Below are positions 1 to 64,000 of a stretch of 64,000 nucleotides of DNA, in pieces. The notes beneath the pieces are model-generated. The model did not search any database. It saw nothing but the letters and a program-made list of their open reading frames with translations, and had not been told where the DNA came from. A program made the translations under genes and the position numbers. The stretch lies in the NCBI GenBank assembly GCA_020850755.1, contig JADZEB010000027.1:79153-143152 (forward strand), written 5' to 3'. Positions within the stretch are counted from its first letter, which is position 1; the number at the start of each line of letters is the position of its first letter. Source of the DNA: Alphaproteobacteria bacterium. GTDB taxonomy: Bacteria > Pseudomonadota > Alphaproteobacteria > Acetobacterales > Acetobacteraceae.

Positions 1-447
1 CAGGCGCCGCCCGGGATCGGCGATGCCGACGAGTTCCAGCAGCTCGGCCGCGCGCGCCCAGGCACGAGCGCGGGAAAGGCCGCGATGGCGCATCAGCGGT
101 TCCGCGATCTGCCGGCCCACGGTCAGCACCGGGTTGAGCGCGGTCATCGGGTCCTGGAAGATGATGCCGATCTCGCCCCCGCGCACGTCGCGCAGCTCGG
201 CTTCCGAGAGGCGCAACAGGTCGCGGCCGGCGAAGATCACCTCGCCCGCCTCGATCCGGCCCGGCGGGCGCGGGATGAGGCCGAGCATCGCCAGCACATG
301 CACGCTTTTCCCCGAGCCGCTCTCGCCCACCACGCCCAGCGTCTCGCCATCGGCAAGCGTGTAGGAGACGTCGTTGACGGCATGCACCGTGCCCCCGGGC
401 GTGTCGAAGCGGACGCGCAGCCCGCGCACATCCAGAAGCGCGCTCAT
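1..447 (-). CDS. Peptide/opine ABC transporter ATP-binding protein (DppD/OppD type), 3' end outside window
   Basis: The first 149 codons of an ABC ATPase are present and the C-terminus lies left of position 1. The translation opens MSALLDVRGLRVRFDTPGG and carries a Walker A motif GESGSGKS near residues 42-49. A Q-loop follows (FQDPMTALNP), which is characteristic of the nickel/peptide/opine importer ATPases. It should energise import through the two permeases encoded just upstream. Its ATG overlaps the TGA of the preceding permease by four bases (ATGA), so the two are probably translationally coupled. The signature motif and Walker B are not visible because of the truncation. Assignment to the family is firm; the substrate is not. 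Confidence 0.9.
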   Translation of the reverse strand, partial: MSALLDVRGLRVRFDTPGGTVHAVNDVSYTLADGETLGVVGESGSGKSVHVLAMLGLIPRPPGRIEAGEVIFAGRDLLRLSEAELRDVRGGEIGIIFQDPMTALNPVLTVGRQIAEPLMRHRGLSRARAWARAAELLELVGIADPGRRL

Positions 448-1295
448 CGCAGCTTCGGGTCGAAATAGTCGCGCAGCCAGTCGCCGAGCAGGTTCACGCT
501 CAAGACCGTCAGCATGATGGCGAGGCCCGGGAAGGCCGCGATCCACCAGGCCGAGGCCATGTAGGTGCGCCCTTCCGCCAGCATGCGCCCCCAGCTCGGC
601 CAGGGCGGCTGCACGCCGAGGCCGAGGAAGCTCAGCGCCGCTTCGAGGATGATCACGCGCGCCAGCTCCAGCGTCGCCACCACCAGCGCCGGTGTCATCA
701 CGTTGGGCAGGATGTGGCGGGTCATGATGCGCCAGGGGCTGGCGGCGATGGCGCGCGCCGACTGCACGAACTCGCGCTCGCGCAAGGCCAGCGTCTGGCC
801 GCGCACGATGCGCGCATAGCGCGTCCAGCTTGTCAGCGCCAGAACGATGATCAGGTTGCGCACGCTGGGCCCGAGCGCGGCGGCGACGATCAGCGCCAGC
901 AGCATCAGCGGGAAGGCAAGCTGGATGTCGACCAGCCGCATCAGGATGCGGTCGGTGATGCCGCCGCGGAAGCCGGCCAAAATGCCGAGCAGCACGCCCA
1001 CGAACCCGCCCAGCACCACGGCGGCGGCGCCGATCGCCAGCGTGAGCTGCCCGCCATAGAGGATGCGGCTCAGCATGTCGCGGCCGATATTGTCGGTGCC
1101 AAGCGGATGGGCGCCGATCGCGTCCCACGACAGGGTGGGCGGCATCAGGCGCGCGCGCAGATTGCTTTGCGTCGGCTCGGGCACCGGCAACAGCGGCGCC
1201 GCGGCGCAGAGCAGCACGAACAGCGCCACCAGCCCGGCGCCGATCATGCCCGCCTTGCTGGCGGCGAGCGCCCGGAAGAAGCCGCGCGCACCCAT
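444..1295 (-). CDS. ABC transporter permease, DppC/OppC type
   Basis: A 283-residue inner-membrane permease starting MGARGFFRALAASKAG. It has an N-terminal membrane segment, the OppC-type periplasmic region (HPLGTDNIGRDMLSRILYGG) and five further hydrophobic segments. The EAA loop that contacts the ATPase is EFVQSARAIAASPWRIMTRH. An upstream in-frame extension is ignored because the chosen ATG sits exactly in an ATGA overlap with the stop of the DppB-type gene, and the length matches the family. With its neighbours it forms an importer for peptides or opine-like amino-acid derivatives. Confidence 0.92.
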   Translation of the reverse strand: MGARGFFRALAASKAGMIGAGLVALFVLLCAAAPLLPVPEPTQSNLRARLMPPTLSWDAIGAHPLGTDNIGRDMLSRILYGGQLTLAIGAAAVVLGGFVGVLLGILAGFRGGITDRILMRLVDIQLAFPLMLLALIVAAALGPSVRNLIIVLALTSWTRYARIVRGQTLALREREFVQSARAIAASPWRIMTRHILPNVMTPALVVATLELARVIILEAALSFLGLGVQPPWPSWGRMLAEGRTYMASAWWIAAFPGLAIMLTVLSVNLLGDWLRDYFDPKLR

Positions 1296-2212
1296 CAGCG
1301 CAGCCGGATGCGCGGGTCGAGCACGCCGTAGAGCAGGTCGACCACGAAGTTGATGGAGACGAAGGTGATGGCGATCAGCATGATCCCGGCCTGCACCACC
1401 GGGAAGTCCTTGACCTCGATCGCCTGCACGATCACGCGCCCGACGCCGGGCCAAGCGAACACCGTCTCGGTGACCACCGACCCGCCCAGCAGCTCGCCCG
1501 CCAGGATGCCGACCATGGTCGCGACCGGGATCAGCGCGTTGCGCGCGATGTGCCAGACCACCACCGTGCGCGGCATCAGCCCCTTGGCGCGCGCGGTGCG
1601 GACATAATCCTCGCGCAGCACGTCGATGACCGAGGAGCGCAACAGCCGCGCGATCGAGGCGCTGGTGAAGGTGGCAAGCGTGACCGCCGGCAGCACCAGA
1701 TGGCGGAAGGAGCCGCCGCCGCCGGTGGGGAACCAGCCGAGATCGACGGCGAAGAACAGGATCAGCAGGAGCCCGAGCCAGAACACCGGCGTCGCCTGGC
1801 CCAGCAGCGCCAGCAGCATGACGAACACCTCGATCACGCCGCCGCGGTTCATCGCCGCGATCAGTCCTGCCCCGCCGCCGATGATCAGGCCGAGCGCGAT
1901 CGCCGAGCCGGCAAGCTGCAGGGTCGCCGGCATGCGCTCCAGCACCACCTCGAAGGCGGCGCGGTTGTGCTGGAAGGAGCGGCCGAAATCACCGCGCGCC
2001 GCGTCCCACAGGAAATCGACATACTGCGTGAAAAGCGGCCGGTCGATGCCGAGTTCGGCGCGGAAGCTGGCAAGCTGCTCGGGCGTGGCGCCCACCGGCA
2101 GCATCAGGATCGCCGGATCGCCGAGCAGCCGCGTGACGACGAACACGATCGTCACCACGCCCAGCACGGCGAGCGCGGATTCGCCGAAGCGCCCGGCGAG
2201 AAAGCGGCTCAT
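1295..2212 (-). CDS. ABC transporter permease, DppB/OppB type
   Basis: A 305-residue permease starting MSRFLAGRFGESALAVLGVV. It has the DppB N-terminal domain (LGDPAILMLPVGATPEQL, then a segment ending in GDFGRSF) and six hydrophobic segments. The EAA motif is DYVRTARAKGLMPRTVVVWH and the C-terminus is the typical LLYGVLDPRIRLR. Its ATG overlaps the stop of the opine-dehydrogenase gene by four bases, and its own stop overlaps the next permease start. Three consecutive ATGA junctions suggest fixed stoichiometry across this operon. No substrate-binding protein gene is visible in the window; it could lie beyond the left edge. Confidence 0.92.
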   Translation of the reverse strand: MSRFLAGRFGESALAVLGVVTIVFVVTRLLGDPAILMLPVGATPEQLASFRAELGIDRPLFTQYVDFLWDAARGDFGRSFQHNRAAFEVVLERMPATLQLAGSAIALGLIIGGGAGLIAAMNRGGVIEVFVMLLALLGQATPVFWLGLLLILFFAVDLGWFPTGGGGSFRHLVLPAVTLATFTSASIARLLRSSVIDVLREDYVRTARAKGLMPRTVVVWHIARNALIPVATMVGILAGELLGGSVVTETVFAWPGVGRVIVQAIEVKDFPVVQAGIMLIAITFVSINFVVDLLYGVLDPRIRLR

Positions 2213-3303
2213 GGCGCGCCCGATCCGCGCGCGGCGAAGCCCTCGCGCGCCAGCGCGTGCAGGGCGGCGGCGGACAGGCCACCGAGGCCGAGCGGCGGCA
2301 ACAGGTCGTTCTCGGCGGCGAAGTCGCGGCCATAGAGTGCGCTGAACAGCGCCACCCCCGCCTCGTGCAGCGGCACGGGCACGGCGGCCGCGCGCGCGAG
2401 CGCCACCAGCGGCACGAGGCCGAAGGGCACATCCTCGGTGACGTAGCGATGATCGAGCCGCGCGGGGCCGTCCGGACCGCCGCGGCGCGCGTGAAGGGTG
2501 CGCGCCATCTCGGCCACGCTGCCATCGGGCAGGTCGAAGGAGGCGCGCATATGCTCGTGCACGGTGCGCACCGAAAGCCCGTAGGCGGCCGCCACCGCCA
2601 GCCGCTCTCGGTCCAGAGCCTCGATCAGCCGGCCCACCGATTGCGTGATGCAATCGTAGTTGCCCCAGCGCTCGCCCTTCTCCATGCGCGTGAGGTTGCA
2701 TAGCGCATTGGCCATGTGCGAGGGCGGGTTGAGGTTGGAGAGCGCGATCACCATCAGGTCGTCGCGCGCGCGGAAGCGATCGCCGAACAGGGCGCGGCTG
2801 GTGGCAAGCGCCGCCGCCGCATCGCGCGCTGGAATGGCGGCGATGTCGATCACCCGGCGCAGCGTGGCGATGGCAACGCCGTCGGGCGGGTTGCGCCGGC
2901 CGGTGACCACCGTTGTCGCCCAGGCGATGACCGGGCAGGCGACGCCGCGCCCGGCCAACAGGCGCGAGAGATAAAGCGCGCTGAAGGAGTAGTGCGAGCT
3001 GATGATCACGCTCTGCCCTGCGACCAGGTGCGGTGCGGCGGCGTCGATCACGGCGCGGTGGCCATTCGCCGGCACCGCGACCAGCACCGCATCGGCCCCC
3101 GCCATGGCCGCCCCGGCACTGTCGGCGCGTTCGGGGGCGAAGCTGCCGGCGATCGCGCCCTCGGCGCGCAGCGGCCGGCCCTCGGCGAGGAAGGCCGTGC
3201 CCGCGCCCGAGGGCGACCACAGGCGCACGCGATGCCCGCCCGCGAGCAGCGCCGCCGCGCTGCCGAGCCCGATCGCGCCCGCGCCCAGGATCGCAACCAG
3301 CAT
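2209..3303 (-). CDS. NAD(P)-dependent opine dehydrogenase family protein
   Basis: A 364-residue protein with an N-terminal Rossmann fold (GAGAIGLGSAAALLAGGHRV, residues 7-26) and a C-terminal octopine/nopaline dehydrogenase domain. The NPxxH element (SNLNPPSHMANAL) provides the histidine expected to be catalytic in this family. RYVTEDVPFGLVPL near residue 290 is a family hallmark. Opine dehydrogenases reversibly join or oxidatively split N-(carboxyalkyl) amino acids. It lies 34 bp downstream of a creatinase-like hydrolase gene and overlaps the importer genes, which favours a catabolic role on an imported substrate. The PanE-like N-terminus could mislead annotation toward ketopantoate reductase; the C-terminal half argues against that. 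Confidence 0.85.
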   Translation of the reverse strand: MLVAILGAGAIGLGSAAALLAGGHRVRLWSPSGAGTAFLAEGRPLRAEGAIAGSFAPERADSAGAAMAGADAVLVAVPANGHRAVIDAAAPHLVAGQSVIISSHYSFSALYLSRLLAGRGVACPVIAWATTVVTGRRNPPDGVAIATLRRVIDIAAIPARDAAAALATSRALFGDRFRARDDLMVIALSNLNPPSHMANALCNLTRMEKGERWGNYDCITQSVGRLIEALDRERLAVAAAYGLSVRTVHEHMRASFDLPDGSVAEMARTLHARRGGPDGPARLDHRYVTEDVPFGLVPLVALARAAAVPVPLHEAGVALFSALYGRDFAAENDLLPPLGLGGLSAAALHALAREGFAARGSGAP

Positions 3304-3337
3304 CGCCCCGCCTCCCGTGCCCTGTGCCTCCCGGTCC

Positions 3338-4534
3338 TCAGACCTCGATGTAGCCGCGATCGGTGGTGGTGAGGAACTCGAAGCCCGTATCGGTGATCAG
3401 CACGGTATCCGAATGTTGCAACCCGCCCCATTCCGGCAGGCGCAGATTGGGCTCGAAGGACAGCATCATGCCCGGCTCAAGCACGAGGTCGGAGTGCGGG
3501 TCGATGGAAAGATGCTCGTGCGCGCCGATGCCGATGCCGTGCCCGATGCGCCCCGGCACGTTCCGCGCATAGCCGAGATCGATATAGTTCTGCTTCGCCG
3601 CGAGGTAGAGATCCTTCACCGCCGTGCCCGGGCGCATCATGTCCTGGATGCGCGCGCGGATGGTCAGCACCGCCTCGTAGGCGCGGCGACGCTCCGCATC
3701 GAGCGGGCCGAAGGCGACCGAGCGCTCGTTCTCGGCATGCAGGCCGTTGCAGACCGACCAGATCAGGATCAGCACGATCTCCCCCCGCGCAGGCTTGCGC
3801 GCGGTCGGGTTGTCGCAGTTGATCGAGACGCGGTCGCCGGCCAGCGCCCAGCAGGCAAGCCCGTTGTGGAAGCCGCCCTCCAGGCTGCCGAAATCGCACA
3901 CTTCGATATCCGGGAACTGCTCGGCCCACATCCGGTTCATCGCCGCCATGGCGGCCAGCGAGATGTCGCGCTCGGAGGCGCCGGTGCGCAGCGTCTCGAT
4001 CGCCACTTCCATGCCGCGATCGGCCATGCGCGCGGCGATGCGGGTGTTCTCGATCTCGATCGGCTCCTTCACATGGCGGGCATGCTCCACCATGTCGGAG
4101 ATGTTGGCGAAGCGCGCCTTGGGGAACTGCTTCTCGAACTGGCGCATGCGCGCGATCGACAGGAAATCCTCCTCGATGCCGATCACGCCGTTCAGCACGC
4201 CGCGCTCGCGCAGTATTTCCTCAAGCGCGGCGAGCCAGTTCGGCCCCATGGTCTGCTTGGTCGACCAGGCGCCGTAGAGGCGGATGTCGCGCACCCAGGC
4301 CGAGGCGCGGGCATGATCGTCGCGCAGCGCATGGACCAGCACCGCCGGCGCGCCCTCGGCCGGCAGGATCGCCACCACCGGATGGCTGTAGATGATCGGG
4401 TTGAAGCCCGAGAGGTAGAAGCTGTTCTCGGGCTTGAGGCAGATCATCGCATCGATGCCGCGCCGCTTGAGCCCGGCCTGCAGGCGCGCGATCCGCGCCG
4501 CACCGGGTTGCGCATTGTCGGGCTGGCTGGACAT
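3338..4534 (-). CDS. Creatinase/M24-fold hydrolase lacking canonical metal ligands
   Basis: A 398-residue protein starting MSSQPDNAQPGAARIARLQ, with AGGGAG-type Shine-Dalgarno upstream. Length and C-terminal pattern (VLEPGMMLSFEPNLRLPE) match the pita-bread creatinase/aminopeptidase P fold. Against metal-dependent members, three of five ligands are replaced (Leu257, Glu268 and Ser375 at the Asp, Asp and Glu positions), while His332 and Glu361 remain. The stretch NPTARKPARGEI aligns with the creatinase active-site region, but the creatinase catalytic His appears to be Asp241. It is therefore neither an obvious prolidase nor an obvious creatinase; ectoine-hydrolase-like enzymes are another possibility. 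It is the first gene of the opine/peptide operon. Confidence 0.8.
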   Translation of the reverse strand: MSSQPDNAQPGAARIARLQAGLKRRGIDAMICLKPENSFYLSGFNPIIYSHPVVAILPAEGAPAVLVHALRDDHARASAWVRDIRLYGAWSTKQTMGPNWLAALEEILRERGVLNGVIGIEEDFLSIARMRQFEKQFPKARFANISDMVEHARHVKEPIEIENTRIAARMADRGMEVAIETLRTGASERDISLAAMAAMNRMWAEQFPDIEVCDFGSLEGGFHNGLACWALAGDRVSINCDNPTARKPARGEIVLILIWSVCNGLHAENERSVAFGPLDAERRRAYEAVLTIRARIQDMMRPGTAVKDLYLAAKQNYIDLGYARNVPGRIGHGIGIGAHEHLSIDPHSDLVLEPGMMLSFEPNLRLPEWGGLQHSDTVLITDTGFEFLTTTDRGYIEV

Positions 4535-4649
4535 GGCGTTCGCTCCCTGCGCGCGGCACGCGCCGGCGCGTCTGCTGCGAGAATTGGCGGCGGGATTCTT
4601 GGCACAGCCGCGCCAGGGCCAGAAGCCGTTTTTTCGCCGCGCGCGCCGA

Positions 4650-6140
4650 TCAGCGTCCGAACATCCAGCCGGCCAGCGGATAGGCAAGGGCCATGATCGC
4701 CGCGCTGGCGAGGAGGTTGAGCAGGAAGCCCGCGCGCGCCATCTCGGCCACGCTCAGGCGCTCGCTCGCGAACACGATCGCGTTGGGCGGCGTTGCCACC
4801 GGCAGCATGAAGGCGCAGGAGGCGGCGAGCGTGATCGGCACCACCAGCGCCAGCGGATCAAGCCCGATGCCGGCCGCGATCGCCGCGCCGATCGGGATGA
4901 AGGTCGCGGCACTGGCGGTGTTGCTGGTGATCTCGGTGAGGAAGATCATCATCACGGTCGCCCCCGCCACCACCACGAGCACGGGCCAGGCCGAGAGCCC
5001 GCCCATCACCTCGCCGAGCCAGGCGGCGAGCCCGGAGGCGCCGATCGCGCCGGCAAGCGACAGCCCGCCGCCGAACAGGATCAGGACACCCCAGGGCATC
5101 GATTTGAGGTCGTCCCACGCCAGCAGCCGCCCGCCCGAGGCCGCGCCCGACGGCAGGATGAACAGCGCCAGCGCCCCGGCAATGGCGATCACGGTGTCGT
5201 CGATCGCCGGCACCTGGCCGGCATAGAGCGGTCGCGTCACCCACGCCCCGGCGGTCAGGCCGAAGATGGCGGCGACACGCCATTCGGCCGTCGCAACCGG
5301 GCCGAGTGCGGCGAGCTCCCCGGCCACCAGCGCCGCTCCGTCGCCGCCGCCATCGGCGCGCGCGACCGGATGCAGGCGGACCAGCAACTGCCAGGTCGCC
5401 GCCAGCAGCACGGCCACCAGCGGCACGCCGAGCACCATCCATTGGGCGAAACCGATGCTTACCCCGTGCTCGCGCACCATATAGGCGGCCAGCAGCGCGT
5501 TGGGCGGCGTGCCGATCAGCGTGCCGAGCCCGCCGATGCTGGCACCATAGGCCACCGCCAGCATCAAGGCGACGCCGAGGTTGCGCCGCGAACGCTCGTC
5601 CGCGAGGCCGGGGCCGAGCAGCGACAGCACCGACAGCGCCACCGGCAGCATCATGATCGCGGTCGCGGAATTGCTGATCCACATGCTGAGCAGCGCGGTG
5701 GCGAGCAGGAACCCGCCCACCAGCCCGCGTGGCGCCGTGCCGGTGCGCGCGATCACATGCAGCCCGATCCGCTTGTGCAGGTTCCAGCGCTGCATGCCGG
5801 TGCCGATGACGAATCCGCCCAGGAACAGGAAGATCACCGGATCGGCATAGGGTGCCGCGGCCCGCACGCTCGGGGCGATGCCGAGGAGAGGGAACAGGAT
5901 GATCGGAACGAGAGCGGTGGCGGCAAGCGGCAGCGCCTCGGTGATCCACCAGGCGGCCATCAGCAGCGCGACGCCGGCGACACGCCAGGCCGCGGGCGGC
6001 ATCTCTGCCGGCGGCGGCAAAGCGAGGGTCGCGCCCAGCGCGAGCACACCCAGCACTATGCCGAAGCCGCGTCCGCTTTCGCGGCCCTTTATCTCCTGCT
6101 CCGCTATCGCTTCCTCCCGCCACGCCGGAAGACCAGCCAT
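4650..6140 (-). CDS. SLC13/DASS family anion symporter (dicarboxylate or sulfate)
   Basis: A 496-residue integral membrane protein with about a dozen hydrophobic segments. It has the paired SNT-type signatures of divalent-anion:sodium symporters: SNSATAIMMLPVALSV in the first half and SNTASAATFIPIG in the second. GTLIGTPPNALLAAYM and PVATPPNAIVFASERL are the matching pore hairpins. The start was placed at MAGLPAWREEAIAEQE because further upstream codons lack hydrophobic or conserved character; no strong Shine-Dalgarno is visible, so the start is uncertain. It should import C4 dicarboxylates or a related anion with sodium. It is transcribed away from tctB and toward the M24 gene, from which it is separated by 115 bp. 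Confidence 0.88.
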   Translation of the reverse strand: MAGLPAWREEAIAEQEIKGRESGRGFGIVLGVLALGATLALPPPAEMPPAAWRVAGVALLMAAWWITEALPLAATALVPIILFPLLGIAPSVRAAAPYADPVIFLFLGGFVIGTGMQRWNLHKRIGLHVIARTGTAPRGLVGGFLLATALLSMWISNSATAIMMLPVALSVLSLLGPGLADERSRRNLGVALMLAVAYGASIGGLGTLIGTPPNALLAAYMVREHGVSIGFAQWMVLGVPLVAVLLAATWQLLVRLHPVARADGGGDGAALVAGELAALGPVATAEWRVAAIFGLTAGAWVTRPLYAGQVPAIDDTVIAIAGALALFILPSGAASGGRLLAWDDLKSMPWGVLILFGGGLSLAGAIGASGLAAWLGEVMGGLSAWPVLVVVAGATVMMIFLTEITSNTASAATFIPIGAAIAAGIGLDPLALVVPITLAASCAFMLPVATPPNAIVFASERLSVAEMARAGFLLNLLASAAIMALAYPLAGWMFGR

Positions 6141-6321
6141 GACAAGTGTGCCGGGACGCGCCCTTTTGCGCGCAAGGCCGCCCGGAGCCTCCCGCAGGCA
6201 CACATCGTCCGTCAACCCGCGATGGCCGCCACGCCCGCACCCGCGGGCTCCCCGCGCCCCGCGCACCGTGCTATCTAGCGCCTCCCGCCCATCCAGTCGG
6301 AGCCGAGCCCGGACCATCACC

Positions 6322-6768
6322 ATGCTGCTCAACCGCAATTTCCTCGGCGGCCTGTTGTTCATCGCCCTCGGCCTGGCGACGATCGCCGTTGCGCGCGGCT
6401 ACCCGATGGGCAGTGCCATGCGCATGGGGCCGGGCTACTTCCCGCAGATGATCGGCGCGGGCATCGCCATCCTCGGCCTCGCGCTTGCCGTGCAGGGGGC
6501 GCTTGCCCACGCTGCCGCCGAGGAGCGCGTCGCCGGCATCGCCTTCCGCCCGATCACTGCGGTGATGGCCGCGATCGCCGCCTTCGCCTGGCTGATCGAG
6601 GGCTGGGGGCTGCTGGCCGCCGTCACCGCGCTGATCGTGCTCGCCCGCCTTTCGCGCAGCGAGGGCAGCACGCTCGAATTGCTGCTGTCCGTGCTCGCGC
6701 TGAACGCCATCGCCATGCTGGTCTTCGTCACCGGCCTGAACATGACGTTGCGCGTGGGCCCCTGGTGA
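6322..6768 (+). CDS. tctB: Tripartite tricarboxylate transporter small membrane subunit TctB
   Basis: A 148-residue protein with four hydrophobic segments. The TctB pattern is visible: an N-terminal segment, then GSAMRMGPGYFPQMIGAGIAI, and a final segment ending NMTLRVGPW. TctB is the small membrane subunit of TTT-family secondary carriers, which use a Bug/TctC periplasmic receptor. Its stop overlaps the tctA start (TGATG), so the two are coupled. No receptor gene is adjacent on this strand; the nearest is at 9978-10979 on the opposite strand. It starts 182 bp from the divergently transcribed DASS gene. Confidence 0.93.
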   Translation: MLLNRNFLGGLLFIALGLATIAVARGYPMGSAMRMGPGYFPQMIGAGIAILGLALAVQGALAHAAAEERVAGIAFRPITAVMAAIAAFAWLIEGWGLLAAVTALIVLARLSRSEGSTLELLLSVLALNAIAMLVFVTGLNMTLRVGPW

Positions 6769-8276
6769 TGGATCTGTTCGCCAACCTTGCGCTCGGCTTC
6801 GGCGTCGCCTTCTCGCTCGACAACCTGCTCTACTGCCTGGTGGGCGTGACGCTCGGCACCATGATCGGCATCCTGCCCGGCATCGGGCCGATCGTGACGA
6901 TCTCGGTCCTGCTGCCGCTGACCTACGGCCTCACGCCGGCGGGTGCCCTGATCATGCTCGCCGGCATCTATTACGGCGCGCAGTATGGCGGCTCGACCAC
7001 CGCGATCCTGGTCAACATGCCGGGCGAGGCATCGTCCGTCGTCACCTGCATCGACGGCTACAGGATGGCGCGCCAGGGCCGCGCCGGACCGGCGCTGGCG
7101 ATCGCCGCCATCGGCTCGCTCGTCGCGGGCGTGATCGGCACGCTGCTGCTGGCGATCCTCGGGCCGCAGCTCGCCGAATTCGCGCTCAGCTTCTCCGCGC
7201 CCGAATATTTCGCGCTGGCGCTGATGGCGATGGTGGGCGCCTCGGCGCTGGTGCGCGGCTCGGCGATCAAGGGCGGGCTGATGGCGCTGACCGGCATCCT
7301 GATCGGGCTGGTGGGAATCGATGTCAGCTCGGGCGTGCCGCGCTTCACCTTCGGCTTCCAGCCCCTGATGGAAGGTATCGACTTCGCCATCGTGGCGATG
7401 GGGCTGTTCGCCATAGCCGAGATCCTCTCGCTGCTGGAGAAGGCGGAGGGCCGGTCAGTCACCGAGATCGAGGTCAAGGGCGTAATGCCCTCGGGCGCGG
7501 ATCTGCGTGCCTCCACCGCGCCGATCCTGCGCGGCACGGCGGTGGGGTCGTTCTTCGGCGTGCTGCCGGGCGCGGGCGCGGCCACCTCGGCCTTCGCCGC
7601 CTACATGCTGGAGAAGCGCTTCGGCCGCGCCGGCGAGCGGCTTGGCACCGGCGCGATCGAGGGCGTGGCGGCACCGGAATCGGCCAACAACGCCGCCGCC
7701 CAGACCGCCTTCATCCCGACGCTGACGCTCGGCGTGCCCGGCAGCGGCACCATGGCGCTGATGATGGGCGCGATGATGATCCATGGCATCCAGCCGGGGC
7801 CGCAGGTGATGAGCCGCTATCCCGAGCTGTTCTGGGGCCTTGCCGTCAGCATGCTGGTCGGCAACGTGATGCTGGTGGTGCTGAACCTGCCGCTGATCCG
7901 CTTCTGGGTGATGCTGCTGCGCGTGCCCTATCGCGTGCTCTATCCGGCGATCCTGGTGTTCTCCTGCGTCGGCATCTACAGCCTGAACCGCAGCGTGGTC
8001 GATGTCGGGCTGGCGGCGATGTTCGGGCTGGTGGGCTATGCCTTCATCAAGCTCGAGTTCGAGCCGGCTCCGCTCGTGCTCGGGCTCGTGCTCGGACCGA
8101 TGCTCGAGGAGAATTTCCGCCGCGCGCTGGTGATCTCGCACGGCGATCCGACGATCCTGTTCACCCGCCCGATCAGCGCCGCCTTCATGGCGCTGACGGC
8201 GCTGATGCTGGTCGTGATGCTTCTGCCCGCGGTACAGCGGGGCAAGAGGGCGGCGATCCAGGACGACGCGACCTGA
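6768..8276 (+). CDS. tctA: Tripartite tricarboxylate transporter large permease TctA
   Basis: A 502-residue, roughly twelve-segment permease. Diagnostic TctA motifs are GTMIGILPGIGPIVTISVLL, GGSTTAILVNMPGE, GVAAPESANNAAAQTAFIPT and LGVPGSGTMALMMGAMMIHG. A GTG three bases earlier (6765) could also start translation; the ATG that overlaps the tctB stop was preferred. It forms the transport pore with TctB and imports a carboxylate presented by a Bug receptor. An alpha/beta hydrolase gene follows 18 bp downstream and is likely co-transcribed. Confidence 0.95.
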   Translation: MDLFANLALGFGVAFSLDNLLYCLVGVTLGTMIGILPGIGPIVTISVLLPLTYGLTPAGALIMLAGIYYGAQYGGSTTAILVNMPGEASSVVTCIDGYRMARQGRAGPALAIAAIGSLVAGVIGTLLLAILGPQLAEFALSFSAPEYFALALMAMVGASALVRGSAIKGGLMALTGILIGLVGIDVSSGVPRFTFGFQPLMEGIDFAIVAMGLFAIAEILSLLEKAEGRSVTEIEVKGVMPSGADLRASTAPILRGTAVGSFFGVLPGAGAATSAFAAYMLEKRFGRAGERLGTGAIEGVAAPESANNAAAQTAFIPTLTLGVPGSGTMALMMGAMMIHGIQPGPQVMSRYPELFWGLAVSMLVGNVMLVVLNLPLIRFWVMLLRVPYRVLYPAILVFSCVGIYSLNRSVVDVGLAAMFGLVGYAFIKLEFEPAPLVLGLVLGPMLEENFRRALVISHGDPTILFTRPISAAFMALTALMLVVMLLPAVQRGKRAAIQDDAT

Positions 8277-8294
8277 ACCGACGGAGAGCGAAAG

Positions 8295-9116
8295 ATGGGC
8301 CACAGCTTCACCACCAGCGACGGCATGCGCATCGCCTACGAGCTGGACGATTTCACCGACCCCTGGATCGAGGCGGAGACCCTGGTGCTGCTGCACGGGG
8401 CGATGTCGAGCACGCGGCGCTATTATTCGATGGTTCCGGGGCTGGCGCGGCATTATCGCGTCGTGCGCATGGACACGCGCGGGCACGGCCGTTCGCAGGT
8501 GCCGGCGGCGGATTTGCCGCTCGACATGAGCCGGCTGGTCAAGGACGTGGTCGAGCTGCTCGACCATGTCGGCGCGCGCAGGGCGCACCTGCTCGGCAAT
8601 TCCGCCGGCGGCTACATCGCCCAGAACGTGTCGATCCAGCATCCCGAGCGGGTGGCAAGCCTGCTCCTGTTCGGCTCCACCACCGGGCTCAAGGGCACCA
8701 ACGCCACCACCTGGATCCCGCGCGTGCAGAAAGAGGGCCTGCGCCCGTTCCTGGAAGACACGATCGGCTACCGCTTCGACCTCAAGACCACCGATCCGCA
8801 TATCGTCAAGTTCTTCCTCGACGAGGTCGAGAAGAACGATATCGGCTTCATCGCCCGCTTCATCCCGCTGATGACCACGGTCGATACCTCGAACGACCTG
8901 CCGAGGATCGCCTGCCCGGTGCTGTGCGTCATCCCGGGCAAGGAAACCGAAACGGGCGTGCGCAACTATGATGCGATGCGCACGCGCATCCGCGACGTGA
9001 CGGTGCGCGAATTCGCCGGCGTGGCCCACAACATGATGGACGCCCTGCCCGACCTCTGCGTGCAGGAGACGCTCGACTTCCTCAAGGCGCGCTTCCCGGT
9101 GCGCTACAGGGACTGA
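8295..9116 (+). CDS. Alpha/beta hydrolase (3-oxoadipate enol-lactonase-like)
   Basis: A 273-residue alpha/beta-fold hydrolase with a GGAGAGCG Shine-Dalgarno. The oxyanion region is LLHGAMSS (residues 32-39). The nucleophile elbow is GNSAGG with Ser103, and the catalytic histidine is His245 in GVAHNMMDALPD. The acidic residue is expected in the CVIPGKETE stretch, where Glu replaces the usual Asp. It has no signal peptide, so a cytoplasmic esterase, lactonase or C-C hydrolase role on the imported carboxylate is plausible. It sits downstream of tctBA and converges with the SDR gene 37 bp away. Confidence 0.85.
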   Translation: MGHSFTTSDGMRIAYELDDFTDPWIEAETLVLLHGAMSSTRRYYSMVPGLARHYRVVRMDTRGHGRSQVPAADLPLDMSRLVKDVVELLDHVGARRAHLLGNSAGGYIAQNVSIQHPERVASLLLFGSTTGLKGTNATTWIPRVQKEGLRPFLEDTIGYRFDLKTTDPHIVKFFLDEVEKNDIGFIARFIPLMTTVDTSNDLPRIACPVLCVIPGKETETGVRNYDAMRTRIRDVTVREFAGVAHNMMDALPDLCVQETLDFLKARFPVRYRD

Positions 9117-9153
9117 GCGCTACCAGCACGAAGCGTCATGTGGCGGGCGCCGC

Positions 9154-9948
9154 TCAGTAGGCCGAGCGTCCGCCATCCGCCTGGATCGTGGCCCCCGTGA
9201 TCATCCGCGATTCCTCGCTGGCGAGGAACAGGATGATGTTGGCCATGTCCTCGGGCCTGCCGACCCAGAAGGGGTATTCCTTCACCCGGCCCGAGGCGTC
9301 CTGGCGGTCCTCGATCGGCCCCGGCTTGCCCGGGCTGCCGACGGTGGAAAGGATGCGCTCGGACAGGATGCGCCCCGAGCAGATCGCGTTCACCCGCACA
9401 TTGTCCTTCGCATAGGCGCCGGCCATCGCACGCGTGAGCGACAGGATCGCGCCCTTGGCCGCCGTGTAGATGTGCGAGGGCGAGCCGCCGCGCAGCGCCG
9501 CACCCGAGGACATGTTCACCACCGCGCCCCCGCCCGCCGCGATGATCGCGGGAATGGCGTGGCGGCAGACATGGATCGTGCCGCGCAGATCGAGGTTCAT
9601 GGTGCGGTCCCAGACCGCGAGATCGACATCGGTGACGAGACTGTCGGCCGGCACCGAGCCGCCGGCGCAGTTCACCGCCACATCGAGCCGGCCAAAGGCG
9701 CGCACCACTTCCGCCACGGCCGCCTTCACCGCCGCCTCGTCCGTCACGTCGGCGGGCAGGAAGATCGCCTGTCCACCTCCTTGCCCGCCCCCCTGCTCGA
9801 TGCGCGCGCGCACTACCTCGCCACCGGCGCGGTTGACATCGAGGATCGCCACCCGCGCGCCCTCGCGCGCCATCAGCGCCGCGCTGGCCGCGCCGATGCC
9901 GGCCGCCGCGCCAGTGATCAGCACCACCTTGCCCGCCATGCGCGGCAT
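9154..9948 (-). CDS. Short-chain dehydrogenase/reductase
   Basis: A 264-residue classical SDR. The cofactor motif TGAAAGIG is at residues 12-19, NCAG at 93-96, and the catalytic YxxxK is Tyr161/Lys165 (YTAAK) with the serine in NMSSG. Asp37 after beta-strand 2 (AILDVNR) favours NAD over NADP. The start MPRMAGKVVLITG is set by an AGGAGA ribosome site. It lies 29 bp downstream of a Bug receptor gene in the same direction and probably oxidises or reduces a hydroxylated acid taken up with that receptor's help. The exact substrate cannot be read from the sequence. Confidence 0.92.
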   Translation of the reverse strand: MPRMAGKVVLITGAAAGIGAASAALMAREGARVAILDVNRAGGEVVRARIEQGGGQGGGQAIFLPADVTDEAAVKAAVAEVVRAFGRLDVAVNCAGGSVPADSLVTDVDLAVWDRTMNLDLRGTIHVCRHAIPAIIAAGGGAVVNMSSGAALRGGSPSHIYTAAKGAILSLTRAMAGAYAKDNVRVNAICSGRILSERILSTVGSPGKPGPIEDRQDASGRVKEYPFWVGRPEDMANIILFLASEESRMITGATIQADGGRSAY

Positions 9949-9977
9949 GGGCCTTCTCCTTCCCCGCGTGGCCGCCG

Positions 9978-10979
9978 CTAGTCCGGCTTGATGTCCGAGG
10001 CGCGCGCGACGGCGGTCCAGCGCTCCACCTCGCCGCGGATATGCGCCGCATACTCGGCCGGTGTCGAGCCGATGCCGACATAGCCGAGCGCCGTCATGCG
10101 CTCGACCAGGCCGGCATTCTTCATCACCTCGGCCATGGTGGCGCTGAGCCGGTTCACGATCTCGTCCGGCGTGCCCTTGGGCGCCAGCATGCCCCAGTAG
10201 GTGCCGGCATCCGACACGCGCGGATAGCCAAGCTCGGCCATGGTCGGGGTGTTGGGCAGCGCCGGCAGGCGCGAGGTGCCGGTGACGCCGATCGCGACCA
10301 GCCGCCCGGCCTCGATATGCGCGCGCGACTGGCTGACGCCCGAATACATGTAGCCGACATGGCCGCCGAGAACGTCGGTCGTCGCCGGGCCGGCACCGCG
10401 ATAATGCACCGGCACGAAGCGCACGCCGGTGACATGCATCATCAGTTCGAGCGCCAGGTGCGGGGGCGAACCGTTGCCGCCGGTGGCGAAGTTGACGCGC
10501 CCGGGCTGCGCGCGCCCGCGCTCCAGGAGCTGCTCCATCGTGCGCACGCCGGTGGAGGGGTGCGCCACCAGCACCACCGGCCCCGAGGCCATCAGGCTGA
10601 CCGGCTTGAGGTCGTTGTAGAGGTCGTAGGGGAGCTGGCCATAGAGGGCGAGGTTGATCGCCGCCGAACTGGAGTGCACCACCAGCGTATAGCCGTCTCC
10701 GCCGGCATTGATCGTGAACACGGTGCCGAGCGAGCTGCCGCCGCCGCCGCGATTCTCGATCACGAATTCCTGGCCGAGCTTCTCGCGCAGCAGGGGCGCC
10801 ACCAGGCGCGCGAGATTGTCGGCCCCGCCGCCGGGCGCGAAGGGCACGACGATCTTCACCGGGCGGCTGGGATAGTTGCCCGCGCCCTGCGCCAGGGCAG
10901 GCACGCCGCCAAGCAGGGCAGCGGCAGGGGCGGATGCGAGCGCGGCGAGCGCGGCGCGACGGCTGAGGCTCATGGTCAT
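9978..10979 (-). CDS. Bug/TctC-family periplasmic solute-binding receptor
   Basis: A 333-residue receptor. A signal peptide with twin arginines (SLSRRAALAALASAP) leads to a hydrophobic core and an ALAQ cleavage region. The mature part begins NYPSRPVKIVVPFAPGGGAD, the classic Bug signature that wraps the carboxylate, and continues with VHYRGAGPATTDVLGGHV and the C-terminal domain. It captures a small carboxylate for a TctAB carrier, plausibly the pair at 6322-8276. It is the first gene of a two-gene unit with the SDR. A second in-frame ATG two codons later is an alternative start. Confidence 0.93.
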   Translation of the reverse strand: MTMSLSRRAALAALASAPAAALLGGVPALAQGAGNYPSRPVKIVVPFAPGGGADNLARLVAPLLREKLGQEFVIENRGGGGSSLGTVFTINAGGDGYTLVVHSSSAAINLALYGQLPYDLYNDLKPVSLMASGPVVLVAHPSTGVRTMEQLLERGRAQPGRVNFATGGNGSPPHLALELMMHVTGVRFVPVHYRGAGPATTDVLGGHVGYMYSGVSQSRAHIEAGRLVAIGVTGTSRLPALPNTPTMAELGYPRVSDAGTYWGMLAPKGTPDEIVNRLSATMAEVMKNAGLVERMTALGYVGIGSTPAEYAAHIRGEVERWTAVARASDIKPD

Positions 10980-11078
10980 TCCCCCGAACAATGCCGGACT
11001 GGATGCGATGCGATGGGCGCGGAGCTTCCCATATCGGTCGCGGCCCCGCAATCCGCCGGCTGCACGCGATGCGCAATG

Positions 11079-11106
11079 GAAAAGGGGCGGCACGCGCCGC
11101 CCCTTT
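11079..11106 (-). terminator. Intrinsic terminator after the TTC38-like gene
   Basis: A perfect 11-bp stem is formed by 11081-11091 and 11096-11106 with the 4-nt loop ACGC. Read on the minus strand it ends in CCCCTTTTCC. It lies between the stop of the TTC38-like gene (11147) and the Bug receptor start (10979), insulating the two same-strand units. Confidence 0.75.
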
Positions 11107-11146
11107 CCCCTCTCCCGCCCGCACACGATCCGATCAGGCCACCCGA

Positions 11147-12475
11147 TCAGGCCGCGCGCTTCTCCAGCCCGGCGCGGCGGACAAACAGGCCGGCCAGCGG
11201 GCTGGTGGGCTTCACCGCCACACGCTCGGCCGCGAGCGCCCGCGCCAATGCCATCTGACCCGAGCGGAACGCCGCCTCGATCAGGGTGAGGTCGAGGATG
11301 TCGCGCTGGGCGTGGCTGCCGCCGAAGCGGGCGGCGATGTTGCGCACCGGGCGGATCAGCGCCACCGCCTCGCCATAGTTGCCGTCGCCGAAGGCCAGCA
11401 TCGCCCTGGTCAACGGGTGGCCCACCTCGCGGGTGAAGGCGGCATTGTCGTCGCGCCCGGCCATGGCGCGGGCCTGCGCGCCCAGCACCTGCTCGGCCAG
11501 GTCGCGCCGCCCGGCGCCGACGAAGGCCATCATCGCGTGCATGTCGTTGAAGGCGTAGTTGCCCGCCCCCGCCGCCGGCGCGAAACCCTCGGCCAGCGGC
11601 TGCCAGCGCTTGCCGACATCCACCCCGCGCAGCTGCAGCCGCCACAGCATCGCCGCCGCATCGACCATGTCGAGCATGACCTTCGACTGCGCGCCATAGA
11701 TCGGCCCGTCATAGAGCGCCAGAACCTGCTCGATCTCGCCGAGATCGAGGTGGTAGAGGGCGAGGTGCCACCAGTTGTGCACGGCGAAGAAGCTGTCCTT
11801 CGACCAGGCCTCCGGGTTGGTGCGCATCCAGCGGATGCCGTCCGCCTGCCGGCCCTGCATCTCGAGCACATGGGCAACGGCGTGCTGCGCCCAGCCGTCG
11901 CGCGGCTCGATCTCCACCGCGGCGCGGCCGCTGGCCTCGGCGGCGGCATACTCGCCCATCTCCTCGAGCCCGAAGGCATGCATGCCGAGCATGGCATGGT
12001 AGCCCGGGGTCGCGCGCGACCAGGCCGGCAGGGCGCGCGCGATGCGATCGCGCAGCATGCGCGGGTTGCCGGTGAAGAAGTCGAGCTGGTGGCCGACCTG
12101 CAGGGCCAGCATGTCGTGCGGCTGCTCGATCGCCACATCCTCGAGCACGCGCGAGGCGGCGTGGAAGCGCCCCTCGATCAGGTGCCCGATCGCCTCGACA
12201 TGGCCCACTTCCTGGCGCGTCATGGGCCGGGCGCGCACGGCCGCATGCGCGGCGCGCGCCGCCTCGATGCCGGGCAGCTCGGTGCCGAGCAGGTTGAGCC
12301 AGGCCTTGAGCGCATGGCCCATGACGAAGCCCGGATTGTCCCGCAGCGCCGGCTCGATGGTGGCGATCGGATCGCCGCTGTAGAGGTTGAACTGCGTCAG
12401 CGCCGTGTCATAGGCGGTGGCGGCGGCGCGGTCTGCACCCGAGAGCGGGTTGCCGCGGAGGTCGGTGATGGTCAT
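11147..12475 (-). CDS. TTC38/StaR-like tetratricopeptide repeat protein
   Basis: A 442-residue soluble helical protein resembling the TPR-38 (TTC38) family. Recognisable elements are GHALKAWLNLLGT, EPRDGWAQHAVAHVLEMQGR and SKDSFFAVHNWWHLALYHLD. The whole chain reads as paired antiparallel helices. Bacterial relatives are often found near catabolic enzymes but have no settled biochemical role, so only a scaffold-like function is suggested. A GGAAGGAT ribosome site precedes the ATG. It is followed by an intrinsic terminator and lies 50 bp downstream of a DUF1127 gene, with which it may be co-transcribed. Confidence 0.85.
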   Translation of the reverse strand: MTITDLRGNPLSGADRAAATAYDTALTQFNLYSGDPIATIEPALRDNPGFVMGHALKAWLNLLGTELPGIEAARAAHAAVRARPMTRQEVGHVEAIGHLIEGRFHAASRVLEDVAIEQPHDMLALQVGHQLDFFTGNPRMLRDRIARALPAWSRATPGYHAMLGMHAFGLEEMGEYAAAEASGRAAVEIEPRDGWAQHAVAHVLEMQGRQADGIRWMRTNPEAWSKDSFFAVHNWWHLALYHLDLGEIEQVLALYDGPIYGAQSKVMLDMVDAAAMLWRLQLRGVDVGKRWQPLAEGFAPAAGAGNYAFNDMHAMMAFVGAGRRDLAEQVLGAQARAMAGRDDNAAFTREVGHPLTRAMLAFGDGNYGEAVALIRPVRNIAARFGGSHAQRDILDLTLIEAAFRSGQMALARALAAERVAVKPTSPLAGLFVRRAGLEKRAA

Positions 12476-12525
12476 GGTCTGTATCCTTCCAGGGATCGGA
12501 TGATCGGTAAGGGGGAACCGCGCGC

Positions 12526-12855
12526 TCAGAGCGGACTTCTCCAGCGCGTCTCGGCCGAGGCCAGTCCGGCGCGGCCAAGGCGCACGGCGGGCTCGATCTC
12601 GCTGCCCGACAGCCCGATGTCGGCCAGCATGCGCGGCTCGAGTTCCTTGAGCGCGGCGATGGCCCGCCGCTCGGCATGCGCGGCAAGCCAGCGTTGCAGC
12701 AAGCCGCGCCAGAGCGTGACGGCGCCGGTAACCGGAGAAGGCGCCGCGGACGCAAGCCCCGGCGAGGGGGATGGCGGATCAAGACCGGCGGGCACGAGGC
12801 GGGCGGGCACAGCCCAGCCCTGGCCCGCCGACATGGCGGTCGGCAGGATGGTCAT
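12526..12855 (-). CDS. DUF1127 (YjiS-like) small protein
   Basis: A 109-residue protein whose C-terminal half carries the DUF1127 pattern: a basic helix (LLQRWLAAHAERRAIAALKE) followed by LEPRMLADIGLSGSEIE. The N-terminal 45 residues are Pro/Ala-rich and not conserved. DUF1127 proteins are small, basic and frequently stress-regulated; some bind RNA and modulate RNA turnover in alphaproteobacteria. The gene is divergent from the tetR gene across 226 bp, so the TetR protein may control it together with the TTC38-like gene. Confidence 0.8.
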   Translation of the reverse strand: MTILPTAMSAGQGWAVPARLVPAGLDPPSPSPGLASAAPSPVTGAVTLWRGLLQRWLAAHAERRAIAALKELEPRMLADIGLSGSEIEPAVRLGRAGLASAETRWRSPL

Positions 12856-13081
12856 TGCGAACTCCAGACTCTCGATGTGACGGATCGGCGTGATCGCCGG
12901 CCACAGCCGGCGTTGGCAGGAAGGTGGCGGAAATTCGTTGCGAAAAACACCCGACCCGTGGTCAAGTTCGCCGGTCAGATTTTCCGCTGCTGTTTCAAAG
13001 TCTTTTCGCGTGCACTGGCACGCGGCCGGCGATTTCCGACCGGCACCGGCCGGCCTGAACTGCACCCACGGTACAGTAGCC

Positions 13082-13765
13082 ATGCCCGACGCAACGACCG
13101 CGACCAAGCCGAAGCCTGCCAAGCCCGCGGCCACACCGGCACCGGCACGCGCGCCGCGCAAGCGCGGCGAAACACGCGAGCGCATCCTGGCGCTGGCGGA
13201 AGCCGCCGTGCTGGAGAAGGGCTTCGCCGGCACCTCGATCGACGAGCTGATCGCCGCCGCCGGCATCACGAAAAGCGGCTTCTTCTACCACTTCAAGGAC
13301 AAGGGCGATCTCGCGCGTGCGCTGATGCAGCGCTACATCGAGGCCAATGACGAGATCCTTCTCGGCATTCTCAAGCGTGCGGAGGAGCTGAACGACGATC
13401 CGCTGCACGGCTTCCTGGTCGCGCTGCGCATGCTTGCCGAACTGGTGGCCGACCTGCCGAACGGGCATCCGGGCTGCCTGGTCGCCGCCTTCACCTACCA
13501 GGACCAGCTGTTCAGCCGCGACATCCGCGCGCTGATGGAACGCGGCAACCAGGGCTGGCGCGAGATGTATCGCGACCGGCTGGCGCGCATCGCCGAACGC
13601 TATCCGCCGCGCATTCCCGCCTCGGTCGATGATCTCGCCGACATGGCCAACGCGCTGATGGATGGCGGCATCATCCAGTCGAAGGTGATGAAGGACCCGC
13701 AGGTGCTGCCGCGCCAGATCATGCTCTACCGCGACTTCCTGCGCATGGTGTTCCAGCCCGGCTGA
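13082..13765 (+). CDS. TetR/AcrR-family transcriptional regulator
   Basis: A 227-residue regulator. After an Ala/Pro/Lys-rich N-terminal tail of about 28 residues comes a TetR DNA-binding domain: RERILALAEAAVLEKGFAGT, then SIDELIAAAGITKSGFFYHF, with a C-terminal ligand domain. The FFYHFKDKGDLARAL stretch is the usual TetR helix 3-4 region. The start MPDATTATKP was chosen because the upstream in-frame codons fall in the divergent intergenic region. It is divergent from DUF1127/TTC38 and convergent with the amine-oxidase gene. The likely target is the 12856-13081 promoter region, but no operator palindrome was confirmed. Confidence 0.92.
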   Translation: MPDATTATKPKPAKPAATPAPARAPRKRGETRERILALAEAAVLEKGFAGTSIDELIAAAGITKSGFFYHFKDKGDLARALMQRYIEANDEILLGILKRAEELNDDPLHGFLVALRMLAELVADLPNGHPGCLVAAFTYQDQLFSRDIRALMERGNQGWREMYRDRLARIAERYPPRIPASVDDLADMANALMDGGIIQSKVMKDPQVLPRQIMLYRDFLRMVFQPG

Positions 13766-13801
13766 TCGCGCCGGCATCCACGCCCCGCGCGCAAGCGCCG
13801 G

Positions 13802-15376
13802 TCACGCCAGGATGCGCGCCACCGCCTCGGCCGCCACGCGCCCGGATTCGGCGCCGCCATTCATGTAGCCGGAATAGTCCTCGCTGGTGTGCTCGCCGGC
13901 GAAGATAAAGCGGCCGGCAGGCGCGAAGGCGCCCGAGAAGCCGGTCCATTGCCCCGGCGCGTAGCAGGTATAGCTGCCCCCGACATAGGGGTTGCCCGGC
14001 CAGAACATGCGGCTCGCGCGGCCGGTGAAGGCCGTCGCCGCACCGGGAAAGGCCGCATCGAGCGCGGTGGCGACAGCGCGCGCACGATCGGCGGCACGGC
14101 CCTGGCCGAAGCCGCGCCCGACCGCGCCGCCGGCGAAGATGGTGAGCGCGCCGGGGCCGCCCCCCGCCCCGCTCGCCGGCTTGCCGTGATCCTCCCACAC
14201 CGCCTGGAAGCCGAGATCGCTGATGCATTCCCCGCTGCGCCCCTGTGCGCGCCAGGGCCGCGCGCCCATGCCGGCGAACAGCTTGGCGTTGGTGCCATAG
14301 GCAATCTCGCGCACGGCACGGCGGGCAAGCGGGGACAGCCCGACATCGAGCGGCAGGCCGCGCAGGATCGTCAGCGGCAGGGTCATGATGACTATGTCGG
14401 CGATGACTTCCCGCCGCCGCCCCTCGGCGGCGAAGGTCAGCGCATAGGCCGCACCGCGCCGGCGCACCGCCTCCAGCCGGTGGCGCAGCCGCACCCGCGG
14501 GCCGAGTGAAGCGGCAATCGCGCTGGTCAGGCGGTCATTGCCGCCCTCGATCTGGAAGCGCTGGTCGGAGGAGAACAGGCCGCGGCGCGGCTGGCGCGGA
14601 TCGGGGGCGAAGCTTTCCACCAGATAGAGCGCCGACATGTCGCCCGGATCGAGCCCCATCTCCTGCGCCAGCCCGACATCGAGCAGCGTGCGCAGCCAGC
14701 CCCGCACGCCAAGCTGGTCCATCATCGCCGCCGCCGACAGGCGGTCATGGCGGGCCTTGGCGTCATCCGGCTCGGCGCGCATCGCTTCCAGCCGGCGCAC
14801 CATCTCGGCGCCGGCCTCGGCGATCTCGGCGATGGAGCGGTGCGCGCCGGCGACGAAATAGCTCGTGGCCAGAGCCGCATCGGCGCCCTGCGCGCCGTCC
14901 TCGAGCGGCAGGTTGAACTCGCGCGCGAGGGCCACGATGTCGGCATGCTCGGTGTTGATGAAGCTGCCGCCAAGCTCGACCGTGGTGCCCTCGCCCACCA
15001 CGTCGCGGCCGGTGAACATGCGCCCGCCGACACGGCCATTGGCTTCATAGACGGTAACGTCGCGCGCGCCGGCGGCAACGAGGCGATGCGCCGCCGCAAG
15101 GCCGGCAAGACCCGCCCCCACCACCGCGATCCGCGCTGCCCCTTGCGTCAGCCGCACCGCCGGGCGCGGCGGGCGGGTCTGCGCCAGCGCATCGTTTGCA
15201 CCGAGCAGCGCCGCACCAGCCATGCCCGCCGCGCCGCGCAGCAGCGCACGGCGGCGCAGCGTTGCGGCAAAGGCGGGATCGGCCAACTCGTCGAGCGGCG
15301 GTGCCTTGCCCCCGCGCGCGGCGGCGGACAGCGCCAGGGCACGGCGCAGGGCAGCGAACAGCGGGGTGCGCGACAT
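13802..15376 (-). CDS. FAD-dependent flavin amine oxidase, exported
   Basis: A 524-residue flavoprotein. Residues 40-66 (LRRRALLRGAAGMAGAALLG, then ALAQ) look like a twin-arginine export signal preceded by a cytoplasmic extension. The FAD dinucleotide motif is VVGAGLAGLAAAHRL followed by YEANGRVGGRM. The C-terminal FAD motif is FIFAGEHTSEDYSGYMNGG. YVGGSYTCYAPGQW matches the monoamine-oxidase substrate domain. It should oxidise a primary or polyamine with release of peroxide and aldehyde in the periplasm. GGGAGGAAG precedes the ATG. The neighbours do not narrow the substrate. Confidence 0.9.
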   Translation of the reverse strand: MSRTPLFAALRRALALSAAARGGKAPPLDELADPAFAATLRRRALLRGAAGMAGAALLGANDALAQTRPPRPAVRLTQGAARIAVVGAGLAGLAAAHRLVAAGARDVTVYEANGRVGGRMFTGRDVVGEGTTVELGGSFINTEHADIVALAREFNLPLEDGAQGADAALATSYFVAGAHRSIAEIAEAGAEMVRRLEAMRAEPDDAKARHDRLSAAAMMDQLGVRGWLRTLLDVGLAQEMGLDPGDMSALYLVESFAPDPRQPRRGLFSSDQRFQIEGGNDRLTSAIAASLGPRVRLRHRLEAVRRRGAAYALTFAAEGRRREVIADIVIMTLPLTILRGLPLDVGLSPLARRAVREIAYGTNAKLFAGMGARPWRAQGRSGECISDLGFQAVWEDHGKPASGAGGGPGALTIFAGGAVGRGFGQGRAADRARAVATALDAAFPGAATAFTGRASRMFWPGNPYVGGSYTCYAPGQWTGFSGAFAPAGRFIFAGEHTSEDYSGYMNGGAESGRVAAEAVARILA

Positions 15377-15558
15377 AGGCTTCCTCCCATCGGCAGGCGA
15401 TTCGTTCCGGCAGCGGCGATGCTAGAGCAGCGACCGCGCCGGAGGGAAGGAAGTCGGCGCCGCGCCACCACGGGGCCACGGGCGCCGCGCCGCGATCATC
15501 GCGCCATGCCGGCGCGGGCCGGTGTGCCGAGGAAGCGGGCCAGACGCGTTCCCGGAAC

Positions 15559-15981
15559 CTAGATGCGTTCCCAGAACAGCGTCTCGTCGTCGAGGCGCGC
15601 CTGCTCCAGCCCGCGGAAATCGAAGCGCGAGACGATGCCCACGACGCGCCCGTTCTCGATCACCGGCAGGTGGCGGAAGCCGCCATCCTGCATCAGCCGC
15701 AACGCCTCGATCGTGGTGGCGGCGCGCGCCAGGCAGGCGGGATCGCAGGTCATCACCTCGGCCAGCTTGACCTTGGCCGGGTCCTTGCCCTCGGCCAGCA
15801 CGCGGCAGACCGCATCGCGGCCGGTGAAGATGCCCAACAGCTTGCGCCCGCGATTGGCCACGAGCACGGCGCCCACGCGCCGCTGGCGCATGCGCCGGCA
15901 CGCATCCTGGACAGTGGCCGTGGGCGGCAGGATCACCGGGTTCTGGTCACGGACCATGTCGCCCATCGAACGTTGCGCCAT
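15559..15981 (-). CDS. Tandem CBS-domain protein
   Basis: A 140-residue protein made of two CBS domains (about residues 8-60 and 75-135). Typical positions are VGAVLVANRGRKLLGIFTGRD and FRHLPVIENGRVVGIVSRFD. CBS pairs bind adenosine nucleotides and act as energy sensors; stand-alone versions like this one have no assigned partner. The ATG is fixed by a strong AGGAGG eight bases upstream; an in-frame extension to 16047 is therefore rejected. It is transcribed as a single gene divergent from the dienelactone hydrolase. Confidence 0.92.
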   Translation of the reverse strand: MAQRSMGDMVRDQNPVILPPTATVQDACRRMRQRRVGAVLVANRGRKLLGIFTGRDAVCRVLAEGKDPAKVKLAEVMTCDPACLARAATTIEALRLMQDGGFRHLPVIENGRVVGIVSRFDFRGLEQARLDDETLFWERI

Positions 15982-16217
15982 GGAATTCGTCCTCCTGTTG
16001 GTTGCCGCGCCCGCTGGCCCCTCTGGTGCGGTCCCGCGCATGGCCATTCCTTGCTTGTCATGCGCCTGTCACATGCCGGCACAATAGCGCCCGCCCCGCG
16101 CCCTTAGCAATGCGCCCCCCGGCGATGCGCGCCCCGATTGCGCCGCCCCGATTGCATGCCGGTCCAGGGCGGCTATCATGCGCCACCGACACATCGCCGG
16201 GAGGAGTGCGACAGCCC

Positions 16218-16913
16218 ATGACCATGGTCACGATCAAGGCCGCCGATGGCGGCAGCTTCCAGGCCTATCTCGCCAAGCCGAAATCGGCCAAGGGCGGAGC
16301 CGTGGTGGTGATCCAGGAGATCTTCGGCATCAACGAGGCCATGCGCGCGATCAGCGACGCGATCGCCGACATGGGCTTCTTCGCCATCTGCCCGGACCTG
16401 TTCTGGCGCATCGAGCCGGGCGTGAACATCACCGACAAGACCGATGCCGAATGGGCCAAGGCCTTCGACCTGTTCAAGAAGTTCGACCAGGACAAGGGCA
16501 TCGAGGACCTCAAGGCCACCGCCGCCCACGCCCGCACCCTGCCCGGCTGCAACGGCAAGGTCGGCTCGATGGGCTACTGCCTCGGCGGGCGGCTTGCCTA
16601 TCTCATGGCGGCGCGCGCGGAGACCGACTGCAACGTCTCCTTCTACGGCGTCGGCATCGACGGGCTCTTGGGCGAGGCGGGGGCGATCAAGCGCCCGCTG
16701 CTGATGCACATCGCCGCGCTCGACAAGTATGTGCCGCCCGAGGCGCAGGAGAAGATCCGCGTCGGGCTGCTCGGCAACCCGCTGGTGCGCGTGCACACCT
16801 ATCCCGGCGTCGACCACGCCTTCGCGCGCGTCAACGGCATCCACTGGGACGGGCGCGCGGCGGCGATCGCCAATGGCCGCACCGCCGAGTTCCTGGGCAA
16901 CTATCTCGACTGA
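16218..16913 (+). CDS. Dienelactone hydrolase family protein
   Basis: A 231-residue cytoplasmic hydrolase of the dienelactone hydrolase family. The catalytic triad is Cys121 in GYCLGG, Asp169 in AALDKYVP and His200 in GVDHAF, with Glu34 (QEIFGI) in the conserved position that interacts with the nucleophile. This is the complete DLH arrangement seen in carboxymethylenebutenolidase. GGGAGGAG lies upstream; a second ATG two codons later is also possible. No other aromatic-degradation genes are adjacent, so the natural substrate is open. Confidence 0.93.
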   Translation: MTMVTIKAADGGSFQAYLAKPKSAKGGAVVVIQEIFGINEAMRAISDAIADMGFFAICPDLFWRIEPGVNITDKTDAEWAKAFDLFKKFDQDKGIEDLKATAAHARTLPGCNGKVGSMGYCLGGRLAYLMAARAETDCNVSFYGVGIDGLLGEAGAIKRPLLMHIAALDKYVPPEAQEKIRVGLLGNPLVRVHTYPGVDHAFARVNGIHWDGRAAAIANGRTAEFLGNYLD

Positions 16914-17087
16914 GCAGGGACGCGCCGGCACCCCGGCGCCGCGATCGGGTATCGCCGGACGGGCGTCGCGCATGCGGCGCCCGTCTCGCGTTGCGCGCCC
17001 TTTCGCTTGCGGCGCGCCGGGATTCTGCGCCACCCTCACCGACACGACCAAGGCGCGGGCGCGCGCCCGGCCCCGGGAGGAGCACGC

Positions 17088-18827
17088 ATGACCGCCTTCC
17101 ACCCCGACATCATGGGGGTGCGGCACATGGCCGCATCGGCCCACTACCTCGCCACCCAGGTCGCCTTCTCGGTGCTGGAGGCGGGCGGCAACGCGATCGA
17201 TGCGGGCGTTGCCGGCGGCATCGCGCTCGGCGTGGTGCAGAGCGAGTATGTGGGCTTCGGCGGTGTCGCGCCGATCATCCTCTACCACGCCGAGAGCGGC
17301 AGCCTGCACACCATCGCCGGGCTCGGCACCTGGCCCAGGGCGGCGCGGGCGGAGATATTCCAGCAGGAGCACGCGAACCAGATCCCGGCCGGCGTGTTGC
17401 GCACCGTGGTGCCGGCCGCGCCCGATGCCTGGATCACCGCGCTGGAGCGCTGGGGCACGATGGGCTTCGCCGACGTGACGGAGCACACGATCCGCCTCGC
17501 GCGCGAGGGCTTCCCCTGCGACCCCTTGAAAAGCGAGATCATCACGAAATACGCGCCGAACTATCGCCGCTGGGATTCCTCCTCCGCGATCTACCTGCCG
17601 CAGGGCCGCCCGCCCTTGCCGGGCGAACGCTTCGTGCAGGAGGATCTCGGCCGCACCATCCAGTTCATGGCCGACCAGGACCGCGCCGCCGCCACCAAGG
17701 GCGGGCGGCTGGCCGGGCTCGCCGCCGCACGCGAGGCCTTCTATCGCGGCGACATCGCCCACGCCATGGTCGCGCACATGCAGGAGCATGGCGGCTGGCT
17801 CGCGGCCGAGGACCTCGCCCTCTACAAGGTCGAGGTCGGCCGGCCCGAGCGCGGGCGCTTCGGCCCCTGGATCGTCAACACCTGCGGCCCCTGGTGCCAG
17901 GGCCCGGCGCTGATCCAGCTGCTGCAACTGCTCGACGGGCTCGACCTGCGCGCCATGGGCCACAACAGCGCCGCCTACCTGCACACGCTGATGGAGGCGG
18001 TGAAGCTCGCCTTCGCCGACCGCGAGGCCTATTTCGGCGATCCGAACTTCATCGAGGTGCCGATCGGCGCCCTGCTCTCGCGCGAGTATGCGGCGCGGCG
18101 GCGCGCGCTGATCCGCCCCGACCGCGCCTGGCCCGACCTGCCGCCCGCCGGCACGGCCGAGGAGCTCGGTCTCGGCGGCCGCGCGCCCGGCGGCGGGCGC
18201 GGCCCCATCGCCGCGCAGGCCCCGCTCCGCCTGCCCGAGCTCGACACCTCCTACATCGCGGTAGTGGACCGGCACGGCAACGTCTTCTCCGCCACCCCCT
18301 CGGACGGCAGCCAGAGCGCGCCGGTGGTGAAGGGCCTGGGCTTCGTCCCCTCCCCGCGCGGCAGCCAGAGCCGGCCCGACCCGCGCCATCCCTGCGGCGT
18401 GGCACCGGGCAAGCGCCCGCGCCTGACGCCCAACCCCGCACTTGCCATCCGCGAGGACGGCAAGGTGATGATCCCCTTCGGCACGCCGGGCGGCGATGTG
18501 CAGGTGCAGGCGATGGCGCAGCTTTTCCTGAACCTGACCGTGTTCGGGATGGAGCCGCAGGCCGCGATCGAGGCGCCGCGCGCGGCCAGCTATTCCTTCC
18601 CCAACTCCTTCGCGCCCTTCGACCACCACCCGGCCTTGATGCGCATGGAAAGGCGCATCCCGGCCGAAACTGCGCGCGGGCTCGAATCACTCGGCCATCG
18701 CGTCGAATGGTGGCCCGAGGTGACCTGGCTTGCCGGCGCGCTCTGCACCATCGTGGCCGATCGCGAGAGCGGGATCCTCAAGGGCGGGGCGGATGCACGC
18801 AGGCCCGGCGCCGCCATCGGCTGGTGA
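17088..18827 (+). CDS. Gamma-glutamyltransferase family protein (Ntn hydrolase)
   Basis: A 579-residue Ntn-hydrolase proenzyme of the gamma-glutamyltransferase family. Autoprocessing should occur before Thr387 in LPELDTSYIAVVDRHGN, giving a large and a small subunit. The downstream oxyanion/glycine motif is FGTPGGDVQVQAM. The N-terminus (MGVRHMAASAHYLATQVAF) lacks a signal peptide, unlike periplasmic Ggt, so it resembles cytoplasmic YwrD-like members and may cleave amides other than glutathione. GGGAGGAG precedes the ATG. Its last 35 bases overlap the predicted start of the next gene. Confidence 0.93.
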   Translation: MTAFHPDIMGVRHMAASAHYLATQVAFSVLEAGGNAIDAGVAGGIALGVVQSEYVGFGGVAPIILYHAESGSLHTIAGLGTWPRAARAEIFQQEHANQIPAGVLRTVVPAAPDAWITALERWGTMGFADVTEHTIRLAREGFPCDPLKSEIITKYAPNYRRWDSSSAIYLPQGRPPLPGERFVQEDLGRTIQFMADQDRAAATKGGRLAGLAAAREAFYRGDIAHAMVAHMQEHGGWLAAEDLALYKVEVGRPERGRFGPWIVNTCGPWCQGPALIQLLQLLDGLDLRAMGHNSAAYLHTLMEAVKLAFADREAYFGDPNFIEVPIGALLSREYAARRRALIRPDRAWPDLPPAGTAEELGLGGRAPGGGRGPIAAQAPLRLPELDTSYIAVVDRHGNVFSATPSDGSQSAPVVKGLGFVPSPRGSQSRPDPRHPCGVAPGKRPRLTPNPALAIREDGKVMIPFGTPGGDVQVQAMAQLFLNLTVFGMEPQAAIEAPRAASYSFPNSFAPFDHHPALMRMERRIPAETARGLESLGHRVEWWPEVTWLAGALCTIVADRESGILKGGADARRPGAAIGW

Positions 18828-20250
18828 GCCGGAGCCGTCCGGACACGAGCCGGCGGCGCGCCCGAGCCGCGGGACGGTGCAGCGCCGGCGCGCGTTGACC
18901 CTCGGCGCGGGTGCCGCCGGTGCCGGGCTTGGCGCCTGGCTCTGGCCCCCCAGCACCGAGACCGAGCCGGGGGCGAGCGCGCCCAAGCTGCGCCATGCCG
19001 GGCGCAGCGGCTGGGAGGCGCTGGCCGCGCTCGCGCTCGAACCGATCCGCGCCGGGCTCGCCGAACCGGCGCCCTCGCCCTTCCGCCTGCTGCAAAGCTG
19101 GGAGACGCTCTCGCCCCTGGTCGGGCGCCAGTTCGATCGCGTCCAGGCGCAGGCGGCCTTCGTCTACGACAATGCGCTGGCCGGCATGGCATTGCTGCAT
19201 GCGGGCGAGAGCGAGGGCGCGCGGCGCATCGGGATGGCGCTGCTGCTCTGCCAGGAGCAGGACCGCCACTATACGGATGGCCGTCTGCGCAACGCCTATC
19301 GCACGGGGCCGGTCTATGCCGATGCGCCGGCCTCGGCCGCGCTGCCGGGCTGGTGGGACGAGGCATCGCGCTCCTGGCGCGAGGATGGCTACCATGCCGG
19401 CACCTCGGCCGGGGTGATGGGCTGGGCGATGCTGCTCTGGCTCGCCTTGTTCGAGGCGACGCGCGAGGCCGAGTTCCGCGTCGCCGCCCTGCGCGCCGCG
19501 ATGTGGATCGAGCAGGCCTGCGCCGATGCGCGCGGCCCGGGCGGCTATCGCGGCGGGGTGATCGGGCACGAGCCCGAGCCGGCCAGGCTGTCCTGGAAAT
19601 CGACCGAGCACAATATCGACATCGCCGCCGCCTTCGCCCGCCTTGCCGCCGCGACCGGCGATCGCGCCTGGCAGCGCCGCGCGGCGCGCGCGCGCGGCTT
19701 CGTCGCGGCGATGTGGCGGCCCGAGCAGGGCCGCTTCCTGGTCGGCACCCTGCCCGACGGCGTCTCGCCCAACCGCCATGTCTCGGCGCTCGACGTGCAG
19801 CTCTGGCCGAGCCTGCTCGACCCGCAGATGCGCGCCTGGCGCCGCGCGATCGACTTCGCGCTGACCACGCACGGCCTGCCGCGCGAGGCGCCGCGCGCCG
19901 CCCTGCGCGGCCTCGACTTCGACACCGACCGCGACGGCATCTGGAGCGAAGGCACGGCCCAGGCGATGCTGGCCCTGCGCCAGACCGGCCATCCGGACGA
20001 CCTCGTGCTGGCGGCGCGGCTTGCCGGCACGCTGCTTTCCTACCGCACGCGGGCCAACCGCTTCCGCGCCACCGATGTCGATCTGCTCAGCACCGGGCAG
20101 GCGACGGGACTGGTGCGGGGCGAGGCCGATTTCCGCTATCCGCGCCGCGGCCACCTCGCCGTCAACGCCTGGGTGGCGCTGGCGGCGCTGAACGCCAATC
20201 CCTTCGCGCCGGTCCCTCGCCTGCCGCGCGGGCGGCTCGACGCGATCTAG
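18793..20250 (+). CDS. Secreted alpha/alpha-toroid (six-hairpin glycosidase-like) protein
   Basis: A 485-residue protein with a possible Tat/lipoprotein-type signal (QRRRALTLGAGAAGAGLGAW). The remainder is helical, with repeated aromatic-rich hairpins. Segments such as WKSTEHNIDIAAAFARLAAA and DRDGIWSEGTAQAMLALRQ recall six-hairpin (alpha/alpha)6 barrel glycosidases and polysaccharide lyases. No catalytic pair could be assigned with confidence. The ATG at 18793 overlaps the end of the transferase gene; a GTG at 18877, just before the twin-arginine motif, is an equally good start. A role in processing an envelope or extracellular glycan is an inference. Confidence 0.7.
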   Translation: MHAGPAPPSAGEPEPSGHEPAARPSRGTVQRRRALTLGAGAAGAGLGAWLWPPSTETEPGASAPKLRHAGRSGWEALAALALEPIRAGLAEPAPSPFRLLQSWETLSPLVGRQFDRVQAQAAFVYDNALAGMALLHAGESEGARRIGMALLLCQEQDRHYTDGRLRNAYRTGPVYADAPASAALPGWWDEASRSWREDGYHAGTSAGVMGWAMLLWLALFEATREAEFRVAALRAAMWIEQACADARGPGGYRGGVIGHEPEPARLSWKSTEHNIDIAAAFARLAAATGDRAWQRRAARARGFVAAMWRPEQGRFLVGTLPDGVSPNRHVSALDVQLWPSLLDPQMRAWRRAIDFALTTHGLPREAPRAALRGLDFDTDRDGIWSEGTAQAMLALRQTGHPDDLVLAARLAGTLLSYRTRANRFRATDVDLLSTGQATGLVRGEADFRYPRRGHLAVNAWVALAALNANPFAPVPRLPRGRLDAI

Positions 20251-20369
20251 CCGCGCACCCGGCCGCCGGCCGGCCCGGCACACGCGCCCCGGCACACGCG
20301 CCCGGCGCCTTAACCGCTTGTTGTCATCCCGCATGCTATCGCGCCCACCACAGCGGAAGGCGCGCGCCC

Positions 20370-21200
20370 ATGATCCCGAGCGAGTCGAGCCTGGTGCCTG
20401 AGCTTGCGATCGCGCGCGATGCCGCGCGCCGCGCCTCGCCTTGGCGCCTCGGGGCGCGCCCGCTGCCGCGCATCGCGCGCGCGCTCCTGTCGGCGCGGCA
20501 CTGGCGCGGCGCGGTCGAAGCGTTGCGCGTCTATCGCGCGCCGCTGCCCGCGCTCCTGCGCTACCTGTCCGGGCGCGGCGCCTATCCGGCGGCGATCGGC
20601 CTGCGCACGCCTACGGGCCCGGCCGAGGCCACGCTCCACACCCATGCCGACATGCTGACGCTGCACGAGGTGTTCTGCCGGCGGGACTATGCCATGCCGG
20701 GCGATGTGCAGAGCGTGCTCGACTGGGGCGCCAATATCGGCATCACCGCGCTGCATGCGCTGACGCGCAACCGGGCCGCGCGCGTGATCGCCTACGAGCC
20801 CCTGCCGCGCAATGCCGCGCGGCTCCGACGCCAGCTTGCGCCCCATGCCGGGCGCTGGCGGCTGCACCAGGCGGCGATCGGGTTTGCCGACGGCCAGGCG
20901 CAGTTCGGCGCCGAGCCCACCGGGCGCTATGGCGGGCTCGGCCGCACCGACCTGCCCGAGCGCATCGCCGTGCCGGTGCGCGCGGCCAACGCCGCTCTGG
21001 CCGAGGCGCTGGCCGAATTCGGCGGCAGCCTCGATCTCCTCAAGATCGACATCGAGGGAATGGAGGCGCCGATCCTGCGCGCGCTCGACCCCGCGCTGCT
21101 TGCCCGCGTGCGCCTGATCGTGGCGGAAACAAAGGCGATCGTGCCGCTGGCGGGCTTCGCGCCCGAGCGTGCCGGCAGCGTCGTGCGCTACCGGCACTGA
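20370..21200 (+). CDS. FkbM-family SAM-dependent methyltransferase
   Basis: A 276-residue protein. The central methyltransferase domain has the SAM-binding strand VLDWGANIGITALHALTRN, the acidic residue in VIAYEPLPRNAARLRRQL and the FkbM signature LLKIDIEGMEAPILRAL. The N-terminal 90 residues are basic and unassigned. FkbM enzymes O-methylate sugars or polyketides, so an envelope-glycan role is possible next to the preceding toroid protein. It is 113 bp upstream of the CoA-transferase genes and may not belong to that operon. Confidence 0.88.
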   Translation: MIPSESSLVPELAIARDAARRASPWRLGARPLPRIARALLSARHWRGAVEALRVYRAPLPALLRYLSGRGAYPAAIGLRTPTGPAEATLHTHADMLTLHEVFCRRDYAMPGDVQSVLDWGANIGITALHALTRNRAARVIAYEPLPRNAARLRRQLAPHAGRWRLHQAAIGFADGQAQFGAEPTGRYGGLGRTDLPERIAVPVRAANAALAEALAEFGGSLDLLKIDIEGMEAPILRALDPALLARVRLIVAETKAIVPLAGFAPERAGSVVRYRH

Positions 21201-21313
21201 ACGCGGCGCAGCACACCGTCCCTCGCCCCGGCCTTCCGTCGGGCGCCACTCTGGCCTTCGCCACCCGTCCGGTGTATCACGGACCCCTCGGTTCCGCGCC
21301 GGAAGGGCCCGTG

Positions 21314-22132
21314 ATGAGCAGTGACTTCGCGCTGGTTTCGGTGGACGAGCTTGTTGCCCGCATCCCCGACGGGGCGGTGCTGGCCATGCCGCCCGACTAT
21401 TCGCTGTCCCCGGCCGCGGCCGTGCGCGCGCTGATCCGGCGCGGCGCCGCCAGGCTCTCGCTGCTCGGCGTGCCGATCTCGGGCTATTGCGCCGACCTGC
21501 TGATCGGCGCGGGCGCGGTGGGCGCGATCACCACTTCGGCCGTCTCGCTCGGCGAATATGGGCTCGCGCCACGCTTCACCGCCGCGGTCAAGGCGGGCAC
21601 GATCAAGGTGGACGACGCCACGTGCCCGTGCGTGCACACCGCCCTCCAGGCGGCCGAGAAGGGCGTGCCCTTCATGCCGCTGCGCGGCGTGATCGGTTCG
21701 GACCTGCTCAGGCACCGGCCGGACTGGAAGGTGGTGGACAACCCCTTCGGCAATGACGATCCGATCCTGCTCGTGCCCGCGATCAGCCCCGACTATGCGC
21801 TGTTCCACGCGCCGATGGTCGATCGCGCCGGCAATGTCTGGGTCGGGCGGCGGCGCGAGGTGGCAACGCTTGCCCATGCCGCGCGCACCGTGCTTGTCAC
21901 CGCCGAGCGTCTCTACGACGGCACCATGCTGGAGGATGAGCGCCTCGCCCCCGGCTGCATCGGCGCGGTTTACATCAACGCCGCCGCGCTGGCGCCGAAG
22001 GGCGCTTGGCCCTTGGGCTGCCTCGATCTCTACGATCCGGACGAGGCGCATCTGGCTCTCTACGCCCGCGCCGCGCGCGACGAGACCGGGTTCCGAGGCT
22101 ATCTCGACGCCCATGTGCTCGGCGCGGCCTGA
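21314..22132 (+). CDS. CoA-transferase family I, alpha subunit (GctA/IpdA-like)
   Basis: A 272-residue alpha subunit of a class I CoA-transferase. Diagnostic stretches are PDYSLSPAAAVRALIRRG near the N-terminus, VKAGTIKVDDATCPCVHTAL, and DYALFHAPMVDRAGNVWVG. The last of these is the conserved substrate-domain hairpin of glutaconate CoA-transferase A and of IpdA. It pairs with the beta subunit 15 bp downstream. The heterodimer would transfer CoA between acids, or open a ring on a CoA ester as in IpdAB. A GTG three bases upstream is an alternative start. Confidence 0.87.
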   Translation: MSSDFALVSVDELVARIPDGAVLAMPPDYSLSPAAAVRALIRRGAARLSLLGVPISGYCADLLIGAGAVGAITTSAVSLGEYGLAPRFTAAVKAGTIKVDDATCPCVHTALQAAEKGVPFMPLRGVIGSDLLRHRPDWKVVDNPFGNDDPILLVPAISPDYALFHAPMVDRAGNVWVGRRREVATLAHAARTVLVTAERLYDGTMLEDERLAPGCIGAVYINAAALAPKGAWPLGCLDLYDPDEAHLALYARAARDETGFRGYLDAHVLGAA

Positions 22133-22147
22133 GGCGGAGGCAGCGCC

Positions 22148-22912
22148 ATGAGCGATCCCGCCGGCCAGCCCATCGCGCCCGAGGAAAGGCTGATCGCCGC
22201 CATCGCCGCGCTGATCGCCGAGCCCTGCGACCATCCGGTGCGGCACGCGGCGGTGGGCGCGGCCTCGCCCATCCCGGCGGCGGCCTGCATGCTGCGCCAG
22301 CATGAAGGCCACGCGATGCGCCTCTCGCTCCTGCAGTCGCGCCGCGCCAACCCCTTCACCGAAGGCGGGCGCGAGCTGTTCGACTTGGCCGGGCAGGGCC
22401 GCATCGACCTGTTCTTCCTGGGCGGCGGGCAGATCGACGGAGCGGCCAACATCAACCTCGTCGGCACCGGCACCTACCCGCAGGTGGAGGCGCGCTTCCC
22501 CGGCTCCTTCGGCTCGGCCTACATGTATTTCGCCGTGCCGCGCACCATCCTGTTCCGCGAGGAGCATTCGCGCCGCGTGCTGGTGGAGAAGGTCGATTTC
22601 ATCTCGGCCCCCGGCACCTCGCCCGCCAATGTCTGGCGCCGCGGCACGCCGCAGGCGCTGGTCACCGGGCGCTGCGTGTTCGATTTCGTCGCTTCCCGCG
22701 CGCGCTTCGTGCTGCGCAGCCTCCATCCCGGCGTGAGCGCGGCCGATATCGTGCGCGAAACGGGCTTCGGATTCGACATCCCCGCCGATGTGCCCGTCAC
22801 GCCCGAGCCCACGCCGGCCCAGCTTGCGCTTCTGCGCGGGCCGGTCCGCGCGGCGATGGAGGTCAACTATCCCGATTTCTGCGGCCGCGTCTGGGGCCGC
22901 AGGGCAGCCTGA
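22148..22912 (+). CDS. CoA-transferase family I, beta subunit (GctB/IpdB-like)
   Basis: A 254-residue beta subunit. The core IDLFFLGGGQIDGAANINLVG corresponds to the GctB/IpdB central strand. It is followed by the family-typical FPGSFGSAYMYFAVPRTILF and by VEKVDFISAPG. The glutamate that carries the CoA thioester in true transferases is not evident in the usual SENG-like context. An IpdB-like non-transferase chemistry is therefore possible; this needs a structural alignment. The gene sits between the alpha subunit and a CaiB/BaiF gene with 15- and 22-bp gaps, so the three genes are one operon. Confidence 0.85.
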   Translation: MSDPAGQPIAPEERLIAAIAALIAEPCDHPVRHAAVGAASPIPAAACMLRQHEGHAMRLSLLQSRRANPFTEGGRELFDLAGQGRIDLFFLGGGQIDGAANINLVGTGTYPQVEARFPGSFGSAYMYFAVPRTILFREEHSRRVLVEKVDFISAPGTSPANVWRRGTPQALVTGRCVFDFVASRARFVLRSLHPGVSAADIVRETGFGFDIPADVPVTPEPTPAQLALLRGPVRAAMEVNYPDFCGRVWGRRAA

Positions 22913-22934
22913 ACCGAGAGAACCGAGGAACCCG

Positions 22935-24155
22935 ATGTCCGAGCAGAAGTCCGGCGCCCTTGCCGGCCTCAAGGTGATCGACCTCACCCGCGTGCTGGGT
23001 GGGCCCTACTGCACCATGATCCTGTCCGACCACGGCGCGGACGTGATCAAGATCGAGCCGCCCGCCGGCGACGAGGTGCGCGACTGGGGCCCGCCCTTCA
23101 ACGGGCCGGATGCGAGCTACTTCATCGGCGTCAACCGCAACAAGCGCTCGCTCGGCCTCGACCTCGCCAAGCCCGAGGGCAAGGCGGTGCTGTTGCGCCT
23201 GCTCGAAGGCGCCGACGTGCTGATCGAGAATTTCAAACCCGGCAGCATGGAGCGCTGGGGCCTGGGCTACGAGGCGGTGCTGCGCCCGCGCTTCCCGCGC
23301 CTGATCCATTGCCGCATCTCGGGCTTCGGCGAGGACGGGCCGCTTGGCGGCTTCCCCGGCTATGACGCGATCGTGCAGGCGATGGTCGGGCTGATGAGCG
23401 TGAACGGCACCGGCGAGACCGCGCAGGGCGGCACCGGCCCCTTGCGGCTCGGCACGCCGATCGTCGATCTCGCCACCGGCCTCTACTCCTCGATCGCGAT
23501 CCTGATGGCGTTGCAGGAGCGCGCGCGCTCGGACCTGGGCCAGTATCTCGACATGACCCTGCATGATTGCGGCATGGCGCTCCTGCATCCGCACGCGGCC
23601 AACTTCTTTCTCAATGGCAAGCGGCCCAAGGCCACCGGCAACCCGCATCCCAACATCTCGCCCTACGACAAGTTCCGCACGCGCACGGGCGAGATCTTCT
23701 TGGGCGTCGGCAACGATGCGACCTTCCGCAAGTTCTGCGCCGCGATCGGCAAGCCGCACCTCGCCGACGATGCGCGCTTCCGCACCAATGCCGATCGCGT
23801 CACCAACCGCCCCGCCCTGACGGTCGAGATCGAGCAGGCGCTCGAGGATGTGGACGGCAACGAGTTCTGCCAGCGGCTGCTGGCGGGCGGGCTGCCGGCC
23901 GGCCCGGTGCTGCCGGTGGACGAGGTGATGGAGCAGCCGCACACCGCCCATCGCGACATGGACTGGCGCAAGGACTGGTTCCGCGGCCTCGGCACGCCGA
24001 TCAAGCTCAAGCGCACGCCGGGCGGGCTCAGGCGCACCCCGCCGCGCTATGCCGAGCACACGCACGAGGTGCTGGCCGAGCATGGTTTCACCGCCGAGGA
24101 GGTGGCGAAGCTGGAAGCGGCCGGCGTGGTGCTGACCAAGCGCCGCAAGGGCTGA
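22935..24155 (+). CDS. CaiB/BaiF-type (family III) CoA-transferase
   Basis: A 406-residue family III CoA-transferase. It shows the canonical start LAGLKVIDLTRVLGGPYCTM, the loop FIGVNRNKRSLGLDL, VLIENFKPGSMERWGLG, and the catalytic aspartate in GFPGYDAIVQAMVGLMS. It moves CoA from an acyl-CoA such as succinyl-CoA to a free carboxylate. It is translated from an ATG 22 bp after the class I beta subunit. Two unrelated CoA-transferase classes in one operon suggest sequential activation of two acids or a chain of CoA exchange. It converges with pssA, 18 bp apart. Confidence 0.93.
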   Translation: MSEQKSGALAGLKVIDLTRVLGGPYCTMILSDHGADVIKIEPPAGDEVRDWGPPFNGPDASYFIGVNRNKRSLGLDLAKPEGKAVLLRLLEGADVLIENFKPGSMERWGLGYEAVLRPRFPRLIHCRISGFGEDGPLGGFPGYDAIVQAMVGLMSVNGTGETAQGGTGPLRLGTPIVDLATGLYSSIAILMALQERARSDLGQYLDMTLHDCGMALLHPHAANFFLNGKRPKATGNPHPNISPYDKFRTRTGEIFLGVGNDATFRKFCAAIGKPHLADDARFRTNADRVTNRPALTVEIEQALEDVDGNEFCQRLLAGGLPAGPVLPVDEVMEQPHTAHRDMDWRKDWFRGLGTPIKLKRTPGGLRRTPPRYAEHTHEVLAEHGFTAEEVAKLEAAGVVLTKRRKG

Positions 24156-24173
24156 AGGGGCGCGGCGATGCCT

Positions 24174-25244
24174 TCAGCCGGCGGCCTGCGACGGCGGCCG
24201 GCCCTGCGGCGGGGTTTCGCCCGCGCCCGGTGATGCAGCCGGCTGATCGGCCGTCGCGGGGGCCGTCGCGGGAGCGCTGGCGCCATCCTGCGGTGCGACC
24301 GGCGGCTGTCCCGGCGCCCCGGCCGGCGCGGCGGCAAAGGCCCCCATGCTGAAGCCGGCATTCGCGCTTTCGCGCGTGCTGGTGTTGGCAGTGGGGCGCA
24401 GCCCGCCCACAAGCTGCGGGCCCTCCGCCTGCTTGGCCATTGCCTCCGCCTCCGCGCGCAGACGCGCATGGCTGCGATAGCTGAACGGAACCATGCCGAG
24501 ATAGACGAGACCCGCCGCCACCATCGCGCCCCAGGGCTCGCTCATCAGGAAGGTGGCGAACACCACCACGCCGAGGAAGCCGGGCAGCACCCATTCCTCG
24601 GGCACCTTGAAGTTCTTGAAGCTGTAGGTCGGCAGCGTGCTGACCATCAGCGAGGCAACGCCGAGCAGCGCGACGCCGTTGGTGATCGGGTGGCGCAGCG
24701 CCTCGGACAGGGCGGGCGCGCCCCATTCGCGCGCCTGGAAGCTTGCCACCATCGGCAACAGGCACAAGGCGGCGCCGGCCGGGGCCGGCACGCCCTGGAA
24801 GAAATTGTAGGCGTAGCTCGGGCGCGGCGTGCCGTCGATCGCGGCGTTGAAGCGCGCAAGGCGCAGCGCGGCGCACACCGCATAGACCATGCACAGCGCC
24901 CAGCCGATGCCGCCCGCCCCGCTCATGGTCCAGAGGAACAGGATCAAGGCCGGCGCCACACCGAAGCAGAGGAAGTCGGACAGGCTGTCGAACTCGGCGC
25001 CGAAGCGGCTGGTGCCCTTCAACAGCCGCGCGAGCCGCCCGTCCAGCCCGTCGATCAGCGCCGCGACCGCCACCGCGATCACCGCGGCCGACCAGCGCCC
25101 CTCGAAGGCGAAGCGTATGCCGGTCAGCCCGACGCACAGCCCCACCAGGGTCATCAGGTTCGGGATCAGCCGGTTGAAGGACAGGCCGCGGAAGCGCGGC
25201 CGGGTGCGGCGGATCAGGCGGCGGCGCAGCGGGCGGACGCGCAT
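24174..25244 (-). CDS. pssA: CDP-diacylglycerol--serine O-phosphatidyltransferase with Ala/Pro-rich tail
   Basis: A 356-residue membrane protein that makes phosphatidylserine from CDP-diacylglycerol and serine. The CDP-alcohol phosphotransferase motif D-x2-DG-x2-AR-x8-G-x3-D-x3-D is complete from Asp65 to Asp90 (DGLDGRLARLLKG, then FGAEFDSLSD). About eight hydrophobic segments follow. The last 70 residues form an Ala/Pro/Gln-rich cytoplasmic tail that makes the protein longer than usual. AAGGAG precedes the ATG. It is 25 bp downstream of psd, so the two phosphatidylethanolamine steps are co-expressed. Confidence 0.95.
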   Translation of the reverse strand: MRVRPLRRRLIRRTRPRFRGLSFNRLIPNLMTLVGLCVGLTGIRFAFEGRWSAAVIAVAVAALIDGLDGRLARLLKGTSRFGAEFDSLSDFLCFGVAPALILFLWTMSGAGGIGWALCMVYAVCAALRLARFNAAIDGTPRPSYAYNFFQGVPAPAGAALCLLPMVASFQAREWGAPALSEALRHPITNGVALLGVASLMVSTLPTYSFKNFKVPEEWVLPGFLGVVVFATFLMSEPWGAMVAAGLVYLGMVPFSYRSHARLRAEAEAMAKQAEGPQLVGGLRPTANTSTRESANAGFSMGAFAAAPAGAPGQPPVAPQDGASAPATAPATADQPAASPGAGETPPQGRPPSQAAG

Positions 25245-25269
25245 GGCGTGCTCCTTTCGCGCGGGACGT

Positions 25270-26148
25270 TCAGCCGGAGGCCGGCATGGCCGGCGGCGCG
25301 GCAGCGGGCGGCGCGGCAGCGGGCGGCGCGGCAGCGGGCGGCACGGCAGCGGGCGGCACGGCAGCGGGCGGCGCGGCAGCGGGCGGCGCGGCAGCGGGCG
25401 GCACGGCAGCGGGCGGCGCGGCAGCGGGCGGCGCGGCAGCGGGCGGCACGGCCACGGGAGCGCGGATCGTGGCGCCGAGATCGGCGATCACCGTCTCGCC
25501 CCCGATCATAGTCTGGCCGGGCAGGACGAGCGGCTCCACGCCCTCGGGCAGGTAGATGTCGGTGCGGCTGCCGAATCGGATCATGCCGAAGCGCTCGCCC
25601 GCACGCAGCGCCTGCCCCTCGCGCACATCGCACAGGATGCGCCGCGCCACCAGGCCCGCGATCTGCACCACCGCCACCGCGCGGCCATCGGGCAGGCGCA
25701 TCAGGATGGCGTTGCGTTCATTCTCCTCGCTCGCCTTGTCGAAGGCGGCGTTGAAGAACCTGCCCGGCCGGTAGGCGATGCGCTCGACCGTGCCCTCGAC
25801 CGGGGAGCGGTTCACGTGCACGTCCATCACCGACAGGAAGATCGAGACGCGCATCCGCCCCGCGGGCCCCAGCCCAAGTTCGGGCGGCGGCACAGCCGCC
25901 CCCACCGAGACGATCTTGCCGTCGGCGGCGGCGAGCACAAGGTTCGGGCGGGCGGGCGGCACCCGCTCGGGGTCGCGGAAGAAGTAGATCACCCAGGCGG
26001 CGATGACCGCGCCCGCTATGCCGGCCTCGGTCGCGAGCAGGAACAGCACCACCGTCACCGCCAGCGCGATGGCGATGAACGGCAACCCCGCGCGGTGCGG
26101 CAGGGGCAGGAACGAGCGCAGCGGATCGACAGGGGCAGGCGCGGGCAT
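25270..26148 (-). CDS. psd: Phosphatidylserine decarboxylase proenzyme with PPAA(A/V)-repeat tail
   Basis: A 292-residue proenzyme that converts phosphatidylserine to phosphatidylethanolamine. It has membrane segments at about residues 22-57, then FRDPERVPP and the [14 protein letters not shown] core. The self-cleavage site is FGSRTD, with Gly193-Ser194; Ser194 becomes the pyruvoyl group of the alpha chain. After the normal end near residue 232 there is a tail of about ten [10 protein letters not shown] units, encoded by a 15-bp tandem repeat. That tail would belong to the pyruvoyl subunit. The start [15 protein letters not shown] was preferred over an upstream in-frame extension without conserved residues. 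Confidence 0.94.
25291..25455 (-). repeat. 15-bp tandem repeat in the 3' end of psd
   Basis: About ten and a half copies of a 15-bp unit (GGCGGCGCGGCAGCG with A/G variation at one site) lie in frame at the end of psd. They encode PPAAA or PPAAV pentapeptides. Near-identity of the units means copy number could change by slippage without a frameshift. Confidence 0.95.
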
Positions 26149-26350
26149 GGATACCGATCGGGTGATGCGACGGAATTTGGATCGAGACGAGCCGATACAA
26201 GCCCGCCGGTTATAGGCGGTTAAGGGACCTCGCGCCAATCTTGGCCTTGGCCAGGAGCGGCCCTTGCGGGGATTTCCCAATGCTTGCCGTCACTTGCGGG
26301 CACCTTCCGGGCCAGAACGGGCGCCTTCCGGGCGAGAAGGGGAAGCGCTG

Positions 26351-26926
26351 ATGCACGCCCAGACCCTGCCCGAGCCTGCCTCCATCGCGGCGAGTCGCCC
26401 ACCCGGCCTGGCCCAGGCGTTACCGGACTATCCGCGCGCGCCGCAGTCTGCCGCGGGGCTGGCGGGCGGCGCGGCGGGAGCCATGCCACCGCTCCGGCTC
26501 AGCGCGCGCGTGCGCGGCCGGCGCGTCCGGGCCCGCCTCGATCCCGACGGCCGGCTGCGGCTGCATGCGATGCTCGCCCGCGCGCCGTTCACCGCCGAGA
26601 ACCTCGCCGCGCGCCGCGGCGCGCTGGCGCTGTTCCTTCTCCTGCGTCGGCGCGCCGGCTGGAGCGGGCGGCTCGCACTTGCCCCCGACGCCACGCTGGA
26701 GCTGGCCGCGGAAGCAAGGCTGCCGGTGGCGCGGCCTGGCAGCGCGCTTCTGGTCGAGCTGGTGCGCTTCGCGCTCGCCGTGCGCCTGCTCGCCGGACTG
26801 ATCGACGAGGGTCTGACCGATGAGGGTCGGCCGCTCAACCCGGGCCGGGAACTGCCAGAACCTGGCCGGGATAGATCAGGTTGGGGTTGCGGATCTGGGC
26901 GCGGTTCGCCTGGTAGATCTCGATGA
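26351..26926 (+). CDS. Conserved-looking hypothetical protein
   Basis: An open frame of 191 codons with strong G/C third-position bias along its central part, which argues that it is translated. The product opens MHAQTLPEPASIAASRP. It has a basic beta-rich centre (LSARVRGRRVRARLDPDGRL) and a hydrophobic helix near residues 125-155 (SALLVELVRFALAVRLLAGL). I do not recognise the family. The last 92 bases overlap the end of the LysM gene on the other strand, and the C-terminal 30 residues, rich in Gly and Arg, are read from that overlap. It is divergent from psd across 202 bp. Confidence 0.5.
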   Translation: MHAQTLPEPASIAASRPPGLAQALPDYPRAPQSAAGLAGGAAGAMPPLRLSARVRGRRVRARLDPDGRLRLHAMLARAPFTAENLAARRGALALFLLLRRRAGWSGRLALAPDATLELAAEARLPVARPGSALLVELVRFALAVRLLAGLIDEGLTDEGRPLNPGRELPEPGRDRSGWGCGSGRGSPGRSR

Positions 26927-28544
26927 AGCGCGGTCCCCGCCCGTAGATCTGGCGCGCGATGCGCCACAGGCTCTGGCCCGGGCGGACGGTGATGGCGCCG
27001 GCCTGCTCCGGGGCCTGCGCCGCCTCGGCGCGGCTGAGCGGCAGCTCCACGCGATGCGCGACGCTGCCATTGGCGGCGATCTGGTCCAGCCGCAGCGTGT
27101 GCTCGCCGGGCGGGATCGCCTCGCGCGGGCTGAGCGACCAGCGGCCGAGCGCGTCGGCGCGCGCATCGCCGATATGGCGGTTGCCGAGATAGACCCGCAC
27201 CAGGCTGTTGCCGACGGCCCGGCCGCCGAGCAGGGCGGCGCCATCGGCCCCGTATTCGACCACGCCGAGCGAGAGCGGGTGCGGCGCGGCGCTGGCGGGC
27301 GGCGCCGCGGCGGTGGGCGCGGCGGTGGGCGCGGCGGTGGGCGCGGGCATCGCCGCCGTCGTCCCGTTCGGTGCGGCGGGTGCCGGGGCAGGCGCCGGGG
27401 CGGGCGGAACCTGCAACACCTGCGGTGCCGCGCCGGGCTGCCCGGGCACGAGCAGCGCCAATGCCTGCGCGTCGCGCGGCGTGGCGGCGGGGCGGCCGGC
27501 AATGTCGCGGCCGGGCTCGGGCACCACCAGCACGACGGCTCCCGGCGCGTCCGCCAAGGCGCCGTCCGCCCTCGGCGTTGCGAGTGTCAGCTCGCGCGCA
27601 CCGGGCGCAAGCGGCTGGTCGGGCGTGAACACCCACTCGCCGCGCTCATCGGCACGCACGCGCCCGATCTCGCGCCCGCCGTCGCGGATGGCGACATCGG
27701 CTCCGGGCGCGGCGCGGCCCGCGATCACCGCCGAGCCCGCCGGATTGATGCGGACGATGTCGAAGCTGGGCACCGGGGCGGCGATCGGTGGCGTCGCCGC
27801 CGGAGCAGCGGCTGGCGGCGCCGTGGCGGATGGCGCCGTGGCGGATGGCGCGGGGGCGGATGGCGCGGGGGCGGATGGCGCCGTGGCGGATGGCGATGGG
27901 GCCGCAGGCGCCGATGGCACCGGCTGCGCCGGGGATGGTGCGGGCACGATGGCCTGGGCGACCGGACCGGCTGCCTGTGCTGCGGCGCGCTGCGCAGCGT
28001 CGGCTGCGGCGCGGGCCTGCGCCTCGCGGGCAGCGGCCTCGCGGGCAGCGGCCTCGCGGGCAGCGGCCTCGCGGGCGGCGGCCTCGCGGGCGGCGGCATC
28101 ACGAGTGGCGGCTTCACGCGCAGCGGTCTCACGGGCGGCGGCTTCGGCCTGGCCGGCCGCTTGCGCCGCTGCCCTCCGTGCTGCCTCGATCGCGTCCCGT
28201 GCCGCAGCCTGGGCTGCGGATTCCCGTGCTGCCGCTTCCCTGGCCGCCGCTTCGCGCGCAGCGGTCTCGGCCGGGGCGATCACTTGCGCCGGCTGGGCCT
28301 GGGGCTGGACTTGCGGCTGGGCCTGCGGCTGCGCGACCGGCGCCGGCTGGACGGCCGGCGCGCCAACGCTGCTCGCGGCCGGCGGCACGGGCACGCTGGC
28401 GGTGGGCCCGAGCGCGGGCGTGCGCCCGGACAGGCCAAGCTCGTCGCAGAAGGTCAGCGTGCCGGCGGCGGCCAGCAGCACGACCCCCACCGCCGTGAAG
28501 ATCAGCGGCCGGTTGCTCGCGCGGGATTCGGGAGGGTTCGCCAT
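26835..28544 (-). CDS. Membrane-anchored LysM protein with Ala/Pro-rich and Ig-like regions
   Basis: A 569-residue envelope protein. A single N-terminal membrane anchor (residues 13-31) is followed by Gln/Pro repeats and a long EAAAR-type helical stretch (about residues 95-190). A Ser/Ala/Pro linker leads to two Ig-like beta domains (IVRINPAGSAVIAGRAAPG and LGVVEYGADGAALLGGRAVG). A C-terminal LysM domain follows (ITVRPGQSLWRIARQIYGRG to YPGQVLAVPG). LysM binds peptidoglycan, so the protein probably spans the periplasm from inner membrane to cell wall. The repeats are encoded by perfect short tandem DNA repeats. It overlaps tail-to-tail with the small hypothetical gene. Confidence 0.88.
   Translation of the reverse strand: MANPPESRASNRPLIFTAVGVVLLAAAGTLTFCDELGLSGRTPALGPTASVPVPPAASSVGAPAVQPAPVAQPQAQPQVQPQAQPAQVIAPAETAAREAAAREAAARESAAQAAARDAIEAARRAAAQAAGQAEAAARETAAREAATRDAAAREAAAREAAAREAAAREAAAREAQARAAADAAQRAAAQAAGPVAQAIVPAPSPAQPVPSAPAAPSPSATAPSAPAPSAPAPSATAPSATAPPAAAPAATPPIAAPVPSFDIVRINPAGSAVIAGRAAPGADVAIRDGGREIGRVRADERGEWVFTPDQPLAPGARELTLATPRADGALADAPGAVVLVVPEPGRDIAGRPAATPRDAQALALLVPGQPGAAPQVLQVPPAPAPAPAPAAPNGTTAAMPAPTAAPTAAPTAAAPPASAAPHPLSLGVVEYGADGAALLGGRAVGNSLVRVYLGNRHIGDARADALGRWSLSPREAIPPGEHTLRLDQIAANGSVAHRVELPLSRAEAAQAPEQAGAITVRPGQSLWRIARQIYGRGPRFIEIYQANRAQIRNPNLIYPGQVLAVPGPG
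27307..27342 (-). repeat. 12-bp tandem repeat, three units, in the LysM gene
   Basis: Three identical copies of GCGGCGGTGGGC encode a PTAA-type linker between the two Ig-like domains of the LysM protein. Confidence 0.85.
27820..27894 (-). repeat. 15-bp tandem repeat, five units, in the LysM gene
   Basis: Five units of GCCGTGGCGGATGGC, two of them with the variant GCGGGGGCGGATGGC, encode APSAT/APSAP pentapeptides of the Pro-rich linker. Confidence 0.88.
28021..28140 (-). repeat. 15-bp tandem repeat, eight units, in the LysM gene
   Basis: Eight in-frame units, the first three identical (GCCTCGCGGGCAGCG) and the later ones diverged, encode AAREA-type pentapeptides. These form the charged helical rod of the LysM protein. 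Confidence 0.9.
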
Positions 28545-28623
28545 GCCGAGACCCTAAATCCGCGCGTGCGGCGGCGCAACGGGATGGTAACGAGTCGCGC
28601 GCGCCGCGGGCTTGGCCGCTCCG

Positions 28624-29478
28624 TCAGGCACCGATCGCCCAGGCCAGCACCGCGCCGGCCAGCGCCGGCACCAGCCCGGCCCCGAGCCACAGGAGCGGCG
28701 CCATGACCCGCCGCGCCACCTTGCCGCGCGGCGCGATGCGCTGCGCCATCGGCGCTGCCAGGAACACGCAGGCGAGCACGGGGAAGGCAAAGGCGAGGCC
28801 GGATGCGCGCGTGGCGATCCACATCGCGATCGCCGAACCCGCCAGCGCCAGCGCCGCCGGAAAAGCGCCCGCCGCGCCCAGCGTCACGGCCGGGAACAGG
28901 AGTTGCAGCACGAAGAACGCCGCCGCGCCGGCGGCAAGGCTGGCGGCGAAGGCCAGCGTCGGCGCCGGCAACCCGGCCAGCACCGCCGCCGCGGCGAGCC
29001 CGAGCGCTGCCGCCAGCAGCATCGCCGACTGGCCGGCGGGCTCGGGCTGCGGGCGGAGCAGCCCGGCCAGCGCCACCGCCGCGATCGCCACCGGCAGCGC
29101 CATGCGCGTGGCGAAGGCGAGCGCGTCGGGGAACTCCGTCGGCGCGCCGATCAGCCACCAGCCGGTGGCGAGCGCCGCCAGCGCCGCCGCCAGCCACTGC
29201 ACCAGGCGCGGAGCCCTGAACAGGTCGAGCAGCACGCCCACCGCCAGCCCGAAGGCCACCAGCACCGGCAGGCGCTCGAACAGAAGGCGCGGCGTGATCA
29301 GCCTCGCGCCGAACAGGTACCAGCCGGCCATCACCAGCCCGAGGCCCAGCGCCGCGCCGGTCAGGCGCAGGCCGGCCGCGCCGGCGAAGCGGCGGATCAG
29401 CGGCACGCACAGGATGGTGCCGAGCGCGGCGAGGATCATCGGCTCGGGCGCGCCGAGCCAGGGCAGGACAACCTGCAT
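28624..29478 (-). CDS. Polytopic membrane protein of unknown function
   Basis: A 284-residue, almost entirely hydrophobic protein with eight to ten predicted membrane segments. It starts MQVVLPWLGAPEPMILAALG after a CGGAGG ribosome site. Short basic loops (RRFAG, APRGKVARRVM) suggest cytoplasmic sides. There are no conserved charged residues inside the segments and no family motif that I recognise; the composition is dominated by Ala, Leu and Gly. It lies 79 bp upstream of the LysM gene in the same direction and may be co-transcribed with it. It is divergent from the cytochrome b561 gene. Confidence 0.7.
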   Translation of the reverse strand: MQVVLPWLGAPEPMILAALGTILCVPLIRRFAGAAGLRLTGAALGLGLVMAGWYLFGARLITPRLLFERLPVLVAFGLAVGVLLDLFRAPRLVQWLAAALAALATGWWLIGAPTEFPDALAFATRMALPVAIAAVALAGLLRPQPEPAGQSAMLLAAALGLAAAAVLAGLPAPTLAFAASLAAGAAAFFVLQLLFPAVTLGAAGAFPAALALAGSAIAMWIATRASGLAFAFPVLACVFLAAPMAQRIAPRGKVARRVMAPLLWLGAGLVPALAGAVLAWAIGA

Positions 29479-29668
29479 CGCGAAAACCTCCGGGCCGGCG
29501 CAGGCAACATCGCGGCGCGCCGCGGCGCGGTGCGCTTCCTGTGCCGTCGCGGCCCGCACCCTGTCAAGGCTGCCGGGCAGCCTTGCCGGCCGACAGCGGC
29601 GCTACAAAGACGCGCGGCGACGTGGCAGGATCAGCCATTCGCAACCCGCTTCGTTACGGAGCGCCCCG

Positions 29669-30367
29669 ATGCCGGACCCCGCCGCCGCGCCCGCCGCAGC
29701 CTCCGCCACCGTCCCGGTGGCGGTCTGGGACCTGCCGACGCGCCTGTTCAAATGGAGCTTCGCCCTTCTGGTGGCGGCATCCTGGGCCACCGGGCAGTGG
29801 AAGATGTGGGGCTGGCATTTCTGGTCGGGCTACGCGCTGATGGCGCTGGTGATCTTCCGCATATTGTGGGGCTTGGTGGGCAGCGAGACGGCGCGCTTCG
29901 CCCATTTCCTGCGCGGCCCCGGCGCGGCGCTCCGGCACTTCCGCGAGCTGCGCCATGGCGGCCCCGACCGCCAGATCGGGCACAATGCGGCGGGCGGGTT
30001 CGTCGTCTTCCTGCTGCTGGTGCTGGTCGCGGTCCAGCTCGGCACCGGTCTGTTCTCCGATGACGGTGTGCTGGCCGAAGGCCCCCTCGCCGCGCGCGTG
30101 AGCGAGGAGGCGCGCACGGTGCTGAGCACGATCCACGCCCGCATGCAGCGGCTGATCCTGATCCTGGCCGCGCTGCACATCCTGGCCGTGCTGGTCTATC
30201 GCGTAGCCCTGCGCCACGACCTGATCGCGCCGATGCTCACCGGCAGGAAGCACCTGCCGGCCGACGCCCCCGCCACGCCGCCGCGCATGGCGCCGGCGGC
30301 GCGCGCGCTGGTGTGCGCGGTGCTCGCCGTCGCCGCGACCTGGGGCGTCCTCAGGCTCGGTGCCTGA
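29669..30367 (+). CDS. Cytochrome b561-type di-heme membrane protein
   Basis: A 232-residue membrane cytochrome with four main segments. Histidines expected to bind two b hemes include that in WGWHFWSGYALMALVIFRIL, that in RQIGHNAAGGFVVFLLL and that in LILAALHILAVLVYR. VWDLPTRLFKWSFALLV is the usual N-terminus of the family. A fifth hydrophobic stretch ends the protein. It probably passes electrons between the quinone pool and a periplasmic acceptor. The convergent gene 30586-31050 encodes a cytochrome c', a common partner for such b-type cytochromes. Confidence 0.9.
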   Translation: MPDPAAAPAAASATVPVAVWDLPTRLFKWSFALLVAASWATGQWKMWGWHFWSGYALMALVIFRILWGLVGSETARFAHFLRGPGAALRHFRELRHGGPDRQIGHNAAGGFVVFLLLVLVAVQLGTGLFSDDGVLAEGPLAARVSEEARTVLSTIHARMQRLILILAALHILAVLVYRVALRHDLIAPMLTGRKHLPADAPATPPRMAPAARALVCAVLAVAATWGVLRLGA

Positions 30368-30459
30368 GCCCGCCCGCCTTGCGCGAGAACGCCAGCAGCC
30401 GCGCCCCTTGCCGGAGCGCGGCCGCCCTGGAATTCGCCCGGAGCCCGGAGGCGGAGCCT

Positions 30460-30589
30460 CTGGAGCAGCGTCCGATCCGGTGGCGCCGCGCTGCGGTTCC
30501 GCCGGATCGGACTAAGCTGCTCGCAAACCTTAAGTTTCTCGGGCACGAGTTCCGTTCGGCTGATCCAGTTCGAACGGAACCTGCCCTAG
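30460..30589 (+). repeat. 130-bp double-hairpin element, copy A
   Basis: One of three 130-bp copies. The left end is CTGG (CTAG in the other copies) and the right end is CTAG. Hairpin 1 pairs TCCGATCCGG near 30471 with CCGGATCGGA near 30503. Hairpin 2 pairs GTTCCGTTCG near 30549 with CGAACGGAAC near 30571. They are joined by CTCGCAAACCTTAAGTTTCT. It fills the space between convergent cytochrome genes. Its terminal CTAG at 30586-30589 provides the TAG stop of the cytochrome c' gene. Confidence 0.93.
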
Positions 30590-31050
30590 CGCGGCTGGCG
30601 ATAGGCGTTGTGGCAGCTATCGCAGGTCGCCGAGACACGGTTGAAGGCGGCCTGGCTTGCCGCGCGGTCGCCGCCCGACGCCGCCTGCGCCAGGGCGCGC
30701 GACGCCGCGCTGAAGGACGCCGACTGGGCGCGGAAATCGGCCATGTTCTGCCAGATCGCAGGCATGGCGCGCGTCTCGCCCGCTCTCGAGCCCACGGCTG
30801 TGCCTTCAGGCACCAGGCCGGGCAGCCGCTCGCCCAGTTCCGCCAGGCGGTTGCCACGTGCCGCAAGGTCGTTGACGGCGCCGCTGCCGGCCAGCACGTC
30901 GCGCACGGCGCGGAACTCGGCCAACTTGGCGCGCATCACGTTGCGCCGCTCGGTCACGACATCGGCCTGGGCGAAGGCGGCGGTGGTGGCCGCGCCGAAA
31001 ATCGCTGCGGCGGCAAGGGCGAAAAGCCCGGTCTTCCTGTTCAGACGCAT
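30586..31050 (-). CDS. Cytochrome c' (periplasmic four-helix heme protein)
   Basis: A 154-residue protein with a signal peptide (MRLNRKTGLFALAAAAIFGA, cleavage after AFA). A four-helix-bundle domain follows and the single c-type heme site lies close to the C-terminus (CDSCHNAYR). This is the normal layout of cytochrome c', which binds NO or shuttles electrons. RRNVMRAKLAEFRAVRDVL is helix 1. AGGAGAG precedes the ATG. Its stop codon TAG is part of the CTAG end of repeat copy A, so the native stop is the insertion point of that element. Confidence 0.94.
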   Translation of the reverse strand: MRLNRKTGLFALAAAAIFGAATTAAFAQADVVTERRNVMRAKLAEFRAVRDVLAGSGAVNDLAARGNRLAELGERLPGLVPEGTAVGSRAGETRAMPAIWQNMADFRAQSASFSAASRALAQAASGGDRAASQAAFNRVSATCDSCHNAYRQPR

Positions 31051-31275
31051 GTTCTCTCCTGTCGGGGATTGCGGCCCTTTGCACGGGCCTTGGAACGAGG
31101 GCGTGGCGCCACCCGCCACGCAACGAGATGCTATTTCTGAAACCGTGGCGGTAGCAAGGTATGCTGGCACCGATCCGGTGACAGCTTGGCCCCCGCCGCG
31201 ATCAAATCCGCGTGACCGACTCCGCCCCCGGCGCGTAAGCGTCCATCTCAAGGATGGTCAGAAGGGGCGGGCGGC

Positions 31276-31869
31276 ATGCGCAGCGACATCCGGGCGGTGG
31301 CGGTATTCTGCGGCGCAAACACCGGGGTGCGTCCGGCGCACAAGGCAGCGGCGGTGGCGCTCGGCACCGCGCTGGCCAAGGCCGGCATCCGGCTGGTCTA
31401 TGGCGGCGGCCGGGTCGGGCTGATGGGCGCGCTCGCCAATGCCACGCTCGCCGCGGGCGGGGCGGTTACCGGCGTGATCCCCGATTTCCTGCGCAAGTGG
31501 GAAGTCGCGAACGAGGACCTTTCCGGCCCCTCCGAACTGGAGGTCGTGGCCAGCATGCACGAGCGCAAGCAGCGCATGTGCGAGCTGGCCGACGGCTTCG
31601 TGATGCTGCCGGGCGGGCTCGGCACGCTCGACGAGACGATCGAGATCATCACCTGGCGCCAGCTCAAGCTGCACGACAAGCCGGTGGTGCTGTGCGACGT
31701 GGACGGCTCGGCCGCGCCGCTGCTCGCGCTGATCGAGGCGGCAATCGCCGACGGCTTCGCCCGGAGCGAGGTGCGCCGCCTCTATCGCGTCGCGCGCAAG
31801 GTCGAGGAGGTGATCGGCCTGCTCGAACACGCCCAGGCGGCACAGGGTGGGGCGATCCGCCTGGCCTGA
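31276..31869 (+). CDS. LOG family protein (TIGR00730; nucleotide phosphoribohydrolase-like)
   Basis: A 197-residue Rossmann-fold protein of the LOG family. The opening VAVFCGANTGVRPAHKAAA is typical. The signature PGGLGTLDE is present, with YGGGRVGLMG and MHERKQRMCELADGFVMLPG. LOG enzymes release free cytokinin bases or hydrolyse AMP-type nucleotides at the ribose-phosphate bond. In bacteria outside plants they probably act in nucleotide salvage. It is a single gene followed by a Gly/Ala-triplet-rich stretch and tRNA-Pro. Confidence 0.93.
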   Translation: MRSDIRAVAVFCGANTGVRPAHKAAAVALGTALAKAGIRLVYGGGRVGLMGALANATLAAGGAVTGVIPDFLRKWEVANEDLSGPSELEVVASMHERKQRMCELADGFVMLPGGLGTLDETIEIITWRQLKLHDKPVVLCDVDGSAAPLLALIEAAIADGFARSEVRRLYRVARKVEEVIGLLEHAQAAQGGAIRLA

Positions 31870-32008
31870 GGCGGCGGCGGCAGCGGCGGTGGCAGCGGCG
31901 GCAGCGGCGGCAGCGGAGCCAATGCGGGATTTCGCGCCCGCGCCCGTGCCGGACGCTTGCGAGGCCGGATGGGCGGGGCTATAAACCGCCCCGCCGCGAG
32001 GCCCGTGC

Positions 32009-32085
32009 CGGAGTGTAGCTCAGCCTGGTAGAGCACTGTGTTCGGGACGCAGGGGCCGGAGGTTCAAATCCTCTCACTCCGACCA
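32009..32085 (+). tRNA. tRNA-Pro (anticodon CGG)
   Basis: A 77-nt tRNA with acceptor stem CGGAGTG/CACTCCG. The D-arm is GCTCAGCCTGGTAGAGC, the anticodon arm CTGTG-TTCGGGA-CGCAG and the T-arm contains GGTTCAAATCC. CCA is encoded at 32083-32085. The loop gives anticodon CGG, which reads CCG, a heavily used proline codon in this GC-rich genome. An intrinsic terminator follows directly. Confidence 0.97.
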
Positions 32086-32091
32086 ATCGGC

Positions 32092-32134
32092 AACCCCGGC
32101 CTGGCCCACGCGGCCCGGCCGGGGTTTTCGTTTT
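32092..32134 (+). terminator. Intrinsic terminator of tRNA-Pro
   Basis: A perfect 10-bp stem AACCCCGGCC/GGCCGGGGTT (32092-32101 with 32117-32126) is followed by a T-rich run TTCGTTTT, seven bases after the tRNA 3' end. Confidence 0.88.
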
Positions 32135-32149
32135 GGGCGATGGGCACGC

Positions 32150-32887
32150 CTAGCCCCCCTTCCCCGCCGGCGGCCAGGGGCGCGCGAGCGGGTCGGGGTC
32201 GAGCAGCGCGGCATCATTGTTGCGCACCGCGTTCACCCGCGTCGAGACCGGCCAGACCTTGAACCAGCCATCCGGTGCCGGGCGCAAGAGAGCGGCCAGC
32301 GCCCGCGCGCCCCCGGCCCCGTCGCCCACCGCGGCTTCCGTCTCGCCGAGCCAGGCGGCCCAGGAATCGGGGCCGAGCACCACCGGCATGCGATCGTGCA
32401 AGGGGCGCAGAAGGTCGTTGGCGTCGGTGGTCACCACGGTGAAGCTGCGCAGGATCGTCGCGTCGGGCGCGCGCCAGCGCTCCCACAGACCGGCCAGCAC
32501 CATCGGGCTGCCATCCGCTATCGCCACCGCATAGGGCTGCTTGCCCTTGCCGCCCGGCTGGACGCGCCATTCGTAGAAGGCGTCGATCGGCACGAGGCAG
32601 CGGCGCTTGGCATAGGCGTCGCGGAAGGCGGGCTTGGCGGCCAGCGTCTCGGCCCGCGCATTGATCATCTGGCTCGCGATCCTGGCGTCCTTGGCCCAGA
32701 TCGGCACCAGCCCCCAGCGCAACAGGTCGAGCTGGCGCGCCCGCGTTTGCGGGTTGAAGCGAACGACGAGCGAATCCTGCGTCGGCGCCACGTTCCACGA
32801 GGGGGCGTGGTTGGGCAGCGGGTTGGTGGTGGCGAACAGGCGCCGGAGCGCCTCGGGCGCCGAGGTCTGGACGAAGCGGCCGCACAT
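32150..32887 (-). CDS. yedK: SRAP-domain abasic-site DNA-protein crosslink protein (YedK/HMCES)
   Basis: A 245-residue SRAP protein that shields abasic sites in single-stranded DNA by a covalent crosslink through Cys2. The N-terminus is MCGRF, so Cys2 is exposed after Met removal, and an in-frame upstream extension must be wrong. Asn77 (INARAET), Glu106 (FYEW) and His164 (LHDRMPVV) match the active-site set of the family. It is a monocistronic housekeeping gene between tRNA-Pro and the FG-GAP protein. Confidence 0.95.
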   Translation of the reverse strand: MCGRFVQTSAPEALRRLFATTNPLPNHAPSWNVAPTQDSLVVRFNPQTRARQLDLLRWGLVPIWAKDARIASQMINARAETLAAKPAFRDAYAKRRCLVPIDAFYEWRVQPGGKGKQPYAVAIADGSPMVLAGLWERWRAPDATILRSFTVVTTDANDLLRPLHDRMPVVLGPDSWAAWLGETEAAVGDGAGGARALAALLRPAPDGWFKVWPVSTRVNAVRNNDAALLDPDPLARPWPPAGKGG

Positions 32888-33023
32888 GGCGCGATGCTGT
32901 AGCGCGCCGGGGCGGCGGGTGGGAAGGCCCGGCTGCGGCGCGCATCGTCCACCGCACCCCGCCAGCCGCACCAGCTACGGCCCCGGCAACGCCGGGCCGC
33001 GCCGAACCTGACGCGCCCGCCCC

Positions 33024-33089
33024 CTACCCGAGTCGCTGCCTATTGCCGAGCGGGCTGTAGCCGGCCGGACCGAGCCTGATGCGACCCGC
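33024..33089 (-). pseudogene. Remnant of a duplicated FG-GAP gene 3' end
   Basis: Immediately downstream of the FG-GAP gene stop, a 66-bp stop-to-stop stretch reads in the same frame. It encodes LGPAGYSPLGNRQRLG, closely resembling the true C-terminus LGTGYAALGNGLLLG. The DNA of 33007-33074 and 33075-33138 aligns as an imperfect direct duplication. It looks like the tail of a lost tandem paralogue. Confidence 0.6.
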
Positions 33090-33090
33090 C

Positions 33091-35196
33091 CTACCCCAGC
33101 AGCAGCCCGTTGCCGAGCGCGGCGTAGCCGGTGCCGAGATTGGGCAGGAGCGACGGCTGCGCCACCACCACCCTCCCGCCCGCGCCGGGGCCGAGCGCCC
33201 ACATCTCGGTGCGGCCCGTCGCGGCATGACGCCAGACCAGATCCGCCCGCCCGTCGCCCGAAAGGTCGGCCAGGCGGATCGCCTGCCACTCGGCACCGCG
33301 CCAGCCGAGGACGGAGGTGGACAGCACCGTGTCGGCATCCATGCGCCAGGCCTCGATCATGCCGTCGGCGCGGCGCCAGATCAGGTCGTCGCGGCCGTCG
33401 CCATCGCCATCGCCGGCGCCGAGCAGGACCGCACCCGCCGGCGCGGCCGGCAGCGCGCGCTCGGCCAGCACGCGCTCCTCCTCCATGCGCCAGAACAGGG
33501 CGGCGCCAGTGGCATCCTCGCGCCAGACCAGATCGTTGCGCCCATCGCCGTCGAGATCGCCAGTGCCGGCCAGGGTCCAGCCGGCGCCGGGGCTGCCGAT
33601 CTCGGCGGTGCGCGCGACCGCGCGATTGCCCATCAGCCACAGGCCGGCGACACCATCGGCATCGCGCCGCCAGAGCAGGTCGCCGATGCCGTCGCCCGAG
33701 AGGTCGGCCAGGCCGAGCAGAGTCCAGCCGGCCGGCGCGGTGCCGAGGTCGAGCGTCTCGGCGCGCACGCCGCCATGGAACACCCAGCCGGTGAGCGCCC
33801 CGCCCGCCTCCTGCCACAGGATGCCGTCGGTGTCGGCGCCGGCAAGCCGGCCGAGCCCGGCGGCAGTGGCGGCGGGCGCGGCGCCGGCGTCGCGCGCATC
33901 GATCACGCGCCCGCCCTCGTGGCGCTGCATCCAGATTGCCCCGCCGCTCGCGCGCCAGAACATGGGCGCCGGCTGGGCGGTGGCGTAGGTCCAGACCTGG
34001 CCGGCCGGCACGCCGCCGGGCGCGGGATCGTCGGCGGCCTGCTCGCCCGGCGCGCCGACCACGGCGGTATAGCCCGCGCCAGACAGGCCGACCGACAGCC
34101 CGAACTGGCCGGTGCCGCTGCCATCGCCGGCGAAGCTCCGCTGCAACACCCAGGCCGTGCGCTCCCAGCGGAACAGGTAGGCGGCGCCCACCCCGGTGGC
34201 GCCGGCGCGCGGCGCACCCGCCAGCACCATCGTCCCGTCCTCGGACATGGCGACCGAGGTGCCGAAGCCGCCGCGCCGCACCGGATCGGGCGCGGCGATG
34301 ACGGTCTCGGTCCAGGTGGCGCCGATGCGGCGGAACACATGCAGCCCGCCCTGGTTTTCTTCCGCCCCGTCGCGGCCGGGGGCGCCCACGGCGGCAACGC
34401 GTCCGTCGGCCGAGATTGCCACCGCCGTGCCGAACTGGTCGCCTGCCGCGCCGCTGGCGGCGACAAGGCGCGTCCAATGCGTCGTCGATGGGCCGATGCG
34501 CCAGAGCCAGGCCGCGCCTTGCAGCAGATTGGCGCCGACATCGGCGAAACGCCCGCCGACGATCGCCGCCTCGCCGCTCGCGGCCATCGCCACCGCCGCG
34601 CCATAGAGGGCGCGCGCCGGCGCCTCGGGCATCGGCAGGTTGCGCCTCTCCCAGACATCGCCGAACCGCTCGTAAAGCCAGGCCGCGCCGACGTCAGCGA
34701 CACCGCCGACATCATCGCCCCCGGCGCCGACGATGATGCGCCGCCCGTCGCCCGAGATGGAGACGCTCTGCCCGATCTGGTCGCCGAGCGCGGGCCAGAC
34801 CTGGGCCAGCGGCGCGCTCTCCCACCCGGCCGGACCAAGGCTCAGCGCCTCGGCCCTCCCGGCGCCGGCGATGCCGGGCAGGGCGGTGGCGAAGGGGCCG
34901 CCAATGACCGCGCCCGTGCCGTCGCGTGACAGGGCCACCGCCGCGCCAAGCTCGCCCGTGCCACCCGCGCTGCCGGAGAAGGCCGCGACCGAGGCACCGA
35001 AACCCGCCGCGAGCCGCGTCAGCACCAGGACGCGCGCCGGCGTGCCCACCGGCCCCGGCGCCGTCGCCGAGCCGGGCGCACCCGCGATCAATGTGGTTCC
35101 GTCGGCGGACAGCCCGACCGCCGTGCCAAGCCCAAGGCTGCCGGCGGTCTGCCCGAAAGGCACCACCGCCGCCGCTGTTCCGATTGTCCAGCTCAT
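33091..35196 (-). CDS. Large FG-GAP/VCBS beta-propeller repeat protein
   Basis: A 701-residue protein with two repeat regions. Residues 20-390 hold FG-GAP-type units such as QFGTAVAISADGRVAAVGAPG and GQSVSISGDGRRIIVGAGG. Residues 430-690 hold VCBS-like units such as GLADLSGDGIGDLLWRRDADG with calcium-loop DxSGDGxxDLLW motifs. No N-terminal signal peptide is visible, suggesting export by a C-terminal-signal system or a misplaced start. Such proteins are typically secreted adhesins or matrix proteins. A degenerate duplicate of its C-terminus follows, which implies that tandem copies once existed. Confidence 0.85.
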   Translation of the reverse strand: MSWTIGTAAAVVPFGQTAGSLGLGTAVGLSADGTTLIAGAPGSATAPGPVGTPARVLVLTRLAAGFGASVAAFSGSAGGTGELGAAVALSRDGTGAVIGGPFATALPGIAGAGRAEALSLGPAGWESAPLAQVWPALGDQIGQSVSISGDGRRIIVGAGGDDVGGVADVGAAWLYERFGDVWERRNLPMPEAPARALYGAAVAMAASGEAAIVGGRFADVGANLLQGAAWLWRIGPSTTHWTRLVAASGAAGDQFGTAVAISADGRVAAVGAPGRDGAEENQGGLHVFRRIGATWTETVIAAPDPVRRGGFGTSVAMSEDGTMVLAGAPRAGATGVGAAYLFRWERTAWVLQRSFAGDGSGTGQFGLSVGLSGAGYTAVVGAPGEQAADDPAPGGVPAGQVWTYATAQPAPMFWRASGGAIWMQRHEGGRVIDARDAGAAPAATAAGLGRLAGADTDGILWQEAGGALTGWVFHGGVRAETLDLGTAPAGWTLLGLADLSGDGIGDLLWRRDADGVAGLWLMGNRAVARTAEIGSPGAGWTLAGTGDLDGDGRNDLVWREDATGAALFWRMEEERVLAERALPAAPAGAVLLGAGDGDGDGRDDLIWRRADGMIEAWRMDADTVLSTSVLGWRGAEWQAIRLADLSGDGRADLVWRHAATGRTEMWALGPGAGGRVVVAQPSLLPNLGTGYAALGNGLLLG

Positions 35197-35359
35197 CTCT
35201 CTCGCTACCCGGCCCGCTTGTCCTGTCCGTCTGGCACACGCGCCCCCGACGCAGGCGCGACGATACCATGTCCCACAGCGCGAGACGTTAACGCGGGAGT
35301 AACGGATGGGCGGCGCCGGTTAACACATCGGCGTATGCGCAGAGCCGATGCGGTCGCGA

Positions 35360-36766
35360 TCAGGGCTGGATCGGCGGGCGCTTGCCGCGCAGCCCGATCG
35401 CCTGCTCGAAGGCGTGGCCGAGGCGCAGCATGCGCGCATCGTCGAAGGGCTTGCCGATGATCTGCAGGCCGAGCGGCATGCCGGTGGCGGCGAAGCCGTT
35501 GCACACCGACAGTGCCGGCCCGGCCGAGATGTTGGCCGGGATGGTGTAGATCGGCTTGGCGAAGCCTTCATCCAGGGACTGGTCGCCCAGCCGCGGCGCA
35601 CCGCCCGGCGTGCCGGCGGTGATCACCGCGTCGTAGCGCTCGAACAGGGCATTGAAGCGGTGCATCAGCGCAAGCCGGTTGCGCTGCGCCTGGATGTAGT
35701 CGGCCGCGCGCAGCAGGCCGCCGCCCATCACGCGCACGCGGAACGAACGGCTGTAGATCTCCGGCCGCTCGACCAGGTCCTTCTCGTGCAGCGCATAGGC
35801 TTCCGAGGCGATGATGACGCGCCCCGTCGCGTTGAAGGCTTGCAGGTTGGCGGTGCGCGCCTCCTCGACCTTGCACCCGAGCCCTTCGAGGATGCGCACG
35901 CTGTCGGCCATCGCCTGCTTCATCTCGGCGGTGGAGGGCAGGTCCTGCTCGTAGAAGTGGCGGATCACGCCGATGCGCATGCCCTTCACCGGCTCGCGCA
36001 GCGCCTTGGCATAGTCGGGGACCGCCACCTTGACCGAGGCGCTGTCCCTGGCATCGTGGCCGGCGATCGCCTGCAGCAGGATGGCGCAATCCTCGACCGT
36101 CCAGGCCATCGGCCCGGCACAGTCGAGCGAGGGGGCGAGCGGGATCACGCCGCGCCGCGACACCAGCCCGGCCGTGGGCTTGATGCCGGCAATGCCGCAG
36201 AAGGTGGCGGGCAGGCGGATCGAGCCGCCGGTGTCGCTGCCGAGCGAGCCCATGCACATCCCGGCCGCGATCGCCGCCCCCGACCCGGAGGAGGAACCGC
36301 CGGTGAAGCGCGCCGGGTCCCACGGGTTGCGCGCGGGCGGCCAGGGCAGGTCGAAGGCGGGACCGCCGGTGGCGAATTCATGCGTGGCAAGCTTGCCCAG
36401 CAGCACCATGCCGGCGGCGTGCAGACGGCGCACGGTTTCCGCATCCTCGGCCGGGACGTTCTTTTCCAGCAGGCGCGAATGGGCGGTGGTGCGGATGCCG
36501 GCGGTTTCGTAGATGTCCTTGATCGCAAGCGGAATGCCGTGCAGGGGGCCGCGCCACTTGCCGCCGGCGATCTCCTTCTCGGCCGTGCGGGCGGCTGCCA
36601 TCGCCTCCTTCTCGGTGACGAGCAGATAGGCGTTGAGCTTGCCGTTCAGCGCCGCCGTGCGCTTGAGGAAGGCGCGCGCCAACTCCACCGGCGAGATCGC
36701 CTTGGCCTTCAGCCGCCGCGACGCCTCGGCGATGGTGAGCAGGCAGAGTTCGTCGGCCTTGCTCAT
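35360..36766 (-). CDS. Amidase-signature enzyme (AtzE/GatA-like)
   Basis: A 468-residue amidase-signature hydrolase with a Ser-cisSer-Lys triad. Lys83 is in PLAIKDIYETAG, the cis serine is in FTGGSSSGSGAA near residue 158 and the nucleophile is Ser182 in GSDTGGSIRLPA. The C-terminal FAATGMPLGLQIIGKPFDD is the common amidase end. Its ATG overlaps the stop of an AtzG-like gene (ATGA). This pairing mirrors AtzE-AtzG and GatA-GatC and favours a dedicated amide or biuret-type substrate rather than tRNA amidation. True gatCAB would be expected elsewhere in the genome. Confidence 0.93.
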   Translation of the reverse strand: MSKADELCLLTIAEASRRLKAKAISPVELARAFLKRTAALNGKLNAYLLVTEKEAMAAARTAEKEIAGGKWRGPLHGIPLAIKDIYETAGIRTTAHSRLLEKNVPAEDAETVRRLHAAGMVLLGKLATHEFATGGPAFDLPWPPARNPWDPARFTGGSSSGSGAAIAAGMCMGSLGSDTGGSIRLPATFCGIAGIKPTAGLVSRRGVIPLAPSLDCAGPMAWTVEDCAILLQAIAGHDARDSASVKVAVPDYAKALREPVKGMRIGVIRHFYEQDLPSTAEMKQAMADSVRILEGLGCKVEEARTANLQAFNATGRVIIASEAYALHEKDLVERPEIYSRSFRVRVMGGGLLRAADYIQAQRNRLALMHRFNALFERYDAVITAGTPGGAPRLGDQSLDEGFAKPIYTIPANISAGPALSVCNGFAATGMPLGLQIIGKPFDDARMLRLGHAFEQAIGLRGKRPPIQP

Positions 36767-37554
36767 CGCTTGCCCTTCGCCTTGGGTTTGGCCCTGGCGG
36801 CCGGCTTGGGCGCGGGCTTGGGCGCAGCCTTTGGCGCAGGCTTGGACGCGGGCTTGGACGCGGGCCTGGCCTTCGCGGCGGGCCGAGCAGGTGGCTTCGC
36901 GGCGGGCTTCGGTGCCGGCTTCGGCGCCGGCTTGGGCGCGGGCTTGGGCGCGGGCTTGGGCGCGGGCTTGGGCGCGGGCCGGGCCTTGGCGGCGGATTTC
37001 GGCGGCGGCGCCGGTGCGGGCACCGCTGCGGCCGCCTTGGCCGGTTGCGGGCTTGCGCCCGCGTTCACGGCAGTCAGCGCGGCGCGCCCTATCGGGCGCG
37101 CGGGGCGCCCGCCGCCGAGGGCAAAGGTGCCGGGCGAATGCGCCGGCTTCGGCGTCGGCGCCGCCCTTGGCGCAGCCGGCACGACCGGGACGGGCTTGGC
37201 CGGGCTGCGCGGCGTCGGCACAGGCGCCGCTGCCTGCGGCTCGGGGAACAGCAACGGGTTGAAGACGAAGGCCGGATCGTCGGTCATCGGGCGCTGGCGC
37301 GGGATCGCCGCCGCAAGCTTGGTGAGCTGGCTGTAGGTCAGCACCAGATCGCCGACCTGCCCGGCATTGAGGTTGAGCCCGGCGCGGCGGACCAGCACCT
37401 CGATCTCGGTCGGGGTAACAGCGGGTGCGGCGGGCAGGATCGGAGCTTGTGTGCCGGCGCCAGGGGAATGCGCACCCTGCGGTGCCCCTTCGGGGGTCCC
37501 GGCGCCTGCACCTGCGGCTGGCGGCGCGCCGTTCGAACCGGCCGGTGCCGTCAT
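36763..37554 (-). CDS. AtzG/GatC-like small subunit fused to a Lys/Ala/Pro-rich tail
   Basis: A 263-residue protein. Residues 46-100 (TPTEIEVLVRRAGLNLNAGQ through DDPAFVFNP) resemble AtzG or GatC, the small chaperone-like subunits that wrap amidases. The N-terminal 45 residues are Gly/Ala/Pro-rich. The last 90 residues are a very basic, histone H1-like tail with PKPA repeats. The gene directly precedes, and overlaps, the amidase gene. The tail is unusual for AtzG-like proteins and might bind nucleic acid, membranes or polyanions. The domain identification rests on pattern and context. Confidence 0.65.
   Translation of the reverse strand: MTAPAGSNGAPPAAGAGAGTPEGAPQGAHSPGAGTQAPILPAAPAVTPTEIEVLVRRAGLNLNAGQVGDLVLTYSQLTKLAAAIPRQRPMTDDPAFVFNPLLFPEPQAAAPVPTPRSPAKPVPVVPAAPRAAPTPKPAHSPGTFALGGGRPARPIGRAALTAVNAGASPQPAKAAAAVPAPAPPPKSAAKARPAPKPAPKPAPKPAPKPAPKPAPKPAAKPPARPAAKARPASKPASKPAPKAAPKPAPKPAARAKPKAKGKR
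36905..36976 (-). repeat. 12-bp tandem repeat, six units, encoding PKPA
   Basis: Six 12-bp units, four of them GGCTTGGGCGCG and two with GGCTTCGG variants, encode the APKP repeat of the basic tail of the AtzG-like protein. Confidence 0.9.
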
Positions 37555-37670
37555 CGCCCCTCCGACGCGTCACCGGCTATGACGATCATGCCGGTTTGCG
37601 ACGCCATGTTATTGTAATTGTTACCAGCCTGGAACCGGCAGCGCAACGTCCGGAACCGGGGGCGGGTGCC

Positions 37671-38744
<1,074 letters not shown>

Positions 38745-38762
38745 CTCGCCCGCCCCGATCCT

Positions 38763-38792
38763 TCCTGTCCTGTCCTGTCCTGTCCTGTCCCG
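38763..38792 (-). repeat. TCCTG pentanucleotide repeat upstream of ugpC
   Basis: Five perfect tandem TCCTG units (38763-38787) and one degenerate unit lie between ugpE and ugpC. On the transcribed strand this is a run of CAGGA, each unit containing a Shine-Dalgarno-like AGGA. The nearest unit ends 18 bases before the ugpC ATG. Slippage would change leader length and spacing. Confidence 0.95.
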
Positions 38793-38804
38793 TGCCGCTT
38801 GCCG

Positions 38805-39683
38805 CTACTTCTCGGTCTCGACCAGGCCCTTGACGAACCAGCGTTGCATCAGCACCACCACCGCCACCGGCGGCAACAGCGCCAGGACGGTGGTGGCCAT
38901 GATCAAGTGCCAGGGGCTCTGCGCATCGCCATTGCCGATCATCTTCGAGATGCCGACGACGATCGTCTCGTATTCCGGGCGCGAAGTGATGAGCAGCGGC
39001 CAGAGATACTGGTTCCAGCCATAGATGAACAGGATCACGGCCAGCGCCGCGATGTTGGTGGTGGACAGCGGCAGCACCACGTCGCGGAAGAAGCGCATCG
39101 GGCCGGCGCCGTCGATCTTGGCGGCCTCCACCAGTTCATCCGGGATGGTGAGGAAGAACTGGCGGAACAGGAGGGTGGCCGTGGCCGAGGCGATCAGCGG
39201 CACGATCAGCCCGGTCATGCTGTTGGCGAGATTGAGCTGGGTGATGACCGCGAAGGTGGGGATGATCCGCACCTCGACCGGCAGCATCAGGGTGATGAAG
39301 ATCAGCCAGAAGAAGATCATCCGCCCGGGAAAGGAGAAGAACACCACCGCATAGGCCGAAAGGAGCGAGATCGCGATCTTGCCCACGGTGATGCCGACCG
39401 CCATCAGGATGCTGTTCCACATCATGATGTGGACGGGCACGCGGAAGCTGCGCCCGCCGCCCTCGGTCCAGACGGTGACGTAGTTCTCGACGCCGTAGGC
39501 GCCGGGCAGCAGCGGCACATCGCCGCGCCCGACGGTATCGACATCGTGGGTCGAGCCGATCAGGGTGATGTAGATCGGCATGGCGAAGATCGCCACCGCC
39601 AGGCAGAGAAGCCCGTGGATGCCGATCGTGCCGAGCAGGCTGCGCTCGACCACGCCTTGCGCCGTCGTGCCGTGCGCGGCCAT
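38805..39683 (-). CDS. ugpE: Glycerol-3-phosphate ABC importer permease UgpE
   Basis: A 292-residue permease with six membrane segments. LIGSTHDVDTVGRGDVPLLPG is the UgpE-type periplasmic loop after segment 1. The EAA motif is ELVEAAKIDGAGPMRFFRDVVLPLS. LVETEK ends the protein, close to the usual VEGLTAGAVKG-type tail position. Its ATG overlaps the ugpA stop (ATGA). With UgpA it forms the channel for sn-glycerol-3-phosphate and glycerophosphodiesters. Confidence 0.94.
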   Translation of the reverse strand: MAAHGTTAQGVVERSLLGTIGIHGLLCLAVAIFAMPIYITLIGSTHDVDTVGRGDVPLLPGAYGVENYVTVWTEGGGRSFRVPVHIMMWNSILMAVGITVGKIAISLLSAYAVVFFSFPGRMIFFWLIFITLMLPVEVRIIPTFAVITQLNLANSMTGLIVPLIASATATLLFRQFFLTIPDELVEAAKIDGAGPMRFFRDVVLPLSTTNIAALAVILFIYGWNQYLWPLLITSRPEYETIVVGISKMIGNGDAQSPWHLIMATTVLALLPPVAVVVLMQRWFVKGLVETEK

Positions 39684-40564
39684 CAGTAGTGCACCTTGCG
39701 CTCGATGTAGCGGAACTGCACCGCGGTGAGCATGATCACCAGCACCATCAGCACGACGGATTGCGCCGCCGAGGAGCCGAGGTTCAGGTTCACCACGCCA
39801 TCGACATAGACCTTGTAGATCAGCGTCTCGGTCGCCTTGGCCGGCCCGCCCTGCGTCAGCGCGTGGATCGCGCCGAAGGTGTCGAAGAAGGCGTAGACCA
39901 GGTTCACCACCAGCAGGAAGAAGGTGGTGGGCGAGAGCAACGGGAAGACGATCGACCAGAAGCGGCGCGTTTCCGAGGCGCCGTCGATGGCGGCGGCCTC
40001 CAGCACGCTTTTCGGGATCGCCTGCAGCCCGGCCAGGAAGAAGATGAAATTGTAGCTCACCTGCTTCCAGGCGGCGGCGATGGTGACCAGCAGCATCGCC
40101 TGCCCGCCATTGATGTAGTAGTTCCAGTCCACCCCGTAGCCGCGGATGATGCGCGCGAACAGCCCGATCGCCGGGTGGAACAGGAACAGCCACAGCGCCG
40201 CGGAAAGTGCCGGCGCGATCGCGTAGGGCCAGATCAGCAGCGTCTTGTAGAGGTTGGCGCCGCGGATCTGCTTGTCGGCCAGCACCGCCAGGAACAGGCC
40301 CACCGCGATCGAGAAGAAGGCGACCGAGCCCGAGAAGACCAGGGTGTTGCTGAAGGCGCCGAGATAGAGCGGATCGGCGAACAGCTCGGCGAAGTTCTCG
40401 AGCCCGACGAAGGTCGAGCGCAGGCCGAACGGGTCCTCGCGCAGCATCGACTGCATGATCGCCATGCCGGCCGGCCAGAAGAAGAACACCGCGGTGATGG
40501 CGATCTGCGGCGCGAGCAGGAGGTATGGCAGCAGCTTGCCGCGGAAGATCACGCGCCGGCGCAT
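39683..40564 (-). CDS. ugpA: Glycerol-3-phosphate ABC importer permease UgpA
   Basis: A 293-residue permease starting [20 protein letters not shown]. It has six hydrophobic segments and the EAA loop [47 protein letters not shown] is a UgpA-type stretch. It lies 142 bp downstream of ugpB and overlaps ugpE. No good Shine-Dalgarno is seen, yet the start is conserved in character with UgpA relatives. Confidence 0.94.
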
Positions 40565-40706
40565 CTAGGCGCGCGCCCGGTTCATGGGCACCGGCGAAAC
40601 CGCCGCCCGCGGCCAGGCGGCCACAGGCGGCGTTCCGCATGGTGCTGCGAAGTCAGGCAGGCCCATCCGTGCGGGTCCGCCTTGCGTCGCATGCCCGTGC
40701 GTCGCG

Positions 40707-42041
40707 CTAGCGGGAGGCGCGCTCGAAGTCGCGCAGCACGCGGTTGCCGCGCTGCACGGCGGCGTCAAGCGCGGCCTGGGCCGATTGCTGGCCCTGCAGC
40801 GCCTTCTCCATCTCCTCCTGGATGATGTTGCGGATCTCGACGAACCGGCCGAGGCGGAAGCCGCGGCTGTTCTCGGTCATGGTGCCGCGGGTGAGCTGGT
40901 GGATCGGCATGTCGGTGCCCGGCTCGCGCTGGTAGAAGCCGTCACGCTGCGACTGCTCGTAGCCGCCGCGGGTGATCGGCACATAGCCGGTCTGCTGGTG
41001 CCACCAGGCGTCGCGATCGGGACGCGAGAGGAAGTTGAAGAACTCGACCACGCCGCGATATTCCTCGGCGCGGCGGTTGGGGGAAGTCATCACCCACAGG
41101 CTGGCGCCGCCGATGACGCTGTTGATCGGCTCGGCGATCACGTCCGGATAGAAGGGCAGCATGGTGGCGCCCCACTGGAACTTCGCCTCGCGCTGCACGC
41201 GGGCGCGGAAGGCCGACGAAGTCTGGATCATCGCGCACTCGCCCGAGATGTAGAGCGGCTCGGCGGCATTGTCGCGCCCGCCCCACTTGAACGAGCCGTT
41301 GCGCGATGCCTCCACCAGGTTGTTCAGGTGGCGCACGAAGGGCGCGGCGTTGATGCGCAGTTCCGTGTCCAGCCCGTCGAAGCCGTTGGCGCGGGTCGAG
41401 AACGGGATGTTGTGCAGCGCCGAGAACTGCTCGAACTGCGTCCAGGTTGGCCAGCCCACGGTGAAGCCGCAGGGCGCGGCGTTGCGCTCGCGGATCTGGC
41501 GGGCGGCGGCGAACACCTCGGGCCAGGTTGCCGGCGGCTTCTCGGGATCGAGCCCGGCGGCGCGGAACACGTCCTTGTTGTACCAGAGCACGGCGGTCGA
41601 GCTGTTGAACGGCATCGAGATCAGCTTGCCGTCCGAGGAGGAATAGTAGCCACGCACACCGGCCAGATACTGCTCGGTGTTGAGCGGAATGCCGGCCTCG
41701 GCGAACAGTTCGTGCACGGGCTTGATCGCGCGCCCGGCCGCCATCATGGTCGCGGTGCCGACCTCGAACATCTGCACGATGTGCGGCGCCTGCCCGGCAC
41801 GGAAGGCGGCGATCGCCTGGGTCATGGTATCGACATAGCCGCCCTTGAAGGTGGCCACCACGCGATAGCGGTTCTGCGCCTGGTTGAAGGCCTCGGCCGC
41901 CTGGCCGACGATCTGGCCCAGCGGGCCGGTCATGGCATGCCAGAACTGGATGTCGATCGGGGCCTGGGCGCGCGCGCCGGTGCTGGCGGCAAGGCTGAGC
42001 GCGGCGGCGGCGCCGACGGCAAGAAGCGATCTGCGGTGCAT
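40707..42041 (-). CDS. ugpB: Glycerol-3-phosphate-binding periplasmic protein UgpB
   Basis: A 444-residue periplasmic receptor with a signal peptide (MHRRSLLAVGAAAALSLAAS, cleavage after ARA). The mature start is APIDIQFWHAMTGPLGQIV. Characteristic UgpB regions include QMFEVGTATMMAAGRAIKPV, MPFNSSTAVLWYNKDVFRAA and SRGFRLGRFVEIRNIIQEE. GGGAGAT precedes the ATG; an in-frame extension to 42134 is rejected. As first gene of ugpBAEC it captures glycerol-3-phosphate and glycerophosphodiesters, a phosphate source. phoU-phoB lies about 3 kb away in the same direction, so Pho control is plausible, although no Pho box was found. Confidence 0.95.
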   Translation of the reverse strand: MHRRSLLAVGAAAALSLAASTGARAQAPIDIQFWHAMTGPLGQIVGQAAEAFNQAQNRYRVVATFKGGYVDTMTQAIAAFRAGQAPHIVQMFEVGTATMMAAGRAIKPVHELFAEAGIPLNTEQYLAGVRGYYSSSDGKLISMPFNSSTAVLWYNKDVFRAAGLDPEKPPATWPEVFAAARQIRERNAAPCGFTVGWPTWTQFEQFSALHNIPFSTRANGFDGLDTELRINAAPFVRHLNNLVEASRNGSFKWGGRDNAAEPLYISGECAMIQTSSAFRARVQREAKFQWGATMLPFYPDVIAEPINSVIGGASLWVMTSPNRRAEEYRGVVEFFNFLSRPDRDAWWHQQTGYVPITRGGYEQSQRDGFYQREPGTDMPIHQLTRGTMTENSRGFRLGRFVEIRNIIQEEMEKALQGQQSAQAALDAAVQRGNRVLRDFERASR

Positions 42042-42189
42042 GACGATCTCCCACGGTTGCGACAGCACATTGGCTCTAGCGGGCTGCCTTTGCGCCGAGC
42101 TTACACAAATATGAAGGTTCTGTGACAGGAACAAAAAGCAGCCGCGAACTCGATCGCCCGAGATCCGATCGCCCGCGCGGGTGCGGCCG

Positions 42190-42319
42190 CTAGGGCACGT
42201 TCCGTTCGGCTTGAATCAGCCGAACGGGAGTCGTGCCCGAGAAACCTAAGGTTTGCGAGCAGCTTGGTCCGATCTGGTGGAACCGCCCTGCGGTTCCACC
42301 AGATCGGAAGCTCCTCTAG
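42190..42319 (-). repeat. 130-bp double-hairpin element, copy B (inverted)
   Basis: The same 130-bp element in opposite orientation, with CTAG at both ends (42190-42193 and 42316-42319). The CCGTTCGGCT/AGCCGAACGG and CCGATCTGGTGGAACCGC/GCGGTTCCACCAGATCGG stems are clean, and the centre AAACCTAAGGTTT is itself palindromic. It lies between the end of the DUF2842 gene and the ugpB promoter region. Its right CTAG forms the TAG stop of the DUF2842 gene. Confidence 0.94.
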
Positions 42320-42531
42320 CCGCCTGCGGCCGGCCGCCCGCCCTGGTCCGCGCGCGCCCAGCGGATCAGCCGGGCGGCCGGGAACACCCAGACGAAGCCC
42401 GCGACCGGGAAATAGAGCACGCCCGCGATCCAGTGCAGGCCGATGATGTGGTCGGCCAGCGTCACCACCACCACCACATAGGCAATGAAACCGGCGATCC
42501 CGATCAGGCTGGCGAGCAGGGGGCGGGACAT
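42316..42531 (-). CDS. DUF2842 small membrane protein
   Basis: A 71-residue protein with two membrane segments (SLIGIAGFIAYVVVVVTLAD and GVLYFPVAGFVWVFPAARLI), the layout of alphaproteobacterial DUF2842 proteins. The function of the family is unknown. The start MSRPLLASLIGIAG was chosen because upstream codons are low-complexity. Its stop codon TAG is contributed by the end of the 130-bp repeat copy B. Confidence 0.8.
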   Translation of the reverse strand: MSRPLLASLIGIAGFIAYVVVVVTLADHIIGLHWIAGVLYFPVAGFVWVFPAARLIRWARADQGGRPAAGG

Positions 42532-42906
42532 GGGGCGGCGACGGGGTCCTGTCTGGCTGGTGCGGCGCGGCGCGATGCGCGCCCCGCCCCACCCCGATAG
42601 CGCGGGCACGGTGCGCGGCGCAAGACAGGCGGCCGCCGCGCCCCGGTCGCGCGCGCCTCGGGCACGTTCCGGCCGGTCCCGGCGCCAGCGTCGCCCCCGG
42701 GGTGCGGTGCAGGCCGGCACAAGGCGCCAGATGCTCCCCGCCGCGACCCGCGCGGCGCCCGGCCCTGCGCGGCTGCGTCAGGGCCGCCCGACGCTCCTTC
42801 GATGCGCGCCCCGCGTTGCCCCGCGGGCGGGGCTTCGCTAGTCTCCGCCCGCCGCGCGCTGCCCGCCTGTCCCCGGCAGCCGCCAACCCCGAGCCGCAGG
42901 TGCCGC
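42532..42906. other. Intergenic region, no gene found
   Basis: The 375 bp between the divergent DUF2842 and apt genes hold open frames on both strands. None has family motifs, a good ribosome site or a consistent coding bias. Promoters for both genes are presumably here, but no convincing -35/-10 pair was picked out. Confidence 0.5.
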
Positions 42907-43431
42907 ATGAACCTCAAGGATCACATCCGTGGCGTGCCCGACTTCCCCAAGCCCGGGATCCTGTTCTACGACATCTCCACCCTGCTCGCCGATGCCGATG
43001 CCTGGCAGGTGGCGATGGGGCGGATGGCGCGCGCCGTGTCGCCGCACCTGCCCGACATGATCGCCGGGGTGGAGAGCCGTGGCTTCCTGGTGGCCGCACC
43101 GCTCGCGCTCAAGCTCGGCTGCGGCTTCATCATGCTGCGCAAGCGCGGCAAGCTGCCGGGCCCGACCATCGGCCACGACTATGCGCTGGAATACGGCACC
43201 GACCGCATCGAGATCCAGAAGGACGCGATCACGCCCGGCCAGCGCGTGGTGCTGGTGGATGATCTGCTTGCCACCGGCGGCACCATGGCCGCCTCGGTCG
43301 CGCTGCTGCGCCAGGTGGGCGCGGTGGTGCCCTCGGCCGCCTGCCTGATCGAGCTCAACTTCCTGCACGGGCGCCGGAAGCTGGAAGCGTTGGGCCTCAA
43401 GGTCGAGACACTGGTGAGCTACGACAGCTAG
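42907..43431 (+). CDS. apt: Adenine phosphoribosyltransferase
   Basis: A 174-residue purine-salvage enzyme that converts adenine and PRPP to AMP. The PRPP motif [13 protein letters not shown] is at residues 114-126. [19 protein letters not shown] is the typical adenine-binding N-terminal hood, and [18 protein letters not shown] follows. The ATG is set by that conserved start, [17 protein letters not shown]; longer in-frame versions add only low-complexity sequence. It converges with the HAD-like gene, 9 bp apart. Confidence 0.96.
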
Positions 43432-43440
43432 CGGACAAGG

Positions 43441-44235
43441 TCACGCCGCGCGGGGCGCGAGCAATCCGGGCAGGGCCAGCGCCGGCTGCGGCGCCGCCAC
43501 CAGAAGCCGCGCCGGCTGCACCGGCAGGTGCGGAATGCCGAGCGCGCGCGCAGCGCGGCTGCGGGCAAGGCCGGGCTGGGCCACCAGCACGGCGCGTCCC
43601 TCCGTCTCCCCCGCGCGCGCCAGCGCATGGCGGATCAGGGTCGGCTCGGGCAGGCCCATCACCACCGCCTCGGCTTCCGGCACGCAGGCCGACAGCGCGG
43701 CCAGCAGCGCGCCCGTTCCCGGCCGCTTGCGCCCCGCCCCGGCCCCGGCCCAGGCCCAGGGGTCGGCATCGGCGGCGATCAGCGCCGCGCCCTCCTCCAG
43801 CGCGGCCAGCGCCTGGGCGAGCCGCTCATGCGTCAGGTCGAGGTCGCAGGCCGCCAGCACCGCGTCCGGCGCGCGCGCCTCGATCTCAAGGCCGAGCGCG
43901 CAGGCCAGGCGGCAGAGCGAACGGGTGGCGAGCGGCAACACCCGCCCCGCCGGCCAGCGCGGGGCGATATGCGCCACCGCCGCCGCGCCCGCCAGCAGCA
44001 GGCGCTGCGAGGCGACCGGAAGGCCCATGGTGTCAAGTTCGCCCGCCAATTCCTCGGCGGTGTGGGTGGCGTTGTTCGACAGGACATGAAGCCGCTCGCC
44101 CGCCAGATGGAGAAGCTCTGCCGCGCCCGGTGCCGGCCCCTCGGGGCCGAGCAGGCAGCCTTCCAGTTCCACCAGCACCACCTCGGCATCCGCCAGAAGT
44201 CGTGCCGCCTCGGTCTCGGACAGGCGCGCCGACAT
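43441..44235 (-). CDS. NagD-like HAD-superfamily protein with degenerate catalytic motifs
   Basis: A 264-residue protein with the layout of NagD-type (class IIA) HAD phosphatases. Motif I lies in VVLVELEGCLLGP, motif II in HVLSNNATHTAEEL and the motif III lysine region in RKRPGTGALLAAL. MGLPEPTLIRHALARAG occupies the motif IV position. Both motif I aspartates are glutamates (Glu23, Glu25), and the usual GDxxxTDI of motif IV has lost its acidic residues. This suggests loss of phosphatase activity or a new role. An upstream in-frame extension through the phoB region is not real coding sequence. Confidence 0.75.
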   Translation of the reverse strand: MSARLSETEAARLLADAEVVLVELEGCLLGPEGPAPGAAELLHLAGERLHVLSNNATHTAEELAGELDTMGLPVASQRLLLAGAAAVAHIAPRWPAGRVLPLATRSLCRLACALGLEIEARAPDAVLAACDLDLTHERLAQALAALEEGAALIAADADPWAWAGAGAGRKRPGTGALLAALSACVPEAEAVVMGLPEPTLIRHALARAGETEGRAVLVAQPGLARSRAARALGIPHLPVQPARLLVAAPQPALALPGLLAPRAA

Positions 44236-44417
44236 GACACCACTCCACCCGCAAGGGCCGCGCGCGCAGACGCGTCCGTTGACGCCATCCTGGCACGCCC
44301 GCGCCGGGGGAAGCGCCGCAGCCTGCCGTTGACTGCGCGACTCTAGCCGTGGCGCGGGCGGGGTTTCTTGAATCCAAGGTGAATTGTTCGTCGCGCGGGG
44401 AGCGCGGCGGCAGGCGC

Positions 44418-45113
<696 letters not shown>

Positions 45114-45136
45114 CGCGGCCACGCCCGGCGCCATGC

Positions 45137-45835
45137 CTAGCGGCCCGCCAAGGGCTCGTCCTTGCCCTTCGGCCGCGCATCGCCCAGCGCCTCGCCGCGC
45201 ACGGCGAAATAGACCACCTCGGCGATGTTGGTGGCATGATCGCCGATGCGCTCGATGTTCTTGGCGATGAACAGGAGATGCGTGCAGGCGGTGATGTTGC
45301 GCGGATCCTCCATCATGTAGGTGAGCAGCTCGCGGAACACGGCATTGTAGACCTCGTCCACCGGCTCGTCGCGCCGCCACACCTCGACCGCCTTCTCGGC
45401 GTCGCGCCCGAGATAGGCGTCGAGCGCGTCCTTGAGCATGCCGAGCGTGAGCTCGCTCATGCGCAGGATGCCGGATGCGCTGGCCACCGGCGGCAGCTGC
45501 GCCAGCCCGAGCGCGCGCTTGGCGACGTTCTTGGCATAGTCGCCGATCCGCTCGAGGTCGGAAGCAATCTTGAGCGAGGCGATGATCAGCCGCAGGTCCT
45601 GCGCCATCGGCTGGCGCAGCGCGAGCAGGCGGATGACGTTCTGGCCCGCCTCGCGCTCGAGCGCGTCGAGCTGGGTGTCGAGCTGCACCACATGCGCCGC
45701 GCGCTCGCCGTCGCGCTTGACCAGGGCCTGCACCGCCTCGGAAAGCTGGTTCTCGGCCATGCCGCCCATGCGCGAGATGGTGTCGCGCAGCCGGCCCAGA
45801 TCCTCGTCATAGGACTTGACGGTGTGTTCTCTCAT
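45137..45835 (-). CDS. phoU: Phosphate signalling regulator PhoU
   Basis: A 232-residue helical protein of two PhoU repeats with the metal-binding motifs ASDLERIGDYAKNVAKR and AKNIERIGDHATNIAE. The N-terminus MREHTVKSYDEDLGRLRD is typical and sets the start; a GTG 18 bases upstream is less likely. PhoU links the Pst transporter to PhoR and restrains PhoB when phosphate is ample. It is upstream of phoB, and no pst genes precede it here, an arrangement split from the usual pstSCAB-phoU cluster. Confidence 0.95.
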   Translation of the reverse strand: MREHTVKSYDEDLGRLRDTISRMGGMAENQLSEAVQALVKRDGERAAHVVQLDTQLDALEREAGQNVIRLLALRQPMAQDLRLIIASLKIASDLERIGDYAKNVAKRALGLAQLPPVASASGILRMSELTLGMLKDALDAYLGRDAEKAVEVWRRDEPVDEVYNAVFRELLTYMMEDPRNITACTHLLFIAKNIERIGDHATNIAEVVYFAVRGEALGDARPKGKDEPLAGR

Positions 45836-46184
45836 CGTGGCGTCTTTGCCCACTGGCTGTGCGCCCCCATCAAGGCCCGGGACCGGCCGGATCGCACGGC
45901 ACGGACTCGCTCGCGCCGGTATCGACGCGGCCGGACGCTAGCGGGGCTGCGTCACAGTGATGTTGCGGTTCGGTTAAGCTTCGATGACGTTTAGCACCCC
46001 GCGCCACCCCCCGCCACAGGGCTGGCGCTGCCACCGCCCGCGGCCCGGCAGGATACGAGACCCCGGGTTGCCAGAGGGGGCCGGCGCGGCTAGCTTGCGC
46101 GCTCGCAGAGAAGCGTCCCGCGGCCCTGCCCCTCTTCCCGATCGGCAGGCGGGCGCTCGCAGCCTGATGGAAAGGCCATAAACG
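45836..46184. other. Divergent intergenic region between phoU and the tcuA-like gene
   Basis: The 349 bp contain no supported gene. A relatively AT-richer patch near 45955-46000 (TTGCGGTTCGGTTAAGCTTC) is the best candidate for promoters. No Pho box, riboswitch or terminator hairpin was recognised. Confidence 0.5.
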
Positions 46185-47678
46185 ATGGAATCCCGTTCCT
46201 TTGACGTGGTGGTGATCGGTGGCGGCAACGCGGCCCTGTGCGCGGCGCTCGCGGCACGCGAGAAGGGCGCCTCGGTGGCGGTGCTGGAACGCGCCCCGGA
46301 AGACGAGCGCGGCGGCAACAGCCGCTTCACCGCCGGCGCCATGCGCGTTGCCTATCGCGGCGTCGATGACATCCGCACCCTGGTGCCCGACCTGACCGAC
46401 GACGAGGTCAGCCGCACCGATTTCGGCACCTACACCGAGGAGCAGTTCCTCGACGATATGGGCCGGGTGACGCAGTACCGCACCGATCCCGAACTGTCGG
46501 AGATCCTGGTGCGGAAGAGCTTCGAGACGCTGAAGTGGATGCGCGGCAAGGGCGTGCGCTTCGCCCCGATCTGGGGCCGGCAGGCCTTCAAGGTGGACGG
46601 CAAGTTCAAGTTCTGGGGCGGGCTGACGATCGAGGCCTGGGGCGGCGGGCCGGGCCTCGTCCAGGCGCTGTTCGAGGGCGCCAGGAAGAACGACATCACC
46701 GTGCTGTACGAGGCGCGCGCCCAGCGCCTGATCGCCGACGATGCCGGCGTGCATGGCGTGATCGTCAACCTCGCCGGACGCACCACCGAGATCCGCGCCA
46801 AGGCCGTCGTTCTTGCCGCCGGCGGCTTCCAGGCCAACACCGAGTGGCGCACCCGCTATCTCGGCCCGGGCTGGGACCTGGCCAAGGTGCGCGGCACGCG
46901 CTTCAACACCGGCGACGGGCTGCGCATGGCGCTCGATATCGGCGCGCAGCCGACCGGCAACTGGTCGGGCTGCCACGCGGTCGGCTGGGAGCGCAACGCC
47001 CCGCCCTTCGGCGACCTGGCCGTGGGCGACAATTTCCAGAAGCACTCCTATCCCTTCGGCATCATGGTGAACGCCACCGGCAAGCGCTTCGTCGACGAGG
47101 GCGCCGATTTCCGCAACTACACCTATGCCAAGTATGGCCGCGTCATCCTGGAGCAGCCGGGCCAGTTCGCCTGGCAGATCTTCGACAGCAAGGTGTTCCA
47201 CCTGCTGCGCGACGAATACCGCATCAAGCAGGTGACCAAGGTGCGCGCCGACACGCTCGAGGAGCTGTGCAGCAAGCTCGACGATGTCAACGCCGCCGCC
47301 GCGATCGAGGAGATCAAGGCCTACAACGCCGCAGTGATGAAGGACGTGCCGTTCAACCCGAACGTCAAGGACGGGCGCGGCACGCGCGGGCTCGCCGTGA
47401 AGAAGTCGAACTGGGCCAACACGATCGACACCCCTCCTTACGAGGCCTATGCCGTGACCTGCGGCATCACCTTCACCTTCGGCGGGCTCAAGATCACCAC
47501 CGACGCGCAGGTGATGGACACCGACGACAAGCCGATCCCCGGCCTGTTCGCAGCGGGCGAGCTGGTGGGCGGCATCTTCTACTTCAACTATCCGGGCGGC
47601 ACCGGCCTGACCAACGGCGCGGTGTTCGGCCGCATCGCCGGCTGGTCGGCCGGCCAGGCGGCGGTCGCCAACCGCTAG
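46185..47678 (+). CDS. tcuA: FAD-dependent tricarballylate dehydrogenase-like flavoprotein (copy 1)
   Basis: A 497-residue flavoprotein of the fumarate reductase/succinate dehydrogenase FAD superfamily, closest in pattern to TcuA. The FAD motif is VVVIGGGNAALCAALAAREK, then RGGNSRFTAGAMRVAY. The capping domain and FRNYTYAKYGRVILEQPGQF follow, and the C-terminal FAD site is IPGLFAAGELVGGIFYFNYPG. TcuA oxidises tricarballylate to cis-aconitate. No TcuB electron-transfer partner is adjacent. GGAAAGG precedes the ATG, and a strong terminator follows the stop. A second homologue lies at 55195. Confidence 0.88.
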   Translation: MESRSFDVVVIGGGNAALCAALAAREKGASVAVLERAPEDERGGNSRFTAGAMRVAYRGVDDIRTLVPDLTDDEVSRTDFGTYTEEQFLDDMGRVTQYRTDPELSEILVRKSFETLKWMRGKGVRFAPIWGRQAFKVDGKFKFWGGLTIEAWGGGPGLVQALFEGARKNDITVLYEARAQRLIADDAGVHGVIVNLAGRTTEIRAKAVVLAAGGFQANTEWRTRYLGPGWDLAKVRGTRFNTGDGLRMALDIGAQPTGNWSGCHAVGWERNAPPFGDLAVGDNFQKHSYPFGIMVNATGKRFVDEGADFRNYTYAKYGRVILEQPGQFAWQIFDSKVFHLLRDEYRIKQVTKVRADTLEELCSKLDDVNAAAAIEEIKAYNAAVMKDVPFNPNVKDGRGTRGLAVKKSNWANTIDTPPYEAYAVTCGITFTFGGLKITTDAQVMDTDDKPIPGLFAAGELVGGIFYFNYPGGTGLTNGAVFGRIAGWSAGQAAVANR

Positions 47679-47739
47679 CCCGGACCCGGGCGAGGAGGAT
47701 CGGGGCGGCCCCGGGGCCGCCTCGCCACGCCGCCAGGAC

Positions 47740-47779
47740 ACGACGCCGCCCGCGCCCAAGCCGGCGGCGTCGTCTTTTT
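47740..47779 (+). terminator. Intrinsic terminator after tcuA copy 1
   Basis: A perfect 11-bp stem ACGACGCCGCC/GGCGGCGTCGT (47740-47750 with 47763-47773) is followed by CTTTTT. An 18-bp perfect palindrome (47704-47721, GGCGGCCCC mirrored) lies just upstream. This separates tcuA from the next gene, which then needs its own promoter. Confidence 0.9.
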
Positions 47780-47838
47780 CCCGCCCCGCGCGGCCCCGCG
47801 CCGGCGGGATCGACCAAGACCGAGAAGGACCAACCGCA

Positions 47839-48912
47839 ATGTCGAACGCGCTCAAATTCGTGGTGATGGAAGGCGACGGGATCGGCCCCGAGATCACCGA
47901 GGCAACGCTTGCCGTGCTGCGTGCGGCCGATGCCCGCTTCAAGCTCGGCCTTTCCTACGAGCATCACGAGATCGGCCTGCCGGCGCTTTCCAAGCACGGC
48001 ACCACCTTCCCCGATTCGGTCGAGGCGGCCTGCCGCGCCGCCGACGGCATCATCCTCGGCCCCGTCGATACCTACGCCTATCCCGCGCCCGACAAGGGCG
48101 GCATCAACGTCTCGGCCGCGGTGCGCAAGCGGCTCGATCTCTACGCCAACATGCGCCCCTCCAAGAGCCGCCCGGGCGCGCCGGCGCTGCGGCCGGGCGT
48201 CGATCTCGTCATCGCGCGCGAGAACACCGAGGGCTTCTACGCCGACCGCACCATGTTCATGGGCATCGGCGAGTTCATGCCCACCCCCGACCTCGCGCTT
48301 GCCGTGCGCAAGATCACGCGCGAAAGCAGCGCGCGCATCTGCAAGGCGGCCTGCGAACTGGCGATGACGCGGCGGCGGAAGCTCACCATCGTCGGCAAGG
48401 CCAATGTGCTCAAGATGTCGGACGGGCTGTTCCGCCGCGTCTGCGAGGAGGTGGCCAAGGGCTTCCCCGCGCTGGCGGTGGACTATGTGCTGGTCGATGC
48501 GATGGCCAGCCTGCTGGTGCGCGATCCGGCGCGCTTCGACGTGATCGTCACCACCAACATGTTCGGCGACATCCTCTCGAACCTCGCCGCGGAGATGACC
48601 GGCGGGCTCGGGCTCGGCGGGTCGGTCAATGCCGGGGACGAGCATTGCCTGGCGCAGGCGAGCCATGGCAGCGCGCCCGACATCGCCGGCAAGGACCTCG
48701 CCAACCCGGCGGCGCTGATCCTCTCGGCCGGGATGCTGCTCGGCTGGCTCGGCCGGCGCAAGGGCCGCGACGACCTGGCCCAGGCGGGCGCGGCGGTGGA
48801 ACGCGCGGCCGATGCGGTGATCAAGGCCGGCAAGGGCACGCGCGATGCCGGCGGCACGAACGGTTGCACGGGCTATGGTCGCGCCGTGGCCGAGGCGATC
48901 GCCACGATCTGA
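47839..48912 (+). CDS. Isocitrate/isopropylmalate dehydrogenase family protein (tartrate dehydrogenase-like)
   Basis: A 357-residue beta-decarboxylating dehydrogenase. EGDGIGPEITEATLAVLRA opens the fold. The arginine-rich substrate site is KRLDLYANMRPSKSRPG, and RENTEGFYADR is the hydroxyacid loop. The Lys/Asp metal-site residues are in TIVGKANVLKMSDGLF and VIVTTNMFGDILSNLAAE. Such enzymes oxidise and decarboxylate malate-type substrates with NAD. Within this locus it could act on a hydroxy-tricarboxylate formed downstream of the flavoprotein. GAAGGA precedes the ATG. Confidence 0.9.
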   Translation: MSNALKFVVMEGDGIGPEITEATLAVLRAADARFKLGLSYEHHEIGLPALSKHGTTFPDSVEAACRAADGIILGPVDTYAYPAPDKGGINVSAAVRKRLDLYANMRPSKSRPGAPALRPGVDLVIARENTEGFYADRTMFMGIGEFMPTPDLALAVRKITRESSARICKAACELAMTRRRKLTIVGKANVLKMSDGLFRRVCEEVAKGFPALAVDYVLVDAMASLLVRDPARFDVIVTTNMFGDILSNLAAEMTGGLGLGGSVNAGDEHCLAQASHGSAPDIAGKDLANPAALILSAGMLLGWLGRRKGRDDLAQAGAAVERAADAVIKAGKGTRDAGGTNGCTGYGRAVAEAIATI

Positions 48913-48955
48913 CCGCCCGCAGCGCATGCGAGAGGCAGCACCGGCGCGTCGCGAC

Positions 48956-48982
48956 ACGGGGCCGGCATCGCGCCGGCCCCGT
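48956..48982 (+). terminator. GC-rich terminator-like hairpin
   Basis: An 11-bp perfect stem ACGGGGCCGGC/GCCGGCCCCGT with loop ATCGC lies 43 bp after the dehydrogenase stop. There is no real T-run (TTCGC), so termination may be weak or Rho-assisted. Confidence 0.5.
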
Positions 48983-49094
48983 TCGCATTCCGGGCTTCAA
49001 TTGGCCACACCGACACGGCGGATCGTCGTCCGCTCCGGCCCGTGCTAGCCTGCGCGCTGCCGAGATCGCTATCATCACCGCCAGGGAGTGCGAC

Positions 49095-50081
49095 ATGAGC
49101 CAGCCATTTTCGCGCCGCCGTCTGATGGCCGGCGCCGCCGCCGTTCCCGCCGCCATGATCGCCGGCGCTGGCGCACGCCCGGCGAGGGCGCAAGCTTTCC
49201 CTAACCGCCCCGTGCGCGTGATCGTGCCCTACCCGGCCGGCGGCGGCACCGACCTCGTCACCCGCGCCGTGGCCGAGCCGATGGGCAGGCGCCTCGGCCA
49301 GCCGGTGGTGATCGACAACCGCTCGGGCGCGGCCGGAGCGATCGGCATCGAGGCGATGGCCCGCAGCGCGCCCGATGGCTACACGCTCGGCGTCGGCGCG
49401 CCGGGGCCGATCACGGTCGGACCCAATCTCCGCCCGCACCCTTACGACCCCAAGGCGCTGACCTATGTCACGCGGTTCGTGGTCGCCCCCTTCATTCTGG
49501 TCGCGCGCAAGGACCTGCCGGCCAGCAACGTGGCCGAGCTGGCCGCGCTGGTGAAGTCGCGCCCCGATGGCATACGCTTCGCCTCGGCCGGGGTGGGCAC
49601 CGGCACGCACATGTCGGCCGAGTTGTTCGCGCTGCGCGCCGGCTCGCGCATGGTCCATGTGCCCTATCGCGGCACCGCGCCCGCGATAACCGACCTGATT
49701 TCTGGCCAGGTGGACATTTTCTTCAGCGACGCCTCGGCCATCGCGCATGTGCAGGGCGGCGCATTGAAGGCGCTCGGGGTCACCTCGGCCGAGCCGTGGC
49801 GCCGCCTGCCCAACATTCCGCCCATTGCCGCGACGCTTGCCGGCTACGATGTGTCCAACTGGTACGGGCTGATGGCGCCCACAGGCACGCCGGGCGATGT
49901 GCTGCGCCGCCTCCAGGAAGCGGCAACGGCAGCACTGGGCGAGCCCGAGGTGGTCAGCCGGATCGAGTCGATCGGCTTCGAGCCCTCGCCGCTGTCGGGT
50001 GCGCCGTTCGCAGAATTCGCCCGTCGCGAGCTTGATACCTGGGCCGAGGTGATCCGCCACGCCAACATCAAGCTCGACTAG
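49095..50081 (+). CDS. Bug/TctC-family periplasmic receptor
   Basis: A 328-residue receptor with a twin-arginine-like signal (FSRRRLMAGAAAVPAAMIAG) and cleavage near ARAQ. The mature part begins FPNRPVRVIVPYPAGGGTDL, the Bug signature. VPYRGTAPAITDLISGQVDI is the second ligand loop. GGGAG precedes the ATG. It lies in the tricarboxylate locus and probably feeds the TctA-TctB fusion carrier at 52907. It is separated from the prpF-like gene by 266 bp, a space that includes a 17-bp direct repeat (GCGTGCAGCCCTGCCT). Confidence 0.93.
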   Translation: MSQPFSRRRLMAGAAAVPAAMIAGAGARPARAQAFPNRPVRVIVPYPAGGGTDLVTRAVAEPMGRRLGQPVVIDNRSGAAGAIGIEAMARSAPDGYTLGVGAPGPITVGPNLRPHPYDPKALTYVTRFVVAPFILVARKDLPASNVAELAALVKSRPDGIRFASAGVGTGTHMSAELFALRAGSRMVHVPYRGTAPAITDLISGQVDIFFSDASAIAHVQGGALKALGVTSAEPWRRLPNIPPIAATLAGYDVSNWYGLMAPTGTPGDVLRRLQEAATAALGEPEVVSRIESIGFEPSPLSGAPFAEFARRELDTWAEVIRHANIKLD

Positions 50082-50347
50082 ACGCCCGGCCGGATCGCGG
50101 ACGGCAGGCGGCGCCGGCAGCCCTGCCTGCGCGTGCAGCCCTGCCTGCGCGTGCAGCTCTGCCTGCACATAAGGTTTGCGCGCATCCCCGCGCCCGCACC
50201 GCCCGGCAGGCTGCCAAGGCGCGCCATGCCGCGCGGCGCGCTTGCAACCGGCCGGCGCGCGCGGCATGTTCCCGCCCCGAAGCCGGCCGGCTGGTCCGCC
50301 TGTCCCGCGCCTGCCGGCCACGCAGCCCTCAGCCACGGGAGCCACCC

Positions 50348-51496
50348 ATGCGCCAAGCCAAGATCCCCTGCGTCCTGATGCGCGGCGGCACCTCGAAGGG
50401 GCCGTTCTTCCGCTTGGCAGACCTGCCCGACCCGAACAGCGACCGCGCCTGCTTCGACGCCGTGCTGCTGGCGGCGATGGGCAGCCCCGACCTGCGCCAG
50501 ATCGACGGCATCGGCGGGGCCGACCCGCTCACCTCCAAGGTGGCGATCCTGTCGCCCTCGACGCGGCCGGGGATCGATGTCGACTACCTGTTCGCGCAGG
50601 TCTCGGTCGAGAAGGCGGTGGTCGATACCAGCCCCAATTGCGGCAACATGATCTCGGGCGTCGGCCCCTTCGCGATCGAGGAGGGCTGGGTCAAGGCGCA
50701 GGACGGCGAAACCACCGTGCGCATCTTCAACGTCAATACCAGCGTGCAGACCAACGCCATCATCAGCACGCCGGGCGGCTTCGTGAACTATGACGAGGGC
50801 GATTGCGCGATCGATGGCGTGCCGGGCACGGCCGCGCCGGTGAAGCTCGATTTCATCGGCGGGGCGGGCTCCAAGACCAAGGGCCTGCTGCCCACCGGCA
50901 GGACCAGCGACATGATCGACGGCGTGGCCGTTAGCCTGGTCGATTTCGGCATGCCGATCATGTTCGTGGCGGCAAGCGCGCTCGGCAAGACCGGCTACGA
51001 GAGCGCGGCCGAGCTTGACGCCGACCGCGACTTCTTCGCCCGCACCGAGGCGCTGCGCCTGAAGGCCGGCGCGATGATGGGCCTTGGCGATGTGCGCGAG
51101 AAGGTGATCCCCAAGGTCGTGCTGGTGGCGCCGCCGCGCGGCGACGGCGCGATCACCGGGCGCTACCTGATGCCGCACAAGACGCACAAGGCCTATGCCG
51201 TCACCGGCAGCCTGAACACCGCCATCACCTGCCTGCTGCCGGGCACCGTGGCCGCCCCGCTCGCGCGCGTGCCGAACACGAAGTTCAAGGCGATGGCGAT
51301 CGAGCACCCCTCGGGCCGCATGGGCGTCGAGGTGGGCGTCGAGATCCCGGCCGACGGCAACGCCGCCAACGCCCGCATCACGCGCGCGGCCGTGCTGCGC
51401 ACCACGCGCCGCCTGTTCGAGGGCTGGGTGCTGGTGCCGCACCGCGTCTGGGCCGGCCAGCAGGGCGCCGGCGTTACCGCCAAGGCGGCCGAGTAG
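50348..51496 (+). CDS. PrpF/4-oxalomesaconate tautomerase-family isomerase
   Basis: A 382-residue PrpF-family protein with two mirrored diaminopimelate-epimerase-like halves. The opening CVLMRGGTSKGPFFRLADLP is diagnostic, as is the conserved SPNCGNM with its active-site cysteine. IDGIGGADPLTSKVAIL and IEHPSGRMGVEVGVEI match the second half. PrpF-type enzymes move the double bond in aconitate-like acids (2-methylaconitate, oxalomesaconate). With the TcuA-like flavoproteins nearby it may isomerise an unsaturated tricarboxylate. ACGGGAG precedes the ATG. Confidence 0.92.
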   Translation: MRQAKIPCVLMRGGTSKGPFFRLADLPDPNSDRACFDAVLLAAMGSPDLRQIDGIGGADPLTSKVAILSPSTRPGIDVDYLFAQVSVEKAVVDTSPNCGNMISGVGPFAIEEGWVKAQDGETTVRIFNVNTSVQTNAIISTPGGFVNYDEGDCAIDGVPGTAAPVKLDFIGGAGSKTKGLLPTGRTSDMIDGVAVSLVDFGMPIMFVAASALGKTGYESAAELDADRDFFARTEALRLKAGAMMGLGDVREKVIPKVVLVAPPRGDGAITGRYLMPHKTHKAYAVTGSLNTAITCLLPGTVAAPLARVPNTKFKAMAIEHPSGRMGVEVGVEIPADGNAANARITRAAVLRTTRRLFEGWVLVPHRVWAGQQGAGVTAKAAE

Positions 51497-51732
51497 ACCG
51501 AACCGCCGGACCCGCAACTGGCAGGGCCGCTCGCCGGCGCCCCGCGCCGTCGCGTGCCTGCCGGGGCACGGGATCGCACCGGTGCGGCGCGCCAGCCTGC
51601 CCTGCCGCGGGCGATGGGCCCGCGGCGCCGGTAATTCCGCTTTGCCCCCTGCCCGGCCGGGGGTAAGACTTGCGCAGGAACGAGCAGAACCCGCAGGCAA
51701 ATGCGGGCGCGGAGCCGGCTCTTGGGGCCCGG

Positions 51733-52854
51733 ATGGGAGAGCGACGGACATTGCATCGTCCGCACGTGAAGTTTGCGCGACGCCATCTGCTGCGGGGCTT
51801 GGCCGGCGCGGCCCTGTGCGCCTTTGCGCCGGATGGCGCGCGCGCCCAGCCGGCCGAGACGCGGCCGCGCCGTATCTCCTGGCTCGTTGCGGGGCCCGAC
51901 GGCTCGCCCACCGACCGGCTGGCGCGGCTGGTCGCGCCCAGGCTCATCGCCACGCTGCACGGCCCGCTTGACCTCCAGATCGAGGATGTCGGCGGCGAGG
52001 ACGGCGTCTCGGCCGCCAACCAGTTCGTCGCACGCGGCCTGCCCGACGGGATGGCCGCGCTGATGGTGCCCGCGGCCAGCGCGCTCGCCTGGCTAATCGG
52101 TGATGCGCGCGCCCGCTACGATGCGCGCAACTGGGTACCGGTGATGTCCTGGGCCGGCACCAGCGTCCTGTTCGGTCGCAACGAGGGCGGCTTCGACACG
52201 ATCGCGGGCCTGGCCCGCCCGCGTCCTGGCGCATCGGCACGGATCGGCGCCCCCGGCGTCGATTCACCCGAGCTTGCCGCCCTGCTCGCGTTGAACCTCC
52301 TCGGCATCGAGACCCGCACCACGCTCGGTCTCAAGCCGCCCAACGATCCGGCGCGCGCCTTCGCCGCCGGCAGCGTCGATCTGCTGCTCGTCACGCGCGG
52401 CACCGATCTCGCCGCTGCCAGCGCCCGTCCGGGCGCCGACCGCGGCGTGCCGCTGATGACGCTCGGCGGGGTGGACGAGGCGGGCGCCCTGCAACGCGAT
52501 CCGGCCATGCCCGACCTGCCCCATCTGGGCGAGGTCCATCAGAGCGTGCGCGGCGCCGCCCTGCCGCAGGGACCGGCCTTGAACGCCTTCCGCGCAGCGC
52601 TTGCTGCCGGGATCGGGCTGCAATACGGGATCTACCTGCCGCGCAGCACGCCGGCCGACATCATCGCGCAATGGCGCCAGGGCGCGGCGCGCGTCGCCCA
52701 GGATGCGGAGGTGCAGTCCGCCGCCACCGCCGCGGGCCTGCGCATCCTGCCCGGCACCGTTGCCGGGGCCCATGTGCGCGCGCTCGCCGCCAGCCCGGCC
52801 GACATCCAGTGGCTGCGCGACTGGCTTGCCCGCACCTACAATTTCCGCCCCTGA
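51733..52854 (+). CDS. Divergent Bug-like periplasmic receptor
   Basis: A 373-residue protein with a basic, hydrophobic N-terminus (KFARRHLLRGLAGAALCAFA) and a likely cleavage at ARAQP. The fold looks Bug-like, and GIYLPRSTPADIIAQWRQGA near the C-terminus fits. The first ligand loop, however, reads ISWLVAGPDGSPTDRLARLV instead of the usual VPFAAGGSTD. It therefore probably binds an unusual ligand or has another role. The start could also be a GTG at 51766, directly before KFARRH. It is 52 bp upstream of the fused TctA-TctB carrier and most likely its receptor. Confidence 0.75.
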   Translation: MGERRTLHRPHVKFARRHLLRGLAGAALCAFAPDGARAQPAETRPRRISWLVAGPDGSPTDRLARLVAPRLIATLHGPLDLQIEDVGGEDGVSAANQFVARGLPDGMAALMVPAASALAWLIGDARARYDARNWVPVMSWAGTSVLFGRNEGGFDTIAGLARPRPGASARIGAPGVDSPELAALLALNLLGIETRTTLGLKPPNDPARAFAAGSVDLLLVTRGTDLAAASARPGADRGVPLMTLGGVDEAGALQRDPAMPDLPHLGEVHQSVRGAALPQGPALNAFRAALAAGIGLQYGIYLPRSTPADIIAQWRQGAARVAQDAEVQSAATAAGLRILPGTVAGAHVRALAASPADIQWLRDWLARTYNFRP

Positions 52855-52906
52855 TCCGCCCGCGCGATCACCTGCCGCGCCCTTTCCCTCCCGCCGAGTA
52901 GCACCG

Positions 52907-54895
52907 ATGTCCATCCCCTTCGACGTCATGGCCAGCAGCCTGGCCAACATGTTCACCCTCAGCATGCTTCCCTATCTGATGGGCGGGGTGTTGCTTGGCC
53001 TGATGGTCGGGGTCTTGCCGGCGCTGGGCGGCACCGCCGGGCTGTCGCTCCTGGTGCCGTTCGTGTTCGGCATGGAGCCGAACCAGGCGCTGGCGATGAT
53101 GACCGGGCTCCTGGCCACCGTGAACACGGGCGACACGCTGACATCGGTGCTGATGGGCGTGCCCGGCTCGGCGGCGAGCCAGGCGACCATCCTCGACGGC
53201 TTCCCGCTGGCCAAGAAGGGCCAGGCCGCGCGCGCCCTTTCCGCCGCCTATCTCGCCTCGATGATCGGCGGCCTGTTCGGCGCGCTGATGCTGTCGATGG
53301 CGATCGTCGTCGCGCGCCCCGTGATCCTGGCCTTCGGCACCGGCGAGATGCTGCTGCTCGTGCTGCTCGGCATCACCATGGTGTGCGTGCTCTCGGGCGC
53401 CAGCCTGGTCAAGGGATTGCTGGCCTGTGGTGTCGGCATGCTGCTCGGCGCGGTGGGCTCGGCCCCGGCGACCGGCGAGTACCGCATGGTCCTGAACATC
53501 GACTATCTCTATGACGGCCTGCCGCTGCCGGTGGTGGCGCTCGGCGTGTTCGCCCTGCCCGAGATCGTCGATCTCCTGCGCCGCGGCAAGGCGATCAGCG
53601 AGCGGATGGAGCTTGGCACCGGCTGGGGCCAGGGCGCGCGCGAATGCCTGCAGAATGTCGGGCTGATCCTGCGCACCTCGGGCATGGGCTGCCTGATCGG
53701 CGCCCTGCCGGGCATCGGCGGGTCGGTGGTGGACTGGATCGCCTATGGCCACACGGTGCAAAGCGCGCGCGACAAGTCGCAGTTCGGCAAGGGCGACATC
53801 CGCGGCGTCATCGGCGTGGAAGGCTCGAACAACGCGGTCCAGGGCGGGGCGCTGATCCCGACGCTGATCTTCGGCATCCCGGGCTCGGGTTCGACCGCGA
53901 TCTATCTCGGCGGCATCATCGTCATCGGCCTGCAGCCGGGCATGGCCATGGTCGAGCAGAACCTGGACACGGTCTATACCGTGATCTGGTCGCTGGCGAT
54001 CGCCAACGTGCTCGGTGCGGGGATCATGTATGCGATCTCCGGACAGACCGCGAAACTGACGACGATCCCCTACGTCTATCTCGCGCCCTTCATGCTGACG
54101 ATCGTCTTCTACGCCTCGTTCCAGTCGGGCGGGCGGACGGAGAATCTGGTGGCGCTGATCCTGGCGGGGGTGCTCGGCGTCTATCTGCGGCGGTTCGGCT
54201 ATTCGCGGCCCGCCTTCCTGATCGGCTTCGTGCTGCAGAACAACATCGAATCCTTCCTCTACCAGACGATCCAGTTCTACACGATCCAGACCCTGCTCAG
54301 CCGCTGGCTGATCTGGGTTCTGATCGCGCTGGTGGTGGTCTCGCTTGCGGCCGGCCTCAAGTTCCGGCCCAACTACTCGACCGAGGGCGAATCCACGCAC
54401 GGGCAGGAGCACAAGGTCGGTCCGCAGCTCGCCTTCCTGCTCGCGATCACGGGCTTTGCCGCCTTCTACCTGTTCGACGTGCACGACAAGATGATGCTCG
54501 GCGCCGTGTTCCCGGCCTCGGCGGCGGGAACGGTGCTGGTGCTGGCGCTGTTCGCGCTCTGGCGCTTCCTGCGCATGGACCCGAACGACGCCATCGTGTT
54601 CGACGCCGAAGTGGGCTGGCGCCAGCGCGAGGAGGGCTACCAGGCGAGCCTGCAACACTACATCTGGTGGATGCTGGGCTTCCTGGCGATGGTGCTGCTG
54701 TTCGGCTTCATGATCGCGCTGGTGGCCTTCTTCCTTGCCTTCCTGCGCGCGAAATCGACCGCCTCCTGGAGCAGCATCGGCATCATGACCGCCAGCATGG
54801 CTGCGGTGATGATGCTGATTTCGCACGTGATGGTGCTTTACCTGCCGGGCGGGCTGTTGCAGCAATGGGTCGACCTGCCCTGGCCGTTCAACTGA
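52907..54895 (+). CDS. TctA-TctB fusion permease
   Basis: A 662-residue membrane protein. Residues 1-490 are TctA: LLGLMVGVLPALGGTAGLSL, GSAASQATILDGFPLAKKGQ, GVEGSNNAVQGGALIPTLIF and FGIPGSGSTAIYLGGIIVIG. A hydrophilic linker (RPNYSTEGESTHGQEHK) joins a C-terminal TctB-like domain of about 160 residues with four membrane segments (GPQLAFLLAITGFAAFYLFD and onward). The family normally encodes TctB as a separate small subunit, as at 6322-6768 in this same window. The fusion enforces 1:1 assembly. Confidence 0.88.
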   Translation: MSIPFDVMASSLANMFTLSMLPYLMGGVLLGLMVGVLPALGGTAGLSLLVPFVFGMEPNQALAMMTGLLATVNTGDTLTSVLMGVPGSAASQATILDGFPLAKKGQAARALSAAYLASMIGGLFGALMLSMAIVVARPVILAFGTGEMLLLVLLGITMVCVLSGASLVKGLLACGVGMLLGAVGSAPATGEYRMVLNIDYLYDGLPLPVVALGVFALPEIVDLLRRGKAISERMELGTGWGQGARECLQNVGLILRTSGMGCLIGALPGIGGSVVDWIAYGHTVQSARDKSQFGKGDIRGVIGVEGSNNAVQGGALIPTLIFGIPGSGSTAIYLGGIIVIGLQPGMAMVEQNLDTVYTVIWSLAIANVLGAGIMYAISGQTAKLTTIPYVYLAPFMLTIVFYASFQSGGRTENLVALILAGVLGVYLRRFGYSRPAFLIGFVLQNNIESFLYQTIQFYTIQTLLSRWLIWVLIALVVVSLAAGLKFRPNYSTEGESTHGQEHKVGPQLAFLLAITGFAAFYLFDVHDKMMLGAVFPASAAGTVLVLALFALWRFLRMDPNDAIVFDAEVGWRQREEGYQASLQHYIWWMLGFLAMVLLFGFMIALVAFFLAFLRAKSTASWSSIGIMTASMAAVMMLISHVMVLYLPGGLLQQWVDLPWPFN

Positions 54896-55194
54896 TAGGG
54901 CGCGGGCGGCGCGCGGCCGAGGCGCGAGCGGCCCGGGCATTGCCCCGCGGCCGGAGCCACGCCCCCGCGCCGGGCCCGATCCGTTGAAGGCGGCTTTCCG
55001 GGTCCTGCCTCGCCTCGCCGCGCCGCCCGATCCCGGACCGCACGCCCCTGCCGGCGCGGCGCGGCCCTGCCCTGCGCTGCGCCAAGCCGTCTTGCCATGT
55101 CGGCCGGCTCGGAGGATAGTCCGCCCGCGCCGTGGCTGGCCCCTTCCGGGGACCGCCCGGCCACCGGTTCGGCTATCCAGAGAAGGATGGGGCT

Positions 55195-56673
55195 ATGCCC
55201 GATTTTGATGTCATTGTGATCGGCGCCGGCAACGCGGCGTTTGCTGCCGCGGTGTCCGCGCGCAAGGCCGGCGCCAACAAGGTGCTGGTGCTGGAGAAGG
55301 CCACCGAGGAGGAGCGCGGCGGCAACACCTACTTCTCCGGCGGCCTGCTGCGCTTTGCCTTCGACACGGTCGAGCAGCTGCACCGCCTGGTGCCCGACGC
55401 CGAGAAGGACTTCCCCGGCTTCAATGCCGGCATCGAGGCCTACAACAAGGACGCGTTCCGCGCCGACCTGCACCGCATGACCGACGGGCGCACCGACCCC
55501 GAGCTGTCGGAGCTCCTGATCAACGAGAGCTACAACACGGTCTGCTGGATGAAGGAAGTGGGCCGCATCCCGATGGAGCCGGCGCTCTCGCTCGGCGGCG
55601 TGCGGGTGGGCAATGTCATCAAGTGGCCCAAGGGCGCGATCATCCGCGCCGTGCATGAGGGCGTCGGCCTGTCCGAGCACTGGTTCGAGACCGCCGAGCA
55701 CGAGGGCGTGGAGATCCGCTACGAGAGCGCGGCCCGCAGCCTGATCCAGGATGCCCGCGGCCGCGTCACCGGCGTCACCGTGCAGGGGCCGGACAAGCTC
55801 TATGACGTCTCGGCCAAGGCGGTGGTGCTGGCCTCCGGCGGCTTCGAGGCCAACCAGGCCTGGCGCGCCCAGTATCTCGGCCGCCCGTGGGACCATGCCA
55901 TCGTCCGCGGCACGCGCCACAACCAGGGCGACGGGCTGCGCATGGCGATCGAGGCGGGTGCGATGCAGATCGGCCAGTGGTCGGGCTGCCACGCCACGCC
56001 GATCAACGCCGAGGCCGCGCCCTATGGCGTGCGCAACATGACCGACAAGACCAACCGCCTGTCCTATCCCTACGGCGTGATGGTCAACCTCGAGGGTGTG
56101 CGCTTCATCGACGAGGCGCCCGACTTCCAGTTCTTCACCTATGCCAAGTATGGCGGCATCCTGCTCAACCAGCCGGGCGGCTTCATCTACCAGTTCTTCG
56201 ACAAGAAGGTGTTCCACCTGCTCGAGGGCCGCTACTCGACCTCGGTGCCGCTGGAGGCAGACACGCTCGAGGCCCTGGTCGACCAGACCAAGATCTGGAA
56301 CAAGGACCGCGCCAAGGAGACGCTGCTCGGCTTCAATCGCGCGGCCGGCCATGGCGGCCCCTTCAATCCGGGCGAGCTGGACGGGCTGCACACCAAGGGC
56401 CTCGCGGTTCCCAAGACCAACTGGGCCCAGGCGCTCGACACGCCGCCCTTCCGGGCCTATCCGGTCACGGGCGGCATCACCTTCTCGTTCGGCGGCCTCA
56501 AGGTCGACACCAAGGCGCGTGTGCTGAACACGGGCTGGCGTCCGATCCCCGGCCTCTATTGCTGCGGCGAGATGGTGGGCAACCTGTTCCACGGCAACTA
56601 TCCGGGCGGCTCGGGCCTCACCTCGGGTGCGACCTTCGGGCGCATCGCCGGCGCCAACGCCGCGGGCGAGTAG
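55195..56673 (+). CDS. FAD-dependent tricarballylate dehydrogenase-like flavoprotein (copy 2)
   Basis: A 492-residue paralogue of the flavoprotein at 46185. It has FDVIVIGAGNAAFAAAVSAR and ERGGNTYFSGGLLRFAFDTV, the capping domain, FFTYAKYGGILLNQPGGFIY and the C-terminal FAD site IPGLYCCGEMVGNLFHGNYP. The two copies share the same architecture but differ strongly in the substrate cap (here LGGVRVGNVIKWPKGAII), so different substrates are likely. AAGGA precedes the ATG. It is 299 bp downstream of the carrier gene in the same direction and followed by a strong terminator. Confidence 0.87.
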   Translation: MPDFDVIVIGAGNAAFAAAVSARKAGANKVLVLEKATEEERGGNTYFSGGLLRFAFDTVEQLHRLVPDAEKDFPGFNAGIEAYNKDAFRADLHRMTDGRTDPELSELLINESYNTVCWMKEVGRIPMEPALSLGGVRVGNVIKWPKGAIIRAVHEGVGLSEHWFETAEHEGVEIRYESAARSLIQDARGRVTGVTVQGPDKLYDVSAKAVVLASGGFEANQAWRAQYLGRPWDHAIVRGTRHNQGDGLRMAIEAGAMQIGQWSGCHATPINAEAAPYGVRNMTDKTNRLSYPYGVMVNLEGVRFIDEAPDFQFFTYAKYGGILLNQPGGFIYQFFDKKVFHLLEGRYSTSVPLEADTLEALVDQTKIWNKDRAKETLLGFNRAAGHGGPFNPGELDGLHTKGLAVPKTNWAQALDTPPFRAYPVTGGITFSFGGLKVDTKARVLNTGWRPIPGLYCCGEMVGNLFHGNYPGGSGLTSGATFGRIAGANAAGE

Positions 56674-56723
56674 GCCGGGCAGGAGTGGCGCGGCGCCCGT
56701 TCGCCGCGCCGTGCACGGACAAT

Positions 56724-56760
56724 GGGGCGGCAGGGGGAACCTTGCCGCCCCGTCCTTTTT
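56724..56760 (+). terminator. Intrinsic terminator after the second flavoprotein gene
   Basis: A 9-bp stem GGGGCGGCA/TGCCGCCCC (56724-56732 with 56743-56751) is followed by GTCCTTTTT. It ends the tricarboxylate locus and lies between convergent genes. Confidence 0.85.
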
Positions 56761-56772
56761 CCACGCTCGGCC

Positions 56773-57285
56773 TCAGCCCTCGTTCTTCGGCGGGGCGATG
56801 CCAGCCATGCGCAGCAGATAGCGCACATGGTCGTCGGCCGGCACGAAGCTGTCATAAAGCCGCCGCGCGGAATTGTCGGCCCGCGTCATCCAGTAGAGCC
56901 GCGCCCAACCCTGCTCGCGCGCGCGATCGCGCAGGAACGCGATCATGGCGCGCCCCAGGCCCTGCCCGCGCGCCTCGGGCACGACATAGAGATCCTCCAG
57001 ATAGCAGAGCTGCTCGGTGCCCCAGCTGTAGGGATGCAGCACGTAATGGGCGAAGCCCTGCACCTCGCCCTCGTCATCCTCGACGACGATGCCATAGATC
57101 GAGGTCTCGGGGTCGAACAGCCGCCGCCACAGCGCATCGGTGACATGCTCGGGCACGCTGACGCCGTAGAAGCGGCAATAGCCGTCCCAGAGCGTGCGCC
57201 ATTCGGCCTCGTCCTCGGGGTCGATGTCGCGCACCAGCGGCGCGTCCTCGTCCGGTTCCGGCAGGGCGGCGCCCTCCATGCTCAT
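56773..57285 (-). CDS. GNAT-family N-acetyltransferase
   Basis: A 170-residue GNAT enzyme. VPEARGQGLGRAMIAFLRDR is the acetyl-CoA pyrophosphate loop and helix. VQGFAHYVLHPYSWGTEQLC and YLEDLYVV are the central strands, with LYWMTRADNSARRLYDSF following. It resembles diamine or amino-acid acetyltransferases. Its ATG overlaps the gluQ stop (ATGA), so it is translated from the same mRNA as a tRNA-modification enzyme. The acceptor is unknown. Confidence 0.9.
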   Translation of the reverse strand: MSMEGAALPEPDEDAPLVRDIDPEDEAEWRTLWDGYCRFYGVSVPEHVTDALWRRLFDPETSIYGIVVEDDEGEVQGFAHYVLHPYSWGTEQLCYLEDLYVVPEARGQGLGRAMIAFLRDRAREQGWARLYWMTRADNSARRLYDSFVPADDHVRYLLRMAGIAPPKNEG

Positions 57286-58199
57286 GGGTCTGGGAATCCC
57301 GCCAGGGCGCGCACCGCGGCCGGGCTGTGGCCGGCTTCGCGCAGGCTGCGCAAGGTAAGCGCCTTGTCGCGCTTGGCATAGCGCCGGCCTGCGGCGTCGG
57401 TGAGCAGCGGATGGTGGCGATAGCGCGGCGCGGGCCAGCCCATCAGCGCCTGCAACAGGCGGTGGATGTCGGTGGCCGCGAACAGGTCCGCCCCGCGCAC
57501 GACCAGGCTCACGCCTTGCAGCGCATCGTCATGCGTGACGCAAAGGTGGTAGCTCGCCGGCACGTCCTTGCGCGCGAGCACGATGTCGCCGAAGCGGGCC
57601 GGATCGCAGGCGATGCTCCCGCGCCCTTCCTCCTCGAACGCGAGCACAGGCACGCGCTTGCGCGCGAGCGCGCCGAGCGCCGCTGCCATGTCCAGCCGGA
57701 GCGCATAGCCCTCGCCCGCCGCGATCCGCCGCGCCCGCGCCGGCGCATCGAGGGCGCGGCAGGTGCCGGGATAGACCGGCCCATCGGGGCCGGTCCTCGA
57801 CGCCCAGTGCGGCGCCGCCGCCGCCTCGGCGATGTCCTTGCGCGTGCAGAAGCAGGGATAGGTCAGCCCCCGCCCCGCCAGCCGGTCCAGCACGGCGCGA
57901 TAGTCCGCCAGATGGCGCGACTGGACACGGACGGGCGTCTCCCAGGTCAGGCCGAGCCAGGCCAGGTCCTCCTCGATCGCGTCGGCGTATTCGGGCTTGC
58001 AGCGCGCCGGGTCGATATCCTCGATGCGCAACAGGAAGCGCCCGCCCTTGGCGCGCGCGGCACGGAACGCCGCCAGCGCCGAGTGCGCATGGCCGAGATG
58101 GAGATGGCCGGTCGGGCTCGGCGCGAAGCGCGTGACCAGGGGCGCGGGTGCGGATGACGCCGACCCTGCTGGCGCGTCCTTGAGGGTTGCATCCGGCAT
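57282..58199 (-). CDS. gluQ: Glutamyl-Q tRNA(Asp) synthetase
   Basis: A 305-residue truncated GluRS paralogue that glutamylates the queuosine of tRNA-Asp. It has the HIGH-type motif PSPTGHLHLGHAHSA and LRIEDIDPARCKPEY. A zinc-ligand region follows (CFCTRKD, with Tyr and Cys at YPGTCRAL). The KMSKS-type loop is YAKRDKALTL. The anticodon-binding domain of true GltX is absent, which distinguishes it. Alternative upstream starts were not needed: MPDATLKDAPAG is preceded by the divergent hydrolase region. Confidence 0.95.
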   Translation of the reverse strand: MPDATLKDAPAGSASSAPAPLVTRFAPSPTGHLHLGHAHSALAAFRAARAKGGRFLLRIEDIDPARCKPEYADAIEEDLAWLGLTWETPVRVQSRHLADYRAVLDRLAGRGLTYPCFCTRKDIAEAAAAPHWASRTGPDGPVYPGTCRALDAPARARRIAAGEGYALRLDMAAALGALARKRVPVLAFEEEGRGSIACDPARFGDIVLARKDVPASYHLCVTHDDALQGVSLVVRGADLFAATDIHRLLQALMGWPAPRYRHHPLLTDAAGRRYAKRDKALTLRSLREAGHSPAAVRALAGFPDP

Positions 58200-58266
58200 G
58201 GCGGCACTCTATCCCGATGTCGGCCCCTGGTCGAAGCCCCAGGGACACGCAACCCGGAGCCGATCC

Positions 58267-58953
58267 ATGCCGCCTGCCCCGCCCCTGACGCTTTCCGGCC
58301 CGAGCCGCCCACCCGCCTCCGGCGGCCGGCCGCGCCAGATCGTCGTGCTCTGCCACGGCGTCGGCGCCGACGGCAACGACCTGTTCGACATCGCCGCGAT
58401 ATGGGCGCAGGCGCTGCCCGATGCGCTGTTCCTCTCGCCGCACGCGCCCTTCCCCTGCGACATGTGGCCCTCGGGGCGGCAATGGTTCAGCCTCCAGGAC
58501 CGCAGCCCGCCGGCGCTGGAAGCCGGCACGCGGCTCGCCGCCGGCATCCTCAATGCCTGGCTCGACGAGCAGTTGGCCGCACACGACCTGCCCGGCAGCG
58601 CGCTCGGCATGATGGGCTTCAGCCAGGGCGCGATGACGGTGCTGTTCGCGGGCCTGCGCCGGCCGGTGCCGCCGGCCTGCATCCTCGGCTATTCGGGGCG
58701 CATGATCGGCGCCGAGAGCCTGCGCACGGAGATTTCCGGCCGTCCGCCCGTGCTGCTGGTGCATGGCGAGGACGACCCCGTGGTGCCGGTGGAAGCAACG
58801 CGGGCGAGCGAGGCGGCGTTGCAGGCGCTCGGCGTGCCGGTAACCGCCTTCTACCGAGATGGCTTGCAGCACGGCATCGACGAGGAGGGCCTGATCGTCG
58901 GCGGCGGCATGCTGGCCGAATCGCTGCTGGGTCGCGACGGCGCGCAAGCCTGA
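58267..58953 (+). CDS. Phospholipase/carboxylesterase-type alpha/beta hydrolase
   Basis: A 228-residue hydrolase of the YpfH/acyl-protein thioesterase group. The oxyanion motif is VVLCHGVGADGNDLFD, the nucleophile serine is in MMGFSQGAMTVL, the aspartate in HGEDDPVVPVE and the histidine in DGLQHGIDEEG. There is no signal peptide. A longer in-frame version from 58198 would run into the gluQ start region and was rejected. It is divergent from gluQ by 67 bp. Confidence 0.92.
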   Translation: MPPAPPLTLSGPSRPPASGGRPRQIVVLCHGVGADGNDLFDIAAIWAQALPDALFLSPHAPFPCDMWPSGRQWFSLQDRSPPALEAGTRLAAGILNAWLDEQLAAHDLPGSALGMMGFSQGAMTVLFAGLRRPVPPACILGYSGRMIGAESLRTEISGRPPVLLVHGEDDPVVPVEATRASEAALQALGVPVTAFYRDGLQHGIDEEGLIVGGGMLAESLLGRDGAQA

Positions 58954-59145
58954 GCGCCGCCCCCACCGGCGCCGCACCGTGATGTTTCCATGACCGACCG
59001 GCGACTGGCCGGCGGCCATCTTGCGTTTTCCCCGGCGCTCCGCCATAAACCCCGGCAGGATCGTGCGGAGCACCAAATCTGGTGCCGCCCGGCCTGACCG
59101 GGCAGCACCGATTGCGGCGCGCCGCGCGCGATGGGAGAGCGCTGC

Positions 59146-59706
59146 GTGCCCGATGGTATGCGACAATTCCCTGCGCTGGTCTTGAACGCGGATTTCCGTC
59201 CGCTGTCCTATTTCCCGTTGTCGCTCTGGTCCTGGCAGGACGCGATCAAGGCGGTGGTGCTCGATCGCGTCTCGGTGCTGTCCGAATACGACATGATGGT
59301 GCACAGCCCGAGCCAGGCGATGCGCCTGCCTTCGGTGATCGCGCTCAAGGAATACATCCCCGGCGCGCGCCGCCCGGCCTTCACGCGCTTCAACGTGTTC
59401 CTGCGCGACTGTTTCGAGTGCCAGTATTGCGGCGAGAACTACCCGGCCCCCGACCTGACATTCGACCATGTCGTGCCGCGTTCGCGCGGCGGGCGCACGA
59501 CCTGGGAGAATGTCGTCACCGCCTGTTCCTGCTGCAACCTGCGCAAGGGCAACCGCCTGCCGCGCGAGTGCAGGATGTGGCCGCGCCAGGCGCCGCGCCA
59601 GCCGACGAGCTGGGAATTGCAGGACAATGGCCGCGGCTTCCCGCCCAACTATCTGCACCAGAGCTGGCGCGACTATCTCTACTGGGACACCGAACTGGAG
59701 AGCTGA
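59146..59706 (+). CDS. HNH endonuclease family protein
   Basis: A 186-residue protein with an HNH nuclease domain at about residues 87-140. CQYCGE begins a zinc knuckle, DLTFDHVVPRSRGGRTTWEN is the catalytic DHxxP segment, and CSCCNLRKGNR ends the fold. The N-terminus (FPALVLNADFRPLSYFPLSL) matches a widespread bacterial HNH subfamily found as single chromosomal genes. A GTG start at 59146 is favoured by the GGGAGAG six to seven bases upstream; ATGs at 59131 and 59158 are alternatives. No toxin or restriction partner is nearby. Confidence 0.9.
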   Translation: MPDGMRQFPALVLNADFRPLSYFPLSLWSWQDAIKAVVLDRVSVLSEYDMMVHSPSQAMRLPSVIALKEYIPGARRPAFTRFNVFLRDCFECQYCGENYPAPDLTFDHVVPRSRGGRTTWENVVTACSCCNLRKGNRLPRECRMWPRQAPRQPTSWELQDNGRGFPPNYLHQSWRDYLYWDTELES

Positions 59707-59746
59707 GGCGGGCGGGCCTTGCACACACGCCGCCGCGCCGCGCCCT

Positions 59747-60364
59747 TCAGAACCGCTCCGACAGCCAGATCGCCGCGCGCGAGCCGGCCTTGATCGCCTC
59801 CGACAGCAGGCGATAGCCGGGCGCGAGTTCCGCCTCGTGCTCCAACCCGATGTCGCGATGCTCGACCTCCTCGGCGCGGAAGCGCTCGATGGTCGCGCGC
59901 AGCGGCGCCTCGTCCTCGCCAAGCTGCTCGGCCTGGCGGCGGTAATGCTCGTCGATCACGGTTTCCACCGCCACCGTGCAGGCCATCGCCGCGCGGCTGC
60001 CCAAGAGCGCCGTCGCCGCGCCGAGCGCGAAGCCCGCCACATGCCAGAGCGGTTGCAGCACGGTGGGCCGCACGCCGCGATCGGCGATCATGGTGGCGAA
60101 GGTTTCGAGGTGCACGCGCTCCTGCTCGGCCATGTGCTCGAGCAGTTCGCGTTTGTCGGTGTGGCCGAGCACGGCAAGCTGGCCGGCATAGATCCGCGCC
60201 GCGCCATACTCCCCGGCATGGTTGACGCGGATGAAGCGCCCCAGCATCTCGCGCGGGGTGGGATCGCCGGGGTTGCGCCCCTCCCCTGTCCGGCGCGGGT
60301 GGGGCGGTGCCCCGTCTTCGCTGCCCTCGGCCGCCACGTCCGAGGGACGGTCGGGATCGCTCAT
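59747..60364 (-). CDS. coq7: Demethoxyubiquinone hydroxylase (Coq7)
   Basis: A 205-residue diiron hydroxylase of ubiquinone biosynthesis (C6 hydroxylation). Iron ligands are in VNHAGEYGAARIYAGQ, EQERVHLETF, AVETVIDEHY and EEVEHRDIGLEH, the complete set. The first 38 residues are a hydrophilic extension. Its ATG overlaps the dsbB stop. Coq7, instead of the flavin monooxygenase UbiF, supports an alphaproteobacterial origin. It is oxygen-dependent, in keeping with an aerobic lifestyle. Confidence 0.95.
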   Translation of the reverse strand: MSDPDRPSDVAAEGSEDGAPPHPRRTGEGRNPGDPTPREMLGRFIRVNHAGEYGAARIYAGQLAVLGHTDKRELLEHMAEQERVHLETFATMIADRGVRPTVLQPLWHVAGFALGAATALLGSRAAMACTVAVETVIDEHYRRQAEQLGEDEAPLRATIERFRAEEVEHRDIGLEHEAELAPGYRLLSEAIKAGSRAAIWLSERF

Positions 60365-60870
60365 CGCTCCGTCCTCCGTGTCAGCATCAGCCACACCAGC
60401 ACCAGCGCGCCGAACGCCCCGGCATAGACCGCGTTCCATCCCGCCATCGACAGGCCGAGGAAGCGGAACGCCACCTCGTCGCAGCGGATGATCGGGGCGG
60501 CGGTAAGCTGGGCGAGCAGGTCCTCGACCGTGCGCGCCGTCGCCGCGGGCGCCGCGCAGCCGGCAACGAAGCTCTCCCACCATTTGGCCTCGACCCCGAC
60601 ATGGTAAAGGGCGAGCGAGGCATTGCCGAGGAAAAGGCCCGCGACCAGCGCCAGCGCCGCCCGCCGCGCCGCGCCCGTCGGCAGCAGCGGCACGGCCAGA
60701 CCGAGCGCGATCACGATCCAGTAGGGATAGCGCTGGCCGTAGCAGAGCGGGCAGGGCTGCAACCCGCCCCAGTACTGCGAACCGAGCGCGCCGGCCAGCG
60801 CCGCGGTGGCCGCAAGCGCGGCCACAAGGCCGAGGCGGGTGGCGGAGAGCCGGGCGAGGCAGGCGGGCAT
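60361..60870 (-). CDS. dsbB: Disulfide bond formation protein DsbB
   Basis: A 169-residue, four-segment inner-membrane protein that reoxidises DsbA using quinone. The first redox pair is Cys40/Cys43 (QPCPLCYGQRYPYW) and the second is Cys105/Cys130 in the long periplasmic loop. An adjacent GTG (60873) is an alternative start. It is coupled to coq7 by a 4-bp overlap, so a quinone-reducing enzyme and a quinone-biosynthesis enzyme are made together. Confidence 0.94.
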   Translation of the reverse strand: MPACLARLSATRLGLVAALAATAALAGALGSQYWGGLQPCPLCYGQRYPYWIVIALGLAVPLLPTGAARRAALALVAGLFLGNASLALYHVGVEAKWWESFVAGCAAPAATARTVEDLLAQLTAAPIIRCDEVAFRFLGLSMAGWNAVYAGAFGALVLVWLMLTRRTER

Positions 60871-60979
60871 CACGCCCCGGGATATAGCCCCGCGCCGGCC
60901 GCCGCGCTACGGTCTTGCGGAACGGGCGCCCGCGCGGATGCGCGCACCCGCGCCGCACACCGGGAAGGGACACGCCGCC

Positions 60980-61603
60980 ATGCGCAGGATCTGGGGCCGC
61001 AAATCGTCGATCAACGTGATGAAGGTCCTGTGGGCCTGCGAGGAGCTTGGCCTGCCCTATGAACGCATCGATGTCGGCGGCGCCTTCGGTGGCACCAGGA
61101 CGCCCGAATACCTGGCGATGAATCCGAACTCGCTGATCCCGACGCTCCAGGAGGACAATTTCACCCTGTGGGAGAGCAACGCGATCGTGCGCTATCTCGG
61201 CCATGCCTACGGCGCCAAGGGCGGGCTCTGGCCGCAGGACCCGCGCGCGCGCGCCGACATCGATCGCTGGATGGACTGGCAGGTCAGCACGATCGGGGAA
61301 TCGATGCGCATCTGCTTCTGGACGCTGATCCGCACCCCGCCCGAGAAGCGCGACATGGCGGCGGTGGCGAAGGCGCGCGAGGATCTGTTGCCGAAATGGG
61401 CGCGGCTAGATGCGCACATGGCCAACCGTGCCTATATCGGCGGGCCTGCCTTCACGCTCGGCGACATCCCGCTCGGCTGCTACGCGCATCGCTGGCTGTC
61501 GCTGCCGCTCGACCGGCCGGCGGTACCGAACATCGAGGCCTGGTATGGCCGGCTGAAGGAGCGGCCGGGTTACGCCAAGTGGGTGGCGGTGCCGCTGGAA
61601 TAG
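60980..61603 (+). CDS. Glutathione S-transferase family protein
   Basis: A 207-residue cytosolic GST. The thioredoxin-like half is IWGRKSSINVMKVLWACEEL with the cis-proline and glutathione-binding LIPTLQEDNFTLWESNAIVR. The helical half includes GDIPLGCYAHRWLSLPLDRP. Ser9/Ser10 are candidates for the thiol-activating residue, as in theta/beta-type enzymes. The start follows GGGAAGGGA. It converges with the TauE gene, and repeat copy C fills the gap. Confidence 0.92.
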   Translation: MRRIWGRKSSINVMKVLWACEELGLPYERIDVGGAFGGTRTPEYLAMNPNSLIPTLQEDNFTLWESNAIVRYLGHAYGAKGGLWPQDPRARADIDRWMDWQVSTIGESMRICFWTLIRTPPEKRDMAAVAKAREDLLPKWARLDAHMANRAYIGGPAFTLGDIPLGCYAHRWLSLPLDRPAVPNIEAWYGRLKERPGYAKWVAVPLE

Positions 61604-61622
61604 GGCGCGCCGCCCGCGCCCG

Positions 61623-61752
61623 CTAGAGCAGCGTCCGATCTGGCGGAACCGAAGCGCGGCTCCACCAGATCGGACCAAGCTGCTCGCACACCACAAGTTT
61701 CTCGGGCACGACTTCCGTTCGGCTGATCGAAGCCGAACGGAACGTGCCCTAG
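61623..61752 (+). repeat. 130-bp double-hairpin element, copy C
   Basis: The third 130-bp copy, with CTAG at both ends (61623-61626 and 61749-61752). Hairpin 1 pairs TCCGATCTGG with CCAGATCGGA. Hairpin 2 pairs TTCCGTTCGGCT with AGCCGAACGGAA and is enclosed by GGGCACG/CGTGCCC. It lies between the convergent GST and TauE genes. The right CTAG provides the TAG stop of the TauE gene. Confidence 0.95.
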
Positions 61753-62489
61753 GGCAGCCCGAGCCCGTCGACCAGGATCAGCTTCGCCGCGAGCCCGATC
61801 AGCACCGCCTGGAAGGCCAAGCGGAACAGCCGCTCGTCCAGCCGGTCGAGCACGTGCCGGCCGATGACATTGCCGAACAGGCCCGCCACCGCCATCGCGG
61901 CGAGCAGCGGCGCGTGCCGGCCAAGCGCGGCACCGGCGAGCGTGAAGCCCACCAGCTTGACCAGGTTGCCGGCCACCCCGAACAGGCCGAGCGTGCCGAC
62001 GATCTGCTCCTTGCGCAGATCCTTGCGCACCATGAAGGCGCCCAGCACCGGCCCGATCACGCCCACGATCATGTTGAGCGCGCCGGTGACGAAACCCAAG
62101 GGCACGAAGCCCCAGATCGGCATGTCGCGCTCGCGCATCCGGCGCAGGCGTTGCAGCGCCAGCGTCAGCAGGATCATGCCGCCGATCAGGGTGCGCACCA
62201 CCGCCTCGGGCAGGAGGTGGAACAGCCAGAGCCCGAGCGCCGAGCCCGCCGGCAGTGGTGCGGTGAAGCGCCAGACGATCGGCCAGGCGAGGTGGCGGCG
62301 CAGGAGCCAAGTGCGGGCGATGTTGGAGACCATCTGCACCACGCCATGCGCCGGGATCGCCTCGGCCGGCGGCATGTGCAGCAGCATCAGCGCGAGCAGG
62401 AAGGTGCCCCCGCCCGCGCCCACCACGGCCGTCAGCGCGGAGGAAAGCACCGTCGCCGCGACCAGGATGGCGATGTCGAACGGGGTCAT
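61749..62489 (-). CDS. TauE/SafE-family anion exporter
   Basis: A 246-residue membrane protein of the sulfite exporter TauE/SafE family, with about eight hydrophobic segments. The two internal repeats share the GAGGGTFLLALMLLHMPPAEA and LIGLAAKLILVDGLGLP type ends; GFVTGALNMIVGVIGPVLGA is the conserved middle loop. It probably exports a sulfur-containing or other organic anion. Its stop TAG is shared with the CTAG end of repeat copy C. It is unlinked to other sulfur genes here. Confidence 0.9.
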   Translation of the reverse strand: MTPFDIAILVAATVLSSALTAVVGAGGGTFLLALMLLHMPPAEAIPAHGVVQMVSNIARTWLLRRHLAWPIVWRFTAPLPAGSALGLWLFHLLPEAVVRTLIGGMILLTLALQRLRRMRERDMPIWGFVPLGFVTGALNMIVGVIGPVLGAFMVRKDLRKEQIVGTLGLFGVAGNLVKLVGFTLAGAALGRHAPLLAAMAVAGLFGNVIGRHVLDRLDERLFRLAFQAVLIGLAAKLILVDGLGLP

Positions 62490-62662
62490 GGGGCGGGCGG
62501 GACGGGCTCGGCGCGGCGTGGGCAGGCGGATGGCGCCGCCACGATAGGCCCTCGGTCGCGCCGGGGCGAGAGCGGGCGCGCCTGCCGGGCGCGCTCACCT
62601 GGCACGCTCGCCGCACTGCATGGTTGACCCGCGCGCCCATCGCGGGAAATATCCGCCCCGCT

Positions 62663-62748
62663 GCCCCCGTGGCGAAACGGTAGACGCGGCAGACTCAAAA
62701 TCTGCTGCCCGCAAGGGCGTGTTGGTTCAAGTCCGACCGGGGGCACCA
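62663..62748 (+). tRNA. tRNA-Leu (anticodon CAA)
   Basis: An 86-nt class II tRNA. The acceptor stem is GCCCCCG/CGGGGGC and the anticodon arm GCAGA-CTCAAAA-TCTGC gives anticodon CAA, reading TTG. A long variable arm (TGCCCGCAAGGGCG) and T-loop GTTCAAGTC are present. CCA is encoded. It marks a shift to less GC-rich DNA downstream and is a possible integration site. Confidence 0.97.
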
Positions 62749-62986
62749 TTGCGCTGGCACGAGGCCAGCTGCCGGCGCGCGTCCGGCACATCATCGCCGG
62801 CGGCCGCGCGGGACCGTGGAGCAAACGGAATATTGTTGCCTTGCTCCCTCCCTTCGCGAGTCCTCTCTTCATCCGGATCGATTTGCTGCGACATAATGCG
62901 TCGATCGGGCTGGAACCAATCGGCCCTTACGGGCGTTTGAGTGCTGATTCAAAAGGGATCGACCCTATCCGCCGCAGGAGGCCTCC

Positions 62987-63631
62987 ATGGCTTGGTTCAC
63001 CCGCTTCACCCGTTTCGGCGATGCGCATCTCGTTTACGGGCAGGAAGCCAACATGTCATGCGGCATAGCCAGCGTGATGATGTGCATCTTCAAGGTCAAC
63101 AAGCTGAAGCCGGGCCACACCGCCGTCACGATCGAGAAGCAGATCTACAAGGAGTACGAGGCGGCGATCGGCAGCGCCTACAAGCCCGAGGAGGTCGGCA
63201 CCTTCCCGCAGCACCTTGCCACCATCCTGAACAAGTTCACCAAGGGCGACGGCAGCTGGAAGTGGCACAAGCTGGCGCCGGAGGAGGTGTCGGGCCGGGT
63301 GATCAGCCGCGTCGGGGTGACCTCGGGGCTTGGTCCCACCATCGACGTCAAGCCGATGATCCTGGGCGTGGACTGGGATCTCGGCGGCGCGCACTGGGTG
63401 GTGGTGGACACGGTCCGCGAGATGCTCGGCAGCAACTACGCCACGATCTGCGATCCGTGGGACGCGAACGTGCATCTCCAGAAGATCAAGAGGGGCAGCC
63501 CGTTCGTCTATCACGCCGGCGAGGGTGGCTTCTCGATGAACTTCGGCGGCAAGACCAAGGGCGATGCCTCGCCCTACGACAACACCTCGCGCGGCATGGT
63601 CAAGACCTGGGGCATGATCTACCGCAGCTAG
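62987..63631 (+). CDS. Papain-like/C39-like cysteine peptidase-fold protein
   Basis: A 214-residue protein with a probable papain-like catalytic set. Cys25 is in QEANMSCGIASVMM with Gln19 or Asn22 for the oxyanion, His136 is in LGGAHWVVVDTV, and Asp156 is in ATICDPWDANVH. This order and the CGIAS and GAHWVVV motifs match C39-like/AvrRpt2-like peptidases. There is no signal peptide or membrane segment and no ABC transporter beside it. The C-terminal 45 residues (GGFSMNFGGKTKGDASPYDN) are unassigned. AGGAGG precedes the ATG. Codon usage is less extreme (more Lys and Ile) than in neighbouring genes, compatible with transfer. Confidence 0.7.
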   Translation: MAWFTRFTRFGDAHLVYGQEANMSCGIASVMMCIFKVNKLKPGHTAVTIEKQIYKEYEAAIGSAYKPEEVGTFPQHLATILNKFTKGDGSWKWHKLAPEEVSGRVISRVGVTSGLGPTIDVKPMILGVDWDLGGAHWVVVDTVREMLGSNYATICDPWDANVHLQKIKRGSPFVYHAGEGGFSMNFGGKTKGDASPYDNTSRGMVKTWGMIYRS

Positions 63632-63873
63632 GCAGGCCACGCGCGGCATCAGGCGGCCGAACGAGCACCGCGCCCGAGCCGCAGCGCAGCCTCGACCCGT
63701 TCCTTCCGTTCAAGACAAGACCCCGGGCGCCCGCCGCGCCATGCCAGCGGCCCATGGCCCCTTGGGCACGCGCGGGCCCCGCCGGCCAGGCGCGGCGTGT
63801 GCCTGCCGCCGGCGCGGGCGCCTCGCATGGAGGGCGGCGCGCGCATGCCGGCCGATGCGCGCGTCCACAGGCA

Positions 63874-64000
63874 CTACAGCGTGAAGTTGCCGGCCGCGAG
63901 CGCGCCCGTGCCGGTCAGTCGGAGTGCGAAGTCGGCGGCGGCATCGCCGTTGACATCGGCCTCGATCAGGCGCTCGGTGCCGCCGACCACCGACCAGCGC
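63874..64000 (-). CDS. C-terminus of an RTX/serralysin-type secreted protein (5' part beyond window)
   Basis: Reading leftward from the window edge, 41 codons end at a TAG (63874-63876). They encode WSVVGGTERLIEADVNGD, then AAADFALRLTGTGALAAGNF and finally TL. The pattern DVNGDxxADFxxxLTG followed by a hydrophobic NFTL-type end is the C-terminal secretion region of peptidase M10/serralysin and other RTX proteins exported by type I systems. The catalytic or repeat part lies to the right of the window, so the function is open. Confidence 0.75.
   Translation of the reverse strand, partial: RWSVVGGTERLIEADVNGDAAADFALRLTGTGALAAGNFTL

What the first reader, a model, noticed from the sequence alone, without database searches (positions are those of the whole stretch)
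30460..30589. A three-copy, exactly 130-bp, CTAG-bounded double-hairpin element
Three intergenic copies (30460-30589, 42190-42319 inverted, 61623-61752) are each 130 bp and align without gaps along nearly their whole length. Each has two long hairpins (arms TCCGATCTGG/CCAGATCGGA and TTCCGTTCGGCT/AGCCGAACGGAA) joined by a short palindromic centre (AAACCTTAGGTTT in copy B). Five of six ends are CTAG and the sixth is CTGG. The outer ends read inward are imperfectly similar (AGCAGCGTCCG versus GGCACGTTCCG). Fixed length, two orientations and a defined border suggest a non-autonomous mobile palindrome (MITE or REP-doublet) rather than independent terminators. No transposase is in the window.
Basis: seen in the sequence. 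Interest (0 to 1): 0.82.

Follow-up and report, generated by a model that had tools for sequence, protein, structure and literature searches.

The report
Jumping hairpins parked on stop codons
A 130-base double-hairpin repeat with well over a hundred copies in this bacterial genome carries ends like those of IS630-type jumping genes, usually sits exactly on the stop codon of a gene, and was likely spread by an IS630-type transposase that this genome would since have lost.

Summary
The three copies are real (130 bp, two long hairpins, five of six borders CTAG) and belong to a family with 127 listed places in this genome. Related versions occur in 70 of 200 genomes of its family (Acetobacteraceae, by inference) and 41 of 385 of its class, own genome counted in both. 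Genomes of one other genus differ at orthologous loci, two of them in register around one four-base site, so it is mobile DNA. Its ends resemble those of alphaproteobacterial IS630-family (ISRm10-like) insertion sequences, including a GANTC starting exactly 21 nt inside the TA. RAYT, the REP transposase, is absent from nine of ten element-rich genomes. In this genome 101 of 112 copies examined have a border TAG that is the stop codon of a coding frame (22 on both sides); elsewhere the habit is weaker. Anatomy and GANTC fit the CIR repeats of Caulobacter, whose mobility the review section I read calls unresolved. Best reading: a CIR-type miniature transposon built from IS630 ends, inserting at TA in CTAG. 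Trans-mobilisation, 3'-UTR effects and methylation control are inferred. No IS630 transposase was found in this genome, so its copies are probably fossils.

The parts
30460..30589 (+). copy A of the element (left border CTGG, right border CTAG; no GANTC in hairpin 2)
30463..30522 (+). copy A hairpin 1
30541..30586 (+). copy A hairpin 2
30586..31251 (-). cytochrome c' gene whose stop codon (TAG) is copy A's right border; Pfam domain complete, to residue 218 of 221
42190..42319 (-). copy B of the element (CTAG at both borders)
42257..42316 (-). copy B hairpin 1
42193..42238 (-). copy B hairpin 2
42213..42217 (-). GATTC (GANTC) at the hairpin-2 tip of copy B, nt 21-25 inside the border TA
   Evidence: sequence; position rule
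42316..42720 (-). DUF2842 gene whose stop codon TAG is copy B's border
61623..61752 (+). copy C of the element (CTAG at both borders; no GANTC in hairpin 2)
61626..61685 (+). copy C hairpin 1
61704..61749 (+). copy C hairpin 2
61749..62489 (-). TauE/SafE gene whose stop codon TAG is copy C's right border; 246 aa, the best homologs mostly 248-249 aa

Best explanation
The 130-bp element is a high-copy non-autonomous repeat whose ends resemble those of IS630-family (ISRm10-like) insertion sequences, and it was likely moved in trans by such a transposase, which would insert it at the TA of a CTAG site and so leave CTAG on both sides. SHOWN: copy number, borders, orthologous loci without it in congeners of a carrier genome, likeness of the ends, stop-codon residence in this genome. 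INFERRED: that an IS630 transposase does the moving, and that insertion duplicates TA. Each hairpin looks like two IS630 ends facing each other (reading of the sequences). CTAG is rare here and often a stop codon; inserting at the TA of a C-TAG stop would rebuild the stop, so genes survive, and where two convergent genes share one CTAG both would keep theirs. The result is a strong double hairpin directly behind the reading frame, where it would act as a 3'-UTR structure (untested). By anatomy and GANTC this is a CIR-type repeat (Caulobacter and other Alphaproteobacteria); the GANTC, the site of the methylase CcrM, is probably inherited from the transposase-proximal IS630 end.
For: Copies: 40 scored of 208 candidates by BLAST, 127 places by covariance model. 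Congeners: at four G106 loci the orthologous loci of G214 or G170 (five loci) hold no element by model R2 with filters off, while all four G106 loci do. Both flanks are in register with one four-base site at L126/G214 (CCAG) and L133/G214 (CTAG; right flank 75% identical). IS ends: the G106 IS630 ends TA-GAGCGTTTTCCGATCA / TA-GAGCGTTTTCCGACCA lie in CTAG. Of 24 alphaproteobacterial plasmid IS630s fetched, 18 had resolvable ends, 15 of these TA-GAGC at both ends, 1045-1060 bp long. Against a matrix of 18 IS ends from 9 ISs, GAGC excluded, 11 element right ends average 13.3 (best of 500 group shuffles -6.3) and left ends -0.4 (-7.3). GANTC starts at 21 after the TA at the transposase-proximal end of 17 of 18 ISs, and at the element's right end in 15 of 18 other family sequences, 13 of 24 class loci, 30 of 80 own copies. 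Stop codons: 101 of 112 own copies, 22 at both ends, against 3 of 112 in the other two frames and 24 of 51 other CTAGs in the flanks. Genes at borders are full length where tested (TauE; cytochrome c'). Hairpins: 4.1% substitutions in stems, 18.7% in interior unpaired sites; covariation score 0.396 against 0.155 shuffled.
Against: No IS630 transposase was found in the own genome (0 of 8 candidates), so the mover is inferred from other genomes. Across 200 family genomes, element and IS630 presence are not associated (50 of 70 against 79 of 130, p 0.16). Left ends match less well: without GAGC, 3 of 11 are not set apart from their own shuffles (fractions 0.39, 0.19, 0.08). Stop-codon residence is strong in this genome only: 11 of 20 loci in other family genomes (4 in control frames), 11 of 23 class loci (7), 6 of 22 in G106 and G214 (2). 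Junctions: at L132 the right flank is 12 (G214) or 19 (G170) nt out of register and the site reads CTAT or is lost; at L125 G170 has 107 extra nt with a 24-nt stretch 87.5% like part of the element (E 2.7e-4), perhaps a remnant. So only two junctions are in register and only one of them keeps CTAG. GANTC is missing from the tip in 50 of 80 own copies and in window copies A and C. Copies were picked by score, which favours intact stems; 14 of 34 two-sided stem changes are one shared change.
Confidence: 0.77

Rival explanations
1. REP/REPIN-type doublet mobilised by a RAYT (Y1 HUH) transposase that recognises a tetranucleotide plus hairpin.
For: Palindromic units with a tetranucleotide at the foot and a doublet arrangement.
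Against: Y1_Tnp found in 1 of 10 element-rich genomes, not in the own one; ends resemble those of a DDE-type IS.
Confidence: 0.03
2. MITE of an IS5/IS427-type element, which also targets YTAR/CTAG.
For: The only DDE_Tnp_1 match in the own genome is an IS5-type IS sitting at a CTAG inside an element copy; a Pseudomonas MITE with ends like an IS5-family IS inserts at CTAG or YTAA (PMC3189936, passages).
Against: That IS has ends GGGTCTGGACCCATAA, unlike the element; element ends resemble IS630 ends in register, GANTC at 21 included. Other IS families were not surveyed.
Confidence: 0.08
3. Selected 3'-end structures (terminators or mRNA stabilisers) that host genes recruit; location at stop codons reflects function, not target choice.
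For: Stem substitutions 4.1% against 18.7% in unpaired interior positions; strong folding; 22 of 112 copies sit between two stop codons and 101 at one or more, more often than other CTAGs (24 of 51).
Against: No T-run follows hairpin 2 in the window copies; in the cross-genome alignment 17 of about 769 standard pairs are G-U by my count, which suits a DNA palindrome; a congener lacks the element at the same stop codon.
Confidence: 0.13
4. Stop codons are supplied by the element, which truncated genes on insertion.
For: CTAG brings a TAG with it; one of the two element-free stop-codon loci (L148) may once have held an element.
Against: An element-free ortholog ends at the same TAG (L133/L150); TauE and cytochrome c' genes are full length; 3 of 112 loci in the other two frames.
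Confidence: 0.05

Closest known systems
CIR (Caulobacter intergenic repeats CIR1-4, Chen and Shapiro 2003, as described in one section of review PMC2229807)
   Same: Two long inverted repeats joined by a linker, GANTC at or in the terminal loop of one, TA at termini, intergenic, Alphaproteobacteria
   Different: 130 bp rather than about 110 bp in this genome; sequence kinship to CIR1-4 not tested; IS630-like ends, CTAG target and stop-codon residence are not in that section
RUP of Streptococcus pneumoniae (107 bp, 108 copies, proposed to be mobilised by IS630-Spn1; PMC2229807 passages)
   Same: Intergenic MITE with IS630-type ends and TA targets, about a hundred copies, mobilisation inferred from ends
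   Different: Different host; no two-arm structure with linker, GANTC or stop-codon residence in the passages read
Rhizobial RIME and Brucella Bru-RS1 (PMC2573895 and PMC3163539, passages)
   Same: Intergenic repeats of Alphaproteobacteria; Bru-RS1 is palindromic and is hit by IS711 at YTAR, as an own copy here is hit by an IS5-type IS at CTAG
   Different: Sequences not compared; further similarity is recalled only
REP/REPIN with RAYT
   Same: High-copy palindromic doublets (recalled)
   Different: RAYT in one of ten genomes, not in the own one

Membership tests
MITE of IS630 (Tc1/mariner superfamily) | short, no transposase gene | tested here: met
   130 bp in 83 of 112 copies
MITE of IS630 (Tc1/mariner superfamily) | terminal sequences shared with an autonomous IS630 | tested here: met
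   similar, not identical; left ends weaker than right ends
MITE of IS630 (Tc1/mariner superfamily) | insertion at TA with TA duplication | tested here: inconclusive
   CTAG at 92 left and 85 right borders of 112 copies; two congener junctions in register with one four-base site, CCAG and CTAG; two others out of register
MITE of IS630 (Tc1/mariner superfamily) | autonomous partner in the same genome (helpful, not required) | tested here: not met
   own genome 0; IS630 present in G106
MITE of IS630 (Tc1/mariner superfamily) | mobilised by the transposase in trans | not testable with these tools
   needs an assay
CIR repeats | two inverted-repeat arms plus linker | tested here: met
CIR repeats | GANTC at the tip of one arm | tested here: inconclusive
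   15 of 18 other family sequences, 13 of 24 class loci, but 30 of 80 own copies; absent from window copies A and C
CIR repeats | sequence similarity to CIR1-4 | not tested
   CIR sequences not available in what I could read
REP/REPIN | RAYT (Y1_Tnp) in the genome | tested here: not met
   1 of 10 genomes, own genome 0
intrinsic terminator | hairpin followed by a T-run | tested here: not met
   CTAG directly follows hairpin 2 in the three window copies

The most novel reading that the evidence does not exclude
CIR-type repeats across the Alphaproteobacteria are miniature transposons cut from IS630 ends, and both they and their parent transposons run on the CcrM replication clock: a GANTC site fixed at nt 21-25 inside the TA of the transposase-side end (and a second near nt 51-59 of the IS) makes transposition a switch thrown by hemimethylated DNA behind the replication fork, the alphaproteobacterial counterpart of Dam control of IS10 and IS50, while CTAG targeting parks the copies on stop codons where they cost nothing.
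Probability: 0.35. Interest if true: 0.82.

Novelty: new variant of a known kind. Interest (0 to 1): 0.63.

Why it matters
The CIR section I read says that no role for the GANTC of CIR repeats has been determined and that more information is needed on how they move. Likening them to IS630 ends, with GANTC at the same nucleotide offset, offers a mover and an origin for the GANTC. Residence on TAG stop codons shows how a target-site preference can make a transposon nearly harmless while placing a ready-made hairpin behind many genes. Both claims can be tested in ordinary laboratory strains.

Tried and rejected
RAYT as mover: rejected. IS5/DDE_Tnp_1 as mover: 30 of 52 matches were fetched and scanned for ends; the own-genome hit proved to be an IS inserted into an element copy. 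Rfam: two tRNAs in the window, nothing else at gathering score. Plasmid BLASTN with two element versions: no match. Co-occurrence of element and IS630 in 200 genomes: not significant (it assumes that searches drew the same 200, as their handles suggest). Naming the host by the TauE protein in genome contigs: no relative found. Literature: ten searches; in their listings and the passages read I found no paper linking CIR to IS630 or describing stop-codon residence. The library lacks most subscription journals; the original CIR paper was not looked up and the RIME paper is not held. Rows dropped: 8 of 45 loci as duplicates, partial copies or other genomes; 15 of 127 own places from the 112 count (14 low-scoring ones never fetched, and L026 left out by oversight; it was); 3 of 83 130-bp copies at or below 75% identity; 6 of 24 alphaproteobacterial ISs without resolvable ends, one of which (L172) had shown a weaker end pair without GANTC and is among the 18 ends of the matrix. 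L174 and L409 carry the same IS ends. In one search, 22 of 30 f1 IS loci gave no end pair at my threshold. The four non-alphaproteobacterial IS630 controls are distant (29-41% identity). Coding-frame thresholds differ between (third-position GC 0.80; 0.60).

Full report
OBSERVATION. The three copies lie where stated, are each 130 bp and align without gaps. They fold far better than shuffles on both strands (z -6.7 to -10.8, 0 of 200 shuffles as good). Five of six borders are CTAG. CTAG is depleted in the window, 25 against 60 expected.

GENOME. The window lies in a 4.52-Mb draft of 61 contigs. BLAST scored 40 of 208 candidates, all of them matching over 125-130 of the 130 bases. A covariance model built from 32 sequences (31 own copies, one from G018) listed 149 matches, 127 distinct places by my count, with 150 of 4287 candidates scored. 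I examined 112 of the 127; 83 are exactly 130 bp, the left border is CTAG in 92 and the right border in 85.

RELATIVES. The model finds the element in 70 of 200 genomes of the same family, the own one included. A family-wide model finds it in 41 of 385 genomes of the class, including the own genome and one more of its family. The versions differ in sequence but share one plan: CTAG-hairpin-CTAG, a linker of about 12 bp, CTAG-hairpin-CTAG. In this genome the inner CTAGs have decayed. Of 24 class-level loci, 14 have YTAR-like borders at both ends and 22 at one or more.

MOBILITY. Flanks of five G106 copies, joined without the element, were searched in congeners. At four of them I compared the orthologous loci (five, in G214 and G170): none holds the element by model R2 with filters off or by R1, while the four G106 loci do. 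At L126/G214 both flanks are in register around one CCAG; at L133/G214 they are in register around one CTAG, the right flank at 75% identity. At L132 the right flank is 12 nt (G214) or 19 nt (G170) out of register. At L125 G170 keeps the gene and its CTAG stop but has 107 extra nt, including a 24-nt stretch 87.5% like part of the element, so it may be a former copy.

MOVER. Y1_Tnp is absent from 9 of 10 element-rich genomes. In G106, which has near-identical copies, an IS630-family IS (NF033545) ends in TA-GAGCGTTTTCCGATCA and TA-GAGCGTTTTCCGACCAGGCGGAATC inside CTAG. I then fetched 28 IS630 stretches from named plasmids, 24 of them alphaproteobacterial; 18 of these have resolvable ends, 15 with TA-GAGC at both ends, 1045-1060 bp long. 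Scored with a matrix of 18 ends of 9 ISs without the GAGC letters, element right ends reach 13.3 on average against -6.3 for the best of 500 group shuffles, and left ends -0.4 against -7.3; 3 of 11 left ends are not distinct one by one.

GANTC IN REGISTER. At the transposase-proximal IS end, GANTC begins at nucleotide 21 after the TA in 17 of 18 ISs, with all four bases seen at N; the distal end has none at 21. Seven of eight resolvable family ISs have it at one end (one of them is the G106 IS), and four distant IS630s from gammaproteobacteria and cyanobacteria lack it. A second GANTC lies at 51-70 in 16 of 18. At the element's right end GANTC begins at 21 in 15 of 18 other family sequences, 13 of 24 class loci and 30 of 80 own copies; shuffles put one anywhere at 19-26 in 0.6, 0.7 and 2.4 on average. 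At left ends it begins at 21 in 0 of 18, 4 of 24 and 1 of 80. A methylase with N6_N4_Mtase and RAMA domains, the CcrM arrangement (the name is recalled), is encoded in the own genome; RAMA is found in 10 of 11 genomes tested and, among 14 control genomes, only in Caulobacter.

STOP CODONS. In 101 of 112 own copies a border TAG ends a frame of at least 80 codons with coding base composition, at both borders in 22; the other two frames give 3 of 112. Other CTAGs: 11 of 20 in the window, 24 of 51 in the flanks. All three window copies fit: cytochrome c', DUF2842 and TauE genes end at a border, and TauE is full length (246 aa, best homologs mostly 248-249). The stop exists without the element in L150 (clean) and in L148 (possible former copy). 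Elsewhere the habit is weaker: 11 of 20, 11 of 23 and 6 of 22, with 4, 7 and 2 in control frames. I read this as CTAG targeting plus loss of harmful insertions, not as recognition of stop codons.

STRUCTURE. Over 80 own copies, stems differ from consensus at 4.1% and interior unpaired sites at 18.7%; there are 34 two-sided changes against 10 expected, 14 of them one shared change. Copies were chosen by score, which favours intact stems. Across 20 sequences 93.9% of cells pair and 24 of 41 pairs change on both sides, none of 500 shuffles reaching this. G-U pairs are few (17 of about 769, my count), so I favour a DNA-level palindrome over an RNA constraint (inference).

KNOWN KINDS. The anatomy is that of CIR as described in PMC2229807 (one section read), and the logic that of RUP and IS630-Spn1 (passages). 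CIR sequence kinship was not tested. The own genome has no IS630 hit, and presence of IS630 does not track the element across 200 genomes (p 0.16), so trans-mobilisation is inferred.

Noticed in passing
L098 1081-2440 (own genome C4, near 125 kb): An IS5-type IS (DUF4096) with ends GGGTCTGGACCCATAA sits at a CTAG inside an element copy, as IS711 does in Brucella Bru-RS1 (PMC3163539 passages).
   Followed up: partly
own copies, hairpin-1 tip (element positions 31-33): The tip trinucleotide is inverted (AGG to CCT, AGC to GCT) in 16 of 80 copies, as if the hairpin tip flips as DNA.
   Followed up: partly
L124, L129, L131 and others in G106: A second CTAG-bounded repeat type (CTAGCGTCTGTCCGCC...GACAGACTCTAG) abuts element copies; similar sequence lies beside the IS630 of L080.
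   Followed up: no
promoter side of 18 alphaproteobacterial IS630 copies and of L080: GANTC sites in phase, at 21 and about 51-59, and in eight of the 18 and L080 also at 28-34, before the transposase start.
   Followed up: partly
window, whole: By a crude coding criterion TAG is the commonest stop (46 TAG, 38 TGA, 2 TAA), unusual for a GC-rich genome (the expectation is recalled).
   Followed up: no
L135 (G106 C11 30200-32000): Two copies in the same orientation lie 133 bp apart with a run of N after the first, a possible assembly or tandem-insertion site.
   Followed up: no
L098 1133-1220: A shortened copy in which most of hairpin 1 is deleted, next to the IS-interrupted copy.
   Followed up: no
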